From: Campylobacterales bacterium
GTDB taxonomy: Bacteria; Campylobacterota; Campylobacteria; Campylobacterales; Sulfurimonadaceae
Reading direction: 5' to 3'
Assembly (NCBI GenBank): GCA_024280035.1
Contig: JAJRQV010000094.1
Location: 1-44,393 of the forward strand
DNA: 44,393 bases
Shown: in pieces, positions 1 to 44,393 of the stretch
Layout of the letters: the number at the start of each line of letters is the position of its first letter
Numbering within the stretch: the stretch's first letter is position 1
Position numbers and translations under genes: made by a program
The notes under the pieces: model-generated
The model's input: the letters and a program-made list of their open reading frames with translations, nothing else
Databases searched by the model: none
Told to the model about the DNA's origin: nothing

Positions 1-141
1 ATGCCCACTGCTGGGCGTTCATCCGAACGAAACCGTAGGTGTTGTGCCAAAGGCACCACCGAAGGCTTAACATAAAAAAGAGCGAAGCGATACAATTAGA
101 TAAATGAATGCCCACTGCTGGGCGTTCATCCGAACGAAACC
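1..141. repeat. Duplicated double-hairpin repeat (two 34-bp copies)
   Basis: A 34-bp sequence occurs identically at 1-34 and 108-141. Each copy contains two adjacent perfect 5-bp hairpins with 4-nt loops: GCCCA-CTGC-TGGGC and CGTTC-ATCC-GAACG. The 73 bp between the copies hold a further partial self-complementary stretch around 38-60. The first copy begins at the window edge, so the array may continue to the left. No reading frame here has coding character. It resembles a palindromic intergenic repeat (REP- or MITE-like), but the family is not recognised. Confidence 0.7.
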
Positions 142-175
142 ACAAGTAATACCTATTAAATATTCATTTCTATGT

Positions 176-228
176 GTCCACAGATTAAGCGGATTAGAAA
201 ATCTGTTTAATCCGCTTAATCTGTGGAC
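176..228. repeat. 21-bp perfect inverted repeat, 11-nt loop
   Basis: The arms 176-196 and 208-228 are exact reverse complements, beginning GTCCACAGATTAAGCGG on the left. In RNA they would form a long perfect hairpin. No run of T follows on either strand within 10 nt, so it is not a typical intrinsic terminator. It sits just upstream of the promoter of the small acidic protein gene. It could be a palindromic repeat element, a factor-dependent terminator for a gene left of the window, or an RNA processing site. Confidence 0.7.
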
Positions 229-264
229 AAGAGACAGTGTTTCTAATTTAAAATTCAAATATAG

Positions 265-270
265 TATAAT
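265..270 (+). promoter_or_regulatory. -10 box (TATAAT) for the 298-573 gene
   Basis: A perfect TATAAT stands 27 nt before the ATG at 298. Transcription would start near 277, giving a leader of about 20 nt that carries the AAGGA ribosome site at 287-291. No convincing -35 hexamer is seen. Confidence 0.6.
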
Positions 271-297
271 GTCAAACATAAAATGCAAGGAACTAAA

Positions 298-573
298 ATG
301 ACAAATGCAGAACAACTAATTAATATTTTAAATAAAGAGATTATCCCTGAAATTGACAATATTATTGATGATATGTGTGAACTTATTGCAGATAATAAAA
401 ATGCAACTGATGAAGATAAGGCAGAATTTAAAGAGGCTCAAGCAATGAAAAAAGAGTTTAAAGAGATGGCTTTTGAAGCAGAAACAGGGGAAATGGATGA
501 AGAAGAGTGTTCTGAAAACTTGGTAGAATGTAAAGAGATTTTAGCAGAGATTCAAGCTCTTGGAGATGAATAA
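298..573 (+). CDS. Small acidic helical protein, unknown function
   Basis: This 91-residue protein is strongly acidic and Glu/Lys rich, and looks alpha-helical throughout with heptad-like hydrophobic spacing (for example IIPEIDNIIDDMCELIADN near the start). It has no signal peptide or membrane segment. It has two cysteines: one in the DDMCEL stretch and one in the EEECSE stretch near the C-terminus. The ATG at 298 is chosen over the in-frame ATG at 283 because AAGGA at 287-291 lies at the right distance only for 298. Its stop codon overlaps the start of the downstream esterase by 8 nt, so the two are probably translated from one mRNA. I do not recognise the family; the call rests on ribosome site, promoter and overlap. 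Confidence 0.75.
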   Translation: MTNAEQLINILNKEIIPEIDNIIDDMCELIADNKNATDEDKAEFKEAQAMKKEFKEMAFEAETGEMDEEECSENLVECKEILAEIQALGDE

Positions 574-1192
574 GCTCCCCCTTCATAATCTTTTTATTCC
601 CTCCAAAATAGACTCCAATAAACTTATTATAATTTTACACGGGAGAGGGGACTCTTCTGAAGGGTTTCGTTTTTTTCCTCAAGAATTGGGTTTAAATGAT
701 GTAAACTACCTTCTTTTGGATGCTCCTTTTGTGTATTACACTGGTTTTTCTTGGTATGAACTTCCTCCTAATCAACTTCCTGGTATTGAGTACTCATCAA
801 AGATTTTGACAGATATTTTAGATACGCTATTTAAAGACAGATATAAAGCTTCTCAAACCATTTTATTTGGATTTTCTCAAGGTTCTTTGTTGACTTTTGA
901 ATTTGGTGCACGCTATCACGAGGTCTTGGCAGGTTATATCGCTGTGAGTGGTTATATATATGATGCTAATAAACTTCTTTTAGAGATGAACCCTAAGGTC
1001 AATAAAGGCAACTGGTTATGTACACATGGATATGAAGATGATGTTTTACCTTTTCAAAAGAGCAGGGTACAAGTAGAAGTTCTCTTAGAAAATGGTTTTG
1101 AGATTGACTTTAGAGCCTATCATAAGACACATACCGTAGATATAGCTGAGTTTAAAGAAATTAAAAAATGGATTATTGAAAAGTTGAAGTAA
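566..1192 (+). CDS. Alpha/beta hydrolase, phospholipase/carboxylesterase family (YpfH-like)
   Basis: A cytosolic serine esterase of about 208 residues, normal length for the Abhydrolase_2 (YpfH/acyl-protein thioesterase) family. The oxyanion-side motif HGRGD is at residues 25-29 and the nucleophile elbow GFSQG at 102-106 (Ser104). The catalytic acid lies in the EDDVLP stretch (Asp158 or 159), and the likely catalytic histidine is His189 in KTHTVD, so the triad is intact. The natural substrate is unknown; relatives cleave carboxyl esters or thioesters. ATG 566 is preferred: it overlaps the previous stop and has GGAG directly upstream. A TTG at 560 is the only earlier in-frame option. It appears translationally coupled to the small acidic protein. 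Confidence 0.85.
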   Translation: MNKLPLHNLFIPSKIDSNKLIIILHGRGDSSEGFRFFPQELGLNDVNYLLLDAPFVYYTGFSWYELPPNQLPGIEYSSKILTDILDTLFKDRYKASQTILFGFSQGSLLTFEFGARYHEVLAGYIAVSGYIYDANKLLLEMNPKVNKGNWLCTHGYEDDVLPFQKSRVQVEVLLENGFEIDFRAYHKTHTVDIAEFKEIKKWIIEKLK

Positions 1193-1236
1193 TAAAAAGC
1201 TTCAAGACCAAAACTCTTTGAATTAAGGTCTTGAAG
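1193..1236 (-). terminator. Rho-independent terminator of rpsU
   Basis: On the minus strand a 10-bp perfect stem (CTTCAAGACC with GGTCTTGAAG, arms 1227-1236 and 1200-1209) is followed by CTTTTTATTA. It lies 21 nt beyond the rpsU stop. It begins right after the end of the converging esterase gene and may also stop that transcript, although the plus-strand tail has no T run. A second small hairpin (1244-1260, 7 bp, 3-nt loop) overlaps the rpsU stop codon. Confidence 0.75.
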
Positions 1237-1257
1237 TAAACCATAATCTCTTTGAGA

Positions 1258-1470
1258 TTACAGACGAGATTCATAGCGTCTCATCATGAAAAGACGTTTA
1301 AGAATTTTCTTGCGAGTCGTAATTTTCTCTTTCTTGCGCTTGTCAGTTTCCGTTTCATGGAAACGTCTAGCACGTGCTTCAGTAACAATCAGATTTCTAT
1401 CTGTTTGTTTCTTAAAGCGACGGTACGCAGCGTCTAAGTGATCATCAGATTTTAAGATAACACCAGGCAT
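1258..1470 (-). CDS. rpsU: 30S ribosomal protein S21
   Basis: A 70-residue, very basic protein with the characteristic S21 start MPGV, an N-terminal beta-strand, and the helical RRFKKQ and [11 protein letters not shown] regions ending in RRYESRL. S21 sits on the 30S platform next to the anti-Shine-Dalgarno end of 16S rRNA and helps initiation. The ATG at 1470 is chosen over the GTG at 1479 because it gives the conserved N-terminus and leaves GAGGG (1479-1483) 8 nt upstream. It has its own extended -10 promoter at 1509-1514, and an inverted repeat there could hide its ribosome site in readthrough transcripts. Identity is certain from sequence. Confidence 0.97.
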
Positions 1471-1478
1471 TGCATTCA

Positions 1479-1542
1479 CCCTCTTTCTCTAATTATTATT
1501 AGATGCGAATTATAGCATAAATCATTAGACTTAGAAAGAGGG
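1479..1542 (-). promoter_or_regulatory. rpsU promoter enclosed by an inverted repeat that can pair with the rpsU ribosome binding site
   Basis: On the minus strand TGCTATAAT is an extended -10 box with its hexamer at 1509-1514, predicting an rpsU mRNA start near 1502. The arm 1531-1542 lies upstream of that start. It is complementary to 1479-1492, which contains the rpsU Shine-Dalgarno sequence; pairing is 10 bp, a 2-nt bulge, then 2 bp. Only transcripts reading through from the beta-propeller gene upstream would contain both arms and fold. Transcripts from the rpsU promoter would not. Confidence 0.5.
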
Positions 1543-1550
1543 ATTAGTTT

Positions 1551-2843
1551 TTACATTAAATTTTCACATCCATCGCCTTGACACATGAAAACACCCTGAA
1601 GTGGTGTACTACCGGTTTCAGCAGTTCTACTTACCTCTAATGTTTCTAAGTCAAGTTCATAAAAGATTCCACTGTCTGTAGCAAAAGCATAAAAATGATT
1701 CATATCAGGATGAACAAATGTTGAGTGTGACTGTAAAATAGCACCATTTGTCTGTTCTGGGCTTACCGTTACATTTTTAATTAATGTATGTGTCTTCGTA
1801 TCTACAATAGAAATAAAAGTGTCTTTATGGTTAGTGACAACAGCAATATTTCTTTCAGGTACAAAAGTTGTGTGCCCTGCGCCAAGACCTGTAGGAATCT
1901 TTGTAATAATTTTCATAGTTTGCGTATCAAGAACATAAGTATTACCTTCTGTTGAACCAATATACATATGAACACCATCGGGGTGCATGTCTGCATGATG
2001 AGATCCCATTAAATAGATATCTTCTGCTACATCAGATAATGCTGCTTTGGATACAAAGTTTAATTTACCGTGTTGAAGTCTGTATTTTAAAACTGCGGGT
2101 GAAATTCCTTCTGCTGGAGCACCTTCAGATAGGGCATAATAAAAACCATCATTAATATCTCTTTTAACAAAATGATGCACAGCAGTTGGTGTTGCAATTG
2201 AACTCATAAGGTGTGTTTTTACACCACCGTTTTGTCCTCTGCCATGTCCTCTGCCGTGACCTCTTCCTTTTTTATTACCCATGCTAACTGCATACATATG
2301 AATCATGCGGTTTGGTCTGTCAATTAAGGCAAACTTGTTTTCATCAAACCAAAAAGGGTGACCTGTTGCATTAGATCCACCATAATCTGTTACAGAAAAA
2401 ATCTCATTAATACCAACAGAAGCAACAACAGTATCAGTATTAACATCAATTAATGATGCCATAGGTTTGTCAACACCTGTAACAAGTTGCAAACCTAATT
2501 CTGCATTATAAGCTTCAGATGAGCGATGGTAGTGAGGTAATTCAATTAAACCTAGTTTTTCATAAGTATTTGAATCAATAACATCAATAGAGTTTGATCC
2601 TCGTGTAATAGCATAAACCTTATCTAAGGTACCTGCTTGATCAACAGGGTAAGGATCAACACCATCGGTATAGACCTCTTCTTTAAATGTCATGTTATCA
2701 ACATCCATAATAACAACACGACCCATGGCTTTATCGCCATAAAATGCTGTAATACCCAAATCTTCTGCAGATACACTTTGTGCACCAACAGTTAATGAAA
2801 GTGTAGCCGCTAATAATAACGAACTGAAATGTTTAGTAATCAT
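1551..2843 (-). CDS. Exported seven-bladed-type beta-propeller (YVTN/YncE-like), unknown function
   Basis: This is a 430-residue protein with a clear Sec signal peptide (positively charged start, hydrophobic core LLLAATLSLTVGA, cleavage near residue 26), so it should act in the periplasm. The mature part repeats beta-propeller blades with motifs such as YAITRGSNSIDVID, MYIGSTEGNTYVLD and VVTNHKDTFISIVD, typical of YVTN/YncE or cytochrome d1-like propellers. Conserved-looking histidines recur at blade tops (SHH, GAGH, TNH, SHS). A GRGHGRGHGRG insertion at about residues 193-203 looks like a metal-binding or flexible loop. The C-terminus carries CQGDGC. ATG 2843 is chosen because AAGGAGAG lies just upstream; the longer ORF to 2909 lacks this. 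No heme motif is seen, so a metal-sensing or metal-binding role is only inference. Confidence 0.8.
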   Translation of the reverse strand: MITKHFSSLLLAATLSLTVGAQSVSAEDLGITAFYGDKAMGRVVIMDVDNMTFKEEVYTDGVDPYPVDQAGTLDKVYAITRGSNSIDVIDSNTYEKLGLIELPHYHRSSEAYNAELGLQLVTGVDKPMASLIDVNTDTVVASVGINEIFSVTDYGGSNATGHPFWFDENKFALIDRPNRMIHMYAVSMGNKKGRGHGRGHGRGQNGGVKTHLMSSIATPTAVHHFVKRDINDGFYYALSEGAPAEGISPAVLKYRLQHGKLNFVSKAALSDVAEDIYLMGSHHADMHPDGVHMYIGSTEGNTYVLDTQTMKIITKIPTGLGAGHTTFVPERNIAVVTNHKDTFISIVDTKTHTLIKNVTVSPEQTNGAILQSHSTFVHPDMNHFYAFATDSGIFYELDLETLEVSRTAETGSTPLQGVFMCQGDGCENLM

Positions 2844-3041
2844 AATCTCTCTCCTTAAATGTTTAGAACAAAAAATGATATTATGAATTAGTAAATAAAT
2901 CTTAAACAATATAATTAATTATTTTATGTAAAGTTATATGAAGAAAAATAGGAAAAAGGAAGCCAAGGCTAGAATATTATAATAACAGTGTTAAAAGATT
3001 GTTAATAGAAATTATTTTTAAAACATCTAAAAGGTATAAGA

Positions 3042-3287
3042 TTATTTATGGGCTTGAATGAAGGCTTGAATCTCTTTTTCTTTGGGGATAAGCCATGATT
3101 TTACATCACCATCAATTTTAATACTAGGAATCATAGAAATACCAGCTTCTTTAAAGGCTTTTAGATTAGCGAGTATGTCGTAGTTTATAATTTCTAAGTC
3201 AGGGTTTTCACTTTTTAGTTTTTTAAGGACATTTGTAGCATAAGCACAACGTGGACATAAGGCAGATTTGTAAAGTTCAATAATCAA
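3042..3287 (-). CDS. Thioredoxin/glutaredoxin-like protein with CPRC motif
   Basis: This 81-residue single-domain thioredoxin-fold protein has the redox motif CPRC at residues 11-14 after the first beta-strand. The cis-proline region MIPSIKID comes at about residues 56-63. It is likely a cytosolic thiol-disulfide protein; the partner is not evident. It starts with TTG at 3287, because the -10 box at 3307-3312 places the mRNA start only about 15 nt upstream and no other start codon fits. The length suits a glutaredoxin-like minimal domain. It lies alone between the propeller and a PAS protein, both on the same strand. Confidence 0.8.
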   Translation of the reverse strand: MIIELYKSALCPRCAYATNVLKKLKSENPDLEIINYDILANLKAFKEAGISMIPSIKIDGDVKSWLIPKEKEIQAFIQAHK

Positions 3288-3306
3288 GTAATTCTTCTTT
3301 TTGTGT

Positions 3307-3312
3307 ATTATA
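3307..3312 (-). promoter_or_regulatory. -10 box (TATAAT) for the CPRC protein
   Basis: A perfect TATAAT on the minus strand lies 19 nt upstream of the TTG start codon, predicting a leader of about 12-15 nt. This short distance supports the TTG start. Confidence 0.6.
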
Positions 3313-3326
3313 GCACTTGCCTTCTT

Positions 3327-3779
3327 TTATTGCTCTTTTAAAGACATCTCTTGATATGATTTTTCAATACTTACTAAATTTTTAGGGCTGATGGGTTTAC
3401 GACTTGCAATATAACCAATTTTTTCACCTTCATTATTAAAGCGAGGTTCAATATATACATCTACCCAGTAAAATTTACCATCTTTACGCAGATTTTTTAC
3501 ATAACCATGCCACTCATTATTTTTTTTAATAATATTCCATAAGTTTGCAAAAGCAGAATGGGGCATATCCGGATGACGGTTAATGTTATGTGTAGCACCT
3601 AAAAGCTCTTGTTTCGTATAACCTGACATTTCACAAAATTTTCGATTTGCATAGGTAATAATGCCCGCGGTATCGGTTTCAGTTAGCATCGGTTTTCCAT
3701 CATAAATAAGTTCTACACTACTTGGTGAGGGCAGGGTGATTTTTTCTTTTGTAATACTATTGATTATTGTTCTTTTCAT
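3327..3779 (-). CDS. Single PAS-domain protein (Aer-type PAS)
   Basis: A 150-residue soluble protein with one PAS domain covering most of its length. It includes TAGIITYANRKFCEMSGY, GATHNINRHPDMP, the HGYVKNLRKDGKFYWVDVYI stretch and the closing IGYIASRKPIS. This pattern is the one seen in Aer-like redox/energy-taxis receptors, whose PAS binds FAD. It has no methyl-accepting, kinase or GGDEF output domain, so it would have to signal by protein contact. ATG 3779 follows AAGGA at a good distance; the ORF start at 3794 is a TTG without a site. Ligand and partner are unknown. Confidence 0.85.
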   Translation of the reverse strand: MKRTIINSITKEKITLPSPSSVELIYDGKPMLTETDTAGIITYANRKFCEMSGYTKQELLGATHNINRHPDMPHSAFANLWNIIKKNNEWHGYVKNLRKDGKFYWVDVYIEPRFNNEGEKIGYIASRKPISPKNLVSIEKSYQEMSLKEQ

Positions 3780-3893
3780 ATCTATCCTTAACAAAGTTAA
3801 TGCTACATTAACATAGAATAACTATATTTACTAGGTTTTATGAAAGGAATATAAGTTTTTATAATAAAATGTGAAAAATTAGAAAAGAGGGGT

Positions 3894-3923
3894 ACTTACT
3901 ATATAACTTCTTATATAGTAAGT
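3894..3923. terminator. 13-bp perfect hairpin between adk and the PAS gene
   Basis: ACTTACTATATAA (3894-3906) and its exact complement (3911-3923) enclose a 4-nt loop. It lies 7 nt beyond the adk stop on the minus strand. The tail on that strand (ACCCCTCTTTTC) is only moderately T-rich, so termination is plausible but not textbook. It could equally be an mRNA 3'-end stabiliser. Confidence 0.5.
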
Positions 3924-3930
3924 TATTAAA

Positions 3931-4505
3931 TTAAATAATTGATTTAATAAATTCTTGCATTTGTGAAACGACTGTATCAATAGAAGGCTCACCAGAAATT
4001 TTTGTCAGAATATTCTTTTTTGTGTAAAAGGCTTGAATATCAGGCAGAGGTTCTTTGTAAACCTTCATTCTATTATTAAAAACAGTATGATTATCATCAG
4101 CCCCACGAGCACGTCCAAGAACCCTATTTCTTGCCGTCTCTTCACTAACTTCAACTTCAATAACGCTAATAAGTTCAATAGAGTCTTCTTCTTTAATATA
4201 AGTGTCTAAGGCGTTCATCTGTTCGTTTGAACGAGGGTAACCATCAATAATGATGGTATTTAAATCACTGTTTTTAATGGCAACAACAATTGTTTCAATA
4301 GCAATTTCAATAGGAACAATATCTCCTTGTGAGATAAAACTATCAATAACTTTTCCACGTTCAGATCCTGAGCTCACCTCTTCACGGAGTAAGTCCCCTG
4401 TTGAGTAGTGTTTAATACTGTCAGCATTTTGCGAGGCAATCAACTCTGCATCAGTAGTTTACCTGAACCAGGAGCACCTATAATAAGAATAAGTTTTTTG
4501 CTCAA
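3931..4505 (-). pseudogene. adk: Adenylate kinase with one-base frameshift in the P-loop
   Basis: Adenylate kinase converts AMP + ATP to 2 ADP in the cytosol and is normally essential. Reading from TTG 4505, just after the aspS stop, gives SKKLILIIGAPGSGK and then falls out of frame to a stop. One extra base after the P-loop lysine (4456-4460) would restore TTDAELIASQNAD and run on in frame to 3931, giving 191 residues, the usual length in this phylum. The remainder is well conserved: STGDLLREEV, DGYPRS, RVLGRARGADD. The break is in a run of A (three here, four expected). It may be an assembly error or a real mutation. The downstream frame alone, from TTG 4443, would lack the ATP-binding loop. 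AAGAGG inside the end of aspS serves as ribosome site. Confidence 0.85.
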
Positions 4506-4507
4506 AC

Positions 4508-6271
4508 TTATGCCTCTTTCTTTGGTGTTTCTCTAAGGCGAATGTGTAAGTCACGAAGCTGAGCATTATCCACTGGGCTTGGTGCCTGTGTTAACAGACA
4601 TGAGGCTTTTTGTGTTTTAGGAAAGGCAATAACATCACGAATAGAGCTTTGTCCTGTGAGCAACATAATAAGACGATCAAATCCAATAGCAAAACCACCA
4701 TGTGGAGGCGCACCAAATTTAAGTGCATCCAGTAAGAAACCAAATTTAGCCTGTGCCTCTTCTTCTTCAATACCCATAAGTTCAAAGATTTTAGATTGAA
4801 CATCTTCTTTATGAATACGAATAGAACCGCCACCAAGTTCAGTACCATTAAGTACGATATCATAAGCGATTGAGTCAATGTCTTCTAGATGTTCTTTATC
4901 TAAGTCTGCTGGCATAGTAAATGGGTGGTGCAGGGCTTTAACACGACCCTCTTCAATTTCAAACATTGGGAAGTCAATAACCCATGTAAAAGCAAACTCA
5001 TTAGGATCAATAATATCCATTTTTTCATGTTCAGCTAAGAAAATACGGAAACGCCCCATATAATCCCAAACTACTTTTTTCTCCCCTGCACCAAAGAAGA
5101 TGACATCACCAACACTCAGTTCACAACGTTTTACAAGTTCATCTATCTCAGACTGAGCAAAGAATTTAGTAAGAGGACCTTTAAGCCCCTCTTCTTTCAT
5201 TTGGAAATAACCCAGACCTGCTGCACCAAACTTACGTACATAATCTTCAAAGCTTTTCATCTCACGTTTAGAGAAGATGGTATCACCTTGCGGAACTTTA
5301 AGGGCTTTGATACGATTGGTTTTAGGGTTAGCCGCAATCTTAGTAAAAATTTCATTATCACATTTTTCAAAAATATCAATAACATCAACCATCTCAAGGC
5401 CGTAACGTAGGTCAGGCTTATCTGAACCGTACTTTTCCATGGCATCTGAGTACTGCATACGTGGGAAAGGTGTTTGAACCTCACGTCCACAAGCAGAAAA
5501 CATATCTTTTAAAAGTTTTTCTGCCGTAGCAATAACATCATCTTGATTACAAAAACTCATCTCTACATCTATCTGAGTAAATTCAGGCTGACGGTCAGCC
5601 CTTAGGTCTTCATCTCTAAAACAGCGTGCAATTTGGAAGTACTTATCAAAACCACCTACCATTAATAGCTGTTTAAAAAGCTGTGGTGATTGGGGAAGTG
5701 CATAAAACTCACCATCATGTACGCGAGAAGGAACAAGATAATCTCTTGCACCCTCAGGAGTAGATTTGGTAAGAATTGGTGTTTCAACTTCAAGGAAACC
5801 TAACTCATCTAAAGAGTTGCGTGCGGCAATGGCTGCCTTTGAACGTAGACGGAAAGTTTCATACGTTTTAGTGTTACGAAGTTCTAAATAACGGTATTTT
5901 AATTTAGTCTCTTCCCCAACCTTATCATCACCAATAACAAAAGGTGTAGGCTCAGAACGATTTTCAATAATAAGTTCATCTACAATTATTTCAATGGTTC
6001 CTGTTTTAAGACGTGGATTTGTTAACCCTTCACCACGGGCACGAACAGTACCCTTAGCAATTAGAACAAATTCATCTCTAACGCTATCGGCTGTTTCATG
6101 AGCTTGTTTGCTATCAGCAGGATCACAGGTAAGTTGAACCAAACCGCTTTTATCTCTTAAGTCAATAAAAATAATACCACCATGGTCTCTATGGCTATTT
6201 GCCCAACCCGCAACAGTAACTTCTTTGCCTATGTGGCTCTCGTTTAAATCAGTACAGTAATGTGTTCGCAT
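4508..6271 (-). CDS. aspS: Aspartyl-tRNA synthetase
   Basis: A 587-residue class II synthetase of bacterial type. It has an N-terminal OB anticodon-binding domain (about 1-110), motif 2 [18 protein letters not shown], the GAD insertion domain in the middle, and motif 3 near the C-terminus around GIGFDRL-like residues ([13 protein letters not shown]). It charges tRNA-Asp. In many Campylobacterota this enzyme is non-discriminating and also makes Asp-tRNA-Asn for GatCAB, but this cannot be decided from the window. ATG 6271 is preferred over ATG 6277, because AGGA lies 5 nt upstream of 6271 while 6277 has no spacing. It is followed after 2 nt by adk, so the two are probably co-transcribed. Confidence 0.96.
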
Positions 6272-6540
6272 GAACATCCTATTATGTAGACGTATGTCTA
6301 TGTAGTTTTTCTAAAAAAACCTCAATTAAACAGAGGGGTTTTTCTAATTTTACTAAAGAAATATCTCTATAAAAGAGACTGTTTCTCTTGTTTTCGTGAT
6401 TTTATCAAAAAAAAGCTTATATGCTACTAATACACTCTGTAAGTTCTTAAAGTTAGTTTACGTTAAACAAAGTTTTAAAGTTTATTGGTTTTTTTAAGTA
6501 ATGACTCATTATAATTTCTCTAATTTCAAAGGATGTAACA
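6272..6540. other. Intergenic region between divergent aspS and ftrB
   Basis: This gap of about 270 bp holds the divergent upstream regions of aspS and ftrB. An imperfect hairpin at about 6314-6345 (AAAAACCTC with GAGGGGTTTTT, 2-nt bulge) is followed by TTCTAATTTT and looks like a weak terminator or leader structure. A perfect TATAAT at 6510-6515 is the ftrB -10 box, 26 nt before the ATG. No small ORF or RNA gene was recognised. Confidence 0.5.
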
Positions 6541-6879
6541 ATGATGCAACAAATTGACATGAGTTCTGATGAATTTTTAGAACAGATGGAAAAAACAAAA
6601 AAATTTACTGATAAAGTCAATAAACAGTTTGGATGGGTTTATAACCCTAATGAAGATGTTAATGAAGGTGTTACGATGGGACTCGCTCGTCATAAGATTC
6701 TTTATGGAAAACGCTTTTGTCCATGTTATATGGTTCTTGAAGAAGACGGTAAGCATGTAAGTGCAGATAATAGAGTTTGCCCTTGTCCTCAAGCCATTGA
6801 AAAAGAAGTACCTGAAGATGGAAAATGTCATTGTGGAATTTTCTGTACACCTGAGTACGCTGCTACACACGATCAATAG
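6541..6879 (+). CDS. Ferredoxin-thioredoxin reductase catalytic chain-like protein
   Basis: The 112-residue protein carries the family's signature: CPC at 60-62, CPC at 80-82 and CHC at 96-98. Together these supply the [4Fe-4S] ligands and the adjacent redox disulfide used to pass electrons from ferredoxin to thioredoxin-type proteins. An extra Cys102 follows (GIFCTPE). The N-terminal 40 residues are a charged helical extension. There is no variable-chain gene nearby, as in other anaerobic or microaerobic bacteria with a solo catalytic subunit. AAAGGATG precedes two tandem ATG codons (6541 and 6544); either could start. It has its own -10 box at 6510-6515 and is followed by a hairpin, so it is likely monocistronic. 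Confidence 0.9.
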   Translation: MMQQIDMSSDEFLEQMEKTKKFTDKVNKQFGWVYNPNEDVNEGVTMGLARHKILYGKRFCPCYMVLEEDGKHVSADNRVCPCPQAIEKEVPEDGKCHCGIFCTPEYAATHDQ

Positions 6880-6893
6880 ATCACTCTCTTAAA

Positions 6894-6916
6894 TTATATG
6901 GCTGTGTGCCATATAA
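6894..6916 (+). terminator. Hairpin after the FTR-like gene
   Basis: A 9-bp perfect stem TTATATGGC/GCCATATAA with a 5-nt loop lies 14 nt beyond the stop and is followed by ATTTC. The T run is short, so its efficiency as an intrinsic terminator is uncertain. Confidence 0.5.
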
Positions 6917-6959
6917 ATTTCAAAAATACTACATTTTGCTATGATCTACACGAATAAGA

Positions 6960-6965
6960 TATAAT
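6960..6965 (+). promoter_or_regulatory. -10 box (TATAAT) for nadK-recN
   Basis: A perfect TATAAT lies 30 nt before the nadK ATG. No clear Shine-Dalgarno sequence occurs in the resulting leader. Confidence 0.55.
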
Positions 6966-6995
6966 ATAAAAAACTTAATAAATGAGTGACTACAC

Positions 6996-7871
6996 ATGAC
7001 AAATGATTTTAATAATGAAAAACCCGAACAGATTAATAAAATAGGCGTTATTCTTCGTCCTTCATCACCTGAAATTAAAGATCAATTCCTTTTGGTTAAA
7101 AAAAGCTTTGAAAAATTTGGTATTGATGTCGTTTTAGATAATAATAGTGCTCAAATGATTGGTTTATTAGGGCAACCCTTTGATTTAGTATGTGAAAGTT
7201 CAGATGTTTTAGTTACTCTAGGGGGAGATGGAACACTTATCTCAGCCGTTAGGCGTTCACATGAATTTGATATTCCAGTCTTTGGTATTCATGCGGGTCG
7301 ATTGGGTTTTTTAGCAGATGTAGACCTAGCAGAACTTGATGATTTTATTGAAAAGCTTGTTTCTAAAAATTATAGAATTGATAATAGGGCTGTGCTTCGT
7401 GCTGAAATTATTAATAAAAACGGAAGTACAAAACTGGTTGCTTTTAATGATATTGTAATGACCCGTTCATCTGTTTCAAAGATGATTCATTTAGATGCTT
7501 TTGTAGATGGAAAACCTTTTAATACTTATTATGGTGATGGGGTGATTATTTCTACGCCTACAGGTTCTACTGCTTACAATCTTTCTGCAGGAGGGCCTGT
7601 TCTTTTTCCCTTAACGCAGGTGTTTGCATTAACTCCTATTTCTCCACACTCCTTAACCCAACGTCCTGTTGTTCTTCCTGGGCATTTTACTATTGAAATT
7701 AAGACCACAGATGCTTCTGCTTTAGCCGTGATTGATGGTCAAGATATGCATGAATTTGGAAATGGAGATATTATACGTATTCGGCTCTCAGCTAAACCAG
7801 CACAGCTTATTCACCGTGAAGAGTTTAATTATTTTGAAGTTTTAAAAGAAAAATTAAGTTGGGGTGAATAA
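6996..7871 (+). CDS. nadK: NAD kinase
   Basis: A 291-residue cytosolic enzyme that phosphorylates NAD to NADP. The GGDG motif of the kinase superfamily is at residues 76-79, followed by GIHAGRLGFLAD. The NAD-binding region FNDIVMTRSS is at about 150-159 and the glycine-rich GDGVIISTPTGSTAYNLSAG at about 180-199. An N-terminal extension of about 15 polar residues precedes the Rossmann core. ATG 6996 is the only credible start although no strong ribosome site is visible. Its stop is 10 nt from the recN start and the recN ribosome site overlaps the nadK end, so the two are coupled. The nadK-recN pairing is also common in other bacteria. Confidence 0.96.
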   Translation: MTNDFNNEKPEQINKIGVILRPSSPEIKDQFLLVKKSFEKFGIDVVLDNNSAQMIGLLGQPFDLVCESSDVLVTLGGDGTLISAVRRSHEFDIPVFGIHAGRLGFLADVDLAELDDFIEKLVSKNYRIDNRAVLRAEIINKNGSTKLVAFNDIVMTRSSVSKMIHLDAFVDGKPFNTYYGDGVIISTPTGSTAYNLSAGGPVLFPLTQVFALTPISPHSLTQRPVVLPGHFTIEIKTTDASALAVIDGQDMHEFGNGDIIRIRLSAKPAQLIHREEFNYFEVLKEKLSWGE

Positions 7872-7881
7872 AGGAGGTCTT

Positions 7882-9414
7882 ATGATAGAACGGTTTTATT
7901 TACGTGACTTTCTCTCTTTTAAAGAGGCAGAACTTGAGTTTAAAAAAGGTTTAGTGGTTTTCACGGGTCCAAGTGGTAGTGGAAAATCTATACTGATGAG
8001 TTCTATTTTAGCCTCTTTGGGTTTAGATGAAGCTAAGGCAGGTCTTAGTGAAGCAAGTATTAATTTTCCTATTAAACTAGAAGATATTGGTATTGAAGAA
8101 GATGATTTAACCATTTTTAAACAGATTAAAAAAGATAAGGTTCGTCATTTTATTAATAACCAAACTATTTCTAAAAAAGTACTTTTAAATCTTTATAAGA
8201 CCTTTGTACGACACCTTAGTTTTAGAGATTATAATGATTTTAAAAATGAAAATCTTTTAGACCTTATTGATCTGTTTTGTAATGATACAGATGCTAAACA
8301 TCTTCGCCTTATACAAGAGTATAAAACTCGTTTTACTGAGTTGAACCAGCTAAAAAAAGAGTTGTCTCAAATTATTGAAGAAGATAAAAAGGTCCTAGAG
8401 CTTCGAGAGTTTGCTCAGTTTGAAATTTCAAAAATAGATGCTATTTCACCTCTTGAAAATGAAGATGAAGAGCTGATGCAGATTAAGAAGGAACTCTCTA
8501 AAAAAGAGAAGATTGAAGAGGCTATTAGCCGGGCTGAAGAGCTGTTTAATTATGAAAATGATATCTCTAACGCTTTGGAACTGCTTGATATTAATAGCTC
8601 ATTTTTTGATGACACCATGAATGAACTTAGGGCACATTTTGAGGCTTCCAAAGAGAGATTGGCTGAACTTGGTGAATGCAATATTGAGGAGATTTTAACA
8701 CGAATAGAACAGATTTCTGAACTGAAACACCGTTATGGAAGTGTTGAAGAAGCTCTTAATTATAAGGTTCAAAGACAAAAAGAGTTAGAACATTATGAGA
8801 GTTTAGAAGAACAAAAAGAGACACTTTTTATAGAGATAAAAAGCATAGAGACTGAGCTTCTTATGCGAGCAGAAAAAATATCACTTAAACGTCAAAAGGC
8901 ATTAAAGAAAATTGTACATTCATTTAATGACTTCTTAAAACAGCTCTACTTAAGACCAGCAAGTATTAAACTGCTAAAAGAGGAACTTTGTATCTTTGGT
9001 TTAGATAGGGTTGAAGTTGAATTAGATGGAACGGGTTTAGATAAGGTCTCATCTGGTGAATTCAATCGCTTAAGACTTGCTCTTTTAGCTGTAAAAAGTT
9101 TACAGGTTAATGAGGGTGGCATCTTAATGTTAGATGAAATTGATGCAAATCTAAGTGGAGAAGAGTCTATGTCTGTTGCTAAAGTACTTTCACATTTAGC
9201 CAAAGACTATCAAATCTTTGTTATTTCACATCAGCCACAATTAACCTCTCAAGCCGATCAACATTTTCTTATTAGTCGGGATAAGTTTTCTCAGGTTAAA
9301 GTCTTAGAAGATGAGGAAAGAGTCTCAGAAATTGCACGAATGATAAGTGGTGATAAAATTACCGAAGAGGCGATTCGTTTCGCACGTGGATTAATGGAAG
9401 AAAAATGTGTTTAG
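7882..9414 (+). CDS. recN: DNA repair protein RecN
   Basis: A 510-residue SMC-like ATPase involved in double-strand-break repair. Walker A GPSGSGKS is at residues 29-36. Two long coiled-coil stretches (about 150-360, rich in Glu/Lys/Leu) flank a hinge. The ABC signature appears as SSGEFNRLRLAL, followed by Walker B GGILMLDEID and the H-loop VISHQP. The signature reads SSGE rather than SGGE. The protein is shorter than typical RecN (about 550), as in other Campylobacterota. ATG 7882 is chosen because of the perfect AAAGGAGG at 7870-7877; the ORF extension to 7864 would overlap the nadK stop without a site. Its last 10 nt overlap the next gene. Confidence 0.95.
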   Translation: MIERFYLRDFLSFKEAELEFKKGLVVFTGPSGSGKSILMSSILASLGLDEAKAGLSEASINFPIKLEDIGIEEDDLTIFKQIKKDKVRHFINNQTISKKVLLNLYKTFVRHLSFRDYNDFKNENLLDLIDLFCNDTDAKHLRLIQEYKTRFTELNQLKKELSQIIEEDKKVLELREFAQFEISKIDAISPLENEDEELMQIKKELSKKEKIEEAISRAEELFNYENDISNALELLDINSSFFDDTMNELRAHFEASKERLAELGECNIEEILTRIEQISELKHRYGSVEEALNYKVQRQKELEHYESLEEQKETLFIEIKSIETELLMRAEKISLKRQKALKKIVHSFNDFLKQLYLRPASIKLLKEELCIFGLDRVEVELDGTGLDKVSSGEFNRLRLALLAVKSLQVNEGGILMLDEIDANLSGEESMSVAKVLSHLAKDYQIFVISHQPQLTSQADQHFLISRDKFSQVKVLEDEERVSEIARMISGDKITEEAIRFARGLMEEKCV

Positions 9415-9650
9415 TTATTAGTATTCTTTTAACAATTTTAAGTATAAATTTTTATATGAATGGTTTTATTCCTCAATCGATTATGTCTGCTGTCTTAGCC
9501 CTTGTGCTTCTTTATTTCATGTATAAAAACATTAGCTGTAAAAAAGGTGGATGTGGGGTTAAAAAAAAGAGTTCTACTACAGATAAAAAAGAGAGTTCTG
9601 ATGCTGTAAGTGAAACCCCTTCAGACTTGAATAAAGATGAAGAGAAATAA
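9405..9650 (+). CDS. Small membrane protein with Cys motif, unknown
   Basis: An 81-residue protein with two hydrophobic segments (about 3-16 and 22-41). A basic cytosolic-type tail with two cysteines (SCKKGGCGVKKK) follows, then a polar acidic C-terminus. It overlaps the end of recN by 10 nt and should be translated with it. The family is not recognised. Its place in the nadK-recN operon suggests co-expression but gives no function. Confidence 0.7.
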   Translation: MCLVISILLTILSINFYMNGFIPQSIMSAVLALVLLYFMYKNISCKKGGCGVKKKSSTTDKKESSDAVSETPSDLNKDEEK

Positions 9651-9719
9651 AGTTTTATTAGAAAATAAATTTTAGATTCTGGGTCTAACTAGCGGTATCT
9701 TGTTTTTGATGCTTTTAGA

Positions 9720-9725
9720 TACAAT
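9720..9725 (+). promoter_or_regulatory. -10-like box (TACAAT) 6 nt before the tatD start codon
   Basis: TACAAT ends 6 nt upstream of the tatD ATG, and no Shine-Dalgarno sequence is present. If used, the mRNA would begin at or next to the start codon (leaderless). Compare the similar arrangement before the histidine kinase and the SprA-like gene. Confidence 0.45.
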
Positions 9726-9731
9726 ATCATT

Positions 9732-10505
9732 ATGATTATAGATACCCATATACACTTAGATAACAAACAATATATAGATGATGTAGAAGAGGTGATAAGC
9801 CGTGCTCAAGAAGCAGGAGTAGAAGCCTTTATTATACCGGGGGCTGACCCCTTAGACTTACCAAGAGCAAAGGCTTTAGCCGATAAACATAAAAATGTTT
9901 ATTATGCTGTGGGTATGCACCCTTATGATATAAGCAATTATAGTGAAACACTTATTCAAAAACATTCAAAAGATAAAAAATGTATTGCCATAGGCGAGTG
10001 TGGGCTTGACTATTTTAGACTGCCTGAAGACGAGGATGAAAGAAAACTAGAAATTCAAGAGCAGAAAAGAGTTTTTAAAGAGCATATACGTCTTGCTAAT
10101 GCCTTAAATAAACCCTTGATTGTACATATCAGAGATTCCAGTCATGATGCCCGTGTTATATTAGAAGAGGAGAACTCAAAAGGGGGAGTATTGCACTGTT
10201 TTAATGCCGATGAAGAACTTCTTATTTTGGCAAAGAGAGGCTTTTATTTTGGTATTGGAGGTGTAGTGACCTTTAAGAATGCAAAGAAGCTTATTAATGT
10301 GTTACCAAAAATCCCACTAGAGAAGTTACTAATTGAAACAGATGGACCTTATTTAACACCACATCCTTATCGTGGAAAACGTAATGAACCTCTTTATATC
10401 ACCTTTGTAGCGGAGAAAATGTCAGAAAATTTAGAAATGGATATAGATAAACTCAAGACACTTACAACAGAAAATGCAAAAAGACTTTTTACAATTGATA
10501 TTTAA
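9732..10505 (+). CDS. tatD: TatD family metal-dependent hydrolase (DNase)
   Basis: A 257-residue TIM-barrel amidohydrolase. The first metal ligands are the H6-x-H8 pair in DTHIHLD. GECGLDYFR at about 96-104 gives the Glu ligand. HIRDSS and LHCFN supply further His ligands, and the Asp ligand lies in IETDGPYLTPHPYRGK. TatD proteins are 3'-5' exonucleases in DNA repair and degradation; the cytosolic location fits. Its length and motifs are fully canonical. It lies directly upstream of mltD, as it does in related genomes as far as I recall. A -10-like TACAAT abuts the start codon. Confidence 0.93.
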   Translation: MIIDTHIHLDNKQYIDDVEEVISRAQEAGVEAFIIPGADPLDLPRAKALADKHKNVYYAVGMHPYDISNYSETLIQKHSKDKKCIAIGECGLDYFRLPEDEDERKLEIQEQKRVFKEHIRLANALNKPLIVHIRDSSHDARVILEEENSKGGVLHCFNADEELLILAKRGFYFGIGGVVTFKNAKKLINVLPKIPLEKLLIETDGPYLTPHPYRGKRNEPLYITFVAEKMSENLEMDIDKLKTLTTENAKRLFTIDI

Positions 10506-10634
10506 TAATATTAATGTGTTTTTTCTGTTTTTTATTTATAAATAATCATAAATATAGGCATGATTAGCTAAAATAGCTGTTTAAATAATATCAAAGTCTT
10601 ACTGAAATGAAGTAGGGCGTTTGATTTTCCCGGG

Positions 10635-11861
10635 GTGCCTTTGAAACTATTTACACTACTTGTCTCATTACTTCTTTCTACTTCAGCCTTTGCTGTCATT
10701 AATTTTGCTCCTAATCATGCTAAAGAGTTAAAACTTTTACGCAGTTTTGATATACAACCCTCTTTTTTAAATGACACTCAACTTAATCGTATAAAAGAGC
10801 AAAAACGTTCACGCTATAAAAATAAATATTTCTTTAAAACAATGAATGATGCTTATATATTTATTCCTTTGGTCAAAAAAATCATTGCAGATTCAGAAGT
10901 CCCCAGTGAAATTCTTTATTTAGCGATGGCAGAATCAAACTTTTCAACACGAGCGTATTCAAAAAAGAAAGCCTCAGGAATGTGGCAGTTTATGCCTTAT
11001 ACTGGGCGTGTGTATGGGCTTAAGATTGATGAATATGTGGATGAAAGAAGAGACCTCGTAAAATCAACTGAAGCGGCAGTTAAATACCTTAATGCTCTGC
11101 ATAAAAAGTTTGGTAAATGGTACCTTGCCGCTATTGCTTATAATTGTGGAGAAGGAAGATTAAGAAAGGCAATTAAAAAAGCAGGCACAGATGATTTAAC
11201 TGTTCTTCTTAATCCTAAACGCAAGTATATTCCTAGAGAAAGCCGTAAATATATTCGTAAAATTATTGCCCTAGCACTTTTAGGTTATGATGAAGAATAT
11301 ATGATGGAAAATGAGTGTGATTATCTTCTTAATCGTGGAAATGCCTACTCTTTAGCAACGGTAAAAGTTCCCGCAGTAGAGAATATTAATCGTGTTGCTA
11401 AACTTATTTCAATGCCAAGTAAAGAGCTGAAAAAGCTTAATAGACACCTGAAATATGGATTTCTCCCCCCTTATGGTAAAAGTTACCATCTTTATATTCC
11501 TTATGTTAAATTAGCTGATTTTAGAAAGAATTATAAGCCTGCAGCACTTCAAACAATGTATTTAGTGCATACAGTAAGCTCTGGGGATAACCTCTCTTAT
11601 TTGGGTAAAAGATACGGTATTCCCTATGGTCGTATCAAAGACTTTAATCACTTAAAATCTAATAGTCTCTTTTTGAAACAAAAACTGATTATTCCCGTAA
11701 GTAAATCCTACAAAAAAACAGCAAGTTTTTATACGGTTAAGAGCGGTGATACCTTAGACTCAATCTCTAAAAACTTTAAAGTCTCTATTGCTGACTTAAA
11801 AAAGAGGAATAGTCTTCGTTCTGATATGATTAAAATAGGAGATAAACTGAGTGTTAACTAG
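10635..11861 (+). CDS. mltD: Membrane-bound lytic murein transglycosylase D-like, SLT plus two LysM domains
   Basis: The protein has a Sec signal peptide (residues 1-20, ending STSAFA). A lytic transglycosylase domain follows at about 75-200, with catalytic Glu100 in AMAESNFS and the [10 protein letters not shown] and [10 protein letters not shown] motifs. Two C-terminal LysM repeats lie at about 311-356 and 366-408 ([14 protein letters not shown]). It cleaves peptidoglycan glycan strands in the periplasm to 1,6-anhydro products. There is no lipobox cysteine, so it is exported but probably not a lipoprotein. The start could be GTG 10635 or TTG 10641; the latter gives a typical MKLF start and has GGGGTG just upstream. 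Its 3' end overlaps rlpA by 11 nt, beginning the envelope operon. Confidence 0.92.
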
Positions 11862-12630
11862 GCTTTTTATTACAGTTTTTGTTATTATATTATTAACAGG
11901 GTGTAGTCGTCGTCCTATTGACAGAACACGTTCGTCTTACCGTGCTCCTGTAGCGAACGCTTCAACCCCAAATAAACTACGTCATCCCACCATGCGCCCT
12001 TATACTGTTTTAGGAAAACGTTATTATCCAACAGTAGTAACAGTAGGAGAAACCTTTACTGGACGTGCCTCATGGTATGGTCCTGATTTTCATGGAAAAA
12101 AAACATCTAATGGTGAGACTTATAGTATGTGGCAAATGACGGCTGCTCATAAAACCTTACCTATGAACACTGTGGTTAGAGTAACAAATAAAAATAATGG
12201 TCGAAGTGTTGTTGTGCGTATTAATGATAGAGGTCCTTTTGTAAATACGCGGATTATTGATCTTTCCAAAAAAGCGGCAAATGCGTTAGATATGATTAAA
12301 ACAGGAACCGCTCCAGTACGTCTTGAAATCTTAGGTTTTAATCGTAAAGGTCAGACAACAATCACATCAACATCAATACAAAAAAATGTAAAAGAGAAGG
12401 TAATTGGAAAATATGCTCTTCAAATCGGTTCATTTTCAAAGATTGATGGTGCAATTGCCTACCAAGAACGCTATAATAATGCATCAGGAAGATACAAAAC
12501 AGTTATTAAAGATATAGATGATGGAAAATCACGTCTTTTTAAGGTTTTATTAACAGGTTTTGGCGGTGAAGAAGAGGCTAGAGAATACAAAGCAGAGCAC
12601 TTTTCAGGCGCTTTTATAGTTAGGGAATAA
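11851..12630 (+). CDS. rlpA: RlpA-like septal/rare lipoprotein, DPBB plus SPOR
   Basis: A lipoprotein with lipobox LLTGC (Cys18) after a hydrophobic leader. A double-psi beta-barrel domain (about 66-157) contains [19 protein letters not shown] and RINDRGPF, and a SPOR domain (about 180-259) binds denuded glycan strands at division sites. In Pseudomonas, RlpA cleaves such strands; here enzymatic activity is inferred from family. GTG 11851 overlaps the mltD stop by 11 nt and has AGGAG upstream, so the pair is translationally coupled. Co-occurrence with MltD fits joint peptidoglycan processing during cell separation. Confidence 0.92.
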
Positions 12631-12643
12631 GGAAAAATAGCAG

Positions 12644-13216
12644 ATGATTAAAATTGAACGTAAAACTAAAGAGACAAACATTAAAATTGAGTTAAATATT
12701 TATGGTGAAGGTAAGAGTGAAATAGCAACTGGGGTAGCCTTTCTTGACCATATGTTGGAAAGTTTTTCTAAACACTCTTTAATGGATATTAATATTAGTT
12801 GTAAGGGTGATACGCATATTGATGATCACCACAGTGTTGAAGATATTGGTATTTCACTTGGGCAAGCCATTAAAAAAGCTATTTATCCTATCTCGAAGAT
12901 TGAAAGATTTGGTTCAGCAGCAATTGTTATGGATGAGGCTTGTGTTGAGTGTGATGTAGACCTTAGTAATCGTCCATTTTTGGTTTATGAGGTAGAAGTC
13001 GATGGCAAGGTGGGTCGTTTTGACACCGAACTGGTAGAAGAATTTTTTCGTGCTATTACCTTTAATGCGGGTATTACTGCGCATATTATTATGAAACGTG
13101 GTAAAAACAAACACCATATTATTGAAGCTGCCTTTAAATCATTAGCCGTAGCACTTCGTCGTGCAACAACAGCTAATGAAAGAATGGGTGTTCCCAGTAC
13201 AAAAGGCATATTATGA
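12644..13216 (+). CDS. hisB: Imidazoleglycerol-phosphate dehydratase
   Basis: A 190-residue monofunctional HisB (dehydratase only, with no phosphatase domain) that converts imidazole glycerol phosphate to imidazole acetol phosphate in histidine synthesis. The two internal half-repeats are visible: FLDHMLESFSKHS with HIDDHHSVEDIGI, and the later FNAGITAHI with KHHIIEAAFKSLAVALR. These supply the Mn-binding His and Glu residues. It begins 14 nt after rlpA and overlaps kdsC by 4 nt (ATGA). It is a lone his gene in an envelope operon, an arrangement shared by relatives. Confidence 0.97.
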   Translation: MIKIERKTKETNIKIELNIYGEGKSEIATGVAFLDHMLESFSKHSLMDINISCKGDTHIDDHHSVEDIGISLGQAIKKAIYPISKIERFGSAAIVMDEACVECDVDLSNRPFLVYEVEVDGKVGRFDTELVEEFFRAITFNAGITAHIIMKRGKNKHHIIEAAFKSLAVALRRATTANERMGVPSTKGIL

Positions 13217-13707
13217 TTGAACTTCTAGTTTTTGATGTAGATGGGTGTTTAACTGACGGCTCAATAACCTATAGTGAAAATGGAGATGAGATTAAATCTT
13301 TTAATGTTAAAGACGGCCTAGCCATTAGTACATGGATTCGTATGGGTAAAAAAGCAGCCATCATTACGGGTAGACGAAGTAAAATTGTTGAGAGACGTGC
13401 CAAAGAGTTAGGCATTAATTTTCTTTTTCAAGGTGTGCATAATAAAGATGAAGTTCTTGATAATATTCGTAAGGAATTAGGTATTAGCTACGCCAATATT
13501 GCTGCTATTGGAGATGATTTAAATGATTCTAAAATGCTTTCTAGTGTAGGTAAAAGTTTTACACCCGCAGATGGCTCACACTACATAAAAGATATTTGTA
13601 ACACTGTTTTATCTGCACATGGTGGGCAAGGTGCTGTTCGTGAAATGATAGAATCTATTGTTAAAGACAATGGTACAGAAGAAGAGTTTATAAAGATCTG
13701 GAAATAA
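13213..13707 (+). CDS. kdsC: 3-deoxy-D-manno-octulosonate 8-phosphate phosphatase
   Basis: A 164-residue HAD phosphatase of the small tetrameric KdsC type, without a cap. Motif I DVDGCLTDGSI gives Asp8 and Asp10, motif II is ITGR at about 53-56, and motif III is GDDLNDSKML with a preceding conserved Lys (NKDEVLD). It removes phosphate from Kdo-8-P to give Kdo for the LPS inner core. It overlaps hisB by 4 nt. The downstream lptC and lptA place it logically in an LPS cluster. Confidence 0.95.
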   Translation: MIELLVFDVDGCLTDGSITYSENGDEIKSFNVKDGLAISTWIRMGKKAAIITGRRSKIVERRAKELGINFLFQGVHNKDEVLDNIRKELGISYANIAAIGDDLNDSKMLSSVGKSFTPADGSHYIKDICNTVLSAHGGQGAVREMIESIVKDNGTEEEFIKIWK

Positions 13708-13717
13708 AAGACTAATA

Positions 13718-14260
13718 ATGAAACTGACTCATTTTTTTGTAGTAATGCTTGTTTTAAGTCTTGCTCTTTTTGTCTTTTTAAAACCAGAAGCAAGTAGCAT
13801 TACTACAGGCAAAGAGATAGCACAACTTGAGATAGAAGATTTTATTGTATATAAGATAGATAAAACTGGGGTGACGAGTGTAGTGAGTGGAACAGTAGGT
13901 AAACAGTTTAACTCGTATTATGAAGTGGAAAATGCACACTATATTGAAAATAAAAACAGATTAGGCGAACATCTTTACGCAGATTATGCAAGGTTTGAAA
14001 AAGATATCGCTTACTTAAGAGATAATGTCCGTTATTTTCGTGAAGATGGACTCTCTTTTGAGAGTGATAAAGCAGTTTATAATACCAAGGCAGAAAAACT
14101 TTATGTACCTAACAACTTTGTATTAACGCAAAATGAAAATGTTATTTATGGGAAAGAGTTACATTACAACTCAAAAACAGGAAAAATCAAAGCCGAAAAG
14201 ATTGATGCAAGTTATTATATAGATGAAAAAAACAAAGTGATTTATAAAGGAAGCAAATGA
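13718..14260 (+). CDS. lptC: LPS export protein LptC
   Basis: A 180-residue protein with a single N-terminal transmembrane anchor (about residues 5-22) and a periplasmic beta-jellyroll-like remainder. This is the LptC family layout, bridging the LptBFG transporter and LptA. Sequence features are weak beyond the anchor and repeated beta-strands (DKAVYNTKAEKLYVP, GKELHYNSKTGKI). Context gives the identification: directly after kdsC and overlapping lptA by 4 nt. No strong ribosome site is visible before ATG 13718. Confidence 0.88.
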   Translation: MKLTHFFVVMLVLSLALFVFLKPEASSITTGKEIAQLEIEDFIVYKIDKTGVTSVVSGTVGKQFNSYYEVENAHYIENKNRLGEHLYADYARFEKDIAYLRDNVRYFREDGLSFESDKAVYNTKAEKLYVPNNFVLTQNENVIYGKELHYNSKTGKIKAEKIDASYYIDEKNKVIYKGSK

Positions 14261-14724
14261 AAAAAATATTAACAATTTTAAGTGTATGCACCGTTATGCT
14301 AATTGGCGAACAGGTAAAAATCATTGCAGATAAGTTTGATGGAAATGAGAAAAAAGGTATTACTGTTTTTCAGGGCCATGTAAAAATAACTAAGGGTAAT
14401 GATGAGTTAAATGCTTCAAAAGTTACAGTTTTTACCGATAAAAATCGGAGTCCTTACCGTTATGAAGCAGAAGGGGAGGTCTCTTTTTATATTGACTTAA
14501 AAGAGAACAATGCTACCTATAAGGGTGATGCTGGTAAGGTTATCTACTTTCCCAATAAGAAAAAATATCAGTTTTATAAAAATGTACACCTTTATCAATT
14601 AGGAACAGATCGAAAGATATTTGGTGAAGAGGTTAAATTGGATGCCTTAGATGGAAATGCCCAAGCCATTGGTAAAGAGAAGGCTCCCGTGATTATTATT
14701 TTTAATGTAGAAGAGAAAAAATAG
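14257..14724 (+). CDS. lptA: LPS transport periplasmic protein LptA
   Basis: A 155-residue protein with a short signal peptide (about 1-17) followed by OstA-type beta-strands: ADKFDGNEKKGITVFQGHV, ASKVTVFTD, YKGDAGKVIYFP. LptA forms the periplasmic bridge that carries LPS from LptC to LptD. It overlaps lptC by 4 nt (ATGA) and is followed 2 nt later by engB. No missing segment is apparent; family assignment is firm because of domain plus operon. Confidence 0.92.
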   Translation: MKKILTILSVCTVMLIGEQVKIIADKFDGNEKKGITVFQGHVKITKGNDELNASKVTVFTDKNRSPYRYEAEGEVSFYIDLKENNATYKGDAGKVIYFPNKKKYQFYKNVHLYQLGTDRKIFGEEVKLDALDGNAQAIGKEKAPVIIIFNVEEKK

Positions 14725-14726
14725 AT

Positions 14727-15359
14727 ATGATAGATATTATTAATGCAAAGTTTATTACTTCAGTACCAGATATTAAGCTAGCGCCTCCAGAAAATATACC
14801 AGAAGTGGCTTTTTTAGCACGCTCAAATGTAGGAAAGTCTTCTCTTCTTAACTCATTAGTAAAACATAAGGGCATGGCTAAGGTCTCTTCTACACCAGGT
14901 AAAACACAGTTGATTAACTTTTTTAACCTCGAGTTTAGACAGACCGAAACAGATAAAAGACAGAGTGCGCGTTTTGTTGACCTTCCTGGGTTTGGTTATG
15001 CAAAGGTATCTAAAAGTATTAAGTCTCAATGGCAACGCTCTTTAACGCAGTTTATTGCAGAAAGAGAGCAGATTAAGCTTTTTATTCATTTAATTGATGC
15101 CCGTCATCCTGACTTAGAGATTGACACCCAAGTGGATGAATATCTAAGTGAAATTGTTGAAGAAGATCAGGTTTTACTTCATGTTTTTACTAAAATGGAC
15201 AAGTTAAATCAAAAAGAATTAAGCGCCTTGAGAAACAGGTTCCCTGGGGCTTTAATGGTCTCAAATTCTAAAAAGCGTGGAATTGACAAATTGACTAATG
15301 TTATTCACTCTATCTTATTTGATGATGAAACGGATGATACTAAAGAACAAGAGTCCTAA
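14727..15359 (+). CDS. engB: Ribosome biogenesis GTPase EngB/YsxC
   Basis: A 210-residue TrmE-Era-like GTPase. G1 ARSNVGKSSLLN is at about 31-42, G2 Thr lies in SSTPGKTQLINFF, G3 is VDLPGFGYAKV, G4 is FTKMDKL and G5 is VSNSKKRGI. EngB assists assembly of the 50S subunit. It lies 2 nt after lptA, and its stop overlaps the next start by 1 nt. Cytosolic; all motifs intact. Confidence 0.96.
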   Translation: MIDIINAKFITSVPDIKLAPPENIPEVAFLARSNVGKSSLLNSLVKHKGMAKVSSTPGKTQLINFFNLEFRQTETDKRQSARFVDLPGFGYAKVSKSIKSQWQRSLTQFIAEREQIKLFIHLIDARHPDLEIDTQVDEYLSEIVEEDQVLLHVFTKMDKLNQKELSALRNRFPGALMVSNSKKRGIDKLTNVIHSILFDDETDDTKEQES

Positions 15360-15817
15360 TGATCAGTTACTGTAAAGCCAAACTCTCGCATGTAGCTCAG
15401 ATGATGAATCTTGTTGACCCTTATGTCGAAGATGGGACTATTTTAATGCGTTCATCAGATGAAATCTCTACAAATATACGTTCTTATATGCTCGCTTTTG
15501 ATGAAGATAAACTTATTGGGTTTACTGCCTTACATATTCATACAAATACTTTAGCGGAGATACGCTCACTAATTGTAAAAGAAGATTTTCAAGCTAAGGG
15601 CGTAGGTAAGGAATTGGTTTCATTAGCACTTAAAGAGGGAAAGGTTTTAGGTCTAGAAGAAGTTTTAGTATTAACCTATAAACAAGCATTTTTTGAAAAA
15701 CTGGGATTTGTTGAAATCTTAAAAGAGTCTCTACCTGAACATAAAATTTGGGCAGATTGTATTAAATGTAAACACTTTCCTATATGCAACGAAGTTTCAC
15801 TTATAAAAAAATATTAA
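15359..15817 (+). CDS. argA: N-acetylglutamate synthase, short GNAT type
   Basis: A 152-residue GNAT acetyltransferase without the amino-acid-kinase domain of classical ArgA. The acetyl-CoA pyrophosphate-binding stretch VKEDFQAKGVGKELV lies at about 73-87. The C-terminal block FFEKLGFVEILKESLPEHKIW is typical of the short ArgA form. A terminal cysteine cluster (CIKCKHFPIC) follows. It would make N-acetylglutamate, the first step of arginine synthesis. The ATG shares one base with the engB stop. A related GNAT enzyme with another substrate remains possible, but the KIWADCxxC ending supports the ArgA assignment. Confidence 0.85.
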   Translation: MISYCKAKLSHVAQMMNLVDPYVEDGTILMRSSDEISTNIRSYMLAFDEDKLIGFTALHIHTNTLAEIRSLIVKEDFQAKGVGKELVSLALKEGKVLGLEEVLVLTYKQAFFEKLGFVEILKESLPEHKIWADCIKCKHFPICNEVSLIKKY

Positions 15818-16236
15818 AAGGCATAATTATTGCCATAGTCTTTGGTCTTTACCAGAGCCTCAGTAGCATCTACCTTCTTTTACCTCCACTTTTTGGTGTA
15901 CTTTTTTTTTATTTTATTCATAGCCTTCAAAAAGAGAACCTTCCTGCCTTGGTGCTTATTATTGTTTTGCTTCTTATTTTTGAAGCAGAAAAAGATTTTT
16001 TACTTTTTTCTTCTTTAGTCTATTTTACCTTTGTTTATCGTTTTGTTATTCCACGGTTACGAGTGATGATATCATGTAGAATCTGTCTAAAGGTACTCTT
16101 AATGATACTTGCATACCCAGGTTTTATTCTTTACTCAATTGTTCTAAACCATGTTCTTTGGGTTGAAGTTCCTACAGCAGACTGGCATATTTTTTATTAT
16201 ATGTTTATAGAATTTTTTATGGTCTTGTCCTTATGA
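15784..16236 (+). CDS. MreD-like integral membrane protein (putative)
   Basis: A 150-residue hydrophobic protein with four to five predicted membrane segments and basic connecting residues. It overlaps argA by 34 nt, and its stop overlaps mrdA by 4 nt. Direct position before PBP2 is where MreD sits in many mreBCD-mrdA clusters, and the size and hydrophobicity suit MreD. No family motif is clear enough to be sure. It would act with the elongation machinery in the inner membrane. ATG 15784 is the first possible start; no clear ribosome site precedes it. Confidence 0.75.
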   Translation: MQRSFTYKKILKGIIIAIVFGLYQSLSSIYLLLPPLFGVLFFYFIHSLQKENLPALVLIIVLLLIFEAEKDFLLFSSLVYFTFVYRFVIPRLRVMISCRICLKVLLMILAYPGFILYSIVLNHVLWVEVPTADWHIFYYMFIEFFMVLSL

Positions 16237-18023
16237 GAATTAAATTTGTGCTTGTTGTTTTTGTCTTAGTATGGATTTCTTTGCTAGTACGGGTATATTA
16301 TATTTCTGTGCAATCCAATAATTATTATGAGACTCTTGCCAATAGAAATACCATTAAGTTTGAGTATATCCCTCCTATTAGGGGTGAGATTCTGGACAGA
16401 AATGGACGACCTTTTGCTATTAATAAACTGGGTTTTAAGCTTCAGATTGCCCCGCATATCTCCATAAAAAAAGGTGACTTAGATAAAGAGCTAGATATTA
16501 TAATTTCAATGTTTCCTTTTATGGATAAAAAAGAACTGCTTAAAAACTATAAGAAAAAAGACTCGTATTATAACCATCACTTTATTAATGTTGTTGATTT
16601 TGTGAGTTATGAAGATGCTATTCCTGTTTACTCAAAAATGAACTTAAATGAAAACATTAAACTTCTTCCTGCACCTAAACGTTATTATCCAAATAAAAAA
16701 CTGGCGGCTCATATTATTGGTTATGTTGCCAAATCAAATAAAAAAGATGTAGAAAACAGTCTGGTTGCAAAACTAACAGGAGCTACCGGTAAAAGTGGAA
16801 TAGAGAAATTTTATAATACGTATCTACAGGGTGAACCTGGAGAAAGAGAGATTAAGGTTAGTGCATTCAATGAGGAGATGGAAGAGTTAAGTTTTAAACC
16901 ACCTAAAGAGCATCGACAACTTGTTCTTAGTCTGGACTTACGTCTTCAAAAAGAGCTTGAACTTATGTTTAAAGACAAGGCAGGTGCTGTTATCGTTATG
17001 GATGTTAATGGTTCTATCTTAGCTGCGGGTTCGTATCCAGAATATGACCTGAATACCTTTGTGTCAGGTATCTCAATTAAAAGATGGAAAGAGTTAATTA
17101 ATGATTTAGATAAACCCTTTACTAATAAGGTGGTTAATGGGCTTTATCCTCCTGGTTCTACCATTAAACCAGGGCTTGGTTTAGCCTATGTTAGCACAAC
17201 AAAAATAAGCCCATGGACCTCTTTTGACTGTAATGGTACGATGACCTTGGGTAAAAATAATAGAAAGTTTAGATGTTGGAAACATGCAGGGCATCGTAAA
17301 ACAGACCTAATTAAAGCCATACGTGAGTCTTGTGATATCTACTTTTATAAGGGGAGCTTACGTGTAGGTATTGAAGAGATGTCTAAGCAGCTTAAAAAAT
17401 TTGGTCTGGGCAAAAAAACAGGAGTTGATTTACCTAATGAGTATTATGGAACGGTTCCTAATAAACAGTGGAAAATGGAAAAATATGGTAAACCTTGGTA
17501 TATAGGCGAGACCCTGAACTCTTCTATTGGACAAGGAGACTTTTTAACAACACCAATGCAAATTGCTCAATTTACAGCTTTAATGGCAACAGGAAAACTT
17601 CCTCAACCACATTTTGTACATACTATTGCAGGAAAAAGAGTTCGTGATACTGTAATAGAAGGTGTTTTAAATGAGAAGCAGATGAAAAGACTTCCTTTGA
17701 TTCAGCGTGCTATGCGTGATGTATGTAACCACCCTAAGGGTACGGCTACACACTACCTAAGCTCAAAGGTAAGGCTTGCGGGTAAAACAGGAACGGCTCA
17801 GGTTATTGGAATCTCACAAAAAACAAAGAAGCGTTTAAAAGAGCATGAACTTGCTTATTTTAAGCGTTCTCATGCTTGGTTTACAAGTTATGGACCTTAT
17901 GAAAACCCTCAATATATTGTTACGGTATTGATTGAGCATGGGGGACATGGGGGGCAAGCAGCAGGACCTATTGTATCAGGGGTGTTTAACAAACTACTTG
18001 AATATGGATATATTAAAAAATAG
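16233..18023 (+). CDS. mrdA: Penicillin-binding protein 2 (elongation transpeptidase)
   Basis: A 596-residue class B PBP with a single N-terminal membrane anchor (about 5-24). A pedestal/dimerisation domain with PIRGEILDRNGRPFA at about 48-62 and RYYPNKKLAAHIIGY follows. The transpeptidase domain has Ser309 in the SxxK motif (PGSTIKPG), SCD at 366-368 and KTGTAQ from 518. It cross-links peptidoglycan during cell elongation with RodA. It is the last gene of the envelope operon starting at mltD, overlapping its predecessor by 4 nt. RodA itself is not in the window. Confidence 0.96.
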   Translation: MRIKFVLVVFVLVWISLLVRVYYISVQSNNYYETLANRNTIKFEYIPPIRGEILDRNGRPFAINKLGFKLQIAPHISIKKGDLDKELDIIISMFPFMDKKELLKNYKKKDSYYNHHFINVVDFVSYEDAIPVYSKMNLNENIKLLPAPKRYYPNKKLAAHIIGYVAKSNKKDVENSLVAKLTGATGKSGIEKFYNTYLQGEPGEREIKVSAFNEEMEELSFKPPKEHRQLVLSLDLRLQKELELMFKDKAGAVIVMDVNGSILAAGSYPEYDLNTFVSGISIKRWKELINDLDKPFTNKVVNGLYPPGSTIKPGLGLAYVSTTKISPWTSFDCNGTMTLGKNNRKFRCWKHAGHRKTDLIKAIRESCDIYFYKGSLRVGIEEMSKQLKKFGLGKKTGVDLPNEYYGTVPNKQWKMEKYGKPWYIGETLNSSIGQGDFLTTPMQIAQFTALMATGKLPQPHFVHTIAGKRVRDTVIEGVLNEKQMKRLPLIQRAMRDVCNHPKGTATHYLSSKVRLAGKTGTAQVIGISQKTKKRLKEHELAYFKRSHAWFTSYGPYENPQYIVTVLIEHGGHGGQAAGPIVSGVFNKLLEYGYIKK

Positions 18024-18038
18024 TTTACTTTAAGTGCT

Positions 18039-18110
18039 GGGCATACATGATTTTTTGGCTTAAAAAGGGAATTATTTAATATGCCCATCTTTATCTCCTT
18101 ATAAAATCAT
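18039..18110. other. Interleaved inverted repeats between converging genes
   Basis: GGGCATA (18039-18045) can pair with TATGCCC (18080-18086), and ATGATTTT (18047-18054) can pair with AAAATCAT (18103-18110). The pairs interleave (A-B-A'-B'), the layout of a pseudoknot or of two alternative hairpins. The element lies downstream of both mrdA (+) and the exchanger gene (-), so a bidirectional 3'-end or terminator role is likely. Confidence 0.4.
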
Positions 18111-18143
18111 AATGCCTTAAAAGCATGTACACAAAGAGGGAGT

Positions 18144-19073
18144 TTAAAGACTCACCACGGCATGATTAATAAAAAGTGCTAATATAAGGAGTAAGAAAAC
18201 AGCACCTGCTTTATTATAAAGTTTATTGGCTAATATAAGCAGTAAAGAGAGAGAAGCAGCTATCATAATACCGATATCAAAACTGTTTTGACTTAGACTA
18301 ACGCTTAAGGGTGCAAGCAGTGATGCCCCACCAATTACCATAGAGAAGTTTGCCACATTAGAACCAATAATATTTCCAATACTTAAGTCAGCATTTCCTT
18401 TTTTAATGGCAACCAAAGAGACAACGAGTTCGGGTAAAGAGGTGCCTAATGAAATTAAGAAAAGACCAATAATCCATTCGCTAACACCAAACATTCTTGC
18501 AATATTACTACCGCTTTCAACAACAAAATCTGCCCCGCTTATGGTTAAGACAAAACCAATAATAAGTAAAACCAATGTCTTTAACCACTTAAACTTCTCC
18601 TTAACTAAGTCGTCATCGACTTCTAAGTCCTCTTTTGATGAGGAAAAAAGAAAAAGAATATAGGCTAACATCATAAACAGAAATAAGAAACCTTCAAATC
18701 TTGAAATGACACCATCATAACTCATAAGTAAAAAGATGATAACAGGCATCAAAATCCAAGCACTATCTTTAGCAAAAAGGTCACGTGTTGGATTCATTTT
18801 CTTTGCAATCATAAAAACAACACCTAATACAAGGGTGATATTAAAAGTAACACTTCCAATAACATTGGCTACGGCTAAATCACTTTTATGGTGGTAGGAA
18901 GCAATCATTGAAGCTGCCATCTCTGGTAATGAGGTTCCAAAAGCAACTAAGGTCGCACCAATAACAAAATGTGAAATATTAAAATGCAGAGCAATTCTTT
19001 CTGACTCTTTAATAATAAAACCTGCACCATAAATCAGTGCTGCCATTGCTACAAAAAATATTGCAAAATCCAT
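18144..19073 (-). CDS. Calcium/sodium antiporter (CaCA family, YrbG-like)
   Basis: A 309-residue inner-membrane exchanger with about ten membrane segments and the two duplicated alpha-repeats typical of the Ca2+:cation antiporter family. The first is GATLVAFGTSLPEMAASMI in the N-half; the second is LISLGTSLPELVVSLVA with GNIIGSNVANF in the C-half. The central cytosolic loop is short and acidic (SSSKEDLEVDDDL). The GTSLPE acidic residues are the ion ligands. ATG 19073 follows AAGGAAG; the GTG at 19115 would add a polar 14-residue leader without a ribosome site. It would exchange Na+ (or K+/H+) for Ca2+; ion specificity cannot be read here. Confidence 0.92.
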   Translation of the reverse strand: MDFAIFFVAMAALIYGAGFIIKESERIALHFNISHFVIGATLVAFGTSLPEMAASMIASYHHKSDLAVANVIGSVTFNITLVLGVVFMIAKKMNPTRDLFAKDSAWILMPVIIFLLMSYDGVISRFEGFLFLFMMLAYILFLFSSSKEDLEVDDDLVKEKFKWLKTLVLLIIGFVLTISGADFVVESGSNIARMFGVSEWIIGLFLISLGTSLPELVVSLVAIKKGNADLSIGNIIGSNVANFSMVIGGASLLAPLSVSLSQNSFDIGIMIAASLSLLLILANKLYNKAGAVFLLLILALFINHAVVSL

Positions 19074-19171
19074 GCTCTTGCTTCCTTTTATCTTACTCCA
19101 AAATAGGTGAAGCACTTCACCTTAGGAGATCTAAAATTATTTGACTTATAAAATTAAAATACCTTGCTTTT

Positions 19172-19597
19172 TTATAAGCGCTCTTGTGTTCTAACAATTA
19201 AACTCTGTGGAAGTTTAAAACTTCTAATTATCTCTTCTTCTTTGTCTCGCATTTCACCCTTGTCTACCTCATGGTCATATCCTAAAAGATGTAAAAGACC
19301 ATGAATATATAAAAGACTAAATTCATTTTCAAGTGTATGCCCTAAGTTCTTGGCTACCATTTTAACGGCTTGTGTGTTAATAACAATAGTTCCTAAGGGA
19401 GCCATGGGAATGTTTTCTAGAGGAAAACTCAGTACATCTGTTGCCTTGTCTATGCCTCTATGTTCAGCATTAATGCTACGCATCTGCTCTTCGTTAACAA
19501 CAAGAAGCTCAACATCATTTTGTGTAAGGCTATCTGTTATAGAAGTAAGGGTTTTAATAGGAAGGTTTACATCACTTTGATTGTCTATATCTATCAT
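19172..19597 (-). CDS. ybeY: Endoribonuclease YbeY
   Basis: A 141-residue metalloprotein of the UPF0054 family with the zinc signature HGLLHLLGYDH near residue 100-115, three His ligands intact. ATDVLSFPL and GTIVI mark the core fold. YbeY matures the 3' end of 16S rRNA and takes part in ribosome quality control. ATG 19597 is the only sensible start. It lies upstream of the exchanger gene on the same strand, about 100 nt apart, and may share its transcript. Confidence 0.95.
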   Translation of the reverse strand: MIDIDNQSDVNLPIKTLTSITDSLTQNDVELLVVNEEQMRSINAEHRGIDKATDVLSFPLENIPMAPLGTIVINTQAVKMVAKNLGHTLENEFSLLYIHGLLHLLGYDHEVDKGEMRDKEEEIIRSFKLPQSLIVRTQERL

Positions 19598-19630
19598 AAG
19601 TGCAATTGTAGCTAATTATAGTGCATTATT

Positions 19631-19655
19631 GTATAAAGAAAAAGGCTTTTAGCCT
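19631..19655 (-). terminator. Rho-independent terminator of the 19675-19878 gene
   Basis: On the minus strand AGGCT-AAA-AGCCT is followed directly by TTTTTCTTTAT, starting 20 nt beyond the stop codon. This is the clearest textbook terminator in the window. It separates this gene from ybeY. Confidence 0.8.
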
Positions 19656-19674
19656 AAGAAGAACTTATCTATCA

Positions 19675-19878
19675 CTAGGTTGTAATATCTAAACCCGTTC
19701 CTAGACCTGTAAGTAAAGCAGTTGATTCTTGAGCAGTTTCTTGAACTTTCTGATCTTGGCTTTGCACCTGTTGCGCATTATCTTCAAGAAGGCGTGAAAC
19801 GTTTTGTGCTTGAATATTTTCAGCTTGTTTTAGAACATCTACCTGCGTTTGAATCGAAGTTGTGCTATTAATTTCCAT
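19675..19878 (-). CDS. Small polar protein, YjfB-like (tentative)
   Basis: A 67-residue soluble protein, Gln/Glu rich and predicted mostly helical, with a C-terminal TGLGTGLDITT. The ending, size and ALLTGLGTGLDI pattern resemble the small YjfB/putative motility protein family, whose members end in a similar GxxxDI motif. The resemblance is weak and no flagellar gene is nearby. AAAGGA precedes ATG 19878 with good spacing, and a strong terminator follows, so it is a real single gene. Function is not assigned. Confidence 0.75.
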   Translation of the reverse strand: MEINSTTSIQTQVDVLKQAENIQAQNVSRLLEDNAQQVQSQDQKVQETAQESTALLTGLGTGLDITT

Positions 19879-20018
19879 TAGATATCCTTTACTCTAAGTT
19901 TAACACTGCTTATCTTATAAGTAACTATAATAAATTAGTTAAAAATATAGCTTTATACAACAGAAACTATACCGCCTTTATGTTAGAATACAGATATTAT
20001 ATAGCTTAAGGAATATAT

Positions 20019-20561
20019 TTGAAAGATGCAACCCTTTCACGACGTCTGTTTATTGGAGGCTCTCTTGCTATAGGTGCTAGTGCCTTTGTCTTTTTGTCTA
20101 AAGATAAAAAAGAGATAGATGTGACGCTTTTTGCTAAAGATAAACAGGTTCTTTTACATGCCGCCTATCATCTCTTTCCTCAATCCAAACTCTCACCCAG
20201 TGCTGCGGATTTACATATCTCTTCGTATCTTGCCTTTGTTTTAAAAGATGAACGTATTTTAAAAGAAAATAGAGACTATCTTTTAAAAGGTGCTTATTGG
20301 TTAGAAGAGAGTTCTTTTGAGCAGTTTGAGAAAAGTTTTTTAAACCTAAATGCAGAAGAGAAAGAAGATCTTTTACAAGATGTTGTGACTTACCAATGGG
20401 GAGAAAACTTTGTATTTACAACGTTGACATATATTTTTGAGGCTATGGTGAGTGCACCTATTTATGGCTCAAACAGACAAGGAGAGGGATGGAAATGGTT
20501 AAACCATAACCCAGGCTTTCCTCTGCCTACAACAGTAAAAGAGATAAGCTATGATGTATGA
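20019..20561 (+). CDS. Tat-exported small subunit, gluconate 2-dehydrogenase subunit 3-like
   Basis: A 180-residue protein with a twin-arginine signal (SRRLFIGGSLAIGASAF at about 7-23), so it is exported folded. The rest matches the subunit 3 family that accompanies membrane-associated flavin (GMC) dehydrogenases: HLFPQSKLSPSAADL, WLEESSFEQFEKSFLNL, a C-terminal aromatic GWKWLNHNPGFP. It likely escorts and tethers the flavoprotein in the periplasm. It starts with TTG 20019, supported by AAGGA 6 nt before. The end overlaps the next gene by 11 nt, so expression is coupled to the large subunit, which carries an in-frame stop. Confidence 0.85.
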   Translation: MKDATLSRRLFIGGSLAIGASAFVFLSKDKKEIDVTLFAKDKQVLLHAAYHLFPQSKLSPSAADLHISSYLAFVLKDERILKENRDYLLKGAYWLEESSFEQFEKSFLNLNAEEKEDLLQDVVTYQWGENFVFTTLTYIFEAMVSAPIYGSNRQGEGWKWLNHNPGFPLPTTVKEISYDV

Positions 20562-22206
20562 TATTTGTATAGTCGGAAGTGGTGCAGGGGCAGGTCCGGT
20601 TGCTTATGAACTTTCTAAGGCTGGATACAAGGTTTTAGTCTTAGAAAAAGGCCCTTGGTACAAGCGTGAAGATATGTTTAAAGATGAGATAGCTGTGGGA
20701 AGACGTTCAAGTTTTATTCCTAGACTTGATTAGGAACAGCATGTTTTAGAAGAGTTAGACGAGGGTGAATGGAAAGGGACTCCTACTCTTGAGTCGGGTT
20801 GGAACTTTTGGAATGGTAATATAGTCGGTGGTTCATCAAACCTAATGAGTGGTTATTTTCATCGTTTAAAACCTAAAGACTTTAAGTTAAAAAGTAGTTA
20901 TGAAGAGATAAAAAACTCAAATATTGTGGATTGGCCTATCTCTTATGAAGATTTAGAACCTTATTATACAAAGGTTGAATCCATAGTAGGTGTATCAGGT
21001 TATGCTAAAAAACACCCTTTTTTAGAACCTCGTTCAACCCCAGACTTTCCTTATTCTGCCACAGATGAACATGTTGTCTCTTCATGGTTAGATAAGGCAT
21101 GTGAAAGACTCTCTTTTAATGCTCTACCCACGCCAAGAGCTATACTCTCTAGAGATGAGAAAGATAGAAGAGGCTGTGAATATGCTGGTTACTGTGGCTC
21201 GTACGGCTGTGCTTCTGGTGCAAAAAGTAGTGCCAGAGAAGCACTGATTAATAGGGCAATTAAAACAGGAAACTGTACTGTTTTAGCAGACTCTTTTGTA
21301 AAAAGGCTCAATAGTAATGCTGAGGAGGTGACTGATATTGAATATATTGACAAAGAAAATAAGAGTCATTTTGTTCAAGCAAAGATATATGTACTTGCTG
21401 CACAGGCTATTGAAAGTTCTCGATTGCTTCTTAATTCTAAGAACGAATTCTTTAAAAATGGTCTTGCTAATAATTCTAATCAGGTAGGAAAGAATCTACT
21501 CTTTTCTGCAGGAGGGGTAGGAGAGGGTGCTTTTTATTATGAAGATTTTTCTCCAGAAGAAGCCCAAGAATTAACCGTTATAGGTCCTTTTGTAAATCGC
21601 TCCCTACAAGACTGGTATGAGTTAGATGAGGGGAAGAAAAAAGGAGCAACGATTGACTTCTTGTTTGAACATAATAATGCAGTAGCACGAGCCACCCAAG
21701 CAATGAGTCGAGGTGACTTAGTTTGGGGAGATACCCTAAGAAAAAAAGTTCTGCATGATTTTAAGAAAAGACGCATCTTTACCTTTGAAATTTTTGCTGA
21801 TTGGACACCTCATAACAACTGTTTTGTAAGCCTTGATGATGAGGTAAAAGATAAATGGGGAATGCCCGTTGCAAAGGTACGCATAGGGGCACATCCTTAT
21901 GATATTGAAGTGGGTAATGAGATAGCAAAACATGCTGAAAAGGTTTTAGAAGAGATGGGTGCACGAGAGGTGAGTTCTTCTATCTCCCCTTATCCACCAC
22001 AGAACCTTCAAGCAGGAGGATGTAGTTTTGGAGACAATGCTAAGGAGTCTGTATTGGATAAAAACTGTAAAACACATGAGCTTAATAATCTGTATGTAAC
22101 AGATGGAAGTTTTATGCCTACGGGAGGTTCTGTGCCTTTTACATGGACAATTTATGCTAACTCTTTTAGAGTAGCGGATGCAATAATAAAAGATTTACAA
22201 GGTTAA
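20551..22206 (+). pseudogene. GMC-family flavoprotein dehydrogenase, interrupted by an in-frame TAG
   Basis: This would be a 551-residue FAD enzyme of the glucose-methanol-choline family, the catalytic partner of the Tat-signal protein before it. The Rossmann motif GSGAGAGPVAYELSKAGY is at about 9-26. The FAD/active-site part NFWNGNIVGGSSNLMSG follows the break, and the C-terminal GMC domain ends LYVTDGSFMPTGGSVPFTWT. Codon 61 (20731-20733) is TAG; reading on in the same frame gives the expected EQHVLEEL without any indel. TAG ends other genes here (for example mrdA), so it is a true stop. Either a point mutation has broken the gene, or it is a sequencing error, or readthrough occurs. The product could not be exported alone, so it would hitch-hike on the small subunit. 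Substrate unknown (sugar, alcohol or polyol). Confidence 0.85.
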
Positions 22207-22208
22207 GC

Positions 22209-22877
22209 ATGAGTGTAAAAAAAGCGGTATGTATTATGAGCGGAGGAATGGATTCTACCTTAGCTGCGTATATGATGAGAGATGAGGGTTATGAACTGAT
22301 TGCACTTCATTTTAATTATGCCCAACGTACACAAAAAAAAGAGTTAGAATCTTTTCATAAAATTTGTAAAGCCTTAGATATTAAAGAACCTTATATTGTT
22401 AACCTTGACTTCTTTTCGCAGCTGGGTGACTCTGCTTTAACAGATAAAAGCATAAAAATTCCAACCCGTGGAATAGAAGAGGGCGTTCCTGTGACTTATG
22501 TGCCTTTTCGTAATGGTATCTTCATCTCTTTAGCAACGGCTATTGCAGAAAAAGAGGGAGCTGAAGCCTTAATCATTGGTGTTGTTGAAGAGGACAGCAG
22601 TGGTTATCCTGATTGTACACAAGAGTACATCTCCTCTATGCAAGGCAGTATTAATTTAGGAACAAAACAAGATACTATTTTAGAAATCAAGATGCCCTTG
22701 GTGCATTTTAAAAAGTCTGAAATTGTAAAAGAGGCTTTTAAACGTAAGGTTCCCCTAGAATTAACCTGGTCGTGTTATCAGAGTCAAGAGAAGGCTTGCG
22801 GTCTTTGTGATAGCTGTAGATTGCGTTTAAATGGTTTTAAACTTGCAGGGGAGATTGACCCAATACCTTATGTTTAA
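22209..22877 (+). CDS. queC: 7-cyano-7-deazaguanine synthase QueC
   Basis: A 222-residue ATP-dependent enzyme that converts carboxydeazaguanine to preQ0 in queuosine synthesis. The PP-loop SGGMDS is at residues 11-16. The zinc site is made by four cysteines near the C-terminus (WSCYQSQEKACGLCDSC). The FNYAQRTQKKELE and FRNGIFISLA motifs are typical. The gene starts 2 nt after the GMC gene and overlaps the next by 8 nt. Other queuosine genes are not present in the window. Confidence 0.96.
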   Translation: MSVKKAVCIMSGGMDSTLAAYMMRDEGYELIALHFNYAQRTQKKELESFHKICKALDIKEPYIVNLDFFSQLGDSALTDKSIKIPTRGIEEGVPVTYVPFRNGIFISLATAIAEKEGAEALIIGVVEEDSSGYPDCTQEYISSMQGSINLGTKQDTILEIKMPLVHFKKSEIVKEAFKRKVPLELTWSCYQSQEKACGLCDSCRLRLNGFKLAGEIDPIPYV

Positions 22878-23538
22878 ACGTTTTTTTAAACCTAAAGAGA
22901 TTGAGTTAGGTGGTATAAACTTTATTATTAAGTACACTGTCCGTAAAAACATGAAAAGAATGCTACTTCGTGTAGAAAAAAAAGGGGAGATTAAAATATC
23001 ACTTCCTCGGTCTCTATTTTTAAATGCAAACAGTTTTATTTTAGAACATCAAGAGTGGATTATAGAGCAACATACGCAATTAATAGAGCCTTTTGCAGAG
23101 GGTTCTGTTTTTTATTTTAAGGCAAAAAAGTATTTAATTTCTCACCACCGTAAACCTCTGTTTATTAAAAGTTCTACGGTTTTTTTAGATCCTTCTCGGG
23201 CAAAAAAACAAAGTAATGCTTTTTATACACAAAAAGCAAAGGCGTATCTTCCTAAACGTTTAGAATATTTTAGACAGAAAATGCAAGTGGAGTTTTCAGA
23301 GCTTCGTTTTTATTCATGTAAACGTAAGTGGGGTTCTTGTACGTCACAAAAGCGTATTACACTAAACCCTTATATGATGAAACTTAATGATGAGATGATT
23401 GATTATATTCTTGTTCATGAATTGGCTCACTTAAAACATATGAGTCACTCAAAAGATTTTTATGCGTATGTCCAAGAGTTTATACCTGAGTATAAACGTA
23501 TTCAAAAAGAGATAACTACACTCTCCTCAATTTTTTAA
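22870..23538 (+). CDS. YgjP-like M48-type metal-dependent hydrolase (DUF45)
   Basis: A 222-residue protein with the zinc metallopeptidase motif HELAHLKHMSHSKDFY near residues 179-194. The typical preceding block RKWGSCTSQKRITLNP is also present, as in YgjP/SprT-like proteins. It is probably cytosolic with no signal peptide; substrates of this family are not established. The start ATG 22870 overlaps the queC stop by 8 nt, giving MFKRFFKPKEI. A longer frame reaching 22831 would run deep into queC and has no ribosome site. The stop overlaps the convergent glycoside-hydrolase-like gene by 4 nt. Confidence 0.88.
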   Translation: MFKRFFKPKEIELGGINFIIKYTVRKNMKRMLLRVEKKGEIKISLPRSLFLNANSFILEHQEWIIEQHTQLIEPFAEGSVFYFKAKKYLISHHRKPLFIKSSTVFLDPSRAKKQSNAFYTQKAKAYLPKRLEYFRQKMQVEFSELRFYSCKRKWGSCTSQKRITLNPYMMKLNDEMIDYILVHELAHLKHMSHSKDFYAYVQEFIPEYKRIQKEITTLSSIF

Positions 23539-24842
23539 GGTATTTTAATTAAGTCGGGCATACCTTCATATCTACCACATTTTTCCAGACTGTCTTTGGA
23601 ACTACACAGTACTGGATAAGGACGAGAGCTGTCTTGAAGACCCTTAGAACTAAAACGACTCGAAGGGTTCCATAATAACCATCCGCTACACTGTGCGTCT
23701 TGTGCCCCTCTGATCTGCTCCGAAATTTCTTTAGAACGAAAAAACTTTCTATCAAAACCATAATCTTTAAAAGATTGTAACCATGGTCTAAAACGATAAG
23801 GGGAAATATTATCTTTAGTTAGAGCAACTTTAATACTCTCATTAATAATCTCATAAGAGTGATTGGTAGGATTTTTATAACCCATAATCCCTGCACCAAA
23901 ACCTGAGGGGTAAAGCATAGGTGAAATATAATCACTGTATTGCGCTAAAGATTTGATGGTATGTCCAATATTTGTATCATGCTTATTCCAACAAACATAA
24001 CCATAGGTGTCAACAGAGGTGTAAACATTATAAGGTTTTAATGCCTTATTAGCTGTTTGTAAAAAAGCAGAAATGGCTTTGATACGATTGGTCTGATTGA
24101 TGGGCTCCTTATAGACAAGACCTTTTTTAAGGGGAAAACGCACATAATCAAAGTTGATCTCATCAAAACCCCTAGAAGCAGCATCAGCAGCAATAGAAGC
24201 AACATAATCATGAACCTTTGTTTCAAAAGGGTCTACCCATGCAAGATTTTCTCTATTTCTCCATACCGTCGCATTTGTATCTTTAAGTGCATAATTATTA
24301 AATTTTCGAGCGAGTCTGTCATCTTTAAAAACAACAATTCTAGCAATAACATAAAGATTATGTTTTTTTAACTCTTGAACAAAGGCTTCAATATTAAAAA
24401 TAGTTCTCTCATTATGTGCACCAATAAACTTTGCCATCTTCACATTAGTCTTATAAGAGATGCTTCCAAATTCATTTTTTACATCAACAATAACAGTATT
24501 GATTTCTGTGGACTCTGCAAGTTTTATGATTTTTTTCATATATTTACTAGAACCAGCAGCCCAAAAAGAGATATATAGTGCCTTGGAAATAAAAGGCTCT
24601 AATAAAACAATCCTTGTAGAAGGGGAAACATTTTTTGGTCTGTAACCATAGGCTTTTACAAAAAGATCTTTGTGCTGCGCATCAATAGAAGCAGTTCCTT
24701 TCTTGTTTGTAGTGACCCTGTTGTTGGCACTGCTAACAATAGCCCCCTGTATGGGAAGGAAGGTTTTTTGATTAAGAATGCGTATATTCTTAACTTCAGC
24801 AGACAAAGTGATGGCTATAAAAATAATAAATAAAAGTTTCAT
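23535..24842 (-). CDS. Exported putative glycoside hydrolase (DUF4015 / GHL-type TIM barrel)
   Basis: A 435-residue protein with a short signal peptide (1-14). A small beta-domain (about 18-80) resembles a carboxypeptidase-regulatory-like fold (GAIVSSANNRVTTNKKGTA). A TIM-barrel domain follows, with VIVDVKNEFGSISYKT, the conserved FDEINFDYVRFP, TYGYVCWN and DYISPMLYPSGFG, the marks of the DUF4015 putative glycosyl hydrolases. The acid residues DEINFDYVRFP are probably catalytic. It would act on a polysaccharide in the periplasm or outside; the substrate is unknown. ATG 24842 has a weak ribosome site (GAGAAA) and a -10 box only about 20 nt upstream. It diverges from the VanY-like gene. Confidence 0.85.
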   Translation of the reverse strand: MKLLFIIFIAITLSAEVKNIRILNQKTFLPIQGAIVSSANNRVTTNKKGTASIDAQHKDLFVKAYGYRPKNVSPSTRIVLLEPFISKALYISFWAAGSSKYMKKIIKLAESTEINTVIVDVKNEFGSISYKTNVKMAKFIGAHNERTIFNIEAFVQELKKHNLYVIARIVVFKDDRLARKFNNYALKDTNATVWRNRENLAWVDPFETKVHDYVASIAADAASRGFDEINFDYVRFPLKKGLVYKEPINQTNRIKAISAFLQTANKALKPYNVYTSVDTYGYVCWNKHDTNIGHTIKSLAQYSDYISPMLYPSGFGAGIMGYKNPTNHSYEIINESIKVALTKDNISPYRFRPWLQSFKDYGFDRKFFRSKEISEQIRGAQDAQCSGWLLWNPSSRFSSKGLQDSSRPYPVLCSSKDSLEKCGRYEGMPDLIKIP

Positions 24843-24862
24843 AAAATTTCTCGTTACAATAT

Positions 24863-24951
24863 ATTATAATACGTATATAAATGTTAGCAAATTCTGTACC
24901 CTTTAGACTACAATCGGTAGAAAAAAGTATTTTTAAAATATATGATATAAT
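24863..24951. promoter_or_regulatory. Divergent -10 boxes between the glycoside hydrolase and VanY-like genes
   Basis: TATAAT occurs on the minus strand at 24863-24868 (facing 24842) and on the plus strand at 24946-24951 (facing the GTG at 24988). The minus-strand mRNA would have a leader of only about 14 nt. Confidence 0.5.
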
Positions 24952-24987
24952 TCGTGAAATTGTACCAAGATATTAGGGGTTTATTTA

Positions 24988-25818
24988 GTGAATCGAAGAT
25001 TTTTTTTAAAATTTGGCACATCCTCATTAGCGATAGGCTCAAAAGAGTTACTTTTTGCCATGCCAGAGCCTTATCTTGACACGAATATAAAAGATCATTT
25101 AGTCTTAAATCATAAGCAGTGCAAAGAGTTTGCTGCGGATGCCTTACATAAAAAAGCCATTATCGCTTCTGCTAATGAACGTAAACTTCTGCATTGCATC
25201 TCATTAAAACTTAAAAAGACTCAAAAACATGTGGGTTATGGGTACTTTAATCTTTTAAACTTTGATGCTCTTTTATATATTGCTAGAAATACACCTAAAA
25301 TTGGAGCATTTTCAAAACAAGAGTTAGACTATATAGAAAATATTTTTTATACACAAGCGGCTGATTATGGTTTTTTTGGTGAAAAAGTTACCTATAAACT
25401 TAGTGATAAAATTGCAAAAAAAGAGACAATCAAGGTTCCTTATACGGGGCATTATCTTTACCAAGGTAAACCTTTAGTCTTGTATGAACGTCTTAAGCGT
25501 GAGATAGGACCCTCTGTTATCTTAACCTCGGGTGTTCGTTCTGTTGTAAAACAGCTGGATCTTTTTTTATATAAGGCATCAAAACTTGAGGGTAACTACT
25601 CTTTAGCGGCGCACTCTTTAGCCCCTCCTGGGTACTCTTTTCATGGAGTTAGTGATTTTGATGTTGGAAAAGTAGGTTATGGATATAAAAATTTCACCTC
25701 TGCCTTTGCACACACAAAAGAGTATGAGAATTTACAGAAGTTAGGTTATATTAATATAAGGTATCCTAAAAATAATCCTTTTGGTGTGCGGTTTGAGCCT
25801 TGGCATATTAAAGTCTAA
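24988..25818 (+). CDS. VanY-like D-Ala-D-Ala carboxypeptidase (peptidase M15), Tat signal
   Basis: The 276-residue protein begins with a twin-arginine-like leader (NRRFFLKFGTSSLAIGS), so it is probably exported to the periplasm. The C-terminal half is a VanY/M15 peptidase: TSGVRSVVKQLDLF, then SFHGVSDFDVG with the zinc His and Asp, and the terminal EPWHIKV with the third zinc His. It would trim D-alanine from peptidoglycan peptides. GTG 24988 follows AGGGG at 8 nt, and a -10 box lies 37 nt upstream. The sequence coding its last seven residues and stop occurs a second time 96 nt downstream (25890-25932), an unusual duplication. Confidence 0.88.
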   Translation: MNRRFFLKFGTSSLAIGSKELLFAMPEPYLDTNIKDHLVLNHKQCKEFAADALHKKAIIASANERKLLHCISLKLKKTQKHVGYGYFNLLNFDALLYIARNTPKIGAFSKQELDYIENIFYTQAADYGFFGEKVTYKLSDKIAKKETIKVPYTGHYLYQGKPLVLYERLKREIGPSVILTSGVRSVVKQLDLFLYKASKLEGNYSLAAHSLAPPGYSFHGVSDFDVGKVGYGYKNFTSAFAHTKEYENLQKLGYINIRYPKNNPFGVRFEPWHIKV

Positions 25819-25932
25819 GCAAACACAAAAAAGCATCTAGCAAACTTCTTAATCAAAAAGAGTTTTACCTAGGGCTTCCGTTTCACTTCTGAGCCTTGGC
25901 ATATTAAAGTCTAAGCAAAAACAAAAAAGCAT
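25794..25932 (+). repeat. 43-bp direct repeat: duplicated 3' end of the VanY-like gene
   Basis: 25794-25836 and 25890-25932 differ at one base (C 25824 versus A 25920). The repeat covers the final codons of the carboxypeptidase (EPWHIKV), the stop codon and 18 nt beyond it. The 53 bp between the copies have no obvious coding sense. Its origin by duplication or slippage is inferred. Confidence 0.85.
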
Positions 25933-25998
25933 AATGTATTGATAAGAAGGGAATTATTCGGAGTTAGGGATATGCCTTTTAATGGGGTCACTATTAAA

Positions 25999-26796
25999 TT
26001 ACTTTTTGACCTTATTTCTTTTATTCTCATACATTAAAGAATCAGCTATCTCTAAGATGTCTCTAAAGTCAGCTCCCTTCTCAAAACGTGTTAAACCGTA
26101 GGAAAAAGCGATATACAGAAGTTCTCCATTAGAAGCTTTTAGCTTTTTATTTAAAAGATCTTCTTGAAGTTTTTTTAATTGGGTATAACAATCTTCCATT
26201 TTTAGTTTTTTAGAAACCACTAAGAATTCATCACCTGCGTAACGAACAACTTCCATGTCTTTTAGGTTTGCATTTAAAAATGAGGCTATATATTGAAGCA
26301 CCTTATCGCCAATAACATGACCATGATTATCATTAATCTTTTTGAAATTATCTAAGTCAATAAATGCTAAGATGCCTTCATTAAGAAACTTTCCATCAAG
26401 AAGAAGATTTTCTATTAACCATTTTCTATTATGTGCTTTTGTTAAGGTGTCAGTGTGAAGTTGTGCCTTTAAATCACCTAATGAGCTTTTAAGGCTGTTT
26501 ATCTCATTTATTACTTGTGCAAGTTGTTGAAGGTCTTGACTCTGTATAGCCAGTCTGGCATGTTCTGTTGTCTCTTGTAAGTCATCTATATTACATGAGG
26601 TCTTATTCATTAGCTCTGAAGCAGTATTAAACTCTTTTTGAGCTATGCTTTCCATCATAGCCTCATAATTTAGGTCTATATTCATATCACGAGCATGGGT
26701 TTCAAAATGTTCTTTGTAGGGGGAGGGTAAGATAACTTGATTCTTGATGACATCTTTTAAGACTCGATCAGTTAACTCTATAAGATTGTCCGCCAT
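25999..26796 (-). CDS. GGDEF-domain protein (putative diguanylate cyclase)
   Basis: A 265-residue soluble protein with a helical N-terminal half (about 1-110) and a C-terminal GGDEF domain (about 111-262). DTLTKAHNRKWL opens the domain, FIDLDNFKKIND holds metal/substrate residues (Asp147, Asp149), and the active-site motif is AGDEF at 187-191. AGDEF variants can be active. The RxxD inhibitory site normally found five residues upstream is absent, so product inhibition by c-di-GMP at that site is not expected. The sensing input is unknown. It lies downstream of the TRAP-binding protein on the same strand, 60 nt away. Confidence 0.92.
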   Translation of the reverse strand: MADNLIELTDRVLKDVIKNQVILPSPYKEHFETHARDMNIDLNYEAMMESIAQKEFNTASELMNKTSCNIDDLQETTEHARLAIQSQDLQQLAQVINEINSLKSSLGDLKAQLHTDTLTKAHNRKWLIENLLLDGKFLNEGILAFIDLDNFKKINDNHGHVIGDKVLQYIASFLNANLKDMEVVRYAGDEFLVVSKKLKMEDCYTQLKKLQEDLLNKKLKASNGELLYIAFSYGLTRFEKGADFRDILEIADSLMYENKRNKVKK

Positions 26797-26856
26797 AATA
26801 AACCTTTAGACATAGGTTTTTGTAGTTTCAAATAAACCTATTATTTTCTATTATAG

Positions 26857-27990
26857 TTAACGTATATTTAAATATCTCTTTAATGAGACATCTGTGAAGC
26901 TACTTGAAGATTTTAAAAAGTTTTCGGCACTATTGTAAACACTTTTAAAATCCTTACTTTTTGCACTTTGCTCAATGATGACTTTTTGAAGCCCTTGTTT
27001 AGCAGACTTTATAACATCATCAGGAACAGAGCGAAATTGAACATTCAAGTCCTGAAGTTTTTGCATAGCAAAGGCATTTTCAGCTTGAAACTTGTACAAC
27101 ATCTTTGAATTCATGGTTTCTGCTGCCAAATGTATAATTTCTTGATGCTCAATAGAGAGTTTTTTCCAACTTTGATGATTAAAACTTAGCTCTAAGATAC
27201 TTCCAGGTTCGTGCCAACCCGAATAATAATAAGGTGCAACCTTATAAAATCCCATCATCATATCAAGTGCAGGCCCAACCCACTCTGTTGCATCAATCAC
27301 TCCACGCTCAAGAGCCGTATAAATCTCTCCCGCAGGCAGTAAAATTGGGTTTACACCAAGAGTAGAAAAAACTTCTCCTCCAAGACCAGGAACACGCATT
27401 TTCAGACCCTTAAGATCATCAAGAGAATTAATCTCTTTTCTAAACCATCCCCCCATTTGGATATTGGTGTTTCCCCCTAAGAAGGGGTAGAGGTTATAAG
27501 GGGCATACATTTCTCGCCAAAGTTCATACCCTCCACCATAATGCATCCAAGCATTAATCTCTGTTGCAGTCATGCCAAAAGGCATACCTGAGAAAAGAGA
27601 GAAGGCAGTATTTTTACCCTTCCAATAATAAGGACCAGAATGAAAGATGTCGATTTCACCTGAACTTGCAGCATCAAATACGGCAAGGGCAGGAATAAGG
27701 GTGTTTTTAGGATAAAGTTTTATCTCTATACTCCCAGCACTTGCTCTATTTACAGACTCAACAAATTCTTCAACACCTGTTCCCATAATTGGAAAGTGTG
27801 CTGGCCAAGAGGTAGCAAGTTTTAATTTGACTTTTTTGTTTTTATTAATATTTATAGACTTCTGTTTAGCTAATTTTTTCTCTTTTACCTTAGAATAGTC
27901 TATGGCTTGTCTATTGCTCTCATTACAGCCAACCAGTAAAGAACCCGCCGCAATAGTAGAACTGGTTTTTAAAAAGTCTCTTCGTTTCAT
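26857..27990 (-). CDS. TRAP transporter solute-binding protein, TakP-like (orphan)
   Basis: A 377-residue protein with a Tat-type leader (KRRDFLKTSSTIAAGSLL) ending in lipobox LVGC at about 19-22, so it may be a Tat-exported lipoprotein. The DctP-type binding fold shows YYWKGKNTAFSLFSGMPFG, GGNTNIQMGGWF, LKGLKMRVPGLGGE and ATEWVGPALDMMMGFYK. This pattern is that of the TakP subgroup that binds alpha-keto acids with a cation. No DctQ or DctM membrane gene lies in the window, so its transporter is elsewhere or it serves as a receptor. It begins 13 nt after the Mur-ligase-like gene. Confidence 0.92.
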   Translation of the reverse strand: MKRRDFLKTSSTIAAGSLLVGCNESNRQAIDYSKVKEKKLAKQKSININKNKKVKLKLATSWPAHFPIMGTGVEEFVESVNRASAGSIEIKLYPKNTLIPALAVFDAASSGEIDIFHSGPYYWKGKNTAFSLFSGMPFGMTATEINAWMHYGGGYELWREMYAPYNLYPFLGGNTNIQMGGWFRKEINSLDDLKGLKMRVPGLGGEVFSTLGVNPILLPAGEIYTALERGVIDATEWVGPALDMMMGFYKVAPYYYSGWHEPGSILELSFNHQSWKKLSIEHQEIIHLAAETMNSKMLYKFQAENAFAMQKLQDLNVQFRSVPDDVIKSAKQGLQKVIIEQSAKSKDFKSVYNSAENFLKSSSSFTDVSLKRYLNIR

Positions 27991-28003
27991 TAGGTAAGTC
28001 TCC

Positions 28004-28933
28004 TTAAAATAAACTCGGTTGTTCTATTTTTGGGCTAAACACATCAGCATTTAAAATCTCTGCATCTTGTTCTGCTATAAGAGCAAAATGAAATTTCTCG
28101 TTTTTTAATGTTTGCATAATGTCCCATGCTGAATCATAAGCAAAGATATTTTCAATAATATCCAGTTCTTCAATCCTAGAACTTGGAATCAGATAAATAA
28201 TTTTTGCCCAGTTTGCCTTAGCATCTAAGAATTCAATCTGCTTTTTTATGAGTTTAAAGTCAGATTCAAAAATAAGAACCTTGTCGCTTTGTCCAAACTC
28301 TTTTACCTGAAAGTGTACATTCGTAAAAACAGGCTGAAAATGTTTTATAGGTTTAAAGTCACGCATTTGGTATTTAACATCAACTTGTTTGAAAAATTGT
28401 AAAACAGACTCAAGATAAGGCATGAAAAAAGGTGAAAGAAGTTGTCTTTCATAATAAGTATCATCATAAATAAAGGAGGTCTCAAAAAGAGTCTGTTCAA
28501 CAATAGTAATTGAGCTCTTAGTGATTTTACTTAAGGCTTTAACATCAATAAAAAGTGAAGGGTCAATCTGTTCATCGTTAAAAAGAATAATACTTTCTTT
28601 TTCTAAGTTATATAAATCTTGAATATGCTCACGAAGGTTTTTATTTAAAACAATTAGATTATTTGAGGTGATAATCTGTGGAGCAAGTTTTATGGAGATG
28701 GAGTCACAAGAGTAGACCTGTGGAGATTTTTCCATAATACGAAAACGAAGTAAACGAAGAAGTGCCTTATCAATACAATCAACCTTTATCCATGCAATCT
28801 CTTGATCACTAATTTGGGTAGGTTTATCAAATAAAATACCATAAGCACCATTTAAAACAGCAGTCTCAATATCATTATGATTAAGGGCAACAAAAAGATC
28901 TCCACGTTTAACCTTGTGCACTTCAAAGCTCAC
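28004..28933 (-). CDS. Mur-ligase N-terminal-like protein (MurE/MurF-related), unknown role
   Basis: A 309-residue protein. The start (VKRGDLFVALNHNDIETAVLNGA) matches the N-terminal UDP-substrate domain of MurE/MurF ligases. A Mur-type ATP-binding GKT loop is not visible, so ligase activity is doubtful. The C-terminal half has alpha/beta character. GTG 28933 is the only standard start, but the frame stays open upstream to the metG end. It encodes NLSNLSALVEGKLSNSPS, which looks like a natural extension of the domain. A rare ATT start at 29008, or a lost start codon, is possible. It is likely co-transcribed with metG. Confidence 0.7.
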   Translation of the reverse strand: MSFEVHKVKRGDLFVALNHNDIETAVLNGAYGILFDKPTQISDQEIAWIKVDCIDKALLRLLRFRIMEKSPQVYSCDSISIKLAPQIITSNNLIVLNKNLREHIQDLYNLEKESIILFNDEQIDPSLFIDVKALSKITKSSITIVEQTLFETSFIYDDTYYERQLLSPFFMPYLESVLQFFKQVDVKYQMRDFKPIKHFQPVFTNVHFQVKEFGQSDKVLIFESDFKLIKKQIEFLDAKANWAKIIYLIPSSRIEELDIIENIFAYDSAWDIMQTLKNEKFHFALIAEQDAEILNADVFSPKIEQPSLF

Positions 28934-28998
28934 ATCTTCAAAAGAGGTAATGCTGGGAGAATTAGAGAGTTTCCCCTCTACTAAAGCGCTTAGGTTGC

Positions 28999-30948
28999 TT
29001 AGATTAATCCTACCGATGAACCTGCTTTGCGTGGTGCTTCTGGGCGCATTAAGGAAAGACCTTCTTTATCTTTAGCAGCCAGTAACATACCCTCAGATAA
29101 AAAGCCCATTAGTTTGGCAGGTTTTAAGTTATTGACGACACATACTTGTGTGTCGACTAAAGACTCTGCTGAGTAATACTCTTTAATCCCTGCCACAATT
29201 TGACGAGGCTCTTTTTCGCCCACATCCACCTTAAGTAAAAGAAGTTTTTTACTTTTAGGTACCTCAAGTGCTTCTAATATGGTTCCAATACGAAGTGAGG
29301 TTTCAAAAAATTGATCAATAGTAATAAGGTTATCTTCTTCAACAGTAGACTCTTTTTTACCCTTAAGTTTTTTAGGTTTTTCTGGCTCTGTTGGCTCTTC
29401 TTTAGGCTCAGGTTGTCCCATTAATGGCTCTTCAACACGAGGAAAAAGAGGTGGCACTTTTTTAATAACAAAGGTCTTAAGAAGGTTCTTCTCTAAGATT
29501 AAATCCTTATATGACTCGGTATTGATTTCAAAGTTTAAGGCATCAGCAATCGTACTTGTTGTAGTTGGCATAATACAGTTAAGCATTAATGATGCCTTGG
29601 CTAAAATATTAGCAATCAGAGCAACTGTTGCAAGGGCTTGGTCTTCTTGATTGTTTTTCATCTTCACCCAAGGAGCATGCTCTTCAATGGCTTTGTTCCC
29701 AATACTAAAAAGTTTCCATAACTCTTCTAAATAACGGTGGGTTTGTAAATTATCAAAAAATGGCTCTAAATTTGCAATAACAGCGCTCATCTCATTAAGT
29801 TCTTTTGCATGGTACTTTTGTACATCAACTGAGTTGATTTCAAAGTTAGAATATTTTCCACTCATACCAATAACACGGTTAAGTAAGTTTCCAAGATCAT
29901 TTGAAAGGTCAGAATTAATACGGTCAATAAAAGCACGTTGTGAAAAATCCCCATCTTGTCCAAAAGGCACTTCTCTTAGCATGAAATAACGAAGATTTTC
30001 TAGACCATAAGCATCCGCAACCTCTTTAGGTAAAACAACATTACCCTTAGATTTTGACATCTTCTCACCATCACGTGTCCACCAGCCATGTGCACCAATG
30101 TGTTTAGGAAGAGGAAGATCTAAAGACATTAAAAATGCTGGCCAATAAATAGCATGGAAACGTAAAATGTCTTTTCCTACCATATGAATATTTGCAGGCC
30201 AAAAGTCCATGTTCTTCTCATCTTTTCCGTAACCAAGTGCGGTGATGTAGTTAAGAAGGGCATCTAACCAAACATACATAACATGTTTACCATCATCAAG
30301 ACCCTCAGGAAGTTTTACACCCCATTCAAAGGTTGTTCTTGTGATAGAAAGGTCATGCAGACCCCCTTTAACAAAGTTAATAACCTCATTTCTACGTGAT
30401 TTGGGAAGAATAAAGTCTTGGTGTTCTTCATAATATGCCAGAAGCTTATCTTCATATTTAGAGAGTTTAAAAAAGAAAGACTCCTCTTTTACAACATTCG
30501 TGGCTTTACCACAATCAGGACAGAACTCACCATCAATTAACTGGGTTTCAGGGAAGAAGGTTTCACAAGAGATACAATAATGACCCTCATAATTCCCTTT
30601 ATAAATATCACTCTTATCATACATAGTCTGAAATGCTTTTTGTACACCTTTTTTATGGTCCTCATCTGTTGTTCTAATAAAATAATCATAAGAGATTCCA
30701 AACTCATCCCAAAGGTCTTTAAAGGTTTTAGAAATTTCATCAGCAAACTCTTGGGTGGGTTTATTGAATTTTTTAGCTGACTCTTCAATTTTTTGACCAT
30801 GTTCATCTGTTCCTGTTAAAAAGAAGGTTTCATTTCCTTTAAGACGTGAGTGACGTGCAACCGCGTCAGCAATAAAAGTTGTATAAGCATGCCCAATGTG
30901 AGCTTCGCCGTTTACATAATAGATAGGTGTAGTAATATAGTTTTTCAT
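28999..30948 (-). CDS. metG: Methionyl-tRNA synthetase
   Basis: A 649-residue class I synthetase with HIGH as HIGH at residues 17-20 (EAHIGHAYT). A CxxC/CxxC zinc knuckle (CISCETFF and FCPDCGK at about 124-146) and KMSKSKGN in the catalytic core follow. A helical anticodon domain comes next, and after a Glu/Lys/Pro-rich linker (about 500-545) a C-terminal tRNA-binding OB domain. It charges initiator and elongator tRNA-Met. AGAGAG lies 4 nt before ATG 30948. It is part of a minus-strand run mobB-fbp-small Cys protein-metG. Confidence 0.96.
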   Translation of the reverse strand: MKNYITTPIYYVNGEAHIGHAYTTFIADAVARHSRLKGNETFFLTGTDEHGQKIEESAKKFNKPTQEFADEISKTFKDLWDEFGISYDYFIRTTDEDHKKGVQKAFQTMYDKSDIYKGNYEGHYCISCETFFPETQLIDGEFCPDCGKATNVVKEESFFFKLSKYEDKLLAYYEEHQDFILPKSRRNEVINFVKGGLHDLSITRTTFEWGVKLPEGLDDGKHVMYVWLDALLNYITALGYGKDEKNMDFWPANIHMVGKDILRFHAIYWPAFLMSLDLPLPKHIGAHGWWTRDGEKMSKSKGNVVLPKEVADAYGLENLRYFMLREVPFGQDGDFSQRAFIDRINSDLSNDLGNLLNRVIGMSGKYSNFEINSVDVQKYHAKELNEMSAVIANLEPFFDNLQTHRYLEELWKLFSIGNKAIEEHAPWVKMKNNQEDQALATVALIANILAKASLMLNCIMPTTTSTIADALNFEINTESYKDLILEKNLLKTFVIKKVPPLFPRVEEPLMGQPEPKEEPTEPEKPKKLKGKKESTVEEDNLITIDQFFETSLRIGTILEALEVPKSKKLLLLKVDVGEKEPRQIVAGIKEYYSAESLVDTQVCVVNNLKPAKLMGFLSEGMLLAAKDKEGLSLMRPEAPRKAGSSVGLI

Positions 30949-31014
30949 TTTCTCTCTTTTTAATTAATGATATTGTAAAGAAACTTCCTAAGAAGCATAA
31001 TGTCTTGGCTCATT

Positions 31015-31209
31015 TTAAAACTCAAATCCACCAATTTCACCCTTAGACATGCTCTCGTAGGTGACTTGGACATACTGCTTACGTAATTCACAACCGATAA
31101 GTTTCTCACACTTCAGGCATGAGTTATGACCCTTATCTTTTTGACACTGTTGAAGCTCGTTTATCATTTTTGTTAGACGCTCTTCAAAGGCGCTGGTCTC
31201 ATTAGACAT
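31015..31209 (-). CDS. Small cysteine-motif protein, unknown
   Basis: A 64-residue polar, helical protein with a Cys set [10 protein letters not shown] in the middle followed by [18 protein letters not shown]. The cysteines may bind a metal, which is inference. ATG 31209 overlaps the fbp stop by 8 nt; ATG 31215 is also possible and closer to AAGAAG. As far as I recall, a similar small protein lies beside fbp/metG in relatives, but no function is known to me. It is likely co-translated with fbp. Confidence 0.78.
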
Positions 31210-32062
31210 TTGCATAAACTTCTTTAACTCTGTTTATTTCATAATTTGAACCAAAAAAACATGGGCTTGTATCATGTACATGTCTTGGAGACTGCTCTAA
31301 AACTCTGTTTTTACCATCAATTGCGCCACCACCTGCGTATTCAAAAATCATAGCAAATGGGAAAACCTCAAACACTTGACGAAGTTTACCTTCGGGTTTA
31401 TCTGAAGTAGCTGGATAAGAAAAAAGCCCACCACCTTTAAGAAGGATTTGATGAAGGTCTGGAACCATTCCACCTGAATAACGCAGACGGTAACCCTCTT
31501 GAAAAAGCCCATCAACCATAGCCTTATGGTAAGGTTCCCAGTTCTGTTGTGTTCCACCTGGTGCGTTTAACTTACCTTTTTCATTAAGTTTAATCTCTTT
31601 TACATATTCAAACTCTCCACCTTGAAGTAAATAAAGTCTAACCTGACCCTCAAAGGCAAATACAAGTTCAACACGAGGACCATAAACTACATAACACGAG
31701 GCTAACATGCTTTTAGCCTCAAAATCATTAGTATAAATTCCAAAAATAGAACCCACACTCAGATTAACATCAACTAAAGAAGAACCATCTAGAGGATCAA
31801 AACCAATAAGATACTTGCCATCTGCGTGAACTGCCATGGCATCTTCTTTCTCTTCAGAAGCGAGAGTGTGTACTGAAGGAACATGTGAAAGCTCTTCTTC
31901 AATAATCATGTCACATTGGATATCAAGTTGAAGTTGTGTTTCACCTGAACTATTTTCTTGTTGTGAATACCCAATATCTTTAACATCAATTGCAACTTTT
32001 ATACGTTTTGCAGACTTCATAATAGCTTCTAATAGGGGTTTCATCTCTTTCATATCTTGCAT
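31202..32062 (-). CDS. fbp: Fructose-1,6-bisphosphatase class I
   Basis: A 286-residue cytosolic phosphatase of gluconeogenesis (and of sugar-phosphate cycles). The metal-binding motif [14 protein letters not shown] runs from about residue 87, and Glu residues precede it at ASEEKED (69-75). [19 protein letters not shown] and [19 protein letters not shown] residues bind the substrate. It is shorter than many class I enzymes (about 330), mostly at the N-terminus. AAAGGAAG lies upstream of ATG 32062. In autotrophic Campylobacterota it supports gluconeogenic flux from the reverse TCA cycle; that is context knowledge. Confidence 0.95.
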
Positions 32063-32066
32063 GTGT

Positions 32067-32567
32067 TTACACTTCCTTTGCGTTGTTTAGTACCCAGTCA
32101 ATGACTTGGTCGGTGTTGTTTAAATCAAGTAGGTCTATATTTTCTGGTATCTCTTCATGTTCAGGATTAATAGTCTCATCAATTGCAAGTGCATTCATAT
32201 AAGAAATGTACTCATAATCTATCTCATTTCTGAAAATACTGATACGTGGTAGAGGAAGGTTTTTAAGCCCCTCTACAAGCAAAATGTCAAAGTCACCAAA
32301 CATTTTTATGATTTCATCTAAATCTTTATGCCGACGTGAAAGCAGGGTGGTTTTATTTGGAGAGGTGACAACAACCTCAGCGCCTGTTTCACAAAATTTA
32401 TAAGAATCTTTTCCTTCTGTATCAAAACGTGCCTTATCTTTAGGATCATTTTTAATGATACACACTTTTTTCCCACTCTTAATTAAAGAGTGTGCAACCT
32501 TTGTTATAAGTGTTGTTTTACCACTGTTTGATGGACCAGTAAAAGCAACTGCTAGCCTTTTTTTCAC
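32067..32567 (-). CDS. mobB: Molybdopterin-guanine dinucleotide biosynthesis protein MobB
   Basis: A 166-residue P-loop GTPase with Walker [12 protein letters not shown] near the N-terminus. [18 protein letters not shown] and [16 protein letters not shown] are typical of MobB. It helps MobA attach GMP to molybdopterin for enzymes such as DMSO/nitrate reductases. GTG 32567 is chosen because AAAGGTG lies upstream and the -10 box at 32598-32603 would exclude the longer frame to 32612. It is followed after 4 nt by fbp, forming the head of the minus-strand operon. Confidence 0.92.
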
Positions 32568-32711
32568 GCGACAAACACCTTTGTTGAAATTAATGAGATT
32601 ATATCTAATCAATTCTCAAAGATAGATTATGTATAATACAATAATAGATTTGCTTGTAAAATTTCTTGCAAGAATTCTACATGATAAATTTTGATACAAA
32701 AGATCTTAATA
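32568..32711. promoter_or_regulatory. Divergent promoter region with a 12-bp palindrome
   Basis: TATAAT on the minus strand at 32598-32603 faces mobB, and TATAAT on the plus strand at 32632-32637 faces the lipoprotein gene. A perfect 12-bp palindrome TTCTTGCAAGAA at 32663-32674 lies between the second promoter and the lipoprotein start. It could be an operator or a leader hairpin. Confidence 0.45.
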
Positions 32712-33272
32712 ATGAATAAATTTTTTCTTTCTACATTTCTTGGCTCTTTACTATTTCTTACGGGATGCTCTAAAACAACAGCCTTTGACTTCTTCTCTAC
32801 AGACTCCTATTATGAAAAATCAGTTTCAAATATGAGAACAGCTTCTTTAATAAAAGATGGCGAAACAAAGGCGATTTTACATGCGGTTTATCTTAATAAT
32901 ATTGATGACAAAGAGTTCCATACTCAAGAATACTTTTTTATTGCTATTCATATTATTGATGAGAAACATCTTTCTGATAATGAAGGTCTAAATAATCCCG
33001 ATTATTCTTTGAAAATGATAGAAAAAGTAAATATTGGTACTCATAAAACCGTAGAGGCTCGTGCTATTTCAGTAAAAAGACTTAAAGAAGATAGCCGTAT
33101 TCTTCGTAATATGCCTATTAAAAATAAGTGGAGTTATTTTTATCTTGTGAAGTTTGCAGAAGTTAACCAAGATATTTTAACTCTCTCTTTTCAGAGTAAA
33201 GAATATGGAAAGTCAAATATCACTTTTGCCAAAAAAGAGATTATTTTAAAAAACAAAGGAGGGCTTTTTTAA
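32712..33272 (+). CDS. Lipoprotein of unknown function
   Basis: A 186-residue protein with a lipoprotein signal peptide: hydrophobic core STFLGSLLFLTGC with the lipid-modified Cys at about 19. The mature part is polar and beta-rich, with no recognised domain. ATG 32712 is chosen because the signal peptide begins there; the ORF track's earlier TTG adds seven residues and has no better site. No clear Shine-Dalgarno sequence is seen. It converges with slt across a bidirectional hairpin. Location is inner or outer membrane, periplasmic side. Confidence 0.82.
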   Translation: MNKFFLSTFLGSLLFLTGCSKTTAFDFFSTDSYYEKSVSNMRTASLIKDGETKAILHAVYLNNIDDKEFHTQEYFFIAIHIIDEKHLSDNEGLNNPDYSLKMIEKVNIGTHKTVEARAISVKRLKEDSRILRNMPIKNKWSYFYLVKFAEVNQDILTLSFQSKEYGKSNITFAKKEIILKNKGGLF

Positions 33273-33288
33273 GTAGCCCTACTTTTTC
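33260..33288. terminator. Bidirectional terminator between the lipoprotein gene and slt
   Basis: AGGGCT (33260-33265) pairs with AGCCCT (33275-33280) across a 9-nt loop. The plus-strand tail is ACTTTTTC and the minus-strand tail is CCTTTGTTTTTT. It overlaps the last codons of both converging genes. Confidence 0.65.
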
Positions 33289-34913
33289 ACCCTGTACTTA
33301 GGTCTAAACTTATCTGTTTCAAGTGGATTTGTAAGTTGATTAAAGAGCGAAATTATGCTGACCTCTTCACCTAAAATCTTTTTATAAACAACATAATTAG
33401 CCAGAACCTTTTTCCCGTATTCACGACTTTCTGTATTAGACATTAACTCCATACTTAAAAATGGTTCAAAACTTCCTTTGGTAAAACTTCCTGTTTCTAA
33501 ATGTCTACGGGTAAAGCCCATCCCGCCATTATAAGCATAAGCAATAAAAAGAGGATGATAAAGACTTTTTTGAATCCATTTGATATGCTTTTTAGAATAA
33601 CTAATGTTTTTATAAGGGTTAAACATCTCATTTAAAGCGACCTTCTCTTTTTTCTGTTTAGCTAAGGAATCCACTAAAAAAGGCATCATCTGCATAACAC
33701 CTAAGGCATATGAACGAGAAAGTGCTGAAGGTATAAACTGACTCTCTTGTTTAGCTAAGGCATATATAAGAGCCTTGTCATCGTTACTAAGTTCTTTAGT
33801 AACTTTTTTATAAGGCATAATATAATTATGTTTTTCATATTTAAGTGAACGGGCATAAATAAAAGCATTTAAGGCTTCATCTTCTTTACTATTAAACTTT
33901 TCTAGCATGCCTTGAAGTTGTGTCGCATTAGCCTCGCGTACCTCATTAAGGGCTTTTTCCCAGACATAAGGATTGTTTAGATTAATACACGACTCTTTAT
34001 CTTTTAAATCACGTTTGCAAAAATAATTTTTCACTTCTATATGCAGTTTTTCATTCGCATAAAGCGTATACATATTAATATCACTACTTAAAGAGAGCGC
34101 TTTTAAGTACTTTTTATCCTTACTAATAATATACATCCAAAATACTGACTTGTCTTGATCCATTTTTAAATAAGCTTTTTTGTGTGCAAGTTCAAGATAA
34201 AACATAGCCTTGTTAGTTGCTTTAAAGTGCAAGGCATTAAGGGCTAAAAAAAAGTAAGACTTATCATTAAGTTCATTATGGGAAAGCCCTAAAAGAGAGG
34301 CTTGCATTCTAAACATCATTTTATCTAAAACAATATATTGAACCATACGATTAAAGCCCTTTGCCTTAGCTAACTCATTAATACGTTCAGGGGGCAGTTT
34401 AATGTTAAAGTAACGGTGCCTATACTTACTACCAACATGATTAAAAAGTTGTACATAATTTTCATTTCCACTTTGTAATACAGAAAGAATAAAAGGTTTT
34501 TTATTCATTAAAGAAATACGTTCAGATTTTTTAGGATAAGCTTTTTGAAGTTTAACAGAGAGTTTTTCTCTTTGTGCCTTTGTTAAACCCATTGCTCTTG
34601 AGTATGAAAGTGCTGTACTAATACAGCTTGCATTATTTTCTTGAAGAAGGGCAGATGTTTTAAGATGTGAACAACGCTCTTTTTCTAAGGCTTTTTTATT
34701 TTTTGTTTTTTTAATATAAAGCTTGTGGATTTTATAATTATATTTATCCATAAGCCCATAAGCTATCTCTGCATCTGCAGCACTAATCTCACCTTGCATA
34801 TACTGCCAGATATGAAAATTACGCACATGCCCCTTAGGGCTTTTTTGAAGCTCATCTAAGGTGATTTGTGCAGATAAAAGAAGGGAAAAGAGTAAAAGAA
34901 GAACTACTCTCAT
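33279..34913 (-). CDS. slt: Soluble lytic murein transglycosylase
   Basis: A 544-residue protein with a signal peptide (about 1-15). A long helical superhelix region, characteristic of Slt70 U/L domains, follows. The C-terminal transglycosylase domain is from about 380: catalytic Glu390 in AKQESQFIPSALS, then YALGVMQMMPFL and IAYAYNGGMGFTRR. It cleaves peptidoglycan between MurNAc and GlcNAc in the periplasm. It overlaps yggT by 4 nt (ATGA), the third gene of gltX2-yggT-slt. The function of Campylobacter/Helicobacter Slt in wall turnover is the nearest known parallel. Confidence 0.94.
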   Translation of the reverse strand: MRVVLLLLFSLLLSAQITLDELQKSPKGHVRNFHIWQYMQGEISAADAEIAYGLMDKYNYKIHKLYIKKTKNKKALEKERCSHLKTSALLQENNASCISTALSYSRAMGLTKAQREKLSVKLQKAYPKKSERISLMNKKPFILSVLQSGNENYVQLFNHVGSKYRHRYFNIKLPPERINELAKAKGFNRMVQYIVLDKMMFRMQASLLGLSHNELNDKSYFFLALNALHFKATNKAMFYLELAHKKAYLKMDQDKSVFWMYIISKDKKYLKALSLSSDINMYTLYANEKLHIEVKNYFCKRDLKDKESCINLNNPYVWEKALNEVREANATQLQGMLEKFNSKEDEALNAFIYARSLKYEKHNYIMPYKKVTKELSNDDKALIYALAKQESQFIPSALSRSYALGVMQMMPFLVDSLAKQKKEKVALNEMFNPYKNISYSKKHIKWIQKSLYHPLFIAYAYNGGMGFTRRHLETGSFTKGSFEPFLSMELMSNTESREYGKKVLANYVVYKKILGEEVSIISLFNQLTNPLETDKFRPKYRVKK

Positions 34914-35197
34914 AAAAGAGAACGCATTATCGCTGTAATAAAGAGCTGGACAACTTGCAGACCAATAATAATTACTAAAGGCGCTAAGTCAATTCCATTA
35001 AACGAGGTAGGCATTATGCGTCTAACCAGTGCATAAGCAGGTTGTGTTAATCTGTAAAGTACTTGTACAATTGGATTATAAGGATCAGGTTTAACCCAAG
35101 AGAGTAAGGCGGCAATAATAATCACCCACATATATAACCAAATTAGCCCATTAAAAATTTGTAATAATCCAATAATTAGTTCATTTGTTGCATTCAT
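34910..35197 (-). CDS. YggT family membrane protein
   Basis: A 95-residue inner-membrane protein with two hydrophobic segments. The family motif between them is SWVKPDPYNPIVQVLYRLTQPAYALVRRIMP. YggT proteins are linked to membrane and cell-shape functions, but no biochemical role is settled. It overlaps gltX2 and slt by 4 nt each, so all three are translationally coupled. Confidence 0.93.
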   Translation of the reverse strand: MNATNELIIGLLQIFNGLIWLYMWVIIIAALLSWVKPDPYNPIVQVLYRLTQPAYALVRRIMPTSFNGIDLAPLVIIIGLQVVQLFITAIMRSLL

Positions 35198-36486
35198 TTA
35201 ACAATCTCCGTCATATAGTTTTTAATAAAAGGGTACATCTTCGCTAAGTCAGGACCCTCTTTTTCTCCCGATAAAAGAAGACGAAGTGTTTTAGAAAATT
35301 CGTCTCCTTTTAGCCCTGACTCTTTTATAAGGTAGGCGGTAAACTCATCAAAATTTTCAAAGAAAGGTGCCTGTATTAAAACATCTTTCAGCACTAAAGA
35401 TGTTTCTTTAAATAGCTCAGGAATAGTTTTTTCAGAAAAAATTCCAGCAATTTTAGCCTTTAACTCTTTTGTTGTTGAAAGCTCTTGTAAATAAAGTTTA
35501 GCCAATTTACCAATATCACCATCTGCAAAACCCACATAACGATAAAGTTCAATATCATCAAGATTTTTTAGGTGCTGTGCATTAATAAAACGAAGTTTCT
35601 TAATGTCAAGTTTAAGAGGAGTCTTTGAAATTTTAGAAAGGTCTAAAAACACCAATGCCTCTTTGAATGAGAAGATCTCTTTAGGCGTTTTGTTTCCAAT
35701 AAGAATTAAATAATTAATGATTGCCTCAGGAACAAAACCTTCTTCAAGTAAGTGTTTAATATTAGCAAAAGTATCGTTTTCACTTATCTTCTTACCTGAT
35801 TCATTTAAAAGAGTGGGAATGTGCGCGTATTGAATCTGTTTTGTGTAGTTGAGTGCTGCACGTACCGCAATCTGTTTGGGTGTGTCTAAAAGATAATCTT
35901 CTTCACGAATAATCATAGAGATGTCAGAAAGCATATCATCAACCGCACAGGCAAAGTTATAAGTAGGGTTTTTATCTGCACGCAAAATAACAAAACTGTC
36001 AATATCTGTAGGTGAAAAAGAGATCTTATTTTGGATGATGTCAGTAAACTCAACATCAACATTAGGCTTACGAAGACGAACAGTAAAGGAGGACTCATTA
36101 TCAATAGTTGCTTCGGGGCTTAAAGAGAGACAGGCATCATCATAATGGTAATCCTTTTTATCTTTAATTGCTTGTTCACGCTTAGCTTCTAGGGTTTCTG
36201 GTGTACAAAAACAGTTAAAAGCAATTTTTTCATGAAGAAGCTGAAGTGCCATAGAACGATGATACTTTAGATTAGAACTTTGATAAGTTATATCTTGGTA
36301 CCTAATACCAAAGAGATCCAAAAGACCAATGATTTCTTTATCTTTACCTTCAATATTAGATGCTTTGTCTTCAATACGAATAACAAGACCCTCATTTTTT
36401 TGAACAGAAAGAATATAATTAAAAAGAGCGATACGGAGGTTTCCGATGTGCATATCGCCTGTAGGGCTTGGCGCAAAACGTAACAT
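35194..36486 (-). CDS. gltX: Glutamyl-tRNA synthetase 2 (GltX2) with altered KMSKS loop
   Basis: A 430-residue class I synthetase. HIGH is HIGN in FAPSPTGDMHIGNLRIALF, and DDMLSDISMIIREEDYLLDTP and the C-terminal helical anticodon-binding region are present. It is the shorter second paralogue of this phylum; in Helicobacter pylori GltX2 charges tRNA-Gln with glutamate. The loop that should read K-x-S-K-R reads GKKISENDTF here, so the catalytic Lys and Arg are replaced by Glu and Asn. Other motifs look intact. Start ATG 36486 is standard. It heads an overlapping operon with yggT and slt. Activity cannot be judged from sequence; GltX1 is not in the window. Confidence 0.9.
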   Translation of the reverse strand: MLRFAPSPTGDMHIGNLRIALFNYILSVQKNEGLVIRIEDKASNIEGKDKEIIGLLDLFGIRYQDITYQSSNLKYHRSMALQLLHEKIAFNCFCTPETLEAKREQAIKDKKDYHYDDACLSLSPEATIDNESSFTVRLRKPNVDVEFTDIIQNKISFSPTDIDSFVILRADKNPTYNFACAVDDMLSDISMIIREEDYLLDTPKQIAVRAALNYTKQIQYAHIPTLLNESGKKISENDTFANIKHLLEEGFVPEAIINYLILIGNKTPKEIFSFKEALVFLDLSKISKTPLKLDIKKLRFINAQHLKNLDDIELYRYVGFADGDIGKLAKLYLQELSTTKELKAKIAGIFSEKTIPELFKETSLVLKDVLIQAPFFENFDEFTAYLIKESGLKGDEFSKTLRLLLSGEKEGPDLAKMYPFIKNYMTEIVK

Positions 36487-36609
36487 TAAAATTCCTAAAA
36501 TATTTTCTAAAATTTTAACATAATTGCTTTAAAGTAAGGACTGAAATATAGGCAAAGAAGCCTTTATGCGCTAGAAAACTCTTTTTATATAGGTGTATAT
36601 TTAAAATAG

Positions 36610-36629
36610 TCCTTTATTTAACTAAAGGA
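36610..36629. other. Small hairpin in the gltX2-rubredoxin intergenic region
   Basis: TCCTTTA and TAAAGGA form a 7-bp perfect stem with a 6-nt loop, followed on the plus strand by TGTCTTTTGT. It lies downstream of the rubredoxin gene (minus strand). It could be a weak terminator. Nothing else recognisable lies in 36487-36703. Confidence 0.35.
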
Positions 36630-36703
36630 TGTCTTTTGTATTACCACTAAAATAAAGTTGTATCTTTAAAGTATTTTTTGTAAAAACCTCAAAAAAACCA
36701 CTC

Positions 36704-36883
36704 TTATTCAGAAGACTCAATGACTTCAAAATACTCTTTTCCTGAACCACAACCAGGGCACTTCCACTTTTCAGGCAAATCTTCAAACGAAGTCCCAGGA
36801 GGAATTCCACTTTTTTCATCTCCTAAGTCGGGGTCATACACATATCCACAAAAGACACATTTGTGCTTTTTTAGCTTTGACAT
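36704..36883 (-). CDS. Rubredoxin
   Basis: A 59-residue iron protein with the two CxxC knuckles of rubredoxin: [10 protein letters not shown] (Cys9, Cys12) and [12 protein letters not shown] (Cys42, Cys45). These hold one Fe(SCys)4. [14 protein letters not shown] is the conserved middle. It carries single electrons, often to oxygen- or peroxide-reducing enzymes such as rubrerythrin. ATG 36883 follows AAGGA with good spacing; the ORF start at 36889 is a TTG without spacing. It appears monocistronic. Confidence 0.95.
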
Positions 36884-37106
36884 TTCCAATCCTTGTATTT
36901 ATTTGAATAAACGATTTTACCTGAGTGCTCTCATCTGTAATAAGCAGAAGTATCTTATTGGTTATAATAGTAACGTGCCCATTATAATGATGAGCTTGTT
37001 TAATTGAATTAGCATCATATTTAAGTTTAAATATAAGCAATAGATTCACCTCAAGTTTTTTAAAGAAATGCTACAACGCTTAAACAACTAGCCTTAAGGA
37101 CAGACA

Positions 37107-37205
37107 ATGACAAGAAAAATGGTTCAATTAAAAATTAAAAAAGTAAGATTAGAAGTCAGGATAGCTGAACTCCAGGCTGCTTTATTAAGACAGAAACAAA
37201 AATAA
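37107..37205 (+). CDS. Short helical basic ORF, 32 residues (tentative)
   Basis: ATG 37107 is preceded by AAGGA 7 nt upstream and opens a frame of 32 codons. It encodes a basic, probably single-helix peptide with regular leucine/valine spacing (VRLEVRIAELQAALLRQ). It ends 62 nt before the NYN-like gene, which has its own -10 box at 37229-37234. Neither a family nor a promoter of its own is clear. The amphipathic coiled-coil pattern and good ribosome site make it worth listing. Confidence 0.45.
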   Translation: MTRKMVQLKIKKVRLEVRIAELQAALLRQKQK

Positions 37206-37228
37206 AGCCTGGCTTGTAAATTTATTGC

Positions 37229-37234
37229 TATAAT
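37229..37234 (+). promoter_or_regulatory. Extended -10 box (TGCTATAAT) for the NYN-like gene
   Basis: TGCTATAAT has its hexamer at 37229-37234, 34 nt before the TTG start of the next gene. AGGAT lies just before that start in the predicted leader. Confidence 0.55.
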
Positions 37235-37267
37235 CCAGAAATAAATTTTCTATATAGGATTACGGTA

Positions 37268-38008
37268 TTGAGTCTAAAAAAGATTGTTATTCATAAAAAA
37301 TATTATGGAGATGTTGAACTCCCTAAAATAAAAAATGCTTATAATATCTTCATTAATATCATTAAAGCCTTTAAAACAAATGCAAATTTCAATTTGAATC
37401 TTTTGTACTCAAATGAAAAAATAAAAAGTTTTGATCATTACCAAAAAGGCTCTTGTGAAAAAGAGCTTCAAGAGTTACAGATGTATATTGAAATGTGCAG
37501 ACTCTTCAATAAACCCAGTTCTGACGCACGTGAATTAAAACAGCATATTGAATTTGTTAATGATAATGCTTATGTTAATCTAAACATATCAAAACAACTC
37601 CATCTTAGTAATAAAAAACATGCCTCCCCAACAAACACAAGTTATCTCTTTTGGGATATAGAAAACTTCTCAAATGTCTCACCTATGTTTTCTCACATCA
37701 TAGAACCTTTTGAAATTGATGATGAAAACATTTATGTAGCCTGTAACCCTGATTCACTTTATCTTTTTAAGGCAGAATGGGAAGCAGACTTATATGACTT
37801 TTCAAAAACACTAAATTCTTTTAACTTTACCAAGTGTGACCATGGAAAAAATGTGGCTGATGGTATTTTACTTCAAAATTTCAAAGACTTAAACCTAAAA
37901 AACTCCACGGTGTATATTATTACCTATGATAGAGAACTGAAGAGCTTGTTTAATGAAGCCTGCGATAAGAGCAATAATCTTTACATTTTAGAAAGAAAAA
38001 TTCTTTAG
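37268..38008 (+). CDS. NYN/PIN-like domain protein (putative nuclease)
   Basis: This 246-residue soluble protein has a helical, polar N-terminal half of unknown kind. The C-terminal part (about 124-246) has the pattern of NYN/PIN-fold nucleases: LFWDIENFSN with Asp130 and Asn133, a second acidic site in KNVADGILLQNF (Asp198), and IITYDREL (Asp221) where the family usually has SxDxDF. The acidic triad would bind metal for RNA cleavage. This is a remote call with no nearby partner. The start is TTG 37268 supported by AGGAT and the -10 box. The stop lies 2 nt from the converging lipoprotein gene. Confidence 0.65.
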   Translation: MSLKKIVIHKKYYGDVELPKIKNAYNIFINIIKAFKTNANFNLNLLYSNEKIKSFDHYQKGSCEKELQELQMYIEMCRLFNKPSSDARELKQHIEFVNDNAYVNLNISKQLHLSNKKHASPTNTSYLFWDIENFSNVSPMFSHIIEPFEIDDENIYVACNPDSLYLFKAEWEADLYDFSKTLNSFNFTKCDHGKNVADGILLQNFKDLNLKNSTVYIITYDRELKSLFNEACDKSNNLYILERKIL

Positions 38009-38010
38009 AC

Positions 38011-38559
38011 TTAGTCTGTTTTGTTCCCTACTGCTCGAAACTGCAACTCTCTTTCAGACATGGGGCTTGAACATCCTAGCAGTCCCATTTTCATCAGTTT
38101 TATTTTATTCCACTTATTGAATTCATATAACTCATTTAAGCAAATTTCCATTGTAGTTTTAGAGTAAGCCTGAACCATACAATAGGGATCATAAGGATTG
38201 TCCTTAAAGATGGCAGGTACTTTAAGCTTTTTTCTGCATTTTCGGGCATCATTAGTGGATGAGCTTCTCTTCATTTCAACAGTACAATTTACCATTTCAA
38301 TATTAGACTCTATATACGCCTCATTTTCACCTGAACTAAAACGAGCCTCCATCCATTCAACATCACCCTCGCTGCAAGGGCTGTATTGTGTAGGTGAAGC
38401 TTTTTCATCTACAGCAAGGGTGTAATTAACACCATCTGGAAGCAAATACGCCTGATCTTGGTGAAAAACCACATGGGTGTTATTAGGATTAAAACGAGAG
38501 CATCCATTAAACAATAAAGATAAAAAAATGAGGGATAAAACAAAATAATATTTTTGCAT
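38011..38559 (-). CDS. Lipoprotein of unknown function, cysteine-rich
   Basis: A 182-residue protein with a lipoprotein signal peptide (LSLIFLSLLFNGC, Cys at about 20). The mature part has six or more cysteines (SPCSEG, VNCTVE, RKCRKK, PYCMVQ, EICLNE, LGCSSP), suggesting disulfides in the periplasm. No domain is recognised. ATG 38559 is the natural start of the signal peptide. It converges with the NYN-like gene with 2 nt between stops. Confidence 0.78.
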   Translation of the reverse strand: MQKYYFVLSLIFLSLLFNGCSRFNPNNTHVVFHQDQAYLLPDGVNYTLAVDEKASPTQYSPCSEGDVEWMEARFSSGENEAYIESNIEMVNCTVEMKRSSSTNDARKCRKKLKVPAIFKDNPYDPYCMVQAYSKTTMEICLNELYEFNKWNKIKLMKMGLLGCSSPMSERELQFRAVGNKTD

Positions 38560-38728
38560 AATAAGCCTTTAAATGATAGTTGCTAATTTTACAATAAAAA
38601 AAGTAACTTTCATCATTAGTTTGACTTTAAATTCATAAAAGCGGTTTTCGTTTAGAGTGGTATTTGTTCTACGAGTATAAGAAGAAAGCCGAACGTAAAA
38701 CTATTATTAATACATCATAATGGTTTAC

Positions 38729-39055
38729 TTAGGGCTTTGGAAAATATTTGCTTAGGGTTGTGTGATTTAGTGTGAACAACCTTTCCAAAAACAGCCGTGA
38801 GAAGGTTCTATGAAGGAACGGGTAAGAGTACCCCACTAATGAAAAGTATTGCAAGATAATTAATATTGCAAAAATATCTTTTTTAATTTCACCTTTACCT
38901 ATCCTTATAAAATAGTACACACTGAAAGTAATACCTACCATCCCAATGACTACATCACTAAGATCATAATGCCCTTGAGTATAAGTGACAATGAGTACTA
39001 ATGCCAGTACAGTTATTAAAGTTCCATAGTGGTTCAAAATCACTTCTTCTATCAA
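38729..39055 (-). CDS. Small membrane protein, unknown (uncertain gene)
   Basis: A 108-residue frame with three hydrophobic segments (about 10-25, 34-51 and 60-80) and a basic end. The hydrophobic pattern and length favour a real gene. However, its only start is TTG 39055, immediately after an in-frame stop and without a good ribosome site (AAGGC lies 10 nt up). It borders the repeat region next to tRNA-Glu and could be a remnant. No family recognised. Confidence 0.45.
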   Translation of the reverse strand: MIEEVILNHYGTLITVLALVLIVTYTQGHYDLSDVVIGMVGITFSVYYFIRIGKGEIKKDIFAILIILQYFSLVGYSYPFLHRTFSRLFLERLFTLNHTTLSKYFPKP

Positions 39056-39143
39056 TCATATATGAGCCTTTTCTAAGTTAGTATATTTCTAAAAAAAATA
39101 CTTTTATTTATTCTAATCATTTTTACCTTACAAGCTAAACATA

Positions 39144-39307
39144 TTCACTACTGGAATTGATTAACAACAAAGAATAAAGAAAAAAGAATATACTAGGTAA
39201 AGAGAAGAAACTTGTTTCATAACTATTTTGTCTTTAGTCGCGGCGGAAATCAATGAAGTGTAGTTCACTACTGGAATTGATTGACAACAAAGAATAAAGA
39301 AAAAAGA
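39144..39307. repeat. 44-bp direct repeats, 120-bp period, beside tRNA-Glu
   Basis: 39144-39187 and 39264-39307 are identical except A 39163 versus G 39283. The second copy ends 10 bp from the tRNA-Glu 3' end. A 10-bp inverted repeat (TTTCATAACT 39215-39224 with AGTTATGAAA 39307-39316) spans the second copy. AATCAAT/ATTGATT also encloses the second copy's start. This repeat cluster downstream of a tRNA gene suggests past recombination, but no integrase or tRNA fragment is visible. Confidence 0.8.
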
Positions 39308-39316
39308 GTTATGAAA

Positions 39317-39391
39317 TGGTGACCCCAAGGAGATTTGAACTCCTATGGCATGGATGAAAACCATGAATCCTAACCATTAGATGATGGGGCC
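39317..39391 (-). tRNA. tRNA-Glu (anticodon TTC)
   Basis: The 75-nt minus-strand gene folds as a standard cloverleaf. The acceptor stem is GGCCCCA with TGGGGTC (one G-U pair). The D-arm region is TCTAATGGTTAGGA, and the anticodon stem CATGG/CCATG holds the loop TTTTCAT with anticodon TTC. The T-arm is GGAGTTCAAATCTCC. The CCA end is encoded (39317-39319). It reads GAA/GAG for glutamate; the T-loop and D-loop match bacterial tRNA-Glu closely. Confidence 0.97.
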
Positions 39392-39515
39392 ATTATTAAA
39401 AAGTGTGCAACTAAATTGTTGTGGCGGAATTATACAAATCATTTCCTTAATTAATCTTAAAAATAGATAGAAATATTCATTGTTTTTTTAAATATAATTA
39501 TATGAATTATTAAGA

Positions 39516-39521
39516 TATAAT
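39516..39521 (+). promoter_or_regulatory. -10 box (TATAAT) 6 nt before the histidine kinase start codon
   Basis: TATAAT ends 6 nt before the ATG at 39528, and no Shine-Dalgarno sequence lies in the 40 nt upstream. A second TATAAT at 39493-39498 could give a short leader, still without a ribosome site. A leaderless mRNA is likely. Confidence 0.5.
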
Positions 39522-39527
39522 AGTTAG

Positions 39528-41315
39528 ATGAAACAACTTGATTATATTTATTCCGATACAAATAACTTAAAAAGGTACATGGAAGAGAACTTTAAGGAGA
39601 CAAAACTTCTTGTTCAACTCTTTTGTTCAGAAAAAATACAGGGTAATGTGATTGCTCAAGAAATACATGCTAACTGCACAAACACTTCAGTAAACATAAT
39701 AATTTCTCCCTCTTGCTCTCAAACAAGACTGCAGTTTACTGTTTTAGCCGATGATACGGTTTTAGTATCAGAACTTGCACCTATGGAGTTTGACTTTTTT
39801 AATTCTGGTCCTGTTGTAATTTTTAAAAGAGAGCCTAAAGACGACTGTTGGATAGTTACACACGTAACCAGCAGTGTCTCTCAATGGGGATACGAACCCT
39901 CTTTCTTTTTAGATAATGAGGATGCTGTTAAAGAGGTCTTTCATAAAGAAGATATGCAGCGCGTAAGAGATGACTTAACCTTGGCGGTTAAAGAGGGTAG
40001 AAATCAAATTAATCAGCAGTACAGAATCTATAAAACAGACGGTACTATTGCTTGGGTGTCAGACTATACCCAAGTCATTCGTAATCCCCAAAATGAACCT
40101 GTTGAACTTATCGGTTATCTTGTAGATATTACTCAAGATAAAAAACATGAGGCGCTTTATGCTGGTATTATTAATACAACGGCAGAAGGTTTTTGGTTAC
40201 TTGACGCAGATTTGAAAATCATTGATGTGAACTACTCCTTATGTGCCATGATCGGGTACAGAAAAGATGAAAGGATTGGGAAGTCCCCTTATGATTTTAT
40301 TGCTGAGCAAGATTATAACCTCTGTCAAGAACAAGCAGACTCTATAGACGAACTTTCAAGTCGTACTTATGAGATTACCTTGAGGCTTAAAGAGGCTGGT
40401 GAGATTCATACCCTTGCTAATGCAACCACCATGTATGACCAATTTGGTACGATGCGTACTTTTGCATTTATGACAGATATTAGTTCACAAAAAAAGATTG
40501 AAGAAGACCTTCGTAAACGACAAGAATCTATAGAAAATTTAAATAACTCTTTGGAGTCTAGAATTAGACAAGAGGTTGAAAAAAACCGTGAAAAAGACCA
40601 GATGATGTATCAGCAATCTAGACTGGCTTCAATGGGTGAAATGATAGGTAATATTGCTCATCAATGGCGTCAACCCTTAAATATCATGGCTCTTGTTATG
40701 CAAGATATTTATATTTCAGACCAGTTAGGTAACCTAACGAGTAAAAAAGTAGAAGAGTCATATGAAAAGTCAAATAATCTTTTACAATATATGTCCCAAA
40801 CTATTGATGATTTTAGAAACTTCTTTAAACAAAACGATGAATCTGCAAAGTTCAGCATAAAAGAAGCGGTTGAAACAGTATATAATCTAGTCAATACGAA
40901 TCTGAGTTATAATCAAATTGAGTGTATTATAGACGTACGACATGACTCAGAGGTTTATGGGGGTCTTAATGAGTTTAAACAGGTTCTTATTAATATTATA
41001 AACAATGCTCAAGAGGCTATTGAATGTAATCATATTAAAGATAATAAAAAGATTCATATTCTAATTACGCAAAAAAACAATAATGCCTTGGTTTCTATTG
41101 CTGATATGGGGGGTGGAATATCTAAGGGTGTAATGGAGAAAATCTTTGATCCGTACTTTACTACTAAAGAACAAACTCAAGGAACTGGTTTAGGTCTGTA
41201 TATGTCAAAACAGATTATTGAAAATTCAATGTGTGGTTCACTCAGTGCTAAAAATATAGATAATGGTGCAGAGTTTATTATTACACTTCCTTTAAAAAAG
41301 TGTGAAGAAGAGTAG
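39528..41315 (+). CDS. PAS-PAS sensor histidine kinase (soluble)
   Basis: A 595-residue cytosolic kinase with no membrane segment. Residues 1-85 are an unrecognised domain; LLVQLFCSEK-like strands resemble the start of a FIST sensor domain, but it is too short. Two PAS domains follow (about 94-202 and 208-320, the second with GFWLLDADLKIIDVN), then a coiled coil (322-360). The dimerisation-phosphotransfer domain has His378 in GNIAHQWRQPLN, and the ATPase domain has NIINNAQEA, DMGGG and GTGLGL. The HQWRQPLN H-box is the type common in Campylobacterota. It converges on a receiver-RHH gene (34 nt apart), a likely partner. The start ATG abuts a -10 box. Confidence 0.93.
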   Translation: MKQLDYIYSDTNNLKRYMEENFKETKLLVQLFCSEKIQGNVIAQEIHANCTNTSVNIIISPSCSQTRLQFTVLADDTVLVSELAPMEFDFFNSGPVVIFKREPKDDCWIVTHVTSSVSQWGYEPSFFLDNEDAVKEVFHKEDMQRVRDDLTLAVKEGRNQINQQYRIYKTDGTIAWVSDYTQVIRNPQNEPVELIGYLVDITQDKKHEALYAGIINTTAEGFWLLDADLKIIDVNYSLCAMIGYRKDERIGKSPYDFIAEQDYNLCQEQADSIDELSSRTYEITLRLKEAGEIHTLANATTMYDQFGTMRTFAFMTDISSQKKIEEDLRKRQESIENLNNSLESRIRQEVEKNREKDQMMYQQSRLASMGEMIGNIAHQWRQPLNIMALVMQDIYISDQLGNLTSKKVEESYEKSNNLLQYMSQTIDDFRNFFKQNDESAKFSIKEAVETVYNLVNTNLSYNQIECIIDVRHDSEVYGGLNEFKQVLINIINNAQEAIECNHIKDNKKIHILITQKNNNALVSIADMGGGISKGVMEKIFDPYFTTKEQTQGTGLGLYMSKQIIENSMCGSLSAKNIDNGAEFIITLPLKKCEEE

Positions 41316-41327
41316 GGTGGAAATAGA

Positions 41328-41342
41328 TGAGGCAACGCCTCA
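41328..41342. other. GC-rich hairpin between converging kinase and regulator genes
   Basis: TGAGGC-AAC-GCCTCA is a perfect 6-bp stem with a 3-nt loop midway between the two stop codons, notably GC-rich for this AT-rich region. There is no T run on either side, so it is not a standard terminator. It may stabilise mRNA ends or work with Rho. Confidence 0.45.
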
Positions 41343-41348
41343 CCGATG

Positions 41349-41897
41349 TTACTGATCGTAAAAAGAACGAAGTGCGCGAATAATTACCGCATTTTTAGAG
41401 ATACTCTCTGACTTAGCGTTTTCATCCACTAGTTCATATAAGTTTAATGGAAGTGAGATAGAAAAGGTTTTTGTCTCAATCTTTTTCTTTTTACTAATAA
41501 GTGCAGTTACATTACTTAAAAGTTCAATGATTTTTTTCGTATCAATTGGTTTTTGAATAAAACTGTTTACACCAATTTCAATTGATTCAGAAATTTTCTG
41601 AATATCATTTGATGCAGAAATTACAATAATAATCTGGTTTGGGTTCATTTCACGTAATTTACGAGAAAGCTCAATACCATCCATTTCAGGCATAACGATA
41701 TCAACAAAGATAATGTCTGGCTCAATACGCTCAAACATCTCTAATGCTTCTTTACCATTGAATGCAGACGTTACGTCTGAGAAAAAGTTTTTAAATGTAG
41801 AGCTTAAAAGTTCGTTTGCAACGCCTTCATCTTCTACAACCATAGCTGTAAGTTTTTTAGTCTGTTCTGTTAGTTGTACTAAGTCAACATTTGCCAT
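41349..41897 (-). CDS. Response regulator: receiver domain with ribbon-helix-helix C-terminus
   Basis: A 182-residue protein. The receiver domain (about 15-135) has acidic pocket Asp23, phospho-acceptor Asp66 in FVDIVMPEMDG, Ser94 in ISASND and Lys116 in QKPID. After a basic linker (KKKKIETK) the last 40 residues read TFSISLPLNLYELVDEN and then SKNAVIIRALRSFY, a pattern of the ribbon-helix-helix (CopG/MetJ) DNA-binding fold. Such an output is uncommon for a response regulator. It would bind DNA as a dimer; targets are unknown. AGGAGA precedes ATG 41897 and a TATAAT -10 box is at 41924-41929. It converges with the kinase at 39528-41315, its probable partner. Confidence 0.85.
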   Translation of the reverse strand: MANVDLVQLTEQTKKLTAMVVEDEGVANELLSSTFKNFFSDVTSAFNGKEALEMFERIEPDIIFVDIVMPEMDGIELSRKLREMNPNQIIIVISASNDIQKISESIEIGVNSFIQKPIDTKKIIELLSNVTALISKKKKIETKTFSISLPLNLYELVDENAKSESISKNAVIIRALRSFYDQ

Positions 41898-42102
41898 TAA
41901 ATCTCCTGTTACATTTTTATATAATTATACATTGTTGTTCTCTATTAAAATTAAACATACTAATCTAATCCATACCGTTAAATTAGGCTTAAGTAAGAAA
42001 TAACATTGTTATAAAGTGTTGAAATTATATTTTGTTAAACTTAAAGTAGAGTAAAATTAATATTTATTATAAATTAGTCACATAAATATGATGAATCTAA
42101 AA

Positions 42103-42297
42103 TCAATTCTCTTTCTTAAAGCTTAGCAACCACTCTTTATCATCAAGATGGTGTTTTTTACTCTCAAGTAAAGAGAGTTTGATGGCTTTTAAATCTTCTT
42201 CAGCTAAAAATTCTAGAACACTAGGGTTAATACTGGAACCCGAACCATACTCATTTAATAAGTCTGTAATCTCTTGCAGTAGCTCTTTTTCATTCAT
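42103..42297 (-). CDS. Small acidic protein downstream of gltA, unknown
   Basis: A 64-residue acidic helical protein (LLQEITDLLNEYG, VLEFLAEEDLKAIKLSLLESKKHHL). It starts 14 nt after the gltA stop, so it probably shares the gltA mRNA. No cysteine, membrane segment or known motif is seen. Its conserved look (regular helices, clear start) favours a true gene. Function unassigned; a role linked to citrate synthase is only suggested by position. Confidence 0.75.
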   Translation of the reverse strand: MNEKELLQEITDLLNEYGSGSSINPSVLEFLAEEDLKAIKLSLLESKKHHLDDKEWLLSFKKEN

Positions 42298-42311
42298 TTG
42301 TAAATACTCTT

Positions 42312-43580
42312 TTATAGTTTTTTATTAACAGGTCCTGTATAACGTTGTCTTGGTCGTGCAATTTTCATCTCTTTATCATGTTTAAGCTCAATCCACTGTG
42401 TAATCCAACCTACAGAACGTCCAATAACGAAGATTATCGTAAATAAGCTTTTTGGTATTTTAAGTGCTGTTAAAATTAAGCCTGAATAAAAATCAATATT
42501 TGGATAAAGTTTACGTTCAATAAAATATTCATCAGTTAAAGCAACCTCTTCAATTTTTTTTGCCACCTCTAGAAGTTCACTATTGATACCCAAATCATCT
42601 TTAAGTTCATCCAGAAGTTGTTTAAGAATTTTTGCACGGGGATCAAAGTTTTTATAGACTCTATGCCCAAAACCCATTAATCTAAAGTCATCATTAGCGT
42701 CTTTTGCTTTTTTAATAAATTCATCAACCTTATCCACACTACCAATCATCTCCAGTTGTGCAATAACAGATTCATTTGCACCTCCATGAGCACGTCCCCA
42801 TAAGGCATTAATTCCTGCCGACATAGCCGCATAAGGGTGAGCCCCCGTTGACGCAACTCCACGCACTGTTGATGTAGATGCATTTTGTTCATGTTCTGCA
42901 TGCAGGGTAAAAATAGTATCTAAGGCTTTAATTTCAACATCTTTAATTACAGTGTCAGCCGAAGGATAAGCCCGCATCATGTATAAAAAGTTTTCTATAA
43001 AAGAACGTTCAATATCAGGATAAATAAAAGGAATACCTAAACTTCTACGGTAGGATAGGGCGGCTAGGGTAGGGATTTTGGCAAGAATACGACGTGCCAT
43101 AACCTGATACTGTGTATCTGTTGTAATATTCAGGTGCTCATAATGAAATGCTGAAAGGGCTGAAACAGCAGAAGACATCATCGCCATAGGATGCGCATTA
43201 TCAGGAAAAGAGTAGAAAAGATTTTTTAATCCTTCATGAACAAATGAACGTTTTCTTATCTCTAAATCAAAGGCAGTTAGTTCCGTACGAGAGGGCAGAT
43301 GTCCTACTAAAAGAAGATTACAGGTATCAAGATAACTTCTTTTTGTTGCTAAATCTTTAATATTATAACCACGATACCGTAACTCACCTTTTTCTCCATT
43401 AATATAGGTAATATCAGAGCTACAACTTGCGGTAGAGGTAAAACCCGGATCGTACGTAAACATCCCTGTTTGTTGATAAAAAGAGCGAATATCTACAACA
43501 TCTGGACCCACACTAGGGCTTAAAATATCAAATTCATAGCTTTTGCCATTTCTACCGTCTGTTAAAGTTACCGTTGCCAT
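42312..43580 (-). CDS. gltA: Citrate synthase (hexameric type II)
   Basis: A 422-residue enzyme that condenses acetyl-CoA and oxaloacetate to citrate. The N-terminal beta-rich region (LTDGRNGKSYEFDIL) belongs to the Gram-negative hexameric, NADH-regulated class. Active-site motifs are AEHEQNASTSTVRGVAST, WGRAHGGANE (catalytic His) and GFGHRVYKNFDPRAK (His and Arg). The length is usual for this class. AAGGATAAATT precedes ATG 43580. Citrate synthase would run the oxidative direction. Many relatives use the reductive TCA cycle with ATP-citrate lyase, which is not in this window. Confidence 0.97.
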   Translation of the reverse strand: MATVTLTDGRNGKSYEFDILSPSVGPDVVDIRSFYQQTGMFTYDPGFTSTASCSSDITYINGEKGELRYRGYNIKDLATKRSYLDTCNLLLVGHLPSRTELTAFDLEIRKRSFVHEGLKNLFYSFPDNAHPMAMMSSAVSALSAFHYEHLNITTDTQYQVMARRILAKIPTLAALSYRRSLGIPFIYPDIERSFIENFLYMMRAYPSADTVIKDVEIKALDTIFTLHAEHEQNASTSTVRGVASTGAHPYAAMSAGINALWGRAHGGANESVIAQLEMIGSVDKVDEFIKKAKDANDDFRLMGFGHRVYKNFDPRAKILKQLLDELKDDLGINSELLEVAKKIEEVALTDEYFIERKLYPNIDFYSGLILTALKIPKSLFTIIFVIGRSVGWITQWIELKHDKEMKIARPRQRYTGPVNKKL

Positions 43581-43703
43581 AATTTATCCTTGTTTAGACT
43601 CTTTGATTACTTGAATAAAAGTTACATATCATCACTATATGTTATATAACTTTAATCTACTATTAAAACAATACTTTAATTTTAAGAACGTGTATAGCTG
43701 TGA

Positions 43704-43709
43704 TATAAT
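43704..43709 (+). promoter_or_regulatory. -10 box (TATAAT) 5 nt before the SprA-like start codon
   Basis: TATAAT ends 5 nt before the ATG at 43715, and no Shine-Dalgarno sequence is present. A leaderless transcript is predicted, as for the histidine kinase gene. Confidence 0.45.
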
Positions 43710-43714
43710 TAAAT

Positions 43715-44326
43715 ATGCAAATTTCATCTTCAAATACTTACGCATCGGCACAGCAACAGGTGCTCCCTTCAACATCCAAGAAGAATACCCAGACTTTAGA
43801 GACTGCAACGCAAACTAATAATAAAGAGATAACCAAAGAAGATAAGCAATCCCAAGAAAGCACTAAGGCAATTAAAACCAATACTGAACTGACTACAAGT
43901 GAGCAACAACAAGTTAGTGAACTAAGTCAGATAGATTCTCAAGTAAGAGCCCATGAAGCCGCTCATATTGCAGCAGGGGGCTCAGTAGTTAGTGGCGGGG
44001 CAAGTTATACTTACCAAAAAGGTCCTGATGGTCAACTTTACGCCATAGGGGGTGAAGTACCTATTAGCTCAGCCGGAGCTTCAAGCCCTGAGGCGAAAAT
44101 AGCGATTGCAAAAGAGATGCAAGCTGCTGCTCTTGCTCCAGCAAATCCTAGCCTCCAAGATTTAAAAGTTGCTGCCTCAGCTACACAGATGGAAGCACAA
44201 GCCCGACAAGAACTTAATCTAGAAAAAAGTGAAGAGCAAAAAGTGAAAGAGATTAGGACTTACAGTAATAATCAAAATGAAATAAATGAAGACAAAACAA
44301 GGCTAGGTGTCAATCTAAGTGCATAA
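43715..44326 (+). CDS. SprA-related putative metalloprotease (CJM1_0395-like)
   Basis: A 203-residue protein with a low-complexity, Gln/Thr/Lys-rich N-terminal 60 residues. A conserved block follows with HEAAH at residues 80-84 (an HExxH zinc-type motif), then GGSVVSGGASYTYQKGPDG, YAIGGEVPI and a helical end with AKEMQAAALAPANPS. This is the SprA family, annotated in Campylobacter as putative metalloproteases. There is no signal peptide, so export would need another route. A -10 box lies 5 nt before ATG 43715, so the mRNA may be leaderless. It is divergent from gltA by about 130 nt. Confidence 0.88.
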   Translation: MQISSSNTYASAQQQVLPSTSKKNTQTLETATQTNNKEITKEDKQSQESTKAIKTNTELTTSEQQQVSELSQIDSQVRAHEAAHIAAGGSVVSGGASYTYQKGPDGQLYAIGGEVPISSAGASSPEAKIAIAKEMQAAALAPANPSLQDLKVAASATQMEAQARQELNLEKSEEQKVKEIRTYSNNQNEINEDKTRLGVNLSA

Positions 44327-44393
44327 TACTAAACAATATTAACTAGCAGGGGATCTCCATTTCTATATACATGGTATATAACAATCCTTTGTA

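Follow-up and report, generated by a model that had tools for sequence, protein, structure and literature searches.

Within the window, the whole 44,393-nucleotide stretch of DNA analysed here, a minus-strand gene encodes a response regulator with a CopG-type tail that is real, conserved and uncommon, coupling ordinary response-regulator logic to a predicted DNA-binding output of a rare kind. Its reading as a phosphorylation-controlled ribbon-helix-helix (RHH) transcription factor is well supported. The explanation judged best overall, and one considered probable from the sequence and model data together, is that a kinase-phosphorylated receiver would set the assembly or DNA binding of an RHH dimer acting mainly as a repressor. 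The features of the regulator gene, which starts with ATG, are listed below with the basis of each assignment.

41349..41897, minus strand: response regulator with receiver and C-terminal RHH output, 182 aa (ORF list, Pfam, orthologue alignment)
41517..41843, minus strand: receiver domain, Pfam Response_reg, residues 19-127 (Pfam, orthologue alignment)
41829-41834, minus strand: acidic pair Glu22/Asp23 of the receiver (codon mapping)
41700-41702, minus strand: putative phospho-acceptor Asp66 (codon mapping)
41616-41618, minus strand: Ser94 of the receiver (codon mapping)
41550-41552, minus strand: Lys116 of the receiver (codon mapping)
41472..41492, minus strand: basic linker, residues 136-142 (model; residues 137-142 with pLDDT below 50)
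41352..41471, minus strand: predicted RHH (CopG-type) output, residues 143-182, with strand KTFSISL and helices 151-164 and 168-181 (Pfam, conservation, model, Foldseek)

The N-terminal part of the protein matches Response_reg (PF00072) over residues 19-127 with an E-value of 3.8e-25. A set of 38 non-redundant orthologous proteins was used for comparison, the other 37 being 60-97% identical to the regulator at 41349-41897; all 38 match Response_reg at E <= 0.01, and the receiver residues E22, D23, D66, S94 and K116 are invariant among them. An earlier note on this DNA had claimed a canonical receiver with Asp66 and Lys116, and both residues were found at those positions. The full-length model (pLDDT 80.2) comprises the receiver, a low-confidence linker (137-142) and helices at 151-164 and 168-181, with seven residues (136-142) separating helix 5 from residue 143. 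The 50 chains listed in a fold search with the whole model were CheY and other receivers (Z 19.1-20.6), and since receivers only were listed, the tail was predicted and searched alone.

In the regulator protein, residues 145-182 matched the Pfam RHH_1 profile (PF01402) with a score of 21.1 bits where the cut-off is 20.5 (E 3e-4), spanning profile positions 2-39 of 39. The same match reached 23.3 bits in a genome-wide search and was the sole one at E <= 0.001 in the genome (2.5 Mb, 107 contigs). The margin over the cut-off is a narrow 0.6 bits; the tail was therefore tested in three further ways, through orthologues, predicted fold and solved structures. Of the 38 orthologues, 6 miss E 0.01. 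Modelled alone with AlphaFold2, the tail (pLDDT 93.6) forms an extended arm followed by the same two helices as in the full model. No strand was assigned in either monomer model, full-length or tail alone, the strand region being the extended arm, a monomer result as would be expected of a sheet made only in the dimer. Foldseek searches of the PDB with the tail gave StnY (9kkd), CopG (1b01, 1ea4 and 2cpg), AmrZ (3qoq) and Arc (1par) as leading matches, with TM-scores by query length of 0.68-0.77. The best E-value was 0.044, with none at 0.001, weak values such as are expected for a query of just 46 residues. When a sequence profile of the tail was compared with PDB sequences nothing significant was returned, AvtR being the best match (E 0.3) together with an unrelated protein.

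An RHH_1 score barely over the cut-off and weak Foldseek E-values would also fit a chance resemblance, the tail then prolonging receiver helix 5 by two helices that have no output function. This is very improbable given that the match covers the entire 39-position profile, that 32 of the 38 orthologues match RHH_1 at E <= 0.01, that nearly all of the 50 structural matches listed are RHH proteins (judged from titles and general knowledge), and that conservation of the tail exceeds that of the receiver (mean column identity 88.3% over residues 143-182 against 85.6% over residues 17-130 in the 38 orthologues). The assignment of the tail as a CopG-type RHH output is thus supported by profile, orthologue conservation, predicted fold and structural matches, in agreement with the RHH-pattern C-terminal tail that the earlier note had claimed. 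Of the checks proposed there, the RHH profile search gave a match above cut-off, and the search for strand, helix and helix found arm, helix and helix in the monomer model of the tail, which leaves the RHH reading unrefuted.

Conservation among the 38 orthologues is highest in the tail. Invariant positions in linker and tail are T142-I147, L149, P150, I166-A170 and I172-R174, and mean column identity is 99.7% in the RHH strand (residues 142-149) and 99.1% in the inter-helix turn; among receiver elements it is 100% for beta5, 87.4% for alpha4 and 64.6% for alpha2. Alternate strand residues face the DNA in the RHH family, and by analogy the DNA-facing positions here would be T144, S146 and S148; the first two are invariant and S148 is conserved to at least 90%. 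Several of the structural matches are antitoxins (8u12, 8ypj, 7zg6 and 6iya), proteins in which a second region binds a partner, and the tail might instead be an antitoxin-like dimerisation or protein-binding module rather than a DNA-binding output. However, it is the strand (142-149) and the N-terminus of helix B (165-170) that are most conserved, as DNA contact predicts, the protein stops directly after helix B, leaving no room for a toxin-binding tail, and no toxin gene was recognised among the neighbours whose sequences were inspected. A protein-binding role is accordingly regarded as improbable, and a DNA-binding output is the preferred reading of the tail.

The gene that converges on the regulator encodes a candidate partner.

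39528..41315, plus strand: histidine kinase with PAS-PAS-HisKA-like-HATPase_c organization, probably soluble, 595 aa, candidate partner (ORF list, Pfam, neighbourhood comparison)

The stop codons of the two genes are 33 bases apart and both genes are intact at 39528-41897. Two PAS regions and HATPase_c were identified by Pfam, with HisKA below cut-off (18.6 against 26.9 bits) and an H-box reading IAHQWRQPLN. The most hydrophobic 19-residue stretch of the kinase averages 1.1 (Kyte-Doolittle), below membrane-span strength, indicating a probably soluble protein. The 33-base gap, the PAS and HATPase_c domains and the lack of a stretch of membrane-span strength all accord with the convergent soluble PAS histidine kinase previously claimed.

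This arrangement suggests that regulator and kinase could form a dedicated pair, with one signal and one switch. In a search of 60 genomes with a kinase profile, adjacent kinases scored 373-447 bits and all others at most 325; the profile was built from 11 adjacent kinase cores, so that the scores of adjacent kinases are partly by construction, and the two adjacent kinases outside it, from G026 and G058, scored 373 and 378 bits. A tree was built from 32 kinase cores, 13 of them adjacent and 19 others taken from the strongest rows of the profile search; on it the adjacent kinases need 3 label changes compared with 10.4 in shuffles. The 13 were rejected as a single clade (p-AU 9.1e-05), whereas a clade that also includes a tandem copy from G039, a row added post hoc, was not (p-AU 0.486). 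The genes are also convergent and do not form an operon.

The loci judged for a kinase beside the regulator were 40 rows less G019, which has only 9 bases of 3' DNA, with G026 excluded because its regulator is split. Over these 39 loci the adjacent kinase is intact in 13, damaged in 2 and absent from 24, whilst the regulator is intact in all. Several of the 24 kinase-less loci have just 1.3-2.4 kb of 3' DNA, which is sufficient to reveal an adjoining gene. Intact adjacent kinases are found in G000, G001, G002, G004, G005, G009, G013, G017, G021, G039, G058, G185 and G236, that of G009 being short (267 aa, barely more than the kinase core). For G058, G185 and G236 a gap of approximately 2.6-2.9 kb was computed and read as an artefact of ORFs meeting or overlapping at their ends; kinase and regulator adjoin by coordinates in the first two and by inference in G236. 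The damaged kinases, both adjoining an intact regulator, are two short fragments in G003 (locus L141, approximately 6.4-6.9 kb) and a 398-aa piece in G011 (locus L159), and point to kinase decay. An adjacent kinase is also present beside the split regulator of G026. In G039 (locus L172) a second kinase lies in tandem behind the convergent kinase, downstream of the regulator, and groups on the tree with its family's adjacent kinases.

With the regulator always kept and an intact neighbouring kinase at 13 of 39 loci, a fixed partnership with this kinase does not hold throughout the family. The earlier proposal that the two genes form one switch therefore stands as far as the adjacent kinases score as a distinct set, and falls short in their distribution; a fixed pairing is supported only in part, and a dedicated pair is in our estimate slightly less probable than its opposite. 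Our reading is that the association of kinase and regulator may be old, the kinase having been lost by decay in many lineages and the regulator retained. As the phosphorylation residues are invariant where the kinase is gone, service by another kinase is favoured over none.

The regulator forms an orthologous family of narrow distribution. Among 60 relatives the full-length protein is present in 28 of 37 same-family genomes and in both genomes of family f4; in the same family it is split over contig ends in G026 and absent from eight. In G023 and G034, where it is missing, the flanking genes are kept and no remnant was found. Across 298 genomes of the phylum the full-length gene was detected in 26, all at 292 bits or more, the next-best match being a receiver only at 114 bits. 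These 26 carriers are 22 of the 27 same-family genomes listed (sulfur-oxidising relatives of Sulfurimonas/Sulfuricurvum) and four of the sister family f4. Of 80 loci kept, 64 are no more than 42% identical; the remaining 16 are the named relatives, most of which bear the labels Sulfurimonas, Sulfuricurvum, Sulfurimonadaceae or Helicobacteraceae. In plasmid and phage records all matches were below 60% identity, the plasmid matches listed being, where annotated, ordinary regulators or sensor proteins, and viral contigs gave no match to the regulator.

Searches for the same architecture elsewhere gave similarly negative results. Nine of the 80 loci, chosen among those of longer coverage and inspected by eye, carried other regulator or kinase types with no RHH tail seen, and a profile of residues 100-182, run without a positive control, had no match in 15 genomes of other groups. 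A receiver was found in none of 27 long-frame RHH_1 proteins among the matches listed, a sample rather than a census, in which positive controls were detected; these came from a class sample of 56 genomes (8), the phylum matches listed (4) and 69 Desulfobacula-phylum genomes (15). From reading of their sequences, most of the long RHH frames listed from other genomes are presumably NikR-like. The literature searched, a scope outside which the standard response-regulator censuses lie, contained no response regulator of receiver-RHH type; Galperin's papers of 2006 and 2010 are reportedly surveys of this kind. The architecture may thus have been listed before, and no claim is made that it is unreported.

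Upstream of the regulator the following features were recognized.

41898..42102, minus strand: intergenic leader of the regulator (sequence inspection, word counts in leaders)
41903-41907, minus strand: candidate ribosome-binding AGGAG (plausible placement in the leader)
41924-41929, minus strand: candidate TATAAT (plausible placement in the leader)
42103..42297, minus strand: conserved 64-aa ORF, upstream neighbour of the regulator in the same direction (Pfam, neighbourhood, consensus search)

A consensus promoter scan around the leader found 6 matches against 6.1 in shuffles, showing no excess. The words TGTTA/TAACA occur 80 times in 38 leaders of 120 bases each, compared with 30.8 in dinucleotide shuffles (ratio 2.59), these leaders coming from related genomes so that the counts are not independent. 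Corresponding values are 64 against 43.6 (ratio 1.47) for 101 control leaders of neighbouring genes and 34 against 23.4 (ratio 1.45) for 42 control leaders below 30% GC. The enrichment is a weak hint of autoregulation, with the words as candidate sites. An operator of fixed spacing was rejected for now, as the spacing of TGTTA words is scattered and inverted repeats mostly equal those in shuffles: 5 of the 38 leaders have best repeats that exceed shuffles (p <= 0.05), and the p-value for the window's own leader is 0.85. Leaders L098 and L004 contain a long AT-rich inverted repeat and have the two highest repeat scores of the 38; that of L098, upstream of the regulator, is TTGTGTTATATA-N7-TATATAACACAA.

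The 64-aa ORF is the commonest upstream neighbour of the regulator and has no Pfam match over cut-off. Its consensus matches in 35 of 60 relatives, some of them without the regulator. It was rejected as an obligate partner, being present without the regulator in G015, G023 and G034, and it was unmatched in the regulator-bearing G011, where upstream sequence is short, and G021.

Elsewhere in the window, at 35194-36486 on the minus strand, lies a GluRS-like paralogue in which the KMSKR signature reads KISEN. Among 13 copies examined, this one included, KMSKR is kept in seven and not in six, and the same genome has two stronger tRNA-synt_1c genes. The pattern suggests that the catalytic motif of a second GltX has decayed repeatedly.

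For the regulator itself, the analysis establishes the two domains, an unbroken set of phosphorylation residues, strong conservation, an RHH-like fold of the tail and a narrow range; phosphorylation, its coupling to dimerisation, DNA binding, repression, autoregulation, targets and signal are a matter of inference. In the mechanism proposed, a histidine kinase would phosphorylate Asp66, plausibly the convergent soluble PAS kinase here and a kinase encoded elsewhere in most relatives. The phosphorylated receiver would shift its alpha4-beta5 face and so alter receiver pairing. Receivers commonly pair via alpha4-beta5-alpha5, alpha4-beta5 or alpha1-alpha5 faces (PMC12632262). Receiver pairing would in turn set how much RHH dimer, or pair of dimers, assembles and its mode of binding, with an output that would be mainly repression, perhaps together with regulation of its own promoter. 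The RHH dimer may be constitutive, phosphorylation changing cooperativity, or may be made by phosphorylation. RHH units are obligate intertwined dimers, both strands forming a sheet that enters the DNA groove, whilst the usual response-regulator outputs fold as monomers. Because RHH units are obligate dimers, pairing of the receivers would be only a short step, across the seven residues 136-142, from completing the DNA-reading sheet.

A bolder reading, advanced tentatively and on balance unlikely, is that the family constitutes a distinct response-regulator class in which phosphorylation sets RHH dimer assembly and folding of the sheet is itself the switch, with a single origin in the ancestor of the Sulfurimonas-type and sister families, and that it is a core regulator outliving its original kinase in most lineages. 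A receiver with a short linker and half an RHH unit would allow a direct test of phosphorylation controlling a DNA-binding fold via assembly. The protein is also a conserved candidate regulator for study in Sulfurimonas-type bacteria and would exemplify a regulator kept after its neighbouring kinase decays.

Compared with known systems, the regulator shares its receiver, with the Asp, Lys and Ser/Thr residues, with OmpR/PhoB, NarL and NtrC regulators. The outputs of those proteins are winged helix, HTH, or AAA+ plus HTH, whereas that of the regulator at 41349-41897 is predicted to be RHH. Phosphorylation-driven dimerisation would be expected, as in those regulators, via the faces named above (PMC12632262). 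CopG repressors (PF01402; 2cpg, 1b01, 1ea4) are alike in the strand-helix-helix order, the whole-profile match and TM-scores of 0.74-0.77 by query length; CopG, however, is a small stand-alone repressor, whilst here the RHH unit would be a C-terminal receiver output, probably under phosphate control. AmrZ, with 3qoq among the top structural matches, and NikR resemble the regulator in pairing an RHH unit with a second domain. NikR carries its RHH at the N-terminus. It combines an RHH domain with one that binds nickel (PMC9696931). In the protein at 41349-41897 a receiver serves as the regulatory domain, and the predicted RHH unit is C-terminal. The one combination of RHH and REC found in the literature searched is the Arc-type RHH-HisKA-REC proteins of Lokiarchaeum sp. 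GC14_75, as described in PMC5847659; these are hybrid kinases with the RHH first, whereas the regulator described here has no kinase part and places its predicted RHH unit last.
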